45,403 bases of DNA. Source: Clostridia bacterium (GTDB taxonomy: Bacteria > Bacillota > Clostridia > Peptostreptococcales > JAAYPU01). Below the pieces are notes generated by a model, which saw nothing but the letters and a program-made list of their open reading frames with translations, had not been told where the DNA came from and made no database searches. This document shows positions 1 to 45,403 of this stretch, piece by piece. How positions within the stretch are numbered: the first letter of the stretch is position 1; every line of letters begins with the position of its first letter. Where the stretch lies: assembly GCA_016278615.1 (NCBI GenBank), contig JADQBM010000023.1:1-45403 (forward strand), read 5' to 3'. The translations under genes were made by a program, and so were the position numbers.

Positions 1-669
1 CCCAGTGGCGTGGGAAAAACCACATTAGGATTGCAATTCATGAAAGAAGCAGCCTGTAGGGCAGAACGTTCAGTGATTTATACTTTTGAAGAAGGGGTAG
101 AAACCTTAATAAAGAGAAGCGCGAACATTAATATTCCAATTGAGCAAATGATAAGTCGTGGGTCCATTTCAATTGTTAAGGTTGATCCTTTAGAATTTTC
201 TCCCGATGAGTTTACGCATATGGTGAGAATGGAAGTAGAAGAAAAGAATGCCAGTATTGTGATGATCGATAGTCTTTCTGGCTACACTCTTTCGTTTAAA
301 GATATGACCGATGAAGACAAATTAATTAAAAACCTACATTCATTAAATGAATATTTAAAGAATATGGGCGTAACAATTATTCTAATCAATGAAATGGAAA
401 ATATAACAGGAGGGTTTAAGGCTACAGATGTAGGAATAAGTTATCTTGCAGATAATATTATTTTCCTTCGTTATCTAGAGATGAAAGGTGAAATCCATAA
501 AGCTCTGGGTGTTCTAAAAAAACGTCTGAGCGACTTTGAGAAAAGTATACGCGAATTAGAAATTACTGAATGTGGCATCAAAATAGGAAAGCCATTGAAT
601 AATCTTCAAGGCGTTCTCAGTGGAAACCCTCATATTATTCAAAATAATGACAATGGTTTAAATAATTAA
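1..669 (+). CDS. KaiC-like RecA-superfamily ATPase, 3' part
   Basis: The frame is open at the left edge, so the 5' end lies outside the window. The first visible residues, PSGVGKTTLG, are a Walker A loop, and VMIDSLSGY near residue 90 is the Walker B strand with its aspartate. This pattern and the ~220 visible residues fit the KaiC/RadA-type ATPase family that often accompanies signalling proteins. The C-terminus continues with a basic stretch (KKRLSDFEKS) typical of these proteins. It is followed 20 bp later by a c-di-GMP/response-regulator gene on the same strand, so the two are probably cotranscribed and act together in signal transduction. The partner signal is not evident. Confidence 0.85.
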   Translation, partial: PSGVGKTTLGLQFMKEAACRAERSVIYTFEEGVETLIKRSANINIPIEQMISRGSISIVKVDPLEFSPDEFTHMVRMEVEEKNASIVMIDSLSGYTLSFKDMTDEDKLIKNLHSLNEYLKNMGVTIILINEMENITGGFKATDVGISYLADNIIFLRYLEMKGEIHKALGVLKKRLSDFEKSIRELEITECGIKIGKPLNNLQGVLSGNPHIIQNNDNGLNN

Positions 670-689
670 ATGAATGTAAGGGGATAAAC

Positions 690-2429
690 ATGCAGAAAGT
701 TGCTGTATTTTTGAAGCATAAAAAAAATAGCGTATTGCTAGAGGAATTTCTTGATGAAAAATATGAAGTGGTGCAATGCACCAAGGTAAACTTATTTGAA
801 AAGTGTTATGATTTAATCATTATAGATGACTTTATTCTAAATGAAATCTCAAGTGACATAGAAATTATGAAAAAAAGACAAGATCCAATCTTTTTACCTT
901 TTCTCCTTATTACTTCATATAAAGGGGAAAATATCATAAAAGACAATCCATTGTGTAAAAAGGTTGATGATTTTGTTAAAACGCCTATTGATAAGTCTGA
1001 ACTGGCATACAGAGTAAATAGTTTGTTAGAAGCTAGAAAACTATCTATAGAATCCGACAGAAGATATTATGCCCTTACTGAAAACTTGCCATTAGGAGTT
1101 TGTATTATCCAAAATCAGAAATTTGTATATGTTAATTCAATATTGGCTAAAAAAAATACTAAGGAAAAAATTGTGGGAACACCTTTTATAAATTATATCC
1201 ACCCTGAAGATCAAGAAAAAGCATTAAAATACTATCAAGAAATGGTTACGAACCATGAAAAAAAATCTTCGAGTAATCTCCGAATTGTTGATAACAACGA
1301 AACAAGGTGGATTAATTTTCATGCCCAAAGAATTACTCATAAGGCAGAGCTTGCTCTATTAATTATTATATTGGATATAACAGAAAAAATAATAAAAGAT
1401 GCTCATGTGGAATACCTAAGCTATCATGATGGATTGACAGGTGTATATAACAAAACCTTTTTTGTAAAAGAGCTGGAAAGGATAGAGAAACAAAACATGC
1501 TCCCCCTAACAATTATTATGGGCGACGTAAATAATTTGAAGCTGGTAAACGATGCCTTCGGTCATGTAGAAGGGGATAAGTTAATAAAAAAAGTTGCAGG
1601 AATAATACAGGAATGTTGCAGAAAAGATGACATTGTTGTTCGGTGGGGCGGAGATGAATTTATGATTATATTACACCATGCCTATTCGACTGATGCTGCA
1701 AAAGTTTGTAAGAGAATTAAAGAATCTTTAGATAAAACTGAAGACATTCAGATTAAAATAAGTATTGCTCTTGGTTATGCAACGAAAGATACAAAGGAAC
1801 AATCAGTAGAAGAAATTCTCAAGGAAGCTGAGAATAGAATGTATCGTAATAAACTAACAGAAAACGCCAGTACACGACATGCTGTCATTGATTCTTTAAA
1901 TAAGACTTTAAAGGAAAAGTCTTTCGAAACAGAAGAGCATACCATACGATTACAAAAATTAGCAGTGGAGATGGGTAAAGAACTACGATTATCTGATGAT
2001 AAATTGGATGAATTAAGTCTTTTGGCTTCTTTGCATGATATTGGTAAGGTAGGTATTCCAGAAAAAATTTTATTGAAGACAGGAAAACTGAGCCCAAATG
2101 AATGGGAAATAATAAAAAAGCACCCGGAAATAGGCTATAGAATTGTCAAATCTATTCCTGAACTTGCTCATGTGGCAGAGGCTATTTTATCTCATCATGA
2201 AAAGTGGGATGGATCAGGATATCCACGGGGGCTTAAAGGCAATCAGATTCCAACAATTTCACGAATAATATCAATTATAGACGCCTATGATGTTATGACC
2301 CATAATAGGGCATATAAAAAGACTGTTACTCAGTATGAAGCAATAAAAGAAATCAAGAAATGTACTGGCCACCAATTTGATCCTGATTTAGTAAACCATT
2401 TTATCCGCCGGATGGAAACATGTCAATAG
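690..2429 (+). CDS. REC-like / PAS / GGDEF / HD-GYP c-di-GMP protein
   Basis: A 579-residue multidomain signalling protein. Residues ~1-115 resemble a receiver domain (LIIIDDF, then KTPIDKSEL in the place of the conserved Lys). A PAS domain follows at ~125-235. The GGDEF domain at ~245-395 has an intact active-site motif, RWGGDEFMII, so cyclase activity is plausible. The C-terminal HD-GYP domain (~405-575) has HDIGK and DGSGYPRGLKG, the hallmarks of a c-di-GMP phosphodiesterase. One polypeptide could therefore both make and degrade c-di-GMP. The start follows a GGGGATAAAC ribosome site and sits just after the KaiC-like gene, suggesting an operon. Which activity dominates cannot be read from sequence. 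Confidence 0.92.
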   Translation: MQKVAVFLKHKKNSVLLEEFLDEKYEVVQCTKVNLFEKCYDLIIIDDFILNEISSDIEIMKKRQDPIFLPFLLITSYKGENIIKDNPLCKKVDDFVKTPIDKSELAYRVNSLLEARKLSIESDRRYYALTENLPLGVCIIQNQKFVYVNSILAKKNTKEKIVGTPFINYIHPEDQEKALKYYQEMVTNHEKKSSSNLRIVDNNETRWINFHAQRITHKAELALLIIILDITEKIIKDAHVEYLSYHDGLTGVYNKTFFVKELERIEKQNMLPLTIIMGDVNNLKLVNDAFGHVEGDKLIKKVAGIIQECCRKDDIVVRWGGDEFMIILHHAYSTDAAKVCKRIKESLDKTEDIQIKISIALGYATKDTKEQSVEEILKEAENRMYRNKLTENASTRHAVIDSLNKTLKEKSFETEEHTIRLQKLAVEMGKELRLSDDKLDELSLLASLHDIGKVGIPEKILLKTGKLSPNEWEIIKKHPEIGYRIVKSIPELAHVAEAILSHHEKWDGSGYPRGLKGNQIPTISRIISIIDAYDVMTHNRAYKKTVTQYEAIKEIKKCTGHQFDPDLVNHFIRRMETCQ

Positions 2430-2435
2430 AGTCGG

Positions 2436-2616
2436 CAGCCTGGAGAGCTGCTATGATTTTCTTTGACTGAGTAATGCCCAACGGGATTTCCGCCCGTTAT
2501 CAAGGGAATGCGTATGATAGTGTGTAAATGAGTGGATGTAGTTACATCAATTTAGGTGGTACCGCAGAAGTTATAAGCTTTTTGTCCTATAAAACATAGG
2601 ATGAGGGCTTTTTTGT
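2436..2616 (+). promoter_or_regulatory. T-box leader with terminator (orphan, probably Trp)
   Basis: The T-box core AGGTGGTACCGC is at 2554-2565. It is preceded by a stem with ACGGG/CCCGT arms near 2480-2496 (stem III position) and by CTGAGTA, which usually closes stem I. A terminator with arms GTCCTAT/ATAGGAT and a T run follows at 2577-2616. The stem I region is short and I could not fix the specifier codon; it may be degraded. The next sequence is a dead trpB start, so tryptophan is the likely cognate amino acid (inference). Confidence 0.8.
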
Positions 2617-2664
2617 TTGCCCAAAATCTACAAAATAGAATTCAAAGTATAACGGAAGGTGCAT

Positions 2665-2754
2665 TTAAAGAAAAAAGGGTAATTCGGTGATTATGGTGGA
2701 CAGTATATGCCGGAGACATTGATGAAGGCTGTTCAGGAGCTTGAAGAATCTTGA
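2665..2754 (+). pseudogene. trpB: trpB 5' relic (tryptophan synthase beta)
   Basis: Translating from 2686 gives GDYGGQYMPETLMKAVQELE, which matches the conserved N-terminus of tryptophan synthase beta (FGG.YVPETLM..ELE). Just upstream, KKG..F is recovered only if one base is restored near 2681, and a TGA follows at the end of the matching segment. Nothing downstream resembles the rest of TrpB (normally ~390 residues), so this is a short remnant behind the T-box leader. I see no other trp gene in the window. The next gene is on the opposite strand. Confidence 0.6.
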
Positions 2755-2827
2755 GACAATTATATAGACACTTTGCAAGACCAGGTTTATGGATTCTTTG
2801 TAAATTCGCGTATTCCATTAATTGTAT

Positions 2828-2853
2828 TAAAAAAAGGGACCCAACTGGATCCC
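2828..2853 (-). terminator. Rho-independent terminator
   Basis: On the minus strand GGGATCC-AGTT-GGGTCCC forms a 7-bp hairpin (one G·T pair) followed directly by seven T. It lies 70 bp after the stop of the DUF2318 gene and ends that minus-strand transcript. Confidence 0.75.
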
Positions 2854-2922
2854 AAGTAGTGCGCAAATAAAAAATCCATCTTCTAAACCTGCCATACCTT
2901 TTTACTTTTTTTCCATACTTAC

Positions 2923-3447
2923 TTATTCCGTTTTCCAGTTAGCGGTAAATAATCCTTTATTTTGAGCGATGTAATCCTTTAGAATAACAATATTAGTGCC
3001 ATCATCGGTCTTGTTTTCTTTCATGATGGGAATAGGATTACAGCCATCTCTTTCCTTCTCAACCATATCCATGCTAAACCTATTTCCACAGTTTTGACAA
3101 ATTAAAACATTACCTTCTTGCTTGTAGTATGCTCTTGGAGCACCGTTACATATCTGGCAAGTGTTAAATGCAGTCCTGATGGAACCGTCATTTGCTTTTA
3201 CTGCTAAAACTTCCATATTGGTACTGCCCACTTTTAAAGGATAAAATTTTGCCGTTTCTGTAATCTCACTTTTTGCGATTATTAAATCTTCTCCCGTCGA
3301 CGTTATACGATCTTCTCCTCTGTCGTTGCCCTTAAAACTGAATATCGCTGCAACCACCAATACTGCAATACCAATCCCTATTATCACATACTTTTTTGAC
3401 TTATTTACTGGGCTCCTGTTATTAGTCATCTGCTTTTTATTATTCAT
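2923..3447 (-). CDS. DUF2318 membrane-anchored putative Fe-S protein
   Basis: A 174-residue protein. A single transmembrane segment (VIIGIGIAVLVVAAIF) lies at ~22-38 after a basic N-terminus, placing the rest outside the membrane. The C-terminal half has two CxxC pairs, CQIC (about residue 96) and CQNCGNRFS, plus a late Cys in DGCNPIPI. This is the DUF2318 signature. Members commonly accompany metal or heme transport genes and are annotated as Fe-S-containing, but the function is not established. No transporter gene adjoins it here. It appears to be a single-gene unit with its own terminator downstream. Confidence 0.85.
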   Translation of the reverse strand: MNNKKQMTNNRSPVNKSKKYVIIGIGIAVLVVAAIFSFKGNDRGEDRITSTGEDLIIAKSEITETAKFYPLKVGSTNMEVLAVKANDGSIRTAFNTCQICNGAPRAYYKQEGNVLICQNCGNRFSMDMVEKERDGCNPIPIMKENKTDDGTNIVILKDYIAQNKGLFTANWKTE

Positions 3448-3606
3448 TCACTATTCCACCTTACTAATATAATTAATAAACACATATTAGCAGGTAATTG
3501 TGAAGATTTTATGAAGAACCTATATAAAAGTGTCCTTTTCCATTTCTATTCTTGGTTAAGCTCTTTCAGTAATTCGTCTAAATCGCCTGTTTGCTTCACA
3601 TATTGT

Positions 3607-4317
3607 TTAAACAATAATTGGTATTTCTCTATTGTTAATATCTACTACCTGAATTTCCACTGTGCCTCCTAAATTTTTAGATATTAACTCAGCTAAATCA
3701 TTGAGGGCCATATGGAATTCATCAATTCTTGTTTCATCTACCAATTCAATACACAGGAACGCTCTTTCTGTATTTTCTGTTAGCATTGTTCTTAAAGCTT
3801 CTCTCCAATTCCAACATCTGCATATAGCACCTTCATCATCCTTATAAATTATTTCTCCTGCATATGGCGAATCATTTTCATCATTACCCAATGGGGTGAA
3901 TGCCTCGTTTCCATTTGCCATAGTAAGTCGCATATCCCCTACAAAAGCATCCATATCTTCTCCCCCACAAGGAAGCCCATATCTCAATGAAATTGAATTA
4001 TAGATATCAACAAGAGGATTTATTGTCCCTATTTGATTCCCATTTCTTACCCTTTTTAACAAGGCTTCAATTGATGCCCTTGCGCCTTTCTTGGTTTTAA
4101 ATTTCTGAAAGGCCTCTCTCCAAACCGATATTACTGGATTACTTCTGAATTCTTCATTTTCTAAAAACTTATGCGCTTCTTCCTCTGCTTGTCGTAGCAT
4201 TTCCTCATATTTCCCAGTATCTCGTAATGAATTATCAATCCCGTGACTAATAACGACACCCATCTTTGCATTGGGAAATAAAGACCAAAAATCTTCTTCA
4301 ATTATAAACTTTTTCAT
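3607..4317 (-). CDS. B3/B4 tRNA-binding domain protein
   Basis: The protein of 236 residues matches the stand-alone B3/B4 domain family, related to the editing-type B3/B4 region of phenylalanyl-tRNA synthetase beta. Recognisable segments are the central FRSNPVISVWREAFQKF, LPCGGEDMDAF and the late CRCWNWRE. I chose the ATG at 4317 because it follows GGAGG by five bases; an in-frame ATG 12 bases further upstream would overlap that site. Family members are presumed to bind or edit charged tRNA or free amino acids, but no substrate is known. Neighbours give no clue. Confidence 0.85.
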   Translation of the reverse strand: MKKFIIEEDFWSLFPNAKMGVVISHGIDNSLRDTGKYEEMLRQAEEEAHKFLENEEFRSNPVISVWREAFQKFKTKKGARASIEALLKRVRNGNQIGTINPLVDIYNSISLRYGLPCGGEDMDAFVGDMRLTMANGNEAFTPLGNDENDSPYAGEIIYKDDEGAICRCWNWREALRTMLTENTERAFLCIELVDETRIDEFHMALNDLAELISKNLGGTVEIQVVDINNREIPIIV

Positions 4318-4507
4318 AGGATCCTCCATTTACACAATCTCTTCATCGGCAACTTTTAAAACATATCCATTATACTTTGGATTGTAAATATTCTCCTGTA
4401 CATAGATTCATTTTTTCTTTATTATATCAAAATCAATTTGAAAGTGCCAAAAAATAACTTCCCCTCAATGTTGTCTTTCCTTCGTGTATTTACATTGAGT
4501 CAATAGT

Positions 4508-4544
4508 AAAAAAGCCAAAGTTTTTTTACTAAACTTTGGCTTTA
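4508..4544 (-). terminator. Rho-independent terminator after ric
   Basis: On the minus strand AAAGCCAAAGTTT and AAACTTTGGCTTT form a 13-bp stem around a short A-rich loop, followed by TTTTTTAC. It sits just beyond the stop of the RIC/ScdA gene. The ~180 bp from here to the B3/B4 gene start show nothing else. Confidence 0.8.
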
Positions 4545-4565
4545 TATATATAATACTCAGGCCCC

Positions 4566-5278
4566 TTAATCTTCATTATTTGCTCTAAGGTCTAACTGTT
4601 TAAACAAGATGTTATTTTCCAAATGGATATGTTGAAATAAATCAGCTTCAAGTTCTTGTAATTTTTCAAAAGTCATACTGTAAGAGCCACAACCATCTTC
4701 CGGCACCTTATATTCTTGCGTTATTTTTCTTAACTCTTTAAGCACATCTCCTGATGTATCATGCTCATCTTCTGTTTCCTGTATAGATGTACGAATCTTA
4801 TTAATAAGCTCCTTTGATGGCTTGCCTTCATATTCTTTGATCATTGGAAATAAGATTTCTTCTTCCTTAATCAAATGTTGCTCCAACTCAGTCTTTAAAT
4901 TATGGAATAACTTGTGAACTTTAAAAAGATCACTATGGTTTGACCCATGAACTCTCAGTATTTTGTTGTAAGCTCACTAATCTCAGGAAGAACTTTCTTT
5001 ACAAAAACATGATGTGTATTGATAATATAATCTATTAGGTCACTGGGAGACATTTCTTTAAAATCAACCTGATTTGTATGATTCGTTGTTTCCTTGTAGG
5101 CTTCATCGAGTTTCTCTATCAATTCCTGCTCATTTAATTTTTGTTCTTTGATAGCCTCAGATAACGGCCTGTGTCCACCACAACAAAAGTCAATGTTGTA
5201 TTCTTTAAATATCTCACTTGCTTTTGGCATAATGGATACAATTTCTCCTATACTTTGTGATACATTAAATACGCTCAT
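4566..5278 (-). pseudogene. ric: RIC/ScdA-type Fe-S cluster repair protein, frameshifted
   Basis: The N-terminal part (5278-4955) has the ScdA_N domain with IDFCCGGHRPL, the conserved CCGG motif. The C-terminal part (4886-4566 and upstream) is a hemerythrin-like domain with H/E ligands (EQHLIKEEEILFPMI, HIHLENNILF). The intact family protein is ~235 residues with both domains fused, and it repairs iron-sulfur clusters damaged by nitric oxide or oxygen. Here the reading frames join only if one A is added to AAAA near 4962: the text then continues ILRVHGSNHSDLFKVHKLFH into the second frame. The start at 5278 follows GAGAGG. This is either a real inactivation or a homopolymer consensus error. 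Confidence 0.88.
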
Positions 5279-5328
5279 GTTAGTTCCTCTCTCTCTATTT
5301 TGCATGTCTAATCAACAATACTTAGACC

Positions 5329-5342
5329 TAATTACGTAATTA
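5329..5342. promoter_or_regulatory. Palindrome upstream of ric
   Basis: TAATTACGTAATTA is a perfect 14-bp palindrome 51 bp upstream of the ric start codon. It is a plausible operator for a nitrosative/oxidative stress regulator, but it matches no consensus I can name with confidence. The remaining ~150 bp up to the next gene show nothing definite. Confidence 0.4.
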
Positions 5343-5497
5343 CTTATTTGTTTATTCGGAACCGCAAGGGATAACGAAAGTATTTCCATAATTATTCCTT
5401 AGTATTCAAAGAACATTTTACTTCATCCTTACATTACATTATTTACCCCAACGGAACTACTTAAAACAAACAAGGAGAGGGAACATGAATAATCTAT

Positions 5498-6031
5498 CTA
5501 TTCATCTGTTTCCTTATATGGGAAGAAATACTTATTAAGCAAAGTTGCAACGACAATGCCTACAGATGTAAAAAAAACTCTTAAAAAAACATATGATATT
5601 GTGTGTTCAACATTAAGGGTTGGATCTAAAGCAATACCAAGAAACACGACACAACATATAACAGCTGCATTGTCTCTTTTTATTAGAACACAGACATAAA
5701 TGCAAATCAAAACCCCTATAGGTATGATCAGCGCATAAAGTCCTTCCTTGTAATATGGGATGTATCCCTGTAAATTAATTAGTATAAATCCCATAAACCC
5801 ACCAATTAAAGTTCCTAAGAAACGATACATTCCTATTTCTAAAGACTCCCCAGCCGTTTCCCGCATAACAACTACTGCTGCTATAGCAGCATAAAAAGTA
5901 TTCATGGTATCCATTGGTAATACAAATTGTAGAATTAAGCAAAGAAACACAGCTAAAGATGTTTTTACTGTTCTTAAACCAATTTTGTATCTAGGCGATA
6001 GGTTAAATCTAATACCAAAAATTTCATTCAT
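5498..6031 (-). CDS. FUSC / aromatic-acid-exporter-like membrane protein
   Basis: The 177-residue hydrophobic protein has about five predicted membrane segments: around 20-40, 45-62, 70-88, 95-118 and 125-165. The segment KTSLAVFLCLILQFVLP followed by FYAAIAAVVVMRETAGESLEIGMYR resembles the N-terminal membrane half of the ArAE_1/FUSC family. The usual C-terminal cytoplasmic domain (family members ~300 or more residues) is absent, so this is a short member or a natural truncation. The ATG follows AAAGGGATGA. Transported substrate is unknown; aromatic acids are only a family-level guess. Confidence 0.75.
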   Translation of the reverse strand: MNEIFGIRFNLSPRYKIGLRTVKTSLAVFLCLILQFVLPMDTMNTFYAAIAAVVVMRETAGESLEIGMYRFLGTLIGGFMGFILINLQGYIPYYKEGLYALIIPIGVLICIYVCVLIKRDNAAVICCVVFLGIALDPTLNVEHTISYVFLRVFFTSVGIVVATLLNKYFFPYKETDE

Positions 6032-6114
6032 CCCTTTCTTTTCATTTTTATTTTTTTAAGCGTATTAAGGAAAACTTTTATTATAAAGTTGTTTGTTAAC
6101 CTTTAATGAATCTG

Positions 6115-6450
6115 TTACTCCAACCTTTCCATTAACTTTAAACAATATCCTATACGTTCTATTTCCTCCCGATTTAATATTTCTCCTTCAGGCGGTCTTT
6201 GATTTAATTTAAAAACAACCACGACTTGTCCTATCTCTTGATAGAACTGAATTCTATTTAATGGAATCTTTATTCCTAATAACTCTGACATGATTTCAGC
6301 TGTAGCTTCATGACCAATTGCTGATATATAATCATTTCCCTTTATATATCCTTTAGCGCTTTCAATATCTATGTCTTTTATTCGATATAATCCATTTGTA
6401 GTAGCCACTGTACCATTAAACAGTCCAATAGGTAATTTTTTCTCTTTCAT
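6115..6450 (-). CDS. DUF1874 protein, AcrIII-1/Crn2-like ring nuclease candidate
   Basis: A complete 111-residue protein of the DUF1874 (STIV B116/YddF) family. The motif ISAIGHEATAEIMSELLG places a histidine at residue 47. KLNQRPPEGE gives R85 and E88, the same positions I recall for the catalytic/ligand residues of the viral AcrIII-1 enzyme. That family degrades cyclic tetra-adenylate, the second messenger of type III CRISPR immunity, as an anti-CRISPR in viruses or a ring nuclease (Crn2) in hosts. No cas gene or repeat array is present in this window, and the neighbours are unrelated. YddF homologues also occur on integrative elements, so a mobile origin is possible. Activity is inferred, not shown. 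Confidence 0.82.
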   Translation of the reverse strand: MKEKKLPIGLFNGTVATTNGLYRIKDIDIESAKGYIKGNDYISAIGHEATAEIMSELLGIKIPLNRIQFYQEIGQVVVVFKLNQRPPEGEILNREEIERIGYCLKLMERLE

Positions 6451-6656
6451 GGATAAACAGGCCCTCTTTCATGAAATTTTTATTTTTTTATTATTTCATA
6501 TTGTGTTCACCTAATATTATTCTATCACATTATTTCCTATAAACAATTTTTAGTTAAGCAATTGCAGGAGCTGATGAATCCCACGACCATTAAAACATCA
6601 AAAAAAATTTGAGACCGTCTATAAGTTTGGAAATTTAGTAAGCCCCAATATGATTT

Positions 6657-6694
6657 GAAAATTACTACAAGGAATCACATCCCTGTAGTAATTT
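6657..6694. terminator. Bidirectional terminator hairpin
   Basis: AAAATTACTACA and TGTAGTAATTTT form a 12-bp stem around a loop that pairs further (AGGA/TCCC). Each side ends in a T-rich run. It lies in the 480-bp gap between the oxidoreductase operon and the DUF1874 gene. Confidence 0.65.
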
Positions 6695-6735
6695 TTATTA
6701 CTGAAACCTGCTCTGTCTAAGATAAATCTATAAAT

Positions 6736-6783
6736 CAAAACATGAGCCAGTGGAAAGTTATATAAGCTTTCTCTGACTCATGT
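6736..6783 (-). terminator. Hairpin downstream of the AOR operon
   Basis: On the minus strand CATGAGTCAG...GAAAG and CTTTC...CTGGCTCATG make an imperfect long stem followed by TTTTG. It is ~150 bp after the oxidoreductase stop and may define the transcript end. Confidence 0.5.
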
Positions 6784-6865
6784 ATTTTCATGAAGCGAGA
6801 TGAATATTTTGTGGACAGCAGATGATATAAGCACTCTTCATGATACAGAATATCAATATGACCTT

Positions 6866-6894
6866 GGGAGGCGGGCAAAGCCCACCTCTTTTTA
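6866..6894. terminator. GC-rich hairpin after AOR
   Basis: GAGGCGGGC-AAA-GCCCACCTC forms a strong stem 34-60 bp beyond the AOR stop. The T run is on the plus side only, so for the minus-strand operon it may act as a 3'-end stabiliser rather than a classic terminator. The rest of the gap 6451-6927 shows no coding sequence. Confidence 0.55.
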
Positions 6895-6927
6895 GATCAT
6901 TAGGGAGAAAAAAATATTAAAGAAAGG

Positions 6928-8811
6928 CTAAATTCCTATTGCCCAATCCAGTCCCATTTCTTTTAATTTTGTATCGGGCACTGTCCCCAAATCTTTGTCC
7001 CACCCTGCATATGCATAATAGAGACGTTTTGCCCTTTCAAATTCTTCTTTATTTATTTTATATCCTGCAGAAGGTCCAACATTGTCCAAAGGTTTATATA
7101 ATTTTTCTGGCAAGACATCATCTGAAGCATTAAACCCTTCTCTTTGATTAAATGCTCTAAAGAGTTGTATGCGCCTTTGTCCAATTAACATTAATTCATA
7201 AAGGCTGGTATTCCAACCTGTTGCAGCATTAATAAAACCTACAAGCTTGTTTAAATCAAACATCGTCCAATGACCAAAGATAAACTGACATATACTAAGG
7301 CTATCAATGGCACTAAACCCACACTGGGTCACCCAGAATAACCTGCTCTTCTCCTCAGAAAGTTCTCTTATGTCCTGTGCATCATCAAACCCCAACCCTC
7401 TTAATTTATATGAAATAGGGTCCTCGCCAATATCTCCGTCATGAGCAGAGGATACATGATCCGGACCGAAAGATAAGCAGGCATAAGCCAATGCTAGCGA
7501 AGCTTTGACTTGTGGCATATGCGCAGGGAACTCTTTACCCTTTACATGGACTGCCAATTTCTTGGCTTCTGAACCCCAAAGTTCTGCAACTCTTGCTGTA
7601 CCCTGGCCAAGCACTTTTCCAATCCCTTCTCCTTTGCCGATGAGTTCGAATACTTCAAGTGCTGCCTCTTTATTTCCAAAATGAAGGTCTATACCATCCG
7701 TTTGGTCTTTTCCAATAATACCATGTTCATAACATTCCATAGCAAATCCGACTGTTCCGCCACATGAAATGGTATCAATAGTATTCTTATTGCAGATTTC
7801 ATTAATTTTACTGATGGTAACTAAATCGTCAATACCCAGATTAGAACCACACATGCCAGTGGTCTCATATTCTGGTCCGCCATAATCCGGGTCCACATAG
7901 GGAGCTTCTGTAATCTCGACAACACGCTTACAGCTTTGCGAGCAAGCCCAACAGGTTCCTGTCCTTTTTAGAACGTTGTCTTTTATAGCTTTTGCATTAA
8001 TTCTCTCAACACCCTCAAAGGTACCAGAGGTCCAGTTCCTTGTTGGGACTCCACCTATGGGTGTGTGCCACTCGAAATTTTGATTGGTTCCCAACTCTTT
8101 AAAAGCTGCAGCAAACGAATCTTCCCGGACAATCCGACTGGCCTCCTTTGACATATTATTGATAGCTTCTATATCATGAAAAGTTGGTGTTTGTGTCCCT
8201 CTTACTGCTATTGCTTTAAGATTTTTCGATCCCATGACTGCTCCCATGCCGTTTCTACCATTGAAATGTGAAAGTTCATTTACAATGTTGGCATATCGTA
8301 CTAAATTTTCGCCCCCTGGACCAATACAAGCTACTCTGATTTTATTATCATTTAATTCATTTCTGATTTCAATTTGAGTATCCTTTGTTACTTTACCCCA
8401 AAGGTGTTCGGCACTCCTTATTTCAAATTCACCGTCATGAATCCAAAGATATACAGGTTTTTTCGCCTTTCCGTAGAGTACTATTGCATCAAATCCACTG
8501 AATTTTAGCTCAGGCGCCCAATATCCTCCCGCTTCACTTCCAGCTATTGTATTGGTGAGGGGAGATTTTGAGGTTACTGAATGACGTGATGCACCGCTCA
8601 TTGCGGCGCCAGTCGTAGGTCCAACAGAAAATACAAGTACATTTTCCTCACCAAGGGGATCTGCTTTTGCAGGCATATTCTTGAATACATAATAACCCCC
8701 AAGCAAACTACCTCCGACATATTTTCTATAGAATTTTTCATCTGGTTCTTCCACACGGAAGGTTCCTTTTGTCAAGTTTACATGTAAAACTTTACCGGCA
8801 TAACCTTTCAT
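6928..8811 (-). CDS. Aldehyde:ferredoxin oxidoreductase family (tungsten/molybdopterin)
   Basis: A 627-residue enzyme of the AOR family, oxidising aldehydes to acids (or the reverse) with ferredoxin and a bis-pterin tungsten or molybdenum centre plus a 4Fe-4S cluster. The N-terminal domain starts with the typical GYAGKVLHVNLTKG. The cluster ligands CWACSQSC give Cys287, Cys290 and Cys294; the fourth Cys would be in the TTGMCGSNLG segment. The late motif AIDSLSICQF is in the pterin-binding position. I use the ATG at 8811 after GGAGG. A MoaD-like gene lies 68 bp upstream, and a sugar-type ABC importer precedes it, so the natural substrate may be derived from an imported compound. The paralogue's substrate cannot be read from the sequence. 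Confidence 0.93.
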   Translation of the reverse strand: MKGYAGKVLHVNLTKGTFRVEEPDEKFYRKYVGGSLLGGYYVFKNMPAKADPLGEENVLVFSVGPTTGAAMSGASRHSVTSKSPLTNTIAGSEAGGYWAPELKFSGFDAIVLYGKAKKPVYLWIHDGEFEIRSAEHLWGKVTKDTQIEIRNELNDNKIRVACIGPGGENLVRYANIVNELSHFNGRNGMGAVMGSKNLKAIAVRGTQTPTFHDIEAINNMSKEASRIVREDSFAAAFKELGTNQNFEWHTPIGGVPTRNWTSGTFEGVERINAKAIKDNVLKRTGTCWACSQSCKRVVEITEAPYVDPDYGGPEYETTGMCGSNLGIDDLVTISKINEICNKNTIDTISCGGTVGFAMECYEHGIIGKDQTDGIDLHFGNKEAALEVFELIGKGEGIGKVLGQGTARVAELWGSEAKKLAVHVKGKEFPAHMPQVKASLALAYACLSFGPDHVSSAHDGDIGEDPISYKLRGLGFDDAQDIRELSEEKSRLFWVTQCGFSAIDSLSICQFIFGHWTMFDLNKLVGFINAATGWNTSLYELMLIGQRRIQLFRAFNQREGFNASDDVLPEKLYKPLDNVGPSAGYKINKEEFERAKRLYYAYAGWDKDLGTVPDTKLKEMGLDWAIGI

Positions 8812-8879
8812 ATCAACCTCCACTTTTTAAATACCTTTCTGTGTTTAAAGGTGTATCAAACGTACTTTAAAACACCCAT

Positions 8880-9155
8880 CTAACCACCGGAAATCAAAGG
8901 TATAATTTTAATAACGTCACTTTTAAACAATCTTTTTTTTATTCTATCCTTTTGTATCCGAACAAGTGGTATGTCATTAATCATGGTTATGTAACAACCA
9001 CTACGCAAATCATACCGCTTTGCTAATATACTTTTAATTTCCTGAATACCATACTGTAATTCAGCCGAAACTACCAGTATCTCTTTTGACTGCTTTGTAA
9101 GGTTTATTATATGACCATAATACAAAACTACCACTTGCACTTGCTCGTTATCCAT
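8880..9155 (-). CDS. MoaD/ThiS-like sulfur carrier
   Basis: This 91-residue protein has a ubiquitin-like fold pattern and ends in SGG, the C-terminal Gly-Gly that is adenylated and thiocarboxylated in MoaD/ThiS sulfur carriers. AAGGAG lies eight bases before the ATG. It sits between the importer permease (27 bp upstream) and AOR. MoaD-like genes next to AOR genes are common and are presumed to serve pterin cofactor dithiolene formation for that enzyme. No MoeB or MoaE gene is nearby, so it would depend on partners elsewhere. Confidence 0.82.
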   Translation of the reverse strand: MDNEQVQVVVLYYGHIINLTKQSKEILVVSAELQYGIQEIKSILAKRYDLRSGCYITMINDIPLVRIQKDRIKKRLFKSDVIKIIPLISGG

Positions 9156-9181
9156 ATGAACTCCTTGAGGAATTGTATATA

Positions 9182-10177
9182 TTATTTTCTACGTGTAAAA
9201 ACATCTATGGTACATACAATGATAATGATTACGCCCACTGCAACCGTTTGCCAATACATATTTACACTAAGCAGAATTAAAGCATTTTTAATAACCGTAA
9301 GAAGAAGAGACCCCAATAATGTTCCTAGAACTGTTCCTTGGCCCCCTGCTAGGCTGGTTCCCCCTACAATAGTAGCTGCTATAGAATCCATTTCAAAGTT
9401 TGCCCCGGCGCCTGGATTTGCAGAGTACTGCCTTCCTATGGTAATAATTCCACCAACTGCAGCCAAGATGCCTGCCATGGTATAAACGGCAATTTTATTC
9501 TTGGAAACACTGATGCCGGATAGTTTTGCCGCCAGTTCATTTCCCCCAATTGCTTTGACACGGGTACCGAAAGCTGTTTTATCTAATTGGTACATGCCAA
9601 GCATAAGAATTATGCCCATCAATATAGCCATAGCTGGTATTAAGCCTACATTTCCTGATCCGAGATAGAGGATAAATGGGTCATTTATGGATATGGAATA
9701 TCCTTTTGTTAATACATAAATGATGCCTCTTGCAATATTTGCCATACCCAATGTAGCAATAAAAGGTGGTAATCGTAGCTTTGTAATAACCAACCCGTTA
9801 CAAAACCCAACAAATGCACCTACAATGATGCCTCCCAAAATGGATGATATTGGATCAAATCCAGCCTCTATGAATTTTGCAATCACTATTCCGCATAACC
9901 CTAAATTATATCCTATTGATAAATCAATTCCACCTGATACCATTATAAAGGTTTGACCAACAGCTATAATGGCCACAACACTTACTTGCCTAAAAATATT
10001 AAACATGTTTTCACTGGTAAAGAAAGTATCTGGTTTAAGAAATATCATTATAATGCAAATACCTGCCAAAAGAAGAAATAGACCACTTTCTCTACGCCCA
10101 AAAGCGATTCTTCTAATTCTTTCACTAATCGTTTCATTTGGATCCTTTGCTATGCCAGGGCTGATAAATTTCAGCAC
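9182..10177 (-). CDS. RbsC-like ABC transporter permease
   Basis: A 331-residue integral membrane protein of the branched-chain/ribose (RbsC, MglC) permease family, with 8-10 hydrophobic segments. The conserved GGIDLSIGYNLGLCGI after the third segment, GFCNGLVITKLRLPPFIATLGM and GGTSLAGGQGTVLGTLLGSLLL are all family hallmarks. The start is a GTG preceded by GGGGTGATCTT. It is the only permease gene of the cluster, so it probably forms a homodimer with the RbsA-like ATPase encoded further upstream and the lipoprotein just before it. The substrate class (pentose, nucleoside, autoinducer or other) is unresolved. Confidence 0.93.
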   Translation of the reverse strand: MLKFISPGIAKDPNETISERIRRIAFGRRESGLFLLLAGICIIMIFLKPDTFFTSENMFNIFRQVSVVAIIAVGQTFIMVSGGIDLSIGYNLGLCGIVIAKFIEAGFDPISSILGGIIVGAFVGFCNGLVITKLRLPPFIATLGMANIARGIIYVLTKGYSISINDPFILYLGSGNVGLIPAMAILMGIILMLGMYQLDKTAFGTRVKAIGGNELAAKLSGISVSKNKIAVYTMAGILAAVGGIITIGRQYSANPGAGANFEMDSIAATIVGGTSLAGGQGTVLGTLLGSLLLTVIKNALILLSVNMYWQTVAVGVIIIIVCTIDVFTRRK

Positions 10178-10210
10178 AAGATCACCCCTTCTCCAACTTC
10201 AGGTATGCAA

Positions 10211-10235
10211 AATCATACGCTTATGGCGTATGATT
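10211..10235. promoter_or_regulatory. Intercistronic hairpin between binding protein and permease
   Basis: AATCATACGC and GCGTATGATT form a perfect 10-bp stem with a five-base loop. Hairpins in this position often protect the upstream mRNA or lower distal expression, giving excess binding protein over permease. That role is inferred. Confidence 0.65.
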
Positions 10236-10265
10236 CTACACTACATAGATACATATTTCCTATAA

Positions 10266-11237
10266 TTACTCCTCCATATATGTGTCAACGTTATTTATAT
10301 CAATCACAACATTACCTGTATCCACGTAGTTTGGCACACTTCCTCCATCACAGAGAGTGGTCAAATCTTTAATCAGCTGTTCACCCCAAAGCCATTGTTT
10401 TTGAGAAATAAGTGAGGTGATAATCCCATCTTTAACGCCCTGAACATTTTCCGGAACATTATCAAAGGTAATAATCATTTTATCGTCCTTTGTCCAGCCC
10501 TTTGCTTTCCAAACGGCTACTGCCATAGGTCCACCCGTAGCATCAATGCCTGAGAATACATCAAAATCGGGATATGCCTGAATCATACTTTCAATAACAT
10601 TCATTGTAATTGTTGGATCTCCTTGTCCGGACTGAATGTCAAGAATCTCTACGTCCGGATATGCTTCAAGCGCTTCCTTCATCCCATCAAGTCTCTGATT
10701 TAAACTTAACTGAGTCGGTAAGCCTGTGGCCACAATTAATTTCCCTTGGCCGTCAAGTCTTTTAGCAATCTCTTCACCTAATGCTAATCCTGCTTTAAAG
10801 TTATCAGTTCCCTGAAAACCAGCACGATTGCTTTTGGGAATATCGGATTCGAAGGCAATTACTCTGATTCCTTCATCAATTGCTTTGTTGACAATTGGTG
10901 CAATGGTTTCTGAATCAGTGGGGACAACAGCGATTCCATCCACCTTCATTGCAATCAAGTTTTCAAGTATTTCTACCTGCTGTCTTGCATCGGGTTTATC
11001 TGGTGCATATGTTAACAGTTCTACTCCAATTGAGTCGGCGTACTTCTGGGCTTCTTCAGTTACTGGTTCAAAGAACGGATGGACGATTGGATAAACAATC
11101 GCGAAAGTTCTTTCTTCTGCTACCTCTTCAGATTGTCCTTCTCCTTCCGTTGGGGTAGTATCAGATCCTCCACAACCAGTAAATATCAGCATCATTACCA
11201 GTAATAAAATCAAGACTCTGGAAAAGCTCTTTTTCAT
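10266..11237 (-). CDS. RbsB-like substrate-binding lipoprotein
   Basis: The 323-residue precursor has a lipoprotein signal peptide with lipobox FTGC at ~18-22, followed by a polar linker. The mature part is a periplasmic-binding-protein type 1 fold of the ribose/galactose class: FAIVYPIVHPFFEPVTEEAQ at the N-terminal strand, VEILENLIAMKVDGIAVVPT, and the late GVKDGIITSLISQKQ. It captures the substrate outside the membrane and delivers it to the permease. The 200 bp upstream (11238-11439) hold no gene and are very T-rich. They probably carry a separate promoter, as expected where a YesN-type regulator activates its transporter. Confidence 0.93.
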   Translation of the reverse strand: MKKSFSRVLILLLVMMLIFTGCGGSDTTPTEGEGQSEEVAEERTFAIVYPIVHPFFEPVTEEAQKYADSIGVELLTYAPDKPDARQQVEILENLIAMKVDGIAVVPTDSETIAPIVNKAIDEGIRVIAFESDIPKSNRAGFQGTDNFKAGLALGEEIAKRLDGQGKLIVATGLPTQLSLNQRLDGMKEALEAYPDVEILDIQSGQGDPTITMNVIESMIQAYPDFDVFSGIDATGGPMAVAVWKAKGWTKDDKMIITFDNVPENVQGVKDGIITSLISQKQWLWGEQLIKDLTTLCDGGSVPNYVDTGNVVIDINNVDTYMEE

Positions 11238-11439
11238 TTTTTCATCCTCCTTAAAATATTGGAGTACCCCTTAAGATCCTCCATGTATTTTTATTTACTT
11301 CATTATAAAAGGTCATATAATTAATACAATGGAGATTCTTTCTCAAATATTTAAGGTATCTTGTTATTTTGAAAATGTGTGATTTTTTTTTATGTTTTAT
11401 TATATTTTTTTTTATATTTTTAAATAATGTAATAAATAT

Positions 11440-13029
11440 TTAGGTATATAGTTTCATAAATTGACTTGGATTGCATCCAACATTTTTCTTGAAAATGTAA
11501 CTAAAATAATGTGGGTCCTTATATCCAACTAATAACCCTACTTTCCCAGCTTTATTATTAGTCATTTTAAGCAATTCTTTAGCTTTTTTAATTCTTGTAT
11601 TGGTGAGATATTGGATAAATGTTGTTCCGGTTTCTCTACTGAAAATCGTACTAAGATGACAATCGCTGGTATAAATCTGAGCCGCCACATGGCGAAGGGA
11701 CATGCGGGGATCGGCATAATTACAATCGATGTAGTTCTTTGCCGATTCAACTAATTCAACATGATTTCTCTTTCTGCTACTGTTTCTTTGTTCCAAAGCA
11801 CATAAACAGATTTCTTTCATATACTTTTGCAGTTTTTCTAAGGAATCTAATTCAAGTGCCGTTTCTTCAATTATTGAAGGTTTTGGAATAACATCTTGAT
11901 CCTCATTTCCCATCTCAACGAGAAGTGCGCCATATATAAGATTGATTCGAATTGCAAGATAGATACTCCAGACTGGGCTAATATGAACGTCTTTAATTTT
12001 ATCAAAGTAACCACGGATAATACGGAGAACAACTTCTGTAGACTCACACCGCAGTGCCTGTAAAATTTCTGTATCATTAAATTTCACATATCTGCTTTGA
12101 TCAAAATTCATATTACGGATTTCCTCCCTTAGTATTTCTTCGTATTGATGAATAGCGATTTCTGAAATATCAGATTGAATAATTTCTCGATATGCACCCG
12201 AAATTTCTTGAAGTCTGTTCTGAATCCTCCCTAACTCGATTGAAAATTTACCACTCCCTACTTTTGATAGGTGATTATTTAATAAAAGTTTTAATATTCT
12301 ATAGTCATCTTCTACTTGCTCCTTTTTCTCTCCCTTGACCATCAAAACAACTTCTCTAAAGCTACGATTTACTTTAATCACATTAGGGCGCCCATGTATT
12401 GATTTTTCTATTGCCTCATGTAAAAGTACGCTTGTCTGTGGATTCCAATTGCTGTCAACCTGGTATCGAATACTGATGACACCATACTGCTTTGCATATA
12501 AATCCAAATCAAGAGTCTTTAATAAGCTTGCCGCTTGATGAGGAGGAACTGTCTCCATCAAAATTTCATTTAATACTTTTTCTTTGTGCAACTCTGCATT
12601 CTCTCTTTTATATCTGTTGGTGGTATTGAAAAACTCATTTTGTTGTTTATCATGATCAATTATTTTTCCTACTTTGCGTAACGCTTCAATTAGATCCTCG
12701 GAATTAATGGGTTTTAGAACATATTCTTCTACACCAATGGAGATGGCCTGTTTGGCATAACAAAAATCTTGATGTCCGCTAATAACGATAATCTTAATCT
12801 GAGGAATCGTCTTTTTTATATAACTACTTAACTCAAAACCATCCATAAAAGGCATTTTGATATCCGTAATCAGAATGTCCGGTTGCGCTTCTTCGATTAA
12901 AGGAATTGCCATTTCTCCATCCGGTGCTTCTCCACAAAAGACGAATTCTGTTTTCTCCCATGGCACTCTGTCCCTTATCCCTTCTCGCACAACAATTTCA
13001 TCTTCTGCTAAAAAAACCTTATACTTCAT
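11440..13029 (-). CDS. YesN-like response regulator, REC + AraC HTH
   Basis: A 529-residue cytosolic regulator. Residues 1-125 form a receiver domain with the acidic pocket AEDE, phospho-acceptor in DILITDIKMPFMDG and the conserved Lys in VLKPI. A long middle region follows. The last ~100 residues form an AraC-type double helix-turn-helix (DPRMSLRHVAAQIYTSDCHL and the KVGLLVGYKDPHYFSYIFKK consensus segment). The ATG follows GGGGGAGAG. It lies 11 bp after the sensor kinase gene. Such YesM/YesN pairs typically activate an adjacent sugar-type transporter, here the RbsB-like gene immediately downstream. Confidence 0.94.
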   Translation of the reverse strand: MKYKVFLAEDEIVVREGIRDRVPWEKTEFVFCGEAPDGEMAIPLIEEAQPDILITDIKMPFMDGFELSSYIKKTIPQIKIIVISGHQDFCYAKQAISIGVEEYVLKPINSEDLIEALRKVGKIIDHDKQQNEFFNTTNRYKRENAELHKEKVLNEILMETVPPHQAASLLKTLDLDLYAKQYGVISIRYQVDSNWNPQTSVLLHEAIEKSIHGRPNVIKVNRSFREVVLMVKGEKKEQVEDDYRILKLLLNNHLSKVGSGKFSIELGRIQNRLQEISGAYREIIQSDISEIAIHQYEEILREEIRNMNFDQSRYVKFNDTEILQALRCESTEVVLRIIRGYFDKIKDVHISPVWSIYLAIRINLIYGALLVEMGNEDQDVIPKPSIIEETALELDSLEKLQKYMKEICLCALEQRNSSRKRNHVELVESAKNYIDCNYADPRMSLRHVAAQIYTSDCHLSTIFSRETGTTFIQYLTNTRIKKAKELLKMTNNKAGKVGLLVGYKDPHYFSYIFKKNVGCNPSQFMKLYT

Positions 13030-13040
13030 AATCTCTCCCC

Positions 13041-14882
13041 CTAGGATTTGCTTTGTATAAAAGTTTTTGGTCTCTTCTTAATGATCGGAAGAACAATTCC
13101 AACGGTTGTTCCTTCATTATACTTGCTGGTTATAGATAAACCATATTGTCTGCCGTAATAGAGTTTGATTCTTTGGTTGACATTTAATAATCCAAAACCA
13201 CTGTGTATATTGACCGCTTCTTCTTGAATAATTTCTCTTATTAACTCAGATAACTTCTCTTCAGTCATACCGATTCCATTGTCCGTCACCTCAAATAGAA
13301 GTCTATCTTTTCCTGTTTTCCTTCCAGTCACCATGATTTGTCCTCCCCCACGTTTGTTTTTCAATCCGTGATAGAGTGCATTTTCAACCAATGGCTGAAT
13401 AACTAATTTTAAGACACTATAATTCATAATTTCAGGTTCTATATCAATCTCATACTCTAATATATCCCGATACCTGACTTTTTGAATCGATAAATAACTT
13501 TCAACATGGAGGATTTCTTCATGAACAAGAATCCATTCCTTACCTTTGCTCAAAACAGCCCTAAAAAAATTCGACAGATTCTTCGCAATGTTAACAACCT
13601 CCTCCTTTTTATCGGCTTCGGCAGTCCATACAATAGCATCCAAGGTATTATAAAGAAAATGTGGGTTTATTTGAGCTTGCAATGCTTTAAATTCTAGTTT
13701 TTTCAGATTCTCCTGCTGCCTCGCATTTTTATTCATCAGTTCTTTTATATTGCTAATCATACGATTAAAACCCTTACTTAGACTTGAAATCTCATCATTG
13801 TGTTCATAAGTAGCTTTCACTTTAAGATTGCCTGCCTCTGCCATCTCCATTTTCTTACATAAATCTTGTATCGGATATGTCATTGTTCGTGTAATCAACA
13901 TATAGAGCAATATGACCCCTGCAATCAAAAATAACTCAAGGATAATCGTCCACTTGCGTATTTCTAATGCAGTACTCATTATCTCATTAAGTTGAACGAT
14001 ACCAATGATTTTCCAATTCAATAAATCAAGCCTGTTATATACAATAAAATATCTTACATTATCCATCTTTTTTATGAAATATCCATCATTACTTTTATCT
14101 ATTTCATCAACAACTTGTTTCTTTACGACATGTTCTTTTAACTGGAATCTTGGGTAATAGACGAAATTTCCATCTTGATCGGCAACAATGAATTTGCCTG
14201 TCTCCCCAATCTTTATATTGCTGCAAATGTTTTCTATCACTTTTCTTTCCATATCAACCAAGATGAGTCCTTTTACTTCTCGGGTCACTTCCCTTCGTAT
14301 GACCTTGGCTACAGAAATCATATCACTAGAATCAATTCGACGTAGCATTTGAGTATGTACTGTATTTTCCACAAAAATATGCGGCTTCAACGGGTTGGTA
14401 AGGGCCGTCTCAAATACATGATTGTCTCTTAAATCCTGCGTATAACGATATACACCTTTTCGGCTGCTTATACCATTTCCATTGATTCCTATAATATTAA
14501 TATCTTGAACAGCACTTTCATAATTATAAATATTTCCGTATAAGTTAAATAACGTACCCAGTTCCTTTGCATACTCATATTTCATGTCTGGATCTGTCTC
14601 GTCCAAGTAATTAATAACCAGTGGTTCTTCTCCGGCATCTAAAATGGTATTCATGTTGCCAAATAACAACCCCAAGTTACGGTTTAATTGATTTGCTATC
14701 TCTGATGTGTATCTTGATTCTGTCTCCTGTATCGTATTTGAATAGCTATTGTAAGAAATGATTCCAAGAGTGCCCAATGGTAGAATTGCAAGCATAACAA
14801 AAATAACGAGTATTTTGAGCCTAATACTCATATCTAGCCTTTTCGATATGTGAGATGACAGTGTTTTGAGTAACTTCATCAT
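13041..14882 (-). CDS. YesM-like sensor histidine kinase
   Basis: A 613-residue membrane kinase. Two membrane segments, at ~24-45 (IFVMLAILPLGTLGIISY) and ~313-333 (ILELFLIAGVILLYML), flank a large extracytoplasmic sensor domain of the Cache type. HAMP follows at ~335-385. The phospho-acceptor motif QINPHFLYNTLDAI and the ATP-binding motifs (LVENALYHGLKN, DNGIGM, GFGLLNVNQRI) mark the His_kinase/HATPase module of the LytS/YesM class. It would phosphorylate the receiver of the next gene. Its 24-bp distance from the upstream ATPase gene suggests one transcript. Confidence 0.94.
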   Translation of the reverse strand: MMKLLKTLSSHISKRLDMSIRLKILVIFVMLAILPLGTLGIISYNSYSNTIQETESRYTSEIANQLNRNLGLLFGNMNTILDAGEEPLVINYLDETDPDMKYEYAKELGTLFNLYGNIYNYESAVQDINIIGINGNGISSRKGVYRYTQDLRDNHVFETALTNPLKPHIFVENTVHTQMLRRIDSSDMISVAKVIRREVTREVKGLILVDMERKVIENICSNIKIGETGKFIVADQDGNFVYYPRFQLKEHVVKKQVVDEIDKSNDGYFIKKMDNVRYFIVYNRLDLLNWKIIGIVQLNEIMSTALEIRKWTIILELFLIAGVILLYMLITRTMTYPIQDLCKKMEMAEAGNLKVKATYEHNDEISSLSKGFNRMISNIKELMNKNARQQENLKKLEFKALQAQINPHFLYNTLDAIVWTAEADKKEEVVNIAKNLSNFFRAVLSKGKEWILVHEEILHVESYLSIQKVRYRDILEYEIDIEPEIMNYSVLKLVIQPLVENALYHGLKNKRGGGQIMVTGRKTGKDRLLFEVTDNGIGMTEEKLSELIREIIQEEAVNIHSGFGLLNVNQRIKLYYGRQYGLSITSKYNEGTTVGIVLPIIKKRPKTFIQSKS

Positions 14883-14906
14883 TTAATCCTCAAAAAATAA
14901 TATCAC

Positions 14907-16403
14907 CTAATTATATGCAGCTGATTTTATAATTTCTTCTTCTGAAAATCCTTCCTTCATATGCTCTGAAACAATTTTTCCTTCCCTAACTACCAAAATC
15001 CGATCGCACACACCAATTAACTCCAATAACTCTGACGAAACAAATATAATCCCAACACCTTTTTTCGCTAATTCATTGATGATTGTATAAATCTCATACT
15101 TAGCACCAACATCTATCCCCCGCGTAGGTTCATCTAGAATGACAATTCTAGGATTCGCAATGAGCCACTTAGCAATAACTGCCTTTTGTTGGTTGCCTCC
15201 ACTGAAGTTTTCCATTAATCGCTCTGATAGAGCAGGACGAATCTGCAAATATCCTATAAATTTATGAACCAATGAATTCTTTTTTTTCTTAATAATGGTT
15301 CCCATTTTACTGAACTGTTTAAGGGTTGCCAAACAAATATTATCGCTAAGATTAAGTTTCATGACAAGTCCTTCCCGCTTACGATCCTCTGGAAGTAGAG
15401 CAATTCCTGCTCGTATTGCATCTGAAGGTTTTTGGATATGGACTCTTTCGCCATCCACAAGAATTTCTCCTTCATCAATTTTTAAAGCACCAAAAATACC
15501 CTTCATGATTTCACTTCTACCAGCGCCCACTAATCCCGAGAATCCTAAAATCTCACCCTTTGCAAGTTGAAAGTTTACATGCCTAAAGGTCTTTTCTTTT
15601 GAGAGGTTTTTTACCTCAAGAATAACATCCTTGTTCTGTAAACGAATCTTTTCAGGGTAATAGTCCATCATATCCCGTCCAACCATTAATTTGATGATGT
15701 CCTCTTTATTAATATTATAATGATCATTATTAAGTGTTTTAACATTTTTACCGTCTCTTAACACAGTGACTCGATGACAAGTAGATACAATTTCTTCAAG
15801 TCTGTGAGAAATATATATAATACTGATTCCCTTTGCAAGCAACTGTTCAATCAGTGCGAAAAGTGCTGTGGTTTCTTTCTCTGACAGAACAGCTGTTGGT
15901 TCATCCATAACTAAAATATCCGCATCATAAAAGACTGCCTTACCGATTTCTACCAGTTGCTGAATAGCAATGCTACAGTTTGAAACTAATCGCTCACAGT
16001 CGAAATCCTTTAATCCGAGTCTCGCCAAGGTCTTTTTAGCTTCCTTATGCATTTGCTTTTTATTAAGCCCTATGCCTTTTCTGATTTCTTTGCCAAGAAA
16101 CAGATTTTCTGTAATGCTTAATTCTGGAACTAAATTAAATTCTTGATAAATAATACTTATTTTATTAAGAATGGAGTCTAAAGGGGTTCCAATCTGGACC
16201 GATTTCCCGTTTATTAAGATTTCTCCGGCATCCGGTGTATAAACACCGCCTAATATTTTCATGAGCGTGCTTTTTCCTGCACCATTTTCTCCACAGATTG
16301 CATGAAATTCTCCTTTTCTTAAATGAAAAGAGACATTGTCCAATGCAACAACACCGGGAAAGGCCTTCGTAATGTTGTTCATTTCCAATATATTTTTATC
16401 CAT
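14907..16403 (-). CDS. RbsA-like ABC transporter ATPase (two nucleotide-binding domains)
   Basis: The 498-residue protein is a tandem ATPase as in RbsA/MglA. Domain 1 has Walker A GENGAGKSTL and Walker B ILVMDEPTAVL. Domain 2 has the signature FSGGNQQK and Walker B IVILDEPTRGIDVGA; its Walker A region (FSGLVGAGRSEIMKG) is the degenerate form usual for this family. It powers the RbsC-like permease encoded downstream. The first gene of the transporter cluster, it is preceded by a 680-bp gap containing the MITE-like element and a terminator. Confidence 0.94.
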   Translation of the reverse strand: MDKNILEMNNITKAFPGVVALDNVSFHLRKGEFHAICGENGAGKSTLMKILGGVYTPDAGEILINGKSVQIGTPLDSILNKISIIYQEFNLVPELSITENLFLGKEIRKGIGLNKKQMHKEAKKTLARLGLKDFDCERLVSNCSIAIQQLVEIGKAVFYDADILVMDEPTAVLSEKETTALFALIEQLLAKGISIIYISHRLEEIVSTCHRVTVLRDGKNVKTLNNDHYNINKEDIIKLMVGRDMMDYYPEKIRLQNKDVILEVKNLSKEKTFRHVNFQLAKGEILGFSGLVGAGRSEIMKGIFGALKIDEGEILVDGERVHIQKPSDAIRAGIALLPEDRKREGLVMKLNLSDNICLATLKQFSKMGTIIKKKKNSLVHKFIGYLQIRPALSERLMENFSGGNQQKAVIAKWLIANPRIVILDEPTRGIDVGAKYEIYTIINELAKKGVGIIFVSSELLELIGVCDRILVVREGKIVSEHMKEGFSEEEIIKSAAYN

Positions 16404-16628
16404 TGCGAAACACCTCCTATCCTTTAATGATTACTCTGGTTAATTAATATTATAAAGAGATGTCTCTTAAAAAAAATAGAGATTCTTTTTGTTTTAGGGG
16501 GATTTTTTTTGTATTTTTGTTGAGTGTAGATAAGTGGATAAAGGATCGGATCTTCCAAAGAGACAATTGGGGGATTTCACTCCTTAGACTGCGCTCATAC
16601 TGAGTGAATGAAAAAGGCACTGATGTCT

Positions 16629-16832
16629 GGAGACAAATGGGGACGTACCTAAATTGGCAACAATATAGGTGTAAAAATACCGGCAACAGTTCGTTGCCAG
16701 TATAATTTTTAATGATTTCAATTGACGGATTAAAAAACCTTCATTTTCTCTTAATTGTCTAATAATTGTATCATGTGCGTTTTAAAGTATCAACTATATT
16801 GTTGCCATTCTAGGTACGTCCCCATCTGTCCC
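16629..16832. mobile_element. MITE-like element with ~38-bp terminal inverted repeats
   Basis: The left end (16631-16669) reads GACAAATGGGGACGTACC, then a few bases, then TGGCAACAATATAG. The right end (16793-16831) is its reverse complement with few differences (CTATATTGTTGCCA, then GGTACGTCCCCATCTGTC). The ~200-bp element codes for no protein. Inside is a hairpin GGCAAC/GTTGCC (16682-16698) with a following T run. I could not identify a target-site duplication. The rest of the gap 16404-17086 shows only AT-rich sequence, an imperfect hairpin near 16575-16610, and the guaD terminator. Confidence 0.65.
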
Positions 16833-17007
16833 CTTTTTTTGTCCCCTTTTTTCATATTTATTTGCAAAAAATAGAGAAGTTGCACCCAACCATGAACCTG
16901 ACATGATACACAACAAAAATCTTAATTATAGTACTGAAACTGCTAACGAATTGCATGTGAATAATTACAACCTTAATAATATAGATAGTGGGCATGAAAA
17001 TGATGAC

Positions 17008-17048
17008 AAAAAACAATGAGGCAGTAAAATAACCTACCTCATTTTTAG
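17008..17048 (-). terminator. Terminator of the guanine deaminase gene
   Basis: AATGAGG and CCTCATT form a 7-bp stem around a 15-base loop. On the minus strand it is followed by GTTTTTTG. It lies ~45 bp beyond the guaD stop. Confidence 0.65.
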
Positions 17049-17086
17049 TTGTATAATTAAGATGGCTTTTATCGCAAAATAGTATG

Positions 17087-18358
17087 TCATACAACTTCTT
17101 TTCCCAAAATATATCTCATTCGAATGTTTCTGTCATCTCCCGCATAGCAAAATCGCTCCATCCGTTCCACTGGAGTCATATCGTCACTGCACACGCTACT
17201 ATCATCAACGACTAATGCATTGAAGTAATATCCCTCATCAAAGGCTCCTACATTCTTAAAAAATCTTCCTCCCGAACGAGTTGCCATATAAAAAGCCTCC
17301 TTCAGATTGACAGCTTCCCACTGTGGATCAAACATGTTTCGGATTTTTGAATGCTGAATGGTAGTGGCGATTCCTCTTGCAATGGATAGGTTTGCACCCC
17401 CGCCTATATCACTGCCGATTGCTAGGTTGATTCCCATATTTAAAAGCTTCTTAACCGGCATAATCCCTCCGGCATTGACATTTGCAGTTGCCTCTGGACA
17501 ATGAACCGCCATACAGTTTGGATTTTTCATCAATTCTAACACATCATCATCCATAAAAATGCAATGTGCCATGATGGTAGGCCTTTGTCCTAACAAATTG
17601 TTTTTATAAAATATTTCTGCTCCATTTTTATAATCAGGAAAAAGTTCTTTGCAAATTTTCATTTCATTAAGCGCCTCACACATGTGAGAATGAACTGGAG
17701 CTCCATATTTTTCAGACAATCGTCCTAATCCAGCCAGTAGTTTCTCACTGCAGGTAATAGAGAACCTGGGAACAATGGAGGCCTTTACATTTCCATCACT
17801 TTGATGTTGCCTAATAAATCTTTCTGTATCAATAATAGACTGTTCTGTTGTCTCAATATAATAATCAGCACTATTTTGATCCATATTCAGCTTTCCCGTA
17901 AATGCAAACAAACCCCTTTGCTCAAGTATATCGAATAAAATTTCAGATGCATCATAATGAATAGATGAGAAACAATTAACATGTAGAGTTCCCTGACGTA
18001 TTAGCTCGTCCGCAAAGAGTGAATATATCTTTCTTGCATGCTCTTTATCCCTGAACTTTGCCTCGTTAGGATAGGTATAGGTATTTAGCCAGTCCAAAAG
18101 CTCTCTATCCATCCCAACCCCTCTCTGTAAAAATTGAGGAGCATGGACATGCATATCACAAAACCCCGGAAGGATTAGATGATTCCCCCAATCTATGATA
18201 TTTTCTTTGGGAAAACCATTTGGCAATTGGTCACAAATCTCCTTCACTACTCCATCCATAACTACTATATATGAATTCTCTTTACTAATCAGAGTATCTT
18301 TATCCTTACTGTATAGTATATTTCCTTTATACGCTCTACTTCCTGTATTATTTCCCAA
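17087..18358 (-). CDS. guaD: Guanine deaminase
   Basis: A 423-residue metal-dependent amidohydrolase converting guanine to xanthine and ammonia. Zinc-ligand and catalytic motifs are in order: GFCDMHVHAPQF, HSHMCE, the MAHCIFMDDD histidine, and IGSDIGGG with the active-site Asp. ELLDWLNTYTYPNEAKF is the signature of the guanine deaminase subgroup. The protein is cytosolic and full length. It is collinear with the transporter cluster, but a terminator and a MITE-like element separate them, so cotranscription is doubtful. I saw no purine riboswitch in the 350 bp upstream. Confidence 0.88.
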   Translation of the reverse strand: MGNNTGSRAYKGNILYSKDKDTLISKENSYIVVMDGVVKEICDQLPNGFPKENIIDWGNHLILPGFCDMHVHAPQFLQRGVGMDRELLDWLNTYTYPNEAKFRDKEHARKIYSLFADELIRQGTLHVNCFSSIHYDASEILFDILEQRGLFAFTGKLNMDQNSADYYIETTEQSIIDTERFIRQHQSDGNVKASIVPRFSITCSEKLLAGLGRLSEKYGAPVHSHMCEALNEMKICKELFPDYKNGAEIFYKNNLLGQRPTIMAHCIFMDDDVLELMKNPNCMAVHCPEATANVNAGGIMPVKKLLNMGINLAIGSDIGGGANLSIARGIATTIQHSKIRNMFDPQWEAVNLKEAFYMATRSGGRFFKNVGAFDEGYYFNALVVDDSSVCSDDMTPVERMERFCYAGDDRNIRMRYILGKEVV

Positions 18359-18710
18359 TTCAATTCACCTCTTATTCCGTATTTATTTTGTTTCATTTCC
18401 TTCAACACTTATCTCCAGGGAAATTCTATTTACCAATTTCCCTTATTTCTTTAATTATCTTTTCTCTTTCTCCCCTTTGCATGTCTCTTGCTAATTTTCC
18501 TCTATGCATAAGCATATATTATCAATGAAGCTGTAACATGTAAATATCTAACAGTACACTAACGAATGCAATCAACCGTTTAAAAAAAGAAACTCGTCCT
18601 ATAAATTTCTTCATCCCAAAGTAAAGATGGATGCTTTCAAATCTTATGGTATAATAAGTCATTAAAAGCTGATGAAATATGATTAAGGAAAATTATGGAG
18701 GAAACTTTTT
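18359..18710. promoter_or_regulatory. Divergent intergenic region guaD / nifX-like
   Basis: This gap separates two divergent genes and should hold both promoters. On the plus strand TATAAT at 18650-18655 is a good -10 for the NifX-like gene, with only a weak -35. The ribosome site ATGGAGGAAAC precedes that gene. Nothing else is recognisable. Confidence 0.45.
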
Positions 18711-19073
18711 ATGAAAATTGCATTACCATCTCGTCAAAACCTAATTGATGACCATTTTGGTCACTGTGAGTATTTTACTATTTTCACTGTCAATAGCGAT
18801 AATAAAAAAATAATCTCTCAGGAAACCCTTGCCTCCCCAGCAGGATGTGGCTGCAAATCAAATATCGCACAAACACTTTCAGAAATGGGTGTCAAGATTA
18901 TGCTTGCTGGGAACATGGGGGAAGGTGCGGTTACTGTTTTAAATAATTCCGGCATAGAAGTATTGCGCGGATGCTCAGGAGATGTTAAAGAGGTCGTTCT
19001 CAAATGGCTTGATGGCTCTCTTATGGACTCCGGCGACTCCTGTCATGCACATGAGCATGGATGCCACAACTAA
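18711..19073 (+). CDS. NifX/NifB-C-like Fe-Mo cluster-binding domain protein
   Basis: The 120-residue protein matches the dinitrogenase iron-molybdenum cofactor-binding family: MKIALPSRQNLIDDHFGHC at the start, AGCGCKSNIAQTLSEMGVK, and GAVTVLNNSGIEVLRGCSG. It ends in a Cys/His-rich tail (DSCHAHEHGCHN). Short stand-alone members bind or shuttle Fe-S or Fe-Mo clusters in many anaerobes without nitrogenase. No nif gene is nearby. ATG follows GGAGG. It is monocistronic, with a strong terminator 20 bp downstream. Confidence 0.88.
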   Translation: MKIALPSRQNLIDDHFGHCEYFTIFTVNSDNKKIISQETLASPAGCGCKSNIAQTLSEMGVKIMLAGNMGEGAVTVLNNSGIEVLRGCSGDVKEVVLKWLDGSLMDSGDSCHAHEHGCHN

Positions 19074-19092
19074 CATTATGACATTAGAAGTC

Positions 19093-19135
19093 TAAAAAAT
19101 CCTGAATTCACTCATTAGAATTCAGGATTTTTTTG
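19093..19135 (+). terminator. Strong terminator
   Basis: AAATCCTGAATTC and GAATTCAGGATTT form a 13-bp stem with a short loop, followed by seven T. The sequence is nearly symmetrical, so it could also stop transcripts from the opposite side. Confidence 0.85.
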
Positions 19136-19232
19136 CTTCCTATTTTTAAATTTAGTTATACCTTCAGAACTGGGACTTTTTTTCCATTTACATCAATATT
19201 TTTTATTTTCTATTTCTTTACCAGAGGACACT

Positions 19233-19616
19233 TTAATATTTGTTGTATATCCTATACAAAAATACTGCTGCTTCTGCTCTTGTTGTATTACTCAGTGGAT
19301 TGATTTTATTATCCGATCCTTTTATCAAACCTTCATCCATTAGTCTCGCTATACTAGCAGTTGCATAGGATGATATAAGATTCTTGTCAGCAAATGTATC
19401 GAGAATAGAAGTATCGATTTCTTTATCAACTATGCCTTTTATTTCTAATGCCCGATTGGTTAAAGTCATCATTTCCTGTCTTGTTATATAGTCAGCTGGA
19501 TGGAAATTATTCTTCCCATCTCCTGTTGTTATTCCCAATGCCTTCGCAATACCCACTGCATCATAATAATAGGTATTTTTACTGACATCTTCAAAATTAG
19601 ATTTAAAAATTACCAA
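19233..19616 (-). pseudogene. SLH-domain surface protein, C-terminal fragment
   Basis: These 127 codons encode two S-layer homology repeats (SNFEDVSKNTYYYDAVGIAK and DTFADKNLISSYATASIARL with TRAEAAVFLYRIY). Normally three such repeats anchor a protein to pyruvylated cell-wall polymer. The preceding frame ends KSFKDLGNF, the beginning of a first SLH repeat, and then stops. About 50 residues of that repeat are missing at the junction near 19603-19616, with a frame change. This piece is therefore not an independent gene but the tail of the protein encoded from 22474. Confidence 0.78.
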
Positions 19617-21594
19617 GATCCTTAAATGACTTCTCTACGTATGCTACTGCATATATACTGAAATGTGTTGTGCTAAATGATACAAATCCTGTCTCAGTGT
19701 CATATCGACCATTTGGAACACTGACAATATTGCCTTCTCCATCTATATACCATACAGTGATATGTTCAGGATTTTCTAATTCCTCAGCTGTAGGTGTATA
19801 GGGTATGGATACCGTGACAGGTGAATCAGGATTGTTCCATTGGATGGTATCGCCATCTACCTGAATACTTAATTCAATGACCGGTTTATCACCTATTTCT
19901 GCTCTTAGTTTCTGGCTTAGGGTCATTGGGTCTACAGTATTGAAGGCTAATGTTACCTCACTGCCATTGATATTTTCCAGCATATTACCGGGAAATTGAA
20001 TGCTTCCAATATCCGTCTTGAATTCAAGATCAGGATTGCCCTCAGATTCCAGAGCATTTAAAGGAAGATTTATTTCATAGTTGTCTGTTCCTTTTTTAGA
20101 TATATCAAAGTATAACCATCTATTGCCTTCTTTATCAGTTACTACCCGATCTAACACATTGTCATAAGCATCAGATGATAATTTCGCAATGATTCTATCT
20201 GATTTTTCTGTGATAATGATATCTAAGTCCCCATCTTTGGCACTTTCACTTGAACCCCCACGATTTGAACCGCCGCTGCCGGAATTGTCGGTACTGTCCG
20301 GATCAATATTAATTTCAGCAGACAAATACTCAGTAGCCCAATGATTTAATAAATCAGAGCAATATACATCTATATAATAGTAGTCATATGGCAAATCATT
20401 AAAGGTATATGTCGTATCATTGGTATAGACATATTCATAAAAACTATAACCACTCGTATAAATCTCAGCGTAATACTTTGTACCAGAAGGGTCCTGTGCT
20501 GGTGCCCATGAAAGGGTAATAGCAGCTGTTGTTCTTTCCGTATCATAGGTCACACTGTTAACCACTAATGCGGCATCTGCATCCCACACAGGAGGATTAT
20601 TATCGATTTCCGCTAAAGTACTTACTGTTTTTTCTAACGAAGCACTTTCATTATCAGCTCTATCTACTGCTATTACGCTGAATTCGTATGGCGTTTCATA
20701 TGATAAATCAGTAACAGTATATGCCCTTACATCGGCAAGAACTGTATGGATTTGACTGATACCTTGATATATTTGATATTCCTTTATAAGATTGTCATCA
20801 GAAGCTTCCGGCCATAACAATTCCACAGAATCATCTGACGGTACAGCTGTTAATACCGCATCAATCGGCCATTCCGGCAGTATATCATCTGTGTCCCCAT
20901 CATTAATTATGATAGTAGTGGTACTATTTGCTCTAAGGGTTGCATTATTTGTTGGATTAGAAAGTGAAAGTTCAATGGTATCATATTCTGCAGCCGTATC
21001 GTCTATAAGAGGTATGGTAATCGTTTCTTCTGTATCGCCTTCAATAAAAGTCAGGGTCCCGTCAGCGAGGGTATAGTCATCACCATTTACAGCTGTACCG
21101 CCTGTCACAGCATAATCCACTGTGACTGTACCATCCGAGCCGGAGCCTATTCTTTCAACTACTATATCTATAGAGCCATCTTCTTCAAGTACACTATATT
21201 CAGTACTTTCAAACTGAAGCTCTCCAGGAATAAAGCTTACTGCGACAAACATATCATAACCTCTTATTAAAACAATATCCTCATAAGAATCTTCGTCAAA
21301 ATCAAAGGGATAAATCTTCTTATAATCATTTAAATACCCCCCACTTATCAAGCTCATCATCGTCGCAGGGCTTTGGAAAGTGCCATCACCATTTCCTGTT
21401 AATAAAGCAAGATAATACACACTATCTTCTTTATTCATAATCACGATATCTTTATTGCCATCACGATTATAATCTATAGGACATAAATAAAGTAGGCTAT
21501 CCAGACGAACATTAGATATCAATGTAGACTCCGGTTCAGAAAAAGTAAAATCACCTTCCCCTAAAGCAACATAAGAAAAAGATCTGTAGCCCAC
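19603..21594 (-). pseudogene. Calx-beta / fibronectin-III surface protein, middle fragment
   Basis: This 663-codon open frame has FG-GAP repeats at the start (CPIDYNRDGNKDIVIMNKED), a Calx-beta domain at ~130-225 (GTAVNGDDYTLADGTLTF), two FN3-like domains at ~235-325 and ~330-410, a Gly/Ser-rich linker (GSGGSNRGGSSE), and a DUF4073-like region before STTHFSIYAVAYVEKSFKDL. It has no signal peptide of its own. The upstream frame ends 59 bp before its first Met, and the sequence between still encodes FNGDGNEDIAYYGEE, so a single indel near 21655 separates it from its N-terminal part. The surface location and adhesive or cell-wall role are inferred from the domains. Confidence 0.8.
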
Positions 21595-21652
21595 GCTACC
21601 ATAAATCTCCTCCCCATAATAAGCTATATCTTCGTTCCCATCTCCATTAAAG

Positions 21653-22474
21653 TCATATCACTAAGATAATTTCTACACCCATTTTGCAATTTACATCTTG
21701 TACAGATGTAAAGGTCCCTGCTCCATCGTTTTCGAAAATTTTGATACCATCTGTATATTGATGTAATACAATATCCATATCCCCGTCATGATCTAAATCA
21801 GCAGTCTCAACAGACTGTGCATAGGAAATATCATCTGTTATATTTGCCGTTAATGTAAATGTACCATCACCTTTGCCTAAACCATCATCATTACCTATAA
21901 ATATTGCTAAACTGCCACTAATACTACCAGAACCATAACATGCAACTGCTAAATCCAATATACCATCTCCATTAAGATCCGCAGGTGCAAAAGATTTCGG
22001 AAAAGAAATATCTGAACTGCCTTGTACGGAAGATGGTCTGGTAAACCCTCCATTGCCATCCCCTAAGTATACAAATACGTTACCATAAGACTCATTATAT
22101 CCTGCAGCATTGCTGCCATAAACAAAATCCATATGGCCGTCGTTGTTGAAATCAGCAGCCATAATACCTCTTCCCGAGAAAGAGGCAACTATTTCACTTG
22201 AATCAAATGTGCCATCGCTGTTTCCTTTCATTAGATATACGCTATTATTAGTTTTACATACAATCATGTCCATATAGCCGTCTTCATCAAAGTCTGCAAA
22301 ATCGATTGAGTCTACATTTCCTCCGCCCAATCCGTATACATTACCATCTTTGAAATAATTCTCTGCAAACACTTGATTGGCTGAAAATAATAAAACAATT
22401 AAGAAAGTACACATTGCAATTTTTTTTGATACAAAAGTTCTTCTTTTTAGCATTCCTGATAATTCAATAAACAC
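21653..22474 (-). pseudogene. FG-GAP/VCBS repeat surface protein, N-terminal fragment
   Basis: The 273-codon frame begins with a signal peptide (MCTFLIVLLFSANQVFAENY after a basic stretch). Four or five FG-GAP/VCBS repeats follow, each with a calcium-loop pattern such as DFDEDGYMDMIV, DFNNDGHMDFVYG, DLNGDGILDLAVA and DLDHDGDMDIVLH. These build a beta-propeller in secreted proteins. The frame breaks at its end and is continued by the next fragment. Together the three fragments (22474 to 19233) would make a ~1060-residue secreted, SLH-anchored protein. No homologue of the break is visible in the second SLH protein at the right edge of the window. Confidence 0.8.
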
Positions 22475-22551
22475 ATTAACACCATCCTTTTAAAATTATT
22501 TTCGATATTAGTAAAGCAACATATTCTATTCTCTTTTCCCCTTTAATGCAT

Positions 22552-22590
22552 AAAAAATCCATCATGTTCCAATTATGATGGATTTTTTTG
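22552..22590. terminator. Bidirectional terminator
   Basis: AAAATCCATCAT and ATGATGGATTTT form a 12-bp stem with a nine-base loop and runs of A and T on both sides. It separates the surface-protein gene from the oxidoreductase remnant. Confidence 0.8.
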
Positions 22591-22641
22591 GATTTGTATA
22601 TCACACAAAAGTACCATTTTCTGTTTTAAAGATGAAAAAAA

Positions 22642-23281
<640 letters not shown>

Positions 23282-23581
23282 TTAGCAGCATCCACTATCG
23301 TTGCCACCTGAACAGTCGCAGCTGGGTTCACTTCGTGTAATCCAACCCATTATGACTGCATAAGCACAACCAACTCCCTGCTTTACCTCTATTGCATTTA
23401 ATGGGCAGTTCTTTGCACATGCACCGCATTCCATGCATCCATCCTTATCTAAGATTTCAGCTTTTCTTTCTTTAATGCTAAAGACATGATGGGGACAAAC
23501 TTCTATACATCTACCACACCCAGTACATTTTTCGGTATTTAGAATCAACGTTGAGACATCTTTCAAATATCTATTTTTCAT
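23282..23581 (-). CDS. hgcB: Mercury methylation ferredoxin HgcB
   Basis: A 99-residue 2[4Fe-4S] ferredoxin. The two cluster motifs CTGCGRCIEVCP and CMECGACAKNCP are complete. The segment GVGCAYAVIMGWITRSE carries the extra conserved Cys, and the chain ends in vicinal cysteines (SGCC), both as in HgcB. HgcB is thought to reduce the corrinoid of HgcA and to pass Hg(II) through its cysteines during formation of methylmercury. AAGGAGG precedes the ATG, and the gene begins 12 bp after hgcA, as in known hgcAB pairs. Confidence 0.93.
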   Translation of the reverse strand: MKNRYLKDVSTLILNTEKCTGCGRCIEVCPHHVFSIKERKAEILDKDGCMECGACAKNCPLNAIEVKQGVGCAYAVIMGWITRSEPSCDCSGGNDSGCC

Positions 23582-23592
23582 TAAGTTCCTCC

Positions 23593-24750
23593 TTAAATCC
23601 CCATAAAGCTATTAAGTAAAATTAGTAACATCCCCAAGCTTACTGTAATAATAATTATAGGAACTGCTATTTTCATTTCTTTTATAACACCGGACGATGA
23701 AGTATATGTTGAAGCACCTGTAAAGTTCATTGCATAAAAAGAAGATATGGAAGACAAAACCAATAAATATCCAATTGCTCTAACTAAACTGTATGAAGGC
23801 AATTGCGGCCATCCATTTATCAAATTAACCACAACAGCCCATATAAAACCTAATAACCAACCCTTCCATGCAAAAGCCCTTCCCGGAATCCAAGGCAGTA
23901 ACACTGGAGTGATCACACAACCGATTATTAAGGCACCCACATATGCATAAAAATCGTCTAATCCAAAAGGTATTGTAACAATAAGATTCAAAAGAAAAAG
24001 TATTCCAAAAGCAATTATAGAAACCTTAATCGCTTCTACCAACTCTATTGGCGTTAAAACCAATCGGTCATATGTAGTAAACTTGACTGTACGCATTTCT
24101 GGAGTTGCTGTCATGTCCCTACGGATAAATTCTTTGATATCTTTAGCTCTTACAGGTCCATAAACCACTTGAAATCCAGTTTGCCGAGAAGCCTCATGAG
24201 CACTTAATCCAGGCGCCCCCAATTGTGGCAAGATTAAAGTTCTTTGTGTTACAATCTCGTGAAGCTTAGTGCAACTTATACGTGTTAGTAATTCCTTTGT
24301 GCCAAAGGTCCCTTTTCCTGCAGCACACCAAACATTAATGCCCTTGGTATCAAGCACTAAAATCCATGTATTTATGTCCGCCAGTTCCTTTCTTAATGAA
24401 TCAAAGGTCGATTTGTAGTTGGCAGTTACTAATACGGGTGATTCATTATCAGGAGTCCCTACAGCATAGAGCCCAGGGTTAATTTTATAATTCATTCTGT
24501 TTACTCCCCAGCGTGCTTTCCATGAACCTAATATATCACTAAAGTTCAGTTGGGTAGATACCACCGGTACTACGCCTTTCGGAGTGTTAATGACACCTTG
24601 AATCCATTTTTCGTTTCCCGCATATTCAACTAATATCTCTGAGGAGCCGCATCCACTATTGCTTGAACAGCATGTTCTTTTTACTTCATTCCCATTTTCT
24701 ATCATTGTCATCATCCCCACGTCTTTACTTGCAACAGTCATTTTACCCAA
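23593..24750 (-). CDS. hgcA: Mercury methylation corrinoid protein HgcA
   Basis: The protein of up to 385 residues has the diagnostic cap-helix motif NVWCAAGKGTFG with the cobalt-coordinating Cys at ~142. The corrinoid-binding domain spans ~45-235, and then there are about five membrane segments (for example VSIIAFGILFLLNLIVTIPF and the final VPIIIITVSLGMLLILLNSF). It transfers a methyl group from a methyl donor pathway to Hg(II) at the inner membrane. An N-terminal stretch EVKRTCCSSNSGC is also typical. The exact start is uncertain: several ATG codons lie between 24739 and 24700, and no strong ribosome site picks one. It forms an operon with hgcB. Confidence 0.93.
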   Translation of the reverse strand: MGKMTVASKDVGMMTMIENGNEVKRTCCSSNSGCGSSEILVEYAGNEKWIQGVINTPKGVVPVVSTQLNFSDILGSWKARWGVNRMNYKINPGLYAVGTPDNESPVLVTANYKSTFDSLRKELADINTWILVLDTKGINVWCAAGKGTFGTKELLTRISCTKLHEIVTQRTLILPQLGAPGLSAHEASRQTGFQVVYGPVRAKDIKEFIRRDMTATPEMRTVKFTTYDRLVLTPIELVEAIKVSIIAFGILFLLNLIVTIPFGLDDFYAYVGALIIGCVITPVLLPWIPGRAFAWKGWLLGFIWAVVVNLINGWPQLPSYSLVRAIGYLLVLSSISSFYAMNFTGASTYTSSSGVIKEMKIAVPIIIITVSLGMLLILLNSFMGI

Positions 24751-24953
24751 TCGCTATAAGCAGTATTTGAAGGCTATGTAATTAATTATACAGTACTGTC
24801 CCTGTTCTGTTAATTCCAAAATCACATAGTTTAGAATGTCCTTTCAACATCTTATCACGAACGTGCTTTTTTTATCAAAACTACTTAGCGGCAGAGGTCC
24901 GATAATCAATCAACATGCCGCTTTTTCACCCTTTTTTTCTCTAAGCTTAACTC

Positions 24954-25601
24954 TTAAATATGGCGAAAGGTCCCAATCCTATTTAGAGCAGTTTGGTTCA
25001 TATAGGTATAAAGAAGCTCCATATACCCATTTACAGTTTCAGGATTAACCGATAGATGATCACCTGGTACAGCTGGCAGTGCATCTGCTTCTGCTTGGAT
25101 AGATATAGTTTTACCGGGCTCCACATAACGCCCTTTAGGGATTTTCACTCCTCCTGTAATATTAGCGCCATGCATAATCACACAATCTGGACTTATTTCC
25201 GCATCGAAAATGGAAACGTGCTGGCCAATGAAGGTGTTCTTTCCCACTCTGCAGGGACCATGGACTGCAGATCCATGGAGAATACTGACCTCACCATCAA
25301 TATGAACAGACCATTTATAGGCACCCACCTTTACATATTGATTAGGTTGCCCATGTATTAAGCAGTGATCATGAATGCTGGTCCCAGGACCAATAAAAAA
25401 AGGACTCCCATAATCAGCACGAATAATGTTGTGAAAACCAATGAATACAGGCCCTTTAATGGTAACATCCCCAACAACTGCACTGCCAGGTCCCACAAAA
25501 ACATCAGAAGAGATTTTGGGATAGGTAGAGTAGTTGATATGGGATGTAATAGGATTATAAGTGATTATTGAATTATTATAATTCTGTTTTGTAGTATGCA
25601 T
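24954..25601 (-). CDS. Gamma-carbonic-anhydrase-like hexapeptide-repeat protein
   Basis: The 215-residue protein is a left-handed beta-helix of the gamma-carbonic-anhydrase/LbH family, as shown by repeated hexapeptide steps (FVGPGSAVVGDVTIKGPVFIG). The family's RAD motif is in NIIRADYGSP. Histidines suited to zinc binding occur in HDHCLIHGQ, SILHGSAVHGP and VIMHGANI. It may hydrate CO2 or act on another small molecule, as many relatives do. GGAGG precedes the ATG. It lies 200 bp upstream of hgcA, with the same orientation but no clear functional link. The gap 24751-24953 shows no feature. Confidence 0.8.
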   Translation of the reverse strand: MHTTKQNYNNSIITYNPITSHINYSTYPKISSDVFVGPGSAVVGDVTIKGPVFIGFHNIIRADYGSPFFIGPGTSIHDHCLIHGQPNQYVKVGAYKWSVHIDGEVSILHGSAVHGPCRVGKNTFIGQHVSIFDAEISPDCVIMHGANITGGVKIPKGRYVEPGKTISIQAEADALPAVPGDHLSVNPETVNGYMELLYTYMNQTALNRIGTFRHI

Positions 25602-25785
25602 AGGTATACCTCCGAAATAGAAAAAATAACGTTCTATACTTATAATATGGAACCTATTGCTTTTCTGAACCTAGCTACTTTAAATCCATTGAATATAGGT
25701 TTCCTCGAAACGCTCTGATCCGAAACACGCCACATAAACATTTTACATATGATAATGTTATAAAGATTTGAAAGGAATGAGCAAT

Positions 25786-26319
25786 ATGAATAATTTCTAT
25801 AATATGTATCCATATCCTTGCTTCAATACACCCATGTATTACCCCTACTTTCCTAATCAGTATTTCCCTATTACTGATAGACCTAAAAATGATATTCGAA
25901 TTAAATTGAAGGATTATGGTCCAGAACCCTTTGTAGTTAATATTGAGAAAGCTACTAAGCAGAATAATACTTACCGTACCGCTTTATGGACAGGAAGCCA
26001 TCTGCAACTTACTTTGATGAGCATTAAAGTTGGGGAAGACATAGGTTTAGAGGTTCATCCCAATCTTGATCAATTCATACGTATTGAAGAAGGCCAAGGA
26101 CTTGTTAAAATGGGGGATAGCAAAGATAATTTGGATTTTCAAGCAAAAGTCTATGATGATTTTTCATTCATCATACCTGCAGGCAAATGGCACAATCTAA
26201 TCAATACAGGTTATAAACCAATTAAATTGTACTCTATTTATGCACCACCTCAACATCCGCACGGTACAGTTCATGAAACCAAAGCAGATGCAGAAGCTGA
26301 TGAAAGCCACGACCACTAG
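25786..26319 (+). CDS. Cupin-domain protein with Tyr/Pro-rich N-terminus
   Basis: The 177-residue protein starts at the ATG after AAAGGAATGAGCAAT. Its first ~30 residues are unusually rich in Tyr, Pro and Asn (MYPYPCFNTPMYYPYFPNQY), as in some spore-coat-like proteins. The rest is a cupin barrel with metal-binding residues in LEVHPNLDQFIRIEEGQG and FIIPAGKWHNLINTGYKP; it ends in a His-rich tail (ADESHDH). Similar cupins of unknown substrate are common in Clostridia. The gene stands alone on the plus strand between two minus-strand genes. Confidence 0.82.
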   Translation: MNNFYNMYPYPCFNTPMYYPYFPNQYFPITDRPKNDIRIKLKDYGPEPFVVNIEKATKQNNTYRTALWTGSHLQLTLMSIKVGEDIGLEVHPNLDQFIRIEEGQGLVKMGDSKDNLDFQAKVYDDFSFIIPAGKWHNLINTGYKPIKLYSIYAPPQHPHGTVHETKADAEADESHDH

Positions 26320-26337
26320 TATTGGAACCTGTAGCCC

Positions 26338-26388
26338 TCCTGGCGTCGGTCTGGAAATCCTGCAGGCGGAAAAACACCAGACCTGACG
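26338..26388. repeat. GC-rich inverted repeat after the cupin gene
   Basis: GCGTCGGTCTGG and CCAGACCTGACGC face each other across a ~25-base loop holding CCTGCAGG. The stem is much more GC-rich than its surroundings. No T run follows, so it is not a standard terminator; function unknown. Confidence 0.5.
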
Positions 26389-26485
26389 CAATGGAGATTT
26401 CTAATTTCATTATCTCTAGATGTTTGACTATTAATTGAATTATCGGTGCTGTCCGTATAGTCTTTAATTTGTGTCCATCGATGGA

Positions 26486-26968
26486 CTAGTATCCCATCTC
26501 TTTTAATATTCTAGACAAAGTGCTTAGACGTTCTCCAATCAGTTCCCCATCGTCACTCAATGCTTGGCTGAACAACTTAATATCCTCATCGATTTTTTCG
26601 TTATCTGTACATACAGACACTGTCATCGCATCTCCTTGTAACCCCACCCGATCGATAACAGGGTTTTCCGTATCATACAATTTCTCATATCTATATGCTT
26701 CTCGAAAGTGTAGATTGGTTCGGCAGACAAGGATTGCAAGGTCAATGACACGGTGAAGGGGTAATTCTTCTGACTGTCTTGACCATTTCTCCCCTGTATG
26801 TCTCCATACTTTGGCTGATATATCTACCTTTCCTCGGTCATTCCATTGGGCTAATCCTAAGGAAAGTCCCTTTGCATCAGAATCATAGGCATATCTGCCA
26901 TCAACATTTTCATAATTTTCAGAAACGATGACGGGTTTATGTTTTAAAGTCGTTGGTATTTTCATCAT
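26486..26968 (-). CDS. DUF6530 family protein
   Basis: A 160-residue soluble protein that I recognise as the DUF6530 family, from VSENYENVDGRYAYDSDAK, LSLGLAQWNDRGKVDISAKV and HRVIDLAILVCRTNLHFREA. No catalytic motif, membrane segment or signal peptide is visible, and the role of the family is not known. GAGGAGG sits just before the ATG. A perfect 23-bp palindrome lies immediately upstream of that ribosome site, so expression is probably controlled by a repressor. The gene interrupts a repeat found uninterrupted 2 kb away, so it may have been acquired as a unit. Confidence 0.75.
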   Translation of the reverse strand: MMKIPTTLKHKPVIVSENYENVDGRYAYDSDAKGLSLGLAQWNDRGKVDISAKVWRHTGEKWSRQSEELPLHRVIDLAILVCRTNLHFREAYRYEKLYDTENPVIDRVGLQGDAMTVSVCTDNEKIDEDIKLFSQALSDDGELIGERLSTLSRILKEMGY

Positions 26969-26984
26969 ATTTCCTCCTCAATGT

Positions 26985-27007
26985 TTAGTAAATTACTAAT
27001 TTACTAA
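26985..27007. promoter_or_regulatory. Perfect 23-bp operator palindrome upstream of DUF6530
   Basis: Arms TTAGTAAATTA and TAATTTACTAA are exact reverse complements separated by a single C. The site lies 17 bp upstream of the DUF6530 start codon. Length and AT-rich form resemble MarR/PadR-type operators. No regulator of that kind is encoded in the window. Confidence 0.7.
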
Positions 27008-27337
27008 AATAGTAATTTAATTATAAATAATTTTTCATCTTCTGTCAACCTGTAATAATTTTTTATCTTATTTTTTCCTATTATCAGTTAATATTTAAAT
27101 TTACAATAAAAAAAATTGGTCAAGGTCCTAACCGACATATTTATAACGATTCAGCTTCTTACCATTTTGTATTTTTGGAAAAAAATATCTTTTTTATACC
27201 ACACTTGCAGCATATCTTATCTACATTAATCTTTAGGATTATTTATTTGTTGAACAAATCTAACCCCCACCAAGGTTTGTGACGTTTATGAATTTTTTAA
27301 CATATTATGGTATAAAATTAATTTGAGGTGATAGTCT

Positions 27338-28045
27338 ATGTCACGATATACACGTCCCCTAAAGCTGGGAGATCAGGGTCAGGATGTCATTGAATTGCAG
27401 GAGAGATTAAATACCTTGGGCTTTAATGCTGGGTTAGAGGATGGTTATTTGGGGCGATCTACACAGCAAGCTGTTATTGAATTTCAGCGAAGCAAAGGTT
27501 TAACTCCGGATGGTATTATCGGGCCGAATACTTATACAGCACTTATGGGTATTAACGGCAAAACCTGGATTTTGATTAATCTGGCAGAGAAAATGCTCTA
27601 TCTCTATCTGGATAATCAACTTCATCGTTCCTTTCCTGTAGCCATAGGAAAGCCGAGTACGCCAAGTCCAACCGGCAATTTTAAAATTACCGAAAAAGTC
27701 ATCAATCCAGGAGGAGTTTTTGGAACACGATGGATGCGTTTTTATAAGGACTACGGTATTCATGGCACCAATAATCCTGCTTCTATCAGCAGAGCCGTCT
27801 CAAACGGCTGCATTCGTATGAACAATGCGGATGTGAACTATGTCTACAGTCTGGTTCCTGTCGGAACAGAAGTAACCATTGTCAGCTCCCAGACTACAGG
27901 TCGATATTATTCCGTTCAAGTCGGCGATACTTTATATGGCATTTCACAAAAAATTGGGGTAAGTTATGATGCGCTTTTAAGAGAAAACAGTATTACAAAT
28001 CCCAATATGATCTATGTGGGTCAAAGGCTTCTTATTCCCGGATAA
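27338..28045 (+). CDS. L,D-transpeptidase with PG-binding and LysM domains
   Basis: The 235-residue protein has three domains. A PG_binding_1 domain at ~8-65 (LGDQGQDVIELQERLNTLGF), a YkuD L,D-transpeptidase domain at ~72-180 with catalytic motif HGTNNPASISRAVSNGCIRM (His and the nucleophilic Cys in SNGCIRM), and a C-terminal LysM at ~188-234 (VQVGDTLYGISQKIGV). It would form 3-3 crosslinks in peptidoglycan or in the spore cortex. It lacks an obvious signal peptide, as do several spore-associated members. TTTGAGGTGATAGTCT precedes the ATG; TATAAAAT at ~27311 is a candidate -10. A terminator follows. Confidence 0.92.
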   Translation: MSRYTRPLKLGDQGQDVIELQERLNTLGFNAGLEDGYLGRSTQQAVIEFQRSKGLTPDGIIGPNTYTALMGINGKTWILINLAEKMLYLYLDNQLHRSFPVAIGKPSTPSPTGNFKITEKVINPGGVFGTRWMRFYKDYGIHGTNNPASISRAVSNGCIRMNNADVNYVYSLVPVGTEVTIVSSQTTGRYYSVQVGDTLYGISQKIGVSYDALLRENSITNPNMIYVGQRLLIPG

Positions 28046-28120
28046 GCAGAACTTAAACCCTTTGTCAAATTTGTGGCCTTAAGCCATAACAAATAGAACA
28101 TTTAAAAATAGCTGCAAAAC

Positions 28121-28166
28121 AAATGGAATGCGCCCGGTATAGTTTCGGACTCATTCCATTTTTATT
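28121..28166 (+). terminator. Terminator of the L,D-transpeptidase gene
   Basis: AAATGGAATG and CATTCCATTT form a 10-bp stem, with inner pairing GCCCGG/TCGGAC, followed by TTTATT. It lies ~75 bp beyond the stop. Confidence 0.7.
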
Positions 28167-28208
28167 AAGATTATTTACTATGAACAAAGAAAACTGTGTT
28201 CTGGAATC

Positions 28209-28811
28209 TTATTCAAGTACTTGGATTAATATATCTGTTATCTTACTTCCTGCTATAGGATTAACATCTATAGGGCATGCGGAGATCGCACCTATGATAT
28301 CCATTTTACATTCTAACAAGATATAGTCACCTGGTTTTGAGTCCCCCGTTTCTTGCACTATTTCATAATCGTCTGTAATCCTTGTTTTTTGAAATAAATT
28401 TACTGGATTATTAAAATTCTCTCTATTTAAATTATATTTTTCGAGAACATCCTCAAAGTTTTGCACGCAATTTCTATGGGCTTCTTTTATACCATAGTCT
28501 ACAATATAACGTTGTTCATCACAGGCCGGTAATAATAAATCATGCCTTTTTGATGTAGCTTCTATAACTTCAAACATAGGTATTCTTAGATCAGTACGCA
28601 AAATATACCCTGGTTTAATTTGTAAGGATAATGCTGACATATAAGAGTGGGAAGGAGATAACTTTTCTTTAAGATTATTTCTATTGAAAGAAAAAAAATC
28701 CGCAACCTGTTGGCCTTCAATATCAATTATCTTTAATAGCTGACCCTTTTTTGCATCGAATGATCTAGCGAAACCTCCTGGTACCAAAACTTCCTTTAAT
28801 ACATTCATCAA
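28209..28811 (-). CDS. DUF1989 / urea carboxylase-associated family protein
   Basis: A 200-residue protein of the DUF1989 family, often called urea amidolyase-associated. Conserved parts are LVPGGFARSFDAKKGQLLKI, DIEGQQVADFFSFNRNN, LLPACDEQRY with a Cys, and the late ISACPIDVNPIA. Family members accompany urea or amino-nitrogen catabolism genes, but no such gene is adjacent here. No membrane segment or signal is present. It appears monocistronic. The molecular function is unproven. Confidence 0.85.
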   Translation of the reverse strand: MMNVLKEVLVPGGFARSFDAKKGQLLKIIDIEGQQVADFFSFNRNNLKEKLSPSHSYMSALSLQIKPGYILRTDLRIPMFEVIEATSKRHDLLLPACDEQRYIVDYGIKEAHRNCVQNFEDVLEKYNLNRENFNNPVNLFQKTRITDDYEIVQETGDSKPGDYILLECKMDIIGAISACPIDVNPIAGSKITDILIQVLE

Positions 28812-28924
28812 TAGTTCCTCCTTATTTTAATACCTTATCATATCATTAATTTCTACTTTTAATCTACAGGTAACAATCAATCTAATGGTCAAGTCATGTT
28901 TAAATGGACATCTCCTTCTATCTT

Positions 28925-29128
28925 AAATTTTTAATTTCATCATCCCTAGATGTTTGAATAATTTTTCATCTTCTGTCAACCTGTAATAATTTTTTATCTT
29001 ATTTTTCCTATTATCAAGTTAGTATTTGACGGAGACAATTAGGGGGACAAACAATAAAACAAGTTCGCTGATTAGTATTTAATTTGCAATTAAAAAGCCG
29101 GTCAAGGTTTTGCCCTAACCGACATATT
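28925..29128. repeat. Repeat copy B with a ~53-bp extra segment
   Basis: The sequence matches copy A near 26400 and 27024-27147, with the two blocks contiguous here (CTAGATGTTTGAATAATTTT). A ~53-bp stretch absent from copy A lies between two TTAGTATTT repeats (29019-29027 and 29073-29081). It contains GGAGACAATTAGGGGGAC, similar to the ends of the MITE-like element at 16629. The rest of 28812-29133 contains no gene. Confidence 0.65.
29091..29125 (-). terminator. Terminator of the SHOCT gene
   Basis: On the minus strand GTCGGTTAGG and CCTTGACCGGC form a stem with one mismatch zone, followed by TTTTTAAT. It lies directly after the SHOCT stop. The sequence is part of the repeat; copy A keeps a shorter version. 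Confidence 0.65.
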
Positions 29129-29133
29129 TTAAT

Positions 29134-29370
29134 TTAACGTAATAATAAGACCTTTTTCTGCTTATATTCTTCTTCGCCGATTTCTCCTCTTGCAAACCGT
29201 TCGTTAAGAATTTCTAATGGGCTATTAGATTCTCTTCCATCTCTTACATTGCTATTGTGAAACAGTTTAACAGCCGCATATACAATAATTCCGATTAAAA
29301 ATAAAGGAATTAACATCATTCCAAACCAACCTCCTCCCAAGAAATCACATCCATAACCGTATCCCATCAT
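29134..29370 (-). CDS. SHOCT-domain small membrane protein
   Basis: A 78-residue protein with a Gly/Phe-rich start (MMGYGYGCDFLGGGWFGMM), one membrane helix (IPLFLIGIIVYAAVKLF, ~20-37) and a C-terminal SHOCT motif, PLEILNERFARGEIGEEEYK. Such small proteins are frequent near metal-resistance and envelope genes, and the short SHOCT helix pair is thought to mediate oligomerisation. The ATG follows AAGGGCGGG. A 39-bp perfect palindrome lies ~155 bp upstream. Confidence 0.82.
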   Translation of the reverse strand: MMGYGYGCDFLGGGWFGMMLIPLFLIGIIVYAAVKLFHNSNVRDGRESNSPLEILNERFARGEIGEEEYKQKKVLLLR

Positions 29371-29524
29371 ACTAAACCCGCCCTTCTTTATTTTTCATCA
29401 TGTGTCTACATTCCTTTTTGCATAATCATTGGTAATCTTTACTGCTAACACCGGAGCTCATCCTCCCAGTCCATCATGCATTTCGTATCTTTGGTTCACT
29501 TTTCCAAGCATTACATTCTGACTT

Positions 29525-29563
29525 ATAAGTATAACCTATAATATAATTATAGGTTATACTTAT
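29525..29563. promoter_or_regulatory. 39-bp perfect palindrome
   Basis: Two 18-bp arms (ATAAGTATAACCTATAAT and its exact reverse complement) flank ATA. It lies between the methyltransferase stop and the SHOCT start. It has no GC-rich stem base or long T run, so an operator (for example of a metal-responsive regulator) is as likely as a terminator. Confidence 0.5.
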
Positions 29564-29608
29564 GAAGATATTATGAAGAAAAATAATTTTACATGGGACA
29601 ATTGTGAT

Positions 29609-30208
29609 TTAGGCTGGTTTACAAATATACCAGGCTGCCCTAACATCCACATTAACTACTTCTACATCCGAAAAACAAACTTTCATCTCTGATTCTGCAT
29701 TTCTAATGAAATGAAAGTAATCACCACCTTCTATCCATTCGATCATACTAGTCAAAAGTGATCGATTATCATTATAATCGTATATAACTACCCTATGCTT
29801 TGCAACGCGACTCATTTCAGCATACATTTGTTTTCTTTTCTCAGCCTTTAGACCATGTGCTACATAGGATGCAATAGCAACGTCAAAGCTTCTATCACTA
29901 AATTGCAATGTTTCAAGAACATTAGCGTGAAAAAAATTGATATTTTTGTTTTCTGGTTTATCCTCGGCAATTTTCAGCATCTTCTTTGCTGGATCAATGC
30001 CAGTCACAGCTAGCCCCTTTTCATTAAGAACTGAACATAATGCACCAGTTCCACATCCAATGTCAATAATTGTTTTAAAAGATGATAAATCCAACTCTTT
30101 CTCAACACCCTGAATGACCTCAGCAAATCGCTTTTTCTGCCATTTGTAAAACAATCCATAGATTGGTGCTATTGAATTAAATAAAGAACTACTATTCTTT
30201 ATATCCAT
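29609..30208 (-). CDS. Class I SAM-dependent methyltransferase
   Basis: The 199-residue protein has the Rossmann motif I IIDIGCGTGALCSVLNEKG and motif II VTGIDPAKKMLKIAEDKP, followed by FDVAIASYVAHGL. This is the UbiE/Methyltransf_11 type. The start resembles ubiquinone/menaquinone-type methyltransferases (SLFNSIAPIYGLFYKWQKKR). The C-terminus shows no extra domain, so the acceptor is unknown. It appears to be a single-gene unit. Confidence 0.88.
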   Translation of the reverse strand: MDIKNSSSLFNSIAPIYGLFYKWQKKRFAEVIQGVEKELDLSSFKTIIDIGCGTGALCSVLNEKGLAVTGIDPAKKMLKIAEDKPENKNINFFHANVLETLQFSDRSFDVAIASYVAHGLKAEKRKQMYAEMSRVAKHRVVIYDYNDNRSLLTSMIEWIEGGDYFHFIRNAESEMKVCFSDVEVVNVDVRAAWYICKPA

Positions 30209-30307
30209 AAATAGATATCTCCTTCTTTTTCAAGCATTTTCTGACAGTTCTCTTGCAATCTAATTCTTCCTGATATTCATCTGTCCTCTGTTCCCCTGTC
30301 ATGAACA

Positions 30308-30340
30308 AAAAAAGACCCCTAAAAAAAGAGCCTTTTTTTA
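30308..30340 (-). terminator. Terminator of the selB / HesB-Sec operon
   Basis: On the minus strand AAAAAAGGCTC and GGGGTCTTTTTTT form a stem with two wobble pairs around a T-rich loop, immediately after the HesB-like stop codon. Confidence 0.65.
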
Positions 30341-30637
30341 TCATGGGAACAATTGCAATCCGTCTAATACGAATCCACGTTTATACCATTTGTTTTCATA
30401 ATTTACTACGGCGTTCTTTAAATACGCCTCAAGATCGGGGTGATATACCACCTTAATCCCTTGAGACTCAATAATCACATCATTTTTTTCCTTAAACCCA
30501 TCCAGGGCTAATTTCATAGTTGGGCCGCTTCAACCATGTCCTCCAAAAGTAATTCTTAGCATCATATTTTCTGGATTCTTTGTTTTAGCTATATCTTCTT
30601 TCAGTTTTTTCGATGCACTTTCAGATACCTTAACCAA
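30341..30637 (-). CDS. HesB/IscA-like selenoprotein 1
   Basis: The gene must be read through an in-frame TGA at 30530-30532 (codon 36) to give a 98-residue protein. The sequence around it is MMLRITFGGHG-U-SGPTMKL. The A-type Fe-S carrier family (IscA/HesB) has a conserved Cys here, so selenocysteine replaces it. A near-identical arrangement in the second paralogue at 34643, and the adjacent selAB, support decoding. The start is TTG after AGGTAGGTGA. Directly after the UGA, CCA-CTA and TAG-TGG can pair into a short SECIS-like hairpin. It is the last gene of the selA-selB transcript. A role in Fe-S or selenium metabolism is inferred. Confidence 0.9.
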
Positions 30638-30654
30638 TGACTTTCACCTACCTT

Positions 30655-32568
30655 TCAAGTTTCCCTATAATGATTTCCTGGTTTTCGAACATCATCTTCT
30701 CTCCGAGTCATTTCAATCCTATCTAGGAATTCCAATAGAGCAATTGTTGCTTTTCTTCCAACACCCAAGTGATCTCTTATTTGGCCGACAGTTGCCGCAC
30801 CTTGTTCATCTAAAAGATATCTGATTTGTTGGATATAGCTTGAAAGAACCTCATGATGAATCATCAGACCTTCTCCTAAATCCACTAACCTTCCTATTTG
30901 CTTTAGGAATTGAATCACATCTATTAGCTTCTTTTCATCTATAATCAAATTCTTCCCCAGTTGCTGAATATTATTAATATTCAACCCTTCTTTTAAATAA
31001 GCATTCTCCAAAGCAATGGTTTCTTTTCTGGCAAGAATGTTGTTAACCACAGATGGTTCATACTGGGTAAGAATATTTCCTTCTATTTTGAAAAGTTCAT
31101 CACAGACAAAGCGGTTCAGTAGTGCAGCAAAATCCTTTGTATCAATATTCATGAAGACCTTGCTTTTTATTTCTTCCTTATCCAATTGATACCTAAATGG
31201 ATATTTCTTGTATAACTGCTCAAATGTCTCATTTATTTTTTTATAAAAATTATTATAAAGCCCTTTACTTAAGAACTTATTGACTTCTGCTAACCACAAC
31301 ACATCCTCCTTTACAGGTTCAGTGGTTAATATCCTATGTATTTCTTCTCTTTCAACATAAAGTTCTTTCCACAGATCTTCAATGCTTAATATTTTTTCGG
31401 TATTATTCAGTGTATAAAGTATTAATTCCTCAAGGCTACCGGACTCACCTATTTTCATGGCTTCTTCACTTTCCTCAGAAAACCTTTTACGATTTTGTGT
31501 TCTATGAAAAAGAATCCAACCGCCGCCTATGGTTGTAACAGGGGAAAAGGATCTTATAATAAAGCGGTCCTTTCGGATCACTGTGAAAGGCTCCTCAAAC
31601 TTAAGTTGTATATACCCTTTATTTCCACCGGCAATCTTATCTTCTCCAATAATTTTGACTCTGGCAAGACCTTCCTTTGTTCCTGTATGAATATGAACAC
31701 GTTGGTTATGTACCACATTTTTTTTACCTTTAACCGTATAAAGAACCGCATCTGTAATCCGCGTAGGTGTGATAGCTCCTGAGTCTGATATGACATCGCC
31801 TCTTCTAATAACTTCCTTATTTATACCAGACAGATTGAGTGCACACCTTTCTCCGGCGCCTGCGCTGTTGACACTTTTGTTATGTACCTGTATGCCTCTG
31901 ACCCGAGCGGATACCCTTTGAGGTAAAAGTGATACTTCTTGGTCTTTGGATACGCACCCTCCATAAACAGTCCCCGTAATAACGGTTCCATGCCCTGTCA
32001 TGGTAAAAACACGATCAACTGGTAATCGAAACAAGCTTGCAGCTTTCTTTTTAGACACAACCTGCGATAGTTCTTCAAGTCTTTCTATTAGTTCATGGAT
32101 GCCCTGTCCTGTAACAGAAGAGACTGGAACAACAGGCATGCCCTCCATTGTCGTTCCTTTCAATGTATCAAGGATGTCTCCCTTCACCATCTGTAGCCAT
32201 TCATTTTCAACAAGATCCGTTTTCGTTAAAGCGACGATTCCCTTTTGCACATTAAGGAAAGACAGTATATCAATATGCTCCTGAGTCTGTGGCATAACGC
32301 CTTCATCTGCTGCCACCACTAACATAACAAAATCAATTCCAGTCGCTCCTGCTACCATGGATTTAATAAATTTCTCGTGTCCTGGTACATCCACTATGGA
32401 TATCACATTTCCAGAAGGCAGGGTCAGTGGTGCAAATCCTAACTCAATGGTCATGCCTCTTTGCTTTTCCTCCTTGAGTCTGTCCGTATCCATTCCTGTC
32501 AATCGTTTTACAAGTGCCGTTTTCCCATGATCAATATGTCCTGCCGTTCCCATTACAACATGTTTCAT
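30655..32568 (-). CDS. selB: Selenocysteine-specific elongation factor SelB
   Basis: A 637-residue GTPase that carries Sec-tRNA to the ribosome at UGA codons next to a SECIS hairpin. G1 is GTAGHIDHGKTALVK, G3 is DVPGHEKF and G4 is TKTD, all near the N-terminus. EF-Tu-like domains 2 and 3 follow to ~345. The long C-terminal part (~400-637) is the winged-helix array that binds SECIS RNA, ending with ATVGQIRDHLGVGRKATIAL. Its start overlaps the selA stop by four bases, indicating translational coupling. Downstream is a HesB-like selenoprotein gene. Confidence 0.96.
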   Translation of the reverse strand: MKHVVMGTAGHIDHGKTALVKRLTGMDTDRLKEEKQRGMTIELGFAPLTLPSGNVISIVDVPGHEKFIKSMVAGATGIDFVMLVVAADEGVMPQTQEHIDILSFLNVQKGIVALTKTDLVENEWLQMVKGDILDTLKGTTMEGMPVVPVSSVTGQGIHELIERLEELSQVVSKKKAASLFRLPVDRVFTMTGHGTVITGTVYGGCVSKDQEVSLLPQRVSARVRGIQVHNKSVNSAGAGERCALNLSGINKEVIRRGDVISDSGAITPTRITDAVLYTVKGKKNVVHNQRVHIHTGTKEGLARVKIIGEDKIAGGNKGYIQLKFEEPFTVIRKDRFIIRSFSPVTTIGGGWILFHRTQNRKRFSEESEEAMKIGESGSLEELILYTLNNTEKILSIEDLWKELYVEREEIHRILTTEPVKEDVLWLAEVNKFLSKGLYNNFYKKINETFEQLYKKYPFRYQLDKEEIKSKVFMNIDTKDFAALLNRFVCDELFKIEGNILTQYEPSVVNNILARKETIALENAYLKEGLNINNIQQLGKNLIIDEKKLIDVIQFLKQIGRLVDLGEGLMIHHEVLSSYIQQIRYLLDEQGAATVGQIRDHLGVGRKATIALLEFLDRIEMTRREDDVRKPGNHYRET

Positions 32569-33992
32569 AGCAATACTCCTTTAATGGCTTCAATCACCAA
32601 CGGATACTCTTTGGTTGTAAGTGTTCGGACGTTTATCAAAACCCTGTCTTTATGGATTCTGCAAATAACAGGGATCTCCGCTTGTCTGAGTTTTTCCTGA
32701 AAGACATTGACACTTAAATCCCTTGGTACCAATGCCACTGCTTTGCCTTTTAGGATTACTCCGGGAAGTGATCCTCCACCGATTTCATCTAAGTCATCCA
32801 CGATTTCTGTTATAATTCTTCCTTCAAATATGGAATTTATTAATTCATTAAGCTCCAGCGCTTTGTCATAAAGTTCACTTTCTTTCAGCGCCATCATTTT
32901 TAAAACGGGGATTTTTTCCACGACATTTTTGGAATTCATATAAAGGTCTAAAACCGACGTCATGGCCATAATCGTTGTCTTATCACACCGAACGATACGT
33001 GCCAGAGGATTTTTCTTTATCCTATCCATCCATTTCTTTTTTCCCGCAATAATACCTGCCTGGGGGCCTCCTAAAAGCTTATCTCCACTAAAAGTAACCA
33101 GATCGACACCCTTTTGGATGCTTTCCTGGACTGTAGGTTCATAGGGTAACCCTATAAGAGAAAGATCATACAAACTCCCACTCCCTAAATCTTCAACAAC
33201 TGGAACATGATTTTCTTCACCCAAAGCCACCAACTCCTGCAAGGATACCTGGTGGCAAAATCCTGTCACTTTATAGTTACTGGTATGCACTTTTAAAAGA
33301 ATGGCTGTTTCATCCGTAATGGAATCAGAATAATCGGACAAATGTGTTTTATTGGTGGTGCCCACCTCCACCATTTTTGCCTCACTTCTTGAGATGATAT
33401 CCGGTATCCTGAAGCTTCCACCTATTTCAACCTGTTGGCCTCTAGATACAATGACTTCTTTATTTCCTGCAAGGGTATTTAGACATAAAAAAACAGCTGC
33501 AGCATTGTTATTGACAATCATCGCGCTCTCAGCTCCAGTAAGGTGCATAATCTGTTCCTCAATACGAGAAGATCTTAACCCCCTTGTGCCAGTTTCCATG
33601 TCAAATTCAAGATTACTGTAGCCTTCACAAATCCTTTGAATAGAATCAGCAGCCTGTTTTGGAAAAGGCGCTCTGCCCAGGTTGGTATGCAGCACAATCC
33701 CAGTTGCATTAATCACTTTTTTCAATTCATTGCTATGCTGTTTTGCTATTAGTTTATCCAACATTTTAATGAGGTATTTTGAAACGTAATCTCTTGTAGG
33801 ATTATGAAGCCTTGGGTCCACTGACTCATTGGTATCAATTTCCTTCCGGTACGCATCCATAACAAGTTGAATATTCTTTATAACATAGTCTCTTCCAAAC
33901 TGTTCTATTAACATTATGACCTGAGGACACTCAAGAATTTCATGAACAGGTGGAATCAACTTTAAAGCCTTCTGTTTATCAAGTACATCCAT
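32565..33992 (-). CDS. selA: L-seryl-tRNA(Sec) selenium transferase SelA
   Basis: The 475-residue PLP enzyme converts seryl-tRNA(Sec) to selenocysteinyl-tRNA(Sec) using selenophosphate. The PLP lysine is in TFSGDKLLGGPQAG. Other family segments are NATGIVLHTNLGRAPFP, GSGSLYDLSLIGLP and the N-terminal PPVHEILECPQ that binds tRNA(Sec). The length is typical. It lies 59 bp downstream of the tRNA(Sec) gene and overlaps selB. selD (selenophosphate synthetase) is not in the window and must be elsewhere. Confidence 0.96.
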   Translation of the reverse strand: MDVLDKQKALKLIPPVHEILECPQVIMLIEQFGRDYVIKNIQLVMDAYRKEIDTNESVDPRLHNPTRDYVSKYLIKMLDKLIAKQHSNELKKVINATGIVLHTNLGRAPFPKQAADSIQRICEGYSNLEFDMETGTRGLRSSRIEEQIMHLTGAESAMIVNNNAAAVFLCLNTLAGNKEVIVSRGQQVEIGGSFRIPDIISRSEAKMVEVGTTNKTHLSDYSDSITDETAILLKVHTSNYKVTGFCHQVSLQELVALGEENHVPVVEDLGSGSLYDLSLIGLPYEPTVQESIQKGVDLVTFSGDKLLGGPQAGIIAGKKKWMDRIKKNPLARIVRCDKTTIMAMTSVLDLYMNSKNVVEKIPVLKMMALKESELYDKALELNELINSIFEGRIITEIVDDLDEIGGGSLPGVILKGKAVALVPRDLSVNVFQEKLRQAEIPVICRIHKDRVLINVRTLTTKEYPLVIEAIKGVLL

Positions 33993-34050
33993 ATATTTCT
34001 TCCCTTCATTAAAAATCCAATACCCATTCTCCTGTTCTTAATTTTTATAT

Positions 34051-34147
34051 TGGCGGAAACGTGTAGGAGTCGAACCCACCTCGGCTGGTATTACCACCCG
34101 ACTACGGATTTGAAGTCCGAGGAATCCACCGGGACCCATCCGCTTCC
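34051..34147 (-). tRNA. selC: tRNA-Sec (anticodon TCA)
   Basis: The 97-nt minus-strand gene begins GGAAGCGGATGGGT and ends with an encoded CCA after discriminator G. The acceptor arms GGAAGCG/CGTTTCC pair with one G·U. The anticodon loop CTTCAAA contains TCA between GGA and TCC. The T arm has GGTTCGACTCC. A long variable arm (GTCGGGTGGTAATACCAGCCGAGGT region) gives the large size typical of tRNA(Sec). Clustering with selA and selB confirms the assignment. Confidence 0.95.
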
Positions 34148-34229
34148 ATAGTGTTTTTAATTTCATGCTTATGGTTTGATTATACCCTTTGTAATAAATA
34201 AATAAGCATTAAACTCAGTAGCTAAGTTT

Positions 34230-34511
34230 TTAGGTAAAATTCATGAAGTTTTGCATGGTCTTTGACAATTCCTTCAATACTTTTTCCTTATCTTCATGGG
34301 AAAGAGCATTTTGAATACAGGTCATAGAATGCTTTTGCAAAACAAGGTTGCCTACTTTATTTATGGCAGCACGAACTGCTGAAACTTGTGTCAATATATC
34401 TGCACAATTCTTCTCTTCTTGAATCATTTTATGGATTCCTTTGACCTGTCCTTCGATGCGTCTGAGCCTCTTGAGTATGTCTTCTTTTGATTCTAAGCTT
34501 GTTTCATCCAT
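34230..34511 (-). CDS. csoR: CsoR/RcnR-family metal- or persulfide-sensing repressor
   Basis: The 93-residue all-helical repressor starts at ATG 34511 after AAAGGA; an upstream in-frame ATG lacks a ribosome site. Cys36 (EEKNCADIL), His61 and Cys65 (QKHSMTC) are exactly the C-H-C copper(I) ligand set of CsoR, rather than the two-Cys set of persulfide sensor CstR. The N-terminal SKEDILKRLRRIEGQVKGI is the DNA-binding start of the family. It lies downstream of a HesB-like selenoprotein gene whose promoter carries a CsoR-type palindrome. Autoregulation and control of that gene are likely (inference). Confidence 0.9.
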   Translation of the reverse strand: MDETSLESKEDILKRLRRIEGQVKGIHKMIQEEKNCADILTQVSAVRAAINKVGNLVLQKHSMTCIQNALSHEDKEKVLKELSKTMQNFMNFT

Positions 34512-34563
34512 AATATATTTCCAATTCCTTTCATGAGTATATGTCCATCGCATTTACTCCTAT

Positions 34564-34617
34564 GATTAAGATGCCAGGCACTTTAATCTTATTACAGACG
34601 TGCCTGGTCTCATAATC
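34564..34617. repeat. Inverted repeat between HesB-Sec and csoR
   Basis: CCAGGCAC (34574-34581) and GTGCCTGG (34600-34607) face each other, with outer GATTA/TAATC arms. No T run follows in the direction of transcription, so it may be an intercistronic mRNA structure. Confidence 0.55.
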
Positions 34618-34642
34618 TTTACTTTTCGTCTTTTACATACTA

Positions 34643-34951
34643 TTAGCAAGAAGACATCTGCGACCCTCTTAATAAAAATCCACGTTTAAACCAACTGGTT
34701 TCGTAATCTACTACAGAGTCCTTCACATATCCTTCAATGTCGGAATGATATACAATCTTAATTCCTTGTGATTCAATAACAACATCATCCGCGTCATTTT
34801 TATCTTTTAACTCATCCAGAGTTAATTGCAAACTTGGACCGCCTCAGCCATATCCTCCAAATGCAATCCTTAACATCATTTTTTCTGGATTCTTTTGTTT
34901 AGCTATAATTTCTATCAGTTTTTTTGATGCTATTTCAGATACTTTAACCAA
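34643..34951 (-). CDS. HesB/IscA-like selenoprotein 2
   Basis: Reading through TGA at 34844-34846 (codon 36) gives a 102-residue protein very similar to selenoprotein 1: MMLRIAFGGYG-U-GGPSLQL, then a shared body and YKRGF/FKRGF ending. The start is TTG 34951 behind AGGCAGGTGA, the same start context as its paralogue. The C-terminus ends SSC, adding a cysteine. After the UGA, CCAAGTT and AACTCTGG can form a SECIS-type hairpin with loop TGCAATT. Promoter with consensus -35 and -10 and a CsoR-like operator lies immediately upstream, and csoR is downstream. Function in metal, sulfur or selenium handling is inferred. Confidence 0.9.
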
Positions 34952-34980
34952 TGAATCTCACCTGCCTTCTATTTTAACTT

Positions 34981-35041
34981 ACATACCCCCGCAGGGTATG
35001 TGTATAGTCACATTATAAATTGTTTATGTGACTATTGTCAA
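34981..35041 (-). promoter_or_regulatory. Consensus promoter with CsoR-type operator
   Basis: On the minus strand TTGACA (35036-35041) and TATAAT (35012-35017) are spaced by 18 bp. Directly downstream the palindrome CATACCC-5 nt-GGGTATG (34982-35000) fits the CsoR/CstR operator type and would overlap the transcript start. A second perfect inverted repeat, ATAGTCACAT / ATGTGACTAT (35004-35035), spans the promoter elements. Confidence 0.8.
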
Positions 35042-35061
35042 GAGGATAATTGAAAACATCC

Positions 35062-35211
35062 CTATTCATCACCTCAAAATAACGAGCCATCTTTTAATAG
35101 TAATCCAATAGAATCTATTGTATGTCCAGAAAGTATAATATTATTTACCCCTGCGGCAACGAAGTATCCTCTTACCTCTTTGTCTGTTTTTGCGCTAAAT
35201 ATTAAAGTGAA
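35062..35211 (-). pseudogene. MBL-fold hydrolase fragment
   Basis: This 49-codon minus-strand stretch has no start. It reads VRGYFVAAGVNNIILSGHT and then IDSIGLLLKDGSLF, a TGA, and GDE followed by TAG. The order GHT.DSI.LLL.DG.LF.GD resembles the metal-binding GHT/FCGD core of metallo-beta-lactamase-fold hydrolases. Upstream and downstream parts of such a protein (~200 residues or more) are missing. The TGA stands where many relatives have Cys, so selenocysteine in the ancestor is conceivable, but the TAG three codons later argues for a dead remnant. Confidence 0.4.
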
Positions 35212-35244
35212 TCAACTGTCAAAGGTTAACTTTTGACAGTTGAT
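35211..35244. terminator. Perfect inverted repeat at the end of the membrane selenoprotein gene
   Basis: ATCAACTGTCAAA and TTTGACAGTTGAT form a 13-bp stem with an eight-base loop; the TAA stop of the selenoprotein lies in the loop. It probably ends or protects the operon transcript, although no long T run follows. Confidence 0.55.
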
Positions 35245-36365
35245 ATGGATTTAATAAATTTCACAATTAGTAGCGAGTAAGTTATCACGGCTAATATAAT
35301 GCTGAAATAGTTAAGCGCTGCCAGATATGAATTCTGAATGTACAAACCTTGTACATATGTTCCCAAAACTTGGGAGCCCACAAGCGCTCAGACCATGCCC
35401 CATTGAGTCGCAGAATAGTTGCTTTTTAGGAACTGGTTCTTAAAATAATATCCCAGTAAAAAAACAGTAGAAGCTACCCAAACAATAGCAATCGCATATG
35501 AAAAATTCATTATAATGGACGAACTTCTACTGAGGTCAATTGATAAAACTGTCTGAAAATATGACGCCAGTCTAAATAAGCTTAACCCAAATAAACAGGT
35601 GATTGGAACAACCAAAAAGAATGCTGGTAAAATCGGAGCATCTGGTAATTTTCTTACTTTTATTTGAGCGATTATCAAATGCACTAATTTAACAGCAAGC
35701 ATAGAAAGTCCAATAAGTATTGTAAGTGCTGTGCCGATTACGGCAAATCCTACAATTTGTGTATTTTCTGAAGTAATTGCGATACCCGATCCTGTTAAAC
35801 TAACCAAACCAAATGCAAATACATCCAGTAACCAGACAAAATTGAATTTGTCAATATCAACTGATTTTGTAAACCAAACTTTAATAACCCTCCATTCAAG
35901 GGCAAATAAAGCACTCCATAATACCACAAAATAAATCAATGAAGGCATCATCAAAGACTGTAACCCCGCAGAAATTTGCGGAACAAAAAAACCAACCGGT
36001 GCCCATAAAACGTTAGCAGACATTGCCAATGAACCTATAATAGGAAAAATAGTCATATTTTTATATGGGTCATTCATTAATTCCGTTGCTAATTTCTTGT
36101 TTGAGAGCCACCCTATCAACCCTTTTAGAAAAATTACGGTTAAAGCAATATGCGCAATTATGGAGATAAACATAATCCCAACCAAAGTGCCATAAAGCAC
36201 CATTTGCGTTGCACTTAGGCTGGCCCAAACTATATCAGAAAATTTAATGAGTCCTTTACCATGGTGTATTGCAAACTGCAAAAAATTAAAAGGCATGAGA
36301 GCGACTCCTCCAGCAGCCAATGCCCCCTGAAAAAAAAGAGGATTAAACTGGTTATTCAACTTCAT
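35226..36365 (-). CDS. Multi-pass membrane selenoprotein (TsoY-like)
   Basis: The open frame from 36365 meets TGA at 35388-35390, but the same frame continues for 53 more residues (ALVGSQVLGTYVQGLYIQNS and a last membrane helix) to TAA. The full product is 379 residues with Sec at 326 in TQWGMV-U-ALVGS. About ten membrane helices are visible, and without the extension the last helix would be lost. The sequence resembles the family I remember as TsoY family (seleno)protein. The ATG follows GGGAGG. It is the last gene after arsR, CGGC, cysteine desulfurase and DsrE-like genes, so membrane transport or redox handling of sulfur/selenium species is likely (inference). Confidence 0.85.
35348..35384 (-). 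promoter_or_regulatory. Candidate bacterial SECIS hairpin
   Basis: On the minus strand, beginning three bases after the TGA, CTTGT...ACAAG forms an outer stem. TCCCAA-GTT-TTGGGA forms an apical stem with a G/U loop. The apical stem starts 12 bases after the UGA, close to the spacing required for bacterial SelB recognition. Confidence 0.7.
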
Positions 36366-36378
36366 ATACAACCCTCCC

Positions 36379-36699
36379 TTAAAATGTTATTGTTTTATCT
36401 GCCCACTCGACCATTTCAATACAATCTATCATTGTATTCATAGGACAAACTTCTGTTCCACCCATAGTTCTTGATTTCAAACAAGTTCCACAAGCAAGGA
36501 TTTCACCATCTATTTCATGGAAGGCTTTAACCTGAGCAGCGACATCAAACTTTTCATGGGTAAGGTTTTCAATCTCTACAGCTTCACCCATAAGAAACAC
36601 TTTGATCTCATGACCAGACTTCTTAGCAGTCACAGCAAATCTCATTGCGTTCCAGGCTTTTTCATATTCCTTTGTTTCAATAATTATTCCAAGTTTCAT
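36379..36699 (-). CDS. DsrE-family sulfur-relay protein
   Basis: A 106-residue DsrE/DsrF-like protein. It starts KLGIIIETKEYEKAWNAMRF and has KVFLMGEAVEIE. A Cys-rich segment ILACGTCLKSRTMGGTEVCP includes the Cys position that carries persulfide in the DsrE family, in a CxxC arrangement. It may accept sulfur from the cysteine desulfurase encoded just upstream and pass it to the membrane selenoprotein encoded just downstream (13 bp). Those transfers are inferred from order only. Confidence 0.82.
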   Translation of the reverse strand: MKLGIIIETKEYEKAWNAMRFAVTAKKSGHEIKVFLMGEAVEIENLTHEKFDVAAQVKAFHEIDGEILACGTCLKSRTMGGTEVCPMNTMIDCIEMVEWADKTITF

Positions 36700-36720
36700 T
36701 TCAATTCCTCCAATCGGTTA

Positions 36721-37839
36721 TTATTTATCAAGTATGATTTTATTTAGATTAATCATTACAGTCTCTATTTCTTCCTTGGTTGTATACCTTCCAAGGCTAA
36801 ACCTCACCCCCCCTCGTCCTACCTCTTCAGTCACTCCCATGGCCTTTAAAACTGGGGATATGGACGTCATTCCAGAATGACATGCAGATCCTGTTGAAGC
36901 GGCTATCCCTTTCAGTTGATTTAACACTTCATGGCCATTAAGCCCAACAAAACTTACATTGAGGGTGTTAGGAAGCCTCTTTTTAAGATGTCCATTTAAT
37001 ACAACCCCATCTCCAAAGTTTTTCTTAAGCCTACTATAAAAATAGTCTGTTATTTCCTTGATTTTTAGGCTTTTGAGAGCCTCTACTGAAATCTCACATG
37101 CCTTACCTAGTCCCACCTCAAGAATTATGTTTTCAGTACCTGCTCGTCTTCCACTTTCATGGCCTGCTCCATGAATCAATGGCTCAATTTGGATTCCATC
37201 TCGTATATATAATGCGCCAATTCCTTTTGGTGCATATAATTTATGTCCAGCCACTGTAAGAAAATCCACGTCAAGTTTTTTCACATCTATGGGAACTTTG
37301 CCTATGGACTGTGATGCATCGGTATGAAATAAAATAGGATGCTTATGACATACTTTTGAGATTGCTTCAATGGGCTGGATTGTACCCGTTTCATTGTTTG
37401 AATGCATAATTGTCACCAGGATCGTCTGATCAGTAATTAATCTTTCGATATCCGAGGGACTCACCATTCCATATTGGTCAACTGGAACATAGCTTATTTC
37501 ATATCCAAGTCTCTCCAAATATTTACATGGATTGATAATTGCAGGATGTTCTATTTGTGAGGTAATGATATGATTACCCTTATTTTTGTGTGTATGCGCC
37601 ACGCCTTTAAGAACAGTGTTGTTGGATTCACTTCCGCCACTTGTAAATACTATTTCATCTGATACACAATTTAGTAATTGTGCTACCTGGCTTCTTGCAT
37701 GTTCTATAGCACTCTTTGCTGTAGCCCCTAAAACGTGACTACTGGATGGATTCCCAAAGTAACTATAAAGATAGGGAAGCATTGTATCTGCAACTTCTTT
37801 GTCTATAGGAGTTGTTGCATTATAGTCAAGATAAATCAT
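36721..37839 (-). CDS. Cysteine desulfurase, NifS/IscS class
   Basis: The 372-residue PLP enzyme removes sulfur (or selenium) from cysteine (or selenocysteine) and holds it as a persulfide. The N-terminal motif MIYLDYNATTPID, the PLP-contacting HTDASQS, the lysine in TVAGHKLYAPKG and the active-site loop SACHSG with the catalytic Cys are all present. I chose ATG 37839, which follows CAGGAGTG; an upstream in-frame start would overlap the CGGC gene. No IscU-like scaffold gene is present. Its place between CGGC and DsrE genes suggests a dedicated sulfur or selenium supply rather than general Fe-S assembly. Confidence 0.92.
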   Translation of the reverse strand: MIYLDYNATTPIDKEVADTMLPYLYSYFGNPSSSHVLGATAKSAIEHARSQVAQLLNCVSDEIVFTSGGSESNNTVLKGVAHTHKNKGNHIITSQIEHPAIINPCKYLERLGYEISYVPVDQYGMVSPSDIERLITDQTILVTIMHSNNETGTIQPIEAISKVCHKHPILFHTDASQSIGKVPIDVKKLDVDFLTVAGHKLYAPKGIGALYIRDGIQIEPLIHGAGHESGRRAGTENIILEVGLGKACEISVEALKSLKIKEITDYFYSRLKKNFGDGVVLNGHLKKRLPNTLNVSFVGLNGHEVLNQLKGIAASTGSACHSGMTSISPVLKAMGVTEEVGRGGVRFSLGRYTTKEEIETVMINLNKIILDK

Positions 37840-37864
37840 ATACTTCACTCCTGTTTGCAATATT

Positions 37865-38197
37865 TTAGTGTGTGTAATCAATTATATTAATTGATTTTCC
37901 AATTTTCTTTTCTATGGCCGATTTCATTTGTTCTGCATGAGGGCAAGCAAATCCAATAGGATTCCCTCTTGTGATACATGAAGCAAGGACAATGGTGTCC
38001 GCTCCACGCTTAACCATCTCAACTGCCCTTGTTACAGCTTTTTTACCGGGACATCCCCCGCAGGTGTTTACTCCCACTACCTCAATATCTTCTTCAATTC
38101 CTTCAAATGCCAATTTTTTTGTGTTCATAACCTTAAAACAAGTTGTTGCAGGACACATATCCTCTGTCTGCATACATCTGATTAATCCAACTTTCAT
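37865..38197 (-). CDS. CGGC-domain protein
   Basis: The 110-residue protein carries the CGGC domain: MKVGLIRCMQTEDMCPATTC and the eponymous NTCGGCPGKKAV, plus LASCITRGNPIGFACPHAE. It has seven or eight cysteines, consistent with metal or sulfur binding. The family has no established function, though some members are selenoproteins. It is the second gene of this operon, between arsR and the cysteine desulfurase. GAGGG precedes the ATG. Confidence 0.88.
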   Translation of the reverse strand: MKVGLIRCMQTEDMCPATTCFKVMNTKKLAFEGIEEDIEVVGVNTCGGCPGKKAVTRAVEMVKRGADTIVLASCITRGNPIGFACPHAEQMKSAIEKKIGKSINIIDYTH

Positions 38198-38220
38198 AAA
38201 AATACCCTCATTTCTCTAAT

Positions 38221-38547
38221 CTATTTTATTGATCTTACCATATCAAATTTCTTCTCCATTTGTTCTACCATGGCCTCTCTCATAATAATGCATGCTTGAA
38301 GGGTTTTGGGATTTGCAATTCTATAGTACATTTTAGTACCCTCACGCCTTACTTCAACCACACCTTTTTCACGCATCACTGCTAAATGCTGAGATACATT
38401 GGGAACTTTGACTTCCATTGCTGATGCAATTTCATCCACGCAAATTTCTTTTTCCCCCAATAAAAACAAAATTTCTATTCTTTTGGCGTTAGCCATAAAT
38501 TTACAAAATTCCGCATGGAGTTCATATAATTCTTTCTGATTTTTCAT
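38221..38547 (-). CDS. ArsR-family transcriptional regulator
   Basis: The 108-residue winged-helix repressor has the recognition helix region VKVPNVSQHLAVMREKGVVE and a beta-hairpin RREGTKMYYRIA. It lacks the ELCVC metal motif of ArsR/CadC. Instead there are single cysteines in EICVDEI (~36) and LQACIIM (~86), reminiscent of the two-cysteine persulfide sensors BigR/SqrR. It is the first gene of the operon with CGGC, desulfurase, DsrE and the membrane selenoprotein and presumably controls it. A palindrome lies ~46 bp upstream of its start. Confidence 0.88.
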   Translation of the reverse strand: MKNQKELYELHAEFCKFMANAKRIEILFLLGEKEICVDEIASAMEVKVPNVSQHLAVMREKGVVEVRREGTKMYYRIANPKTLQACIIMREAMVEQMEKKFDMVRSIK

Positions 38548-38592
38548 TGGTAGTTGCTCCTTATTCTATTTTCGAAAGTATGCAATTAACAA

Positions 38593-38613
38593 AATAGTAC
38601 CATACATACTATT
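38593..38613. promoter_or_regulatory. Candidate ArsR operator
   Basis: AATAGTA and TACTATT flank seven bases as a perfect inverted repeat just upstream of the arsR start. The size fits ArsR-family operators (12-2-12-type sites vary). Nothing else is evident between here and the Feo genes. Confidence 0.5.
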
Positions 38614-38692
38614 CTTCGTCAAGAAAAATGCACGGGGTCAGACTTGAAAAATAAGCATCCCTGATAATTTCTACCCCTTTTTCATTAAATTT

Positions 38693-38845
38693 TTACCTTG
38701 AATCATTACAACTGCAATTACTGTCACCAGTTTGACTGTAAGGACACCCAACACATTTGACACCTTTTCGCTTTTCAATAACAATTTTAGCAATTGCAGC
38801 AACTACGATTGTTAGAATAATAACCATTACAATTATATTAGCCAT
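38693..38845 (-). CDS. FeoB-associated Cys-rich membrane peptide
   Basis: A 50-residue peptide starting at ATG 38845 after GGAGGAAATT. One hydrophobic helix (NIIVMVIILTIVVAAIAKIV) is followed by basic residues and a short Cys cluster, CVGCP then CSC. This is the small FeoB-associated membrane protein that follows feoB in many Firmicutes; it may help assemble the transporter (FeoC-like role, unproven). It starts 9 bp after the feoB stop, so it belongs to the same operon. Confidence 0.85.
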   Translation of the reverse strand: MANIIVMVIILTIVVAAIAKIVIEKRKGVKCVGCPYSQTGDSNCSCNDSR

Positions 38846-38854
38846 AATTTCCTC

Positions 38855-40855
38855 CTAAATACTTAATGCTAGTTTTTCTGTTGCTCTTTTGTCGCCTCTT
38901 CTCATAAGATAAGCCACATAAACCACTATCACAGCTACAACAATGAAACCTGGAAGGAAGCCACTACCAAAAGCCCCTGTCGTCAGTAAAGTTCCAATTT
39001 GATAAGTAATAAATGAAGCTACATATCCCGTGGCAAATTGAAATGCAATGCCACTCCATAACCACTTTTTATTCTCCATCTCAGAGTTCATGGCACCAAT
39101 AGCAGCAAAACACGGTGGTGTAAACAAGTTAAACATTAGATATGCTAATGCGGCTACAGAACTTAAGCCCATTACACTTGCAACATCTGATGCACCTTCA
39201 ACGAGAGCAAGTTCTTCCGTATTAATAAAATTTGTAATTGAATATACAACTGCTAGTGTCCCCACTACGTTTTCTTTTGCAATGAAGCCAGTAATTGCTG
39301 CTGCAGCCAATTGCCATACACCAAATCCTAAAGGTATTAACAAGATAGCAAATGGTGATGCGATACTAGCTAGAATACTCGCATCTGCTGCCCCTTCAGT
39401 AACCACTTGGAACTGCCAGTTAAATGTTTGCATGAGCTGTACTACTGCATTGCAAAGAAGGATAATTGTGCCTGCTTTGATAATAAATGCTTTGGCTCTA
39501 GAAAACATAGAGATCGTAGCTCTCTTAATACTGGGAAATCTATACTCAGGTAGTTCCATAATGAAAAAAGATTTTGCATTCTTCTCACCAGTAATTCTTA
39601 CCACAATTAAAGCTCCTAAAATAATAAAAGCAATACCTACGAAATACATTGTTGTTCCCACCCAAGCCGCATCATTAAAGAACACACCTGCAAACAAGGC
39701 AATTACAGGTAATTTTGCACCGCATGGGATGAAAGGTGTCAACATGGCAGTAGTTCTTCTTTGTCTTTCATTTTTGATAGTCCTAGTCGCCATAATCCCC
39801 GGAATAGCACAACCAGTACCAATAATTATTGGAATGATTGACTTGCCTGATAATCCAACTCGCTTAAAAAATCTATCCATGACAGCAGCAACACGTGCCA
39901 TATAACCACAATCTTCAAGCAATGCCAGCAAGAAGAATAATACCATGATAAGTGGCAAGAAACCTATAACAGCCCCAACTCCACCTATAATCCCATCTAA
40001 AAGAATGCTACTTAGTACAGGTGATACGCCTTCTCCTAGCAATCCCTCCGCCCAGCCATAGAACCCATCTATCCACCCAACAAGTGTATCAGCTAGAAGC
40101 GGTCCTAAATGAGTCTGGGAAATAGAAAATACAGCCCACATCACTACTGCAAAGATTGGAATTCCAAACCATTTATGTGCTAAAACTCTATCAATTGCAT
40201 CTTGCTTTGTTTGACGATTGCTACTTACTTTTCTATTTTCAACTTCTGAAACAATACTTTTTACAAATTCAAATCGTTTTCTGTCAGAAGCTTCAATTGC
40301 GCTTTTGTCAGCCATATCAACTGCTGAACTATCAAATGGTGCTTTTTGTCTCTTTCCTTTTATTTCTATTGCAGTAGAAATAAGTTCTTCTAAACCATTG
40401 TGGTTTCCATCAGTCGATATTGTTTCAACAACAGAGCAACCGAGTCTTTGGGATAATGCCTCTACATTTATTGCTATCCCTTTTTTCTTATTTAAGTCAC
40501 TCTTATTTAGGGCAACGACAACCGGTATCCCTAGTTCAAGAAGCTGAGTTGCAAAAAATAAACTTCTGCTTAAATTTGTCGCATCAACGATGTTAATAAT
40601 AATATCTGGATTTTCGTTTTTAACGAAGTCACTGGTGACATTTTCCTCCGAAGTAAAAGGTGACATTGAATATGCTCCGGGGAGGTCTACTGCTGTAATT
40701 GAAGTATTTCCCTTATTAAGACTTTTCTTAACCTTCCCTTCCTTCTTTTCAATGGTTACACCTGCCCAATTACCAACACGTTCAATTTTACCTGTTATTG
40801 CATTGAATAGTGTAGTTTTACCACTATTTGGATTTCCTGTAAGTGCTACTTTCAT
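38855..40855 (-). CDS. feoB: Ferrous iron transporter FeoB
   Basis: A 666-residue inner-membrane Fe(II) importer. The N-terminal G domain has G1 GNPNSGKTTLFNAITG, G3 DLPGAYSMSP and G4 NKSD. The membrane part has the two Gate motifs, with cysteines in FIIPIIIGTGCAIPGIM and TPFIPCGAKLPVI. I chose ATG 40855 after GGAGGG; a start four codons earlier has no ribosome site. It is preceded by feoA and the DtxR-type regulator. Two palindromes in the feoA-feoB gap suggest iron control of feoB as well as of the operon. Confidence 0.96.
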   Translation of the reverse strand: MKVALTGNPNSGKTTLFNAITGKIERVGNWAGVTIEKKEGKVKKSLNKGNTSITAVDLPGAYSMSPFTSEENVTSDFVKNENPDIIINIVDATNLSRSLFFATQLLELGIPVVVALNKSDLNKKKGIAINVEALSQRLGCSVVETISTDGNHNGLEELISTAIEIKGKRQKAPFDSSAVDMADKSAIEASDRKRFEFVKSIVSEVENRKVSSNRQTKQDAIDRVLAHKWFGIPIFAVVMWAVFSISQTHLGPLLADTLVGWIDGFYGWAEGLLGEGVSPVLSSILLDGIIGGVGAVIGFLPLIMVLFFLLALLEDCGYMARVAAVMDRFFKRVGLSGKSIIPIIIGTGCAIPGIMATRTIKNERQRRTTAMLTPFIPCGAKLPVIALFAGVFFNDAAWVGTTMYFVGIAFIILGALIVVRITGEKNAKSFFIMELPEYRFPSIKRATISMFSRAKAFIIKAGTIILLCNAVVQLMQTFNWQFQVVTEGAADASILASIASPFAILLIPLGFGVWQLAAAAITGFIAKENVVGTLAVVYSITNFINTEELALVEGASDVASVMGLSSVAALAYLMFNLFTPPCFAAIGAMNSEMENKKWLWSGIAFQFATGYVASFITYQIGTLLTTGAFGSGFLPGFIVVAVIVVYVAYLMRRGDKRATEKLALSI

Positions 40856-40884
40856 AAGACCCTCCATGTTTATTATAATTTATT

Positions 40885-40968
40885 GTTAGCCTCGACTAAC
40901 TTGTTATGTATCGTAACTTCATTAAAAATTATAAAGTTATAATATTAAGTTAGCCTTAGTTAACTTAA
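40885..40968. promoter_or_regulatory. Two DtxR-type boxes upstream of feoB
   Basis: Site 1 (40885-40900) is GTTAG-CCTCGA-CTAAC. Site 2 (40945-40968) is TTAAGTTA and TAACTTAA with a central GCCTTAGT. Both resemble DtxR/MntR-family operators and lie between feoA and feoB, with a likely promoter near 40930. Confidence 0.6.
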
Positions 40969-40983
40969 ATGTTAAAAAAATAG

Positions 40984-41268
40984 TTATACAATTATCGCTT
41001 CAGCCAAATCCTTATCAATACTGTATCTTGCATCCTTTACAGAAACAACATAGTTTTCACTAAGTACTGACAGTACTGTCACTGTTTCACCCTCGTAGCA
41101 TCCTAATGTAAATAAAAAGTTCTTGAGTTCTTCATCATTGGTCTTAACATCTTTAATAATATACGCTCTGTTAATCTTTGCCTCTGCCAAATTTGTCACT
41201 TCTTTATCGTATCTTTCCATTATTTTATTGACCCCTAATATTATTCTACTACTAATCGTACTATCCAT
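40984..41268 (-). CDS. feoA: FeoA-domain protein
   Basis: The 94-residue protein has an SH3-like FeoA domain in its second half (NLAEAKINRAYIIKDVKTND, then FLFTLGCYEGETVTVLSVL and ARYSIDKDLAEAIIV). Start ATG 41268 follows GGGAGG. FeoA stimulates FeoB-mediated ferrous iron uptake. The N-terminal extension of ~25 residues is longer than in the smallest FeoA proteins. The gene lies between the regulator (25 bp upstream) and feoB. Confidence 0.9.
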   Translation of the reverse strand: MDSTISSRIILGVNKIMERYDKEVTNLAEAKINRAYIIKDVKTNDEELKNFLFTLGCYEGETVTVLSVLSENYVVSVKDARYSIDKDLAEAIIV

Positions 41269-41293
41269 ATCGAAACCTCCCAAGTGTAATCTT

Positions 41294-41674
41294 CTACATA
41301 TCAATATTGTTCTTCTTTAAATAGCTTTTAATGGCTTCTAACATCTCGTCACTCAGTACATGCTCTATTTTACATGCATTGGTACTAGCTTCCTCAGCCG
41401 ACAACTTAAGAGAATGCTCTAAAAAAAGTTCTATCAATTGATGGCTACTATATATTTTCCCGGAAAGCTCTCTACCTTTTTCTGTTAGTGTAATCGTGCC
41501 ATACTTTTGTTTATTCACAAACCCTTGAGCTGAAAGATATTTTATCGCCTTAGTCACACTGGGTTTTGACACGCCTAGACGTTCTGCTATATCAACCCCA
41601 TGGGCATGACCATGATTACTTTCTAATATATACACTGTTTCTAAATACATTTCCATTGATTCATTATTACTCAC
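41294..41674 (-). CDS. DtxR/MntR-family metal-dependent repressor
   Basis: The 126-residue regulator has an N-terminal winged helix with recognition segment VDIAERLGVSKPSVTKAIKY and a dimerisation domain with metal ligands, for example ELFLEHSLKLSAEEASTNAC and IEHVLSDEMLEAI. It lacks a C-terminal SH3 domain, as in MntR. The start is GTG after GGGGTGG. Iron or manganese is the likely effector, and the Feo genes downstream are the likely target. A palindrome lies just upstream of its start. Confidence 0.9.
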   Translation of the reverse strand: MSNNESMEMYLETVYILESNHGHAHGVDIAERLGVSKPSVTKAIKYLSAQGFVNKQKYGTITLTEKGRELSGKIYSSHQLIELFLEHSLKLSAEEASTNACKIEHVLSDEMLEAIKSYLKKNNIDM

Positions 41675-41715
41675 TTTACCACCCCATTACTTATAGGTAA
41701 TAGTGCCTTCCAAAA

Positions 41716-41731
41716 GTTAACTTCGGTTAAC
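41716..41731. promoter_or_regulatory. DtxR-type box upstream of the regulator
   Basis: GTTAAC-TTCG-GTTAAC is a perfect symmetric site 41 bp upstream of the regulator start. It resembles the two boxes before feoB and suggests autoregulation. Confidence 0.6.
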
Positions 41732-41796
41732 AATATTTATTTTATACCTATTTATTTGCCTTGTCAAGAAAGAAATCTGGTTTTCTACCCATAGAA

Positions 41797-41853
41797 ATAC
41801 CTCCAAGTGATAATCTAATTTTAATTAATTAGACTTGTCTACTTTGGAGGTAT
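41797..41853. repeat. Inverted repeat, possible insertion-sequence end relic
   Basis: ATACCTCCAAGT and ACTTTGGAGGTAT are outer arms. TCTAATT and AATTAGA are inner arms. It encodes no protein. TGTCTACTTTGGAGGT looks like a terminal repeat of an IS3-type element, but no transposase is present, so this is only a suggestion. Confidence 0.4.
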
Positions 41854-41887
41854 CATATCATTCCGGCACTTTTATTTTTGGTGGAAT

Positions 41888-42306
41888 TTATCTCACAATA
41901 TATACTTTTCTACTCTTGGGGAACCATTGAACTATGGAATCCAACCTCTCAGCTACATATCTTAATGGTATTAGCGTTCTGCTATGAACGATGATGGCAG
42001 TTGAATCAAAACCTGGAAGAGGTTCATTTATAATTATCTCCAGGTTTTTATTATCAAGATTTATGATTACTTTTTTTCTTCATTTAACCATTGAACCTCA
42101 GCCCCCATATTCTCAGCTATGAATCGTACAGGCACCATTGTTCTATTGTTTATAATCAACGGGGCCACATCGTTTATTACTACTGTATCATTAACTTCTG
42201 TTTCCAGCTGATCCATTGTCAGACTGATTCTCGTTAAATGATTAGCTTTAGCTATACTATATAAATTAAAACTACTGGTATAGAAAGACATAAAGCCAAA
42301 AAACAC
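41888..42306 (-). pseudogene. Copper-amine-oxidase N-domain protein, frameshifted
   Basis: The first frame (42306-42067) has IINNRTMVPVRFIAENMGAE, the usual copper-amine-oxidase N-terminal (stalk) domain, and stops after NEEKK. One A added to the A run near 42075 joins it to VIINLDNKNLEIIINEPLPG and then a second half-domain, TLIPLRYVAERLDSIVQWFP, ending at TAA 41888. Such domains sit on extracellular wall proteins. No convincing signal peptide is visible and the start is unclear, so this may also be a piece once attached to the neighbouring surface protein. Confidence 0.72.
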
Positions 42307-42337
42307 CTCCTGCTTTTAATATTCAGGAGGTGATGTT
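42299..42337 (-). terminator. Terminator of the large SLH protein gene
   Basis: On the minus strand CACCTCCTG and CAGGAGGTG form a 9-bp stem, followed by TTTTTTGG. It lies ~40 bp after the SLH protein stop. Confidence 0.75.
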
Positions 42338-42373
42338 TTGAACACGATTTTAGCTTTTTAGCACCTTTCTTTT

Positions 42374-45300
42374 TTAATCTGACAACAGATTATAAAGCAC
42401 CTGAGCCATTTCTGCTCTGTTGGTTGTATCTATAGGATTCAGTCTACCATTACTGCCACTGATGGTTCCTGATTGGATAAATGTCGTCATGGCATCCGTC
42501 GCCCAGTCTGCTATATGGTCCGTATCACTAAAGTCTGCCAGTTCTTTTCCTGCTGAACTCTGCGGCAGTTTATCCATTTCTTTCAGTACATTATACAAAA
42601 GGGTAAACATTTCCTGTCTTGTGATTTCTTTTTCCGGAGCAAAAAGGTTATTCCCTATGCCCTTGGTGATCCCTTTCATCTTTGCTACCCCAAGGTAATC
42701 CGTATAGTAGGTGCTCCCCGCATCGGAAAAATTGTCCTTTATATTCTCACCCGGCTTTATATCGTATGCTCTCATGACCATGACCAAAAATTGTCCTCGA
42801 GTGAGTTTGTCCATAGGCCCGTAGTTACCATCTCCCTTACCTGATGTAATGCCCCTTGCTGCTATAAATGTCACTGAATCGTGGTACCAAGCACCTTCTG
42901 CTACGTCCTTAAAGGTGACTTTGTTGTACCCTACAGCATATTGGGAGAAGTGATTTGTACTGAAGGTAACCATCCCTGTTTCTGGATTGTACACACAATC
43001 GGTGACTCTTTCTGCTTCGCCTGCTGCATTGATGTAATAAATAACAATGGCATTGGGGTCTTCTCCCGGTTGCGGTGTATAAGGCACAGCTACTGTTACA
43101 TTTCCATTAAATTGAGAGATAGTATTGTCCCCACTTGTTATACTAAAATCATAAACAGGCCGGTTTCCAACTACTTGCTGTAACTCCTCTGAAAGTGTTG
43201 TAGTATCCACTTTTTCAGTCGTTATACGAATATCATCTGCTGCTTCATCAACAATTCCTTTAAGTGTATCCTGATCAAAGGTAAGATTCGCAACCGGTGT
43301 TGAAATCATGGTATGGATACCGCTATCTACCATTGACTTCATGGCAATCCGTGAAATAATTGTTTCCACTATTTCAGTATCATCATCCGCTTTTACTTGG
43401 ATTTTGACTGAAGCTGTTCCTGAACCCTGTTCATTGACCCCTTTAAGGGCTTTTGTCACCGCATCCGCTATCTGCTGATCTGTAACGGATGCAGATGCTT
43501 TTCCATTTGGATCTGTATTTGAAATGATCGTCGTTGTTATGGTTGTATTCACCTTATCCGTAGTAATAAGTGTGTCTATTTTAACATCATCATCATCTCT
43601 ATTGCTTTTTGGTATAACACTGTTAGATGCCTCAGACGCCTCACTGCATCCTGCTTCATTGACTGCTTTGACCGTAAAGGTATAGGTTGTCCCGTTTATC
43701 AGTTCCATAACTGTAATGGAGGTTCCTGTAACTTCTACCGTTAACTCTCCAGGGTAAGTTGTTACAATGTATTTCGTAATGATACTTCCTCCACTGTCAA
43801 CCGGCGGAGTAAAGGTTACAGTCGCCTGCCTGTTTCCTGCTGTTGCATGGGCATCTGTAGGTATACTCGGTACTGTTCTTGGGACAGCCCTGACTTCGTT
43901 AGAATAATCACTTTCACCACCGGGGTTAATCGCACTGACTACAAAACAGTATTCTGTACCATTCGTTAATCCATCAACCGTATACTGATTCATATCTGTG
44001 GTAATAGCTGAATAGGTTCTATACTCTGTCCTCGGATAGATTTTATATCCTGTTGCACCCGGCACTTCTGTCCATTGAAGTTGAACCTCTCCGTTTCCTT
44101 CTAATGCACTCTGAATAAATGGGTTAGAAGAAGAATAAGAAACTACTGAATTTGATGCTTCAGATTCAACGCTTTCCCCAACTTCATTAAAGGCTTTGAC
44201 AGTAAAGGTATAACTTGTCCCATTTGAAAGACCTGTCACAGTAATAGCTCCATCTGTTCTTACCTCTATAGCTGCACCAGTCCTTATGCCAATAGCCCCA
44301 TCTGTTCTTACAGATGTCACCGTATATCCTAGAATTTCACTTCCCCCGTTATCCTCAGACGGTAAAAAGGTAATAGTTGCTCCTCCACTTTCGGGTGAAG
44401 CCAAAACATGTGTTGGAGGTTGTGGTATGGTTCTGGGTATCTGACTGATTTCATTTGAATCAACACTATCCTCGCTGTCAATGACTGTTCTGACAACAAA
44501 GTAATACTTTGTCCCATTTGTTAATCCCGTAATAGTAATTGCCGATTCTGTTCTGACATATGGGTCATCCCAATAATTTTCAGACTCAGTTGATTGATAT
44601 ATTTTATAATACTCTCCGTTGGGAACAGGGTCCCAGGTTATAGTAACGGATCCATTTCCCCATGTTGATTGAATACTTGGCGCAATAACAGCAAATGTTG
44701 CCGTTTCATTTATATGTTCTGTTACATTTAAATCCATTCTGGTGGCTGTTGAAATACCATCGCTCCAGCCCGAAAAGTAATACCCCTCATCAGGTACAGC
44801 TGTTACCTCAGTGCCATGGGAACCATGATTCACTATCTGACTTGTACTTCCTGTTATACTCCCATTTGCTCCCGCTATATATTCAATTGCATATTGATTG
44901 ATAGCAAAATTTGCAGTAAAGCTTTTGTTTGCTGTTATATTGCTATCTATACGGCTTATATCTGTAAGCCCATCACTCCAGTTTACAAAATGATAGTCGG
45001 TATTTGGTACTGCCGTTACCTCAGTCCCACTTAAGCCATGGTTGACTGTTTGGCTGGTGCTCCCCGTGAGCGTGCCATTCTCCCCAGCTGAATAAGCTAA
45101 CGAATATTGATTGATAGAAAAGTTTGCAGTAAAGCTTTTGTTTGCTGTTATATTGGTATCTATACGGCTTATATCTGTAAGCCCATCACTCCAGTCTACA
45201 AAGTGATACCCGAGAATGGGAACTGCCGTTACTTGTGTCCCGTTGGAACCATGACTAATTGCCTGGCTGGTACTTCCTGTTATACTACCATTCGCTCCTG

Positions 45301-45403
45301 CTATATAATCTAATGTATATTGATTTATGACAAAATTTGCTGTTACATTGATGTTTCCTGTTACGTTAATATCTGTTCTGTTAGCTTCATTACTACTGTC
45401 GCT
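42374..45403 (-). CDS. Large SLH-anchored surface protein, 5' end outside window
   Basis: The frame stays open to the right edge (1009 codons visible). N-terminal in the visible part are ~71-residue repeats with GTxVTAVPxxGYxFxxWSDG, a bacterial surface repeat. Three fibronectin type III domains follow (PPTHVLASPESGG, SYTFTVKAFNEVGESVESEA, NGTTYTFTVKAVNEAG). Then comes a ~250-residue region ending CVYNPETGMVTFSTNHFSQY. Three complete SLH repeats close the chain (TFKDVAEGAWYHDSVTF, DNFSDAGSTYYTDYLGVAK, ADFSDTDHIADWATDAM), anchoring it to the cell wall. It is the intact counterpart of the broken protein at 19233-22474, and the two share the region before the SLH repeats. Confidence 0.92.
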   Translation of the reverse strand, partial: SDSSNEANRTDINVTGNINVTANFVINQYTLDYIAGANGSITGSTSQAISHGSNGTQVTAVPILGYHFVDWSDGLTDISRIDTNITANKSFTANFSINQYSLAYSAGENGTLTGSTSQTVNHGLSGTEVTAVPNTDYHFVNWSDGLTDISRIDSNITANKSFTANFAINQYAIEYIAGANGSITGSTSQIVNHGSHGTEVTAVPDEGYYFSGWSDGISTATRMDLNVTEHINETATFAVIAPSIQSTWGNGSVTITWDPVPNGEYYKIYQSTESENYWDDPYVRTESAITITGLTNGTKYYFVVRTVIDSEDSVDSNEISQIPRTIPQPPTHVLASPESGGATITFLPSEDNGGSEILGYTVTSVRTDGAIGIRTGAAIEVRTDGAITVTGLSNGTSYTFTVKAFNEVGESVESEASNSVVSYSSSNPFIQSALEGNGEVQLQWTEVPGATGYKIYPRTEYRTYSAITTDMNQYTVDGLTNGTEYCFVVSAINPGGESDYSNEVRAVPRTVPSIPTDAHATAGNRQATVTFTPPVDSGGSIITKYIVTTYPGELTVEVTGTSITVMELINGTTYTFTVKAVNEAGCSEASEASNSVIPKSNRDDDDVKIDTLITTDKVNTTITTTIISNTDPNGKASASVTDQQIADAVTKALKGVNEQGSGTASVKIQVKADDDTEIVETIISRIAMKSMVDSGIHTMISTPVANLTFDQDTLKGIVDEAADDIRITTEKVDTTTLSEELQQVVGNRPVYDFSITSGDNTISQFNGNVTVAVPYTPQPGEDPNAIVIYYINAAGEAERVTDCVYNPETGMVTFSTNHFSQYAVGYNKVTFKDVAEGAWYHDSVTFIAARGITSGKGDGNYGPMDKLTRGQFLVMVMRAYDIKPGENIKDNFSDAGSTYYTDYLGVAKMKGITKGIGNNLFAPEKEITRQEMFTLLYNVLKEMDKLPQSSAGKELADFSDTDHIADWATDAMTTFIQSGTISGSNGRLNPIDTTNRAEMAQVLYNLLSD
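44690..45403 (-). repeat. Tandem ~213-bp coding repeats
   Basis: At least three units encode INQYxLxY.AGxNGxxTGSTSQ, a central VTAVP...W.DG, and ITANKSFTANF. Adjacent units share long identical DNA stretches, for example around 44925-44985 and 45125-45195. More units probably lie beyond the edge. Confidence 0.8.

Follow-up and report, generated by a model that had tools for sequence, protein, structure and literature searches.

An intact, probably laterally acquired hgcAB pair in a Clostridia bacterium, with a possible extra thiol arm on HgcA

The window, a 45,403-nt stretch of DNA (contig JADQBM010000023.1) from a Clostridia bacterium of the order Peptostreptococcales, contains an intact, probably laterally acquired hgcAB pair that would work by the known mechanism of mercury methylation, with a possible extra N-terminal thiol arm on HgcA. 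The probability of this overall reading is put at about 0.92. Judged from its sequence, the pair is predicted to make methylmercury, which adds one more lineage to the predicted producers, its genome being without a detected CFeSP/AcsE route. Carriage of hgcAB predicts methylation and is no demonstration of it: in the portion of PMC5893877 available, 8 of 9 methanogens with hgcAB methylated mercury. The two genes and the parts of HgcA are located as follows.

23593–24750, minus strand: hgcA, membrane corrinoid methyltransferase (NF040863 score, genome-wide match, fold match to 9a0b)
24301–24336, minus strand: cap-helix motif NVWCAAGKGTFG, residues 139-150, with the presumed cobalt ligand Cys142 (sequence and alignment)
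24112–24489, minus strand: segment of hgcA matched by phmmer to 4djd_C and 2h9a_A, by PF03599 and by Foldseek
23602–24075, minus strand: membrane domain of five helices, residues 226-257, 264-283, 293-311, 322-347 and 352-383 (hydropathy and AlphaFold2 model)
23282–23581, minus strand: hgcB, 2[4Fe-4S] ferredoxin of 99 aa (NF040864 score and sequence)

HgcA covers the NCBI-curated equivalog profile NF040863 from end to end (positions 1-325 of 325) at 490.7 bits (E 1.9e-147, cut-off 275), and is the single HgcA match at E <= 0.001 in the host genome. The first-pass annotation had recognized the protein by its cap-helix motif and five membrane helices, and both hold: NVWCAAGKGTFG agrees with the family signature N(V/I)WCAAGKG, its strictly conserved cysteine being present in the given sequence as Cys142, and a C-terminal domain of five helices is predicted from hydropathy and by AlphaFold2. 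Across 25 aligned HgcA proteins N139, V140, W141 and C142 are invariant. In two Clostridium loci (L052 and L054) the cap helix reads NVWCAASKGTF(G/S), Ser replacing the usual Gly.

The hgcA open reading frame encodes 385 aa from a TTG or 370 aa from an ATG at 24705. The latter gives MIENGNEVKRTCC, in which the spacing from Met to CC resembles that of relatives (e.g. MSNEKSCCC in L015); on this comparison the ATG is the likelier true start.

The AlphaFold2 model, built from 25 aligned HgcA (mean pLDDT 72.9, pTM 0.61), combines an alpha/beta domain with five long helices over residues 226-383; its pLDDT drops below 50 in three stretches, residues 1-37, 138-147 (the cap-helix region) and 348-350. 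Its best Foldseek match in the PDB is the published HgcAB model 9a0b (E 9.3e-20, 41% identity over the fold alignment), which we take to represent strain ND132 (Pseudodesulfovibrio mercurii by its present name). TM-scores of 0.49 and 0.55 with an rmsd of 7.2 imply that the overall domain placement differs between the two models. Both systems possess a corrinoid domain with a cap-helix Cys, five membrane helices and a dicluster HgcB with an extra Cys and a terminal CC. The window pair differs in the additional C88 and C90 of the HgcB tail and, as a putative further difference, has an N-terminal HgcA tail with CC...C.

A corrinoid domain is common to HgcA and to proteins of the CFeSP/CdhD type, and the gene might on that ground encode one of these, or a relative of the HgcAB-like fusion proteins, with another methyl acceptor. 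CdhD is alone over cut-off in Pfam (PF03599, corrinoid domain, 51.2 bits, residues 89-208), and the fusion model NF043039 (HgcAB_like) gives 193.2 bits for HgcA and 58.9 for HgcB. These fusion scores, however, lie below the cut-off of 285, and the window holds two separate genes. The CFeSP gamma-subunit model PRK04165 likewise stays at 72.7 bits against a cut-off of 306, and the next Foldseek matches after 9a0b are CFeSP large subunits at E 2.5e-6 and weaker. HMM scores, the check that the first-pass annotation had proposed, together with the fold search thus set HgcA apart from CFeSP. The CFeSP large subunit (AcsC) and CdhD share the fold of the corrinoid-binding domain at 24-27% identity. 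They are not known to have an HgcA-like membrane domain, and they serve a different methyl acceptor. Unlike window HgcA, they also have no Cys at the cap-helix position, according to the part of PMC7305189 available. Against the equivalog score, the adjoining separate hgcB, the membrane domain and the cap-helix Cys, a protein other than true HgcA is very improbable.

The next gene had been described as an HgcB-type 2[4Fe-4S] ferredoxin, which the curated NF040864 profile bears out (135.3 bits, E 4.9e-40, cut-off 99). The protein holds two CxxCxxCxxxCP motifs, CTGCGRCIEVCP and CMECGACAKNCP, the extra Cys of HgcB as Cys72 in GVGC, and tail cysteines at 88, 90, 98 and 99, the last two forming the terminal CC. 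hgcB lies directly beside hgcA, with its own AAGGAGG Shine-Dalgarno sequence and an ATG 11 nt after the hgcA stop. Both frames are whole, as the first pass had it, and an hgcB-like frame adjoins hgcA in 85 of 94 related loci. On one contig of Acetivibrio mesophilus there are two hgcA copies ~107 kb apart (L015:8001-9032 and L021:8001-9026), each followed by an hgcB-like frame. A 15-nt stretch of the HgcB tail (23284-23298) is 93% alike to one of the HgcA tail (24645-24659), both coding SGC; this probably reflects convergence of Cys/Ser/Gly-rich tails.

The claim that hgcAB is sparse in Clostridia holds for the host's order, where the HgcA cut-off is passed by 15 of 393 sampled genomes (host counted; the 393 were drawn from a larger group). 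HgcA was found in neither of two other genomes of the host's family examined. No 16S rRNA gene turned up in the host assembly. For comparison, 98 rows (related loci, designated L) matched HgcA; leaving out L001, L082 and L090 (window copies) and L033 (a fragment) gives the 94 rows of a maximum-likelihood tree of HgcA only. In this tree window HgcA stands beside Pseudobacteroides, with Pelotomaculum and Ruminiclostridium next nearest by path; the Pseudobacteroides branch is weak (support 87/73), and every set of at most half the rows that contains the window lacks good support. HgcA of Pseudobacteroides cellulosolvens (L008), a Pelotomaculum MAG (L004) and a Ruminiclostridium MAG (L062) is 68-73% identical to the window protein and shares the CC of its N-terminal tail. 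In contrast to the whole hgcB of the window, the frame is broken in the P. cellulosolvens record (L008:8980-9293), and in the Pelotomaculum MAG the end of hgcA runs directly into an HgcB-like tail with most of hgcB missing (L004:2200-2400); these defects are either record errors or real damage. Clostridium liquoris DSM 100320 (L005), another close carrier, has both frames whole. A literature search returned nothing on HgcA together with Bacillota and MAG, or on P. cellulosolvens together with mercury.

Besides the window, the host's order supplies 14 HgcA: ten are set apart by a branch distant from the window (98/90), and the remaining four fall in two further places. Vertical inheritance within the order, with loss in most lineages, would explain why other members of the order have HgcA, and multiple losses are hard to exclude; yet AU tests reject trees in which the window is constrained to join all 14 (p 4.1e-5) or to pair with L093 (p 0.005), and the two other family genomes are without HgcA. 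Vertical descent is accordingly unlikely. From the tree and the AU tests, a gain of hgcAB by lateral transfer is the likely history, with other clostridia as the probable source. This agrees with the spread of hgcAB by lateral transfer described in the accessible part of PMC7438021. Carriage of HgcA on plasmids was considered and dropped, as 72,556 plasmid records held no match.

By analogy, we infer that the window pair follows the core HgcAB steps reported or proposed for other organisms. The two [4Fe-4S] clusters of HgcB would reduce the HgcA-bound corrinoid to Co(I), and SAM would methylate this corrinoid, whose cobalt would have Cys142 as lower ligand. HgcB Cys72 and the terminal Cys pair would handle thiol-bound Hg(II), the acceptor of the methyl group, so that CH3Hg+ forms; the flexible N-terminal tail of HgcA, with C27-C28, may offer Hg(II) or CH3Hg+ a second thiol arm. 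In the portion of PMC11588087 available, the methyl donor to the cobalamin of purified HgcAB is reported to be SAM and not methyl-THF, the methylcobalamin has a Cys thiolate as its lower ligand, and HgcB relays electrons; the roles of Cys93, Cys73 and Cys94/95 are taken from PMC7305189, likewise available in part.

In the host genome searched (3.5 Mb, 99% completeness), PF03599 matches HgcA and, marginally, the inside of an 844-aa frame; the same frame gives the one match of PF00809 (pterin-binding), and we take it for a methionine synthase of the MetH type. The CFeSP/AcsE route was once thought to supply HgcA. Searches of the host genome with PF03599 and PF00809 turned up neither a CFeSP nor a separate AcsE-type methyltransferase. 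As the two profiles match only HgcA and the 844-aa frame, a methyl-THF/CFeSP route is unlikely, and the absence of CFeSP and AcsE from the assembly lends weak support to SAM as methyl donor, which it fits (PMC11588087, in its accessible part). PF07685 proved unspecific as a marker of de novo corrinoid synthesis, matching all 14 controls, and cobQ was used instead, which reached 20.7 bits against a cut-off of 309.9 in the host. On this check, confined to cobQ and the unspecific PF07685, holo-HgcA may depend on salvaged corrinoid.

The possible extra arm centres on one feature of the HgcA tail.

24667–24672, minus strand: Cys27-Cys28 of HgcA, vicinal cysteines (TGC TGT) within the disordered N-terminal tail (sequence, tail counts, pLDDT)

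The tail contains C27, C28 and C34, and its blocks have a pLDDT of 25-44 in the AlphaFold2 model. The NF040863 match starts at residue 61, so the tail lies outside the curated family model. Cysteine accounts for 228 of 2955 residues in the tails and for 250 of 29917 outside them (70 rows). Among the 94 HgcA rows, at least 47 tails carry CC, nine Cys-UGA, four other Cys and 20 no Cys, while 14 are unreadable by the Met rule; six of these (L002, L005, L040, L062, L069, L078) have CC when a Met is not required, so that 47 is a lower bound (53 by the laxer count). The pair is absent in 24 of 80 labelled rows, rows of Desulfosporosinus among them, and the tree requires at least 12 changes between presence and absence. 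The pair is therefore not essential to the family.

A row was counted as Cys-UGA when a UGA comes in frame after a Cys and a start codon lies upstream; ten rows fit this rule, and nine remain after L030, which has no hairpin, was dropped. Eight come from the host's order (L084, L098-L104) and the ninth is L079. The protein continues past the UGA in conserved form in L102-L104 (DVDVKAS or DVNVKAS). A SECIS-like hairpin that begins 18-21 nt from the UGA and has GU in its loop occurs at 8 of 9 HgcA sites and 435 of 2897 control codons; the rule was framed after the HgcA UGA sites had been viewed and the sites are related, so the 8 of 9 is no independent test. The exception is L079, where the stretch past the UGA folds strongly. 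In HgcB, a UGA stands at the Cys73 place (Cys72 in the window), after GVG and with a conserved continuation, in seven relatives (L079, L083, L097-L101), and the hairpin rule picks up none of these seven sites. Among 20 HgcA-bearing genomes of our own choosing, SelB is over cut-off in all 11 with a UGA in hgcA or hgcB and in 5 of the 9 others, the host being one of the five. These patterns suggest that the tail Cys-UGA of the nine HgcA rows is probably Cys-Sec and that the UGA of the seven hgcB genes probably codes Sec. The window CC then looks like the Cys version of a site filled by Cys-Sec in relatives.

Haft and Gwadz (2023) is reportedly the published source of the HgcA 'CU' and HgcB 'GVGU' selenoproteins. 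These belong to the same two families as the window pair and are listed as selenoproteins, citing Haft and Gwadz 2023, in the portion of PMC13188914 available. In relatives the UGA sits at the HgcA tail Cys pair and at HgcB Cys72. The window is not of the selenoprotein form: in contrast to the 'CU' and 'GVGU' forms it has Cys codons at both places (TGC TGT in HgcA; Cys72 in the open hgcB frame), even though selA, selB and tRNA-Sec lie within 10 kb.

The flexible CC arm of HgcA, Cys-Sec in others of the host's order, might constitute a second mercury-handling device opposite the C-terminal arm of HgcB, delivering Hg(II) or removing CH3Hg+, to which we give slightly less than even odds. PMC7305189, the HgcAB structure paper, discusses the HgcB tail cysteines, and the HgcA tail cysteines are absent from the portion of its text available. 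A literature search, whose reach excluded Haft and Gwadz 2023, found no paper joining HgcA, N-terminal, cysteine-rich and mercury methylation. The Cys form of the tail and a possible joint role with the HgcB tail may thus be undescribed, whereas the selenoprotein part is already known. If the tail reading is true, the route of Hg(II) to the corrinoid, open in the published mechanism, becomes testable by Cys replacements, and selenium supply could affect methylation in some clostridia.

The surroundings of the pair include the following.

24785–24813, minus strand: promoter-like TTAACA-17-TATAAT upstream of hgcA, a consensus match alone (11/12 matches)
24954–25601, minus strand: hexapeptide-repeat, gamma-carbonic-anhydrase-like gene upstream of hgcA (profile searches)
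22642–23016, minus strand: C-terminal part of a decayed 2-oxoacid:ferredoxin oxidoreductase beta-subunit gene, immediately downstream of hgcB (PF12367, partial NF008820)
30655–34147: cluster of selB, selA and tRNA-Sec, ~6 kb from hgcAB

The promoter call is weak: the region has 17 sites of this kind, and shuffled sequence averages 13.0. Between the -35 and -10 elements lies the palindrome ACAGTACTGT, which was considered as an operator and rejected as chance. It occurs twice in the window (0.02 expected), these two being the genome total, and the second copy falls within a frame of 106 aa, FeoA-like by eye, next to feoB; its reversed control pattern occurs four times in the genome, and none of 94 other hgcA upstream regions (up to 300 nt each) contains it. 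Related hgcA loci compared gave no SelA or SelB matches, so the nearness of the sel cluster to hgcAB looks accidental.

The upstream part of the oxidoreductase remnant lies in other frames, and the host genome has no other match to this subunit. A functional link with hgcAB was rejected for want of a counterpart in the related loci compared, leaving a decayed neighbour.

No arsR adjoins hgcA, as had been stated; this is correct for the neighbourhood, but an ArsR-family gene does lie ~13.5 kb off at 38221-38547. An ArsR-like gene within 4 kb of hgcA occurs in at least 53 of 94 related loci (52 of 95 rows by clustering, one cluster member checked by Pfam), both counts being lower bounds because flanks are short in many loci. 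Among the eight best-matching loci, arsR is, by the rule applied, directly upstream of hgcA in five (L002, L005, L006, L008, L062), those of P. cellulosolvens and the Ruminiclostridium MAG among them; L003 has an ArsR match that overlaps the hgcA frame and is unclassed, L007 has one 2.3 kb downstream, and L004 has no ArsR-like gene in its 5.85 kb. The window thus truly differs from most of its closest kin.

This missing regulator, the cobQ result and the decayed gene next door would suit a true hgcAB pair left silent or inactive in the host, e.g. short of corrinoid or of its usual regulator. Set against this are the intact frames, the retained catalytic cysteines, the good Shine-Dalgarno sequence ahead of hgcB and the 844-aa frame, which points to corrinoid use by the cell if it encodes, as we take it, a methionine synthase of corrinoid type. 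A silent pair is therefore improbable, and a working one is preferred.

Farther off in the window are a metal-sensitive repressor (PF02583), the ArsR-family gene and feoB. At 19233-22474, FG-GAP, Calx-beta and fn3 surface-type proteins are spread across adjacent frames, possibly one broken gene. A one-strand run at 35388-38547 comprises the ArsR regulator, a CGGC-domain protein, a class-V aminotransferase, DsrE and a SLAC1-type channel, and is perhaps a metal or sulfur stress operon.
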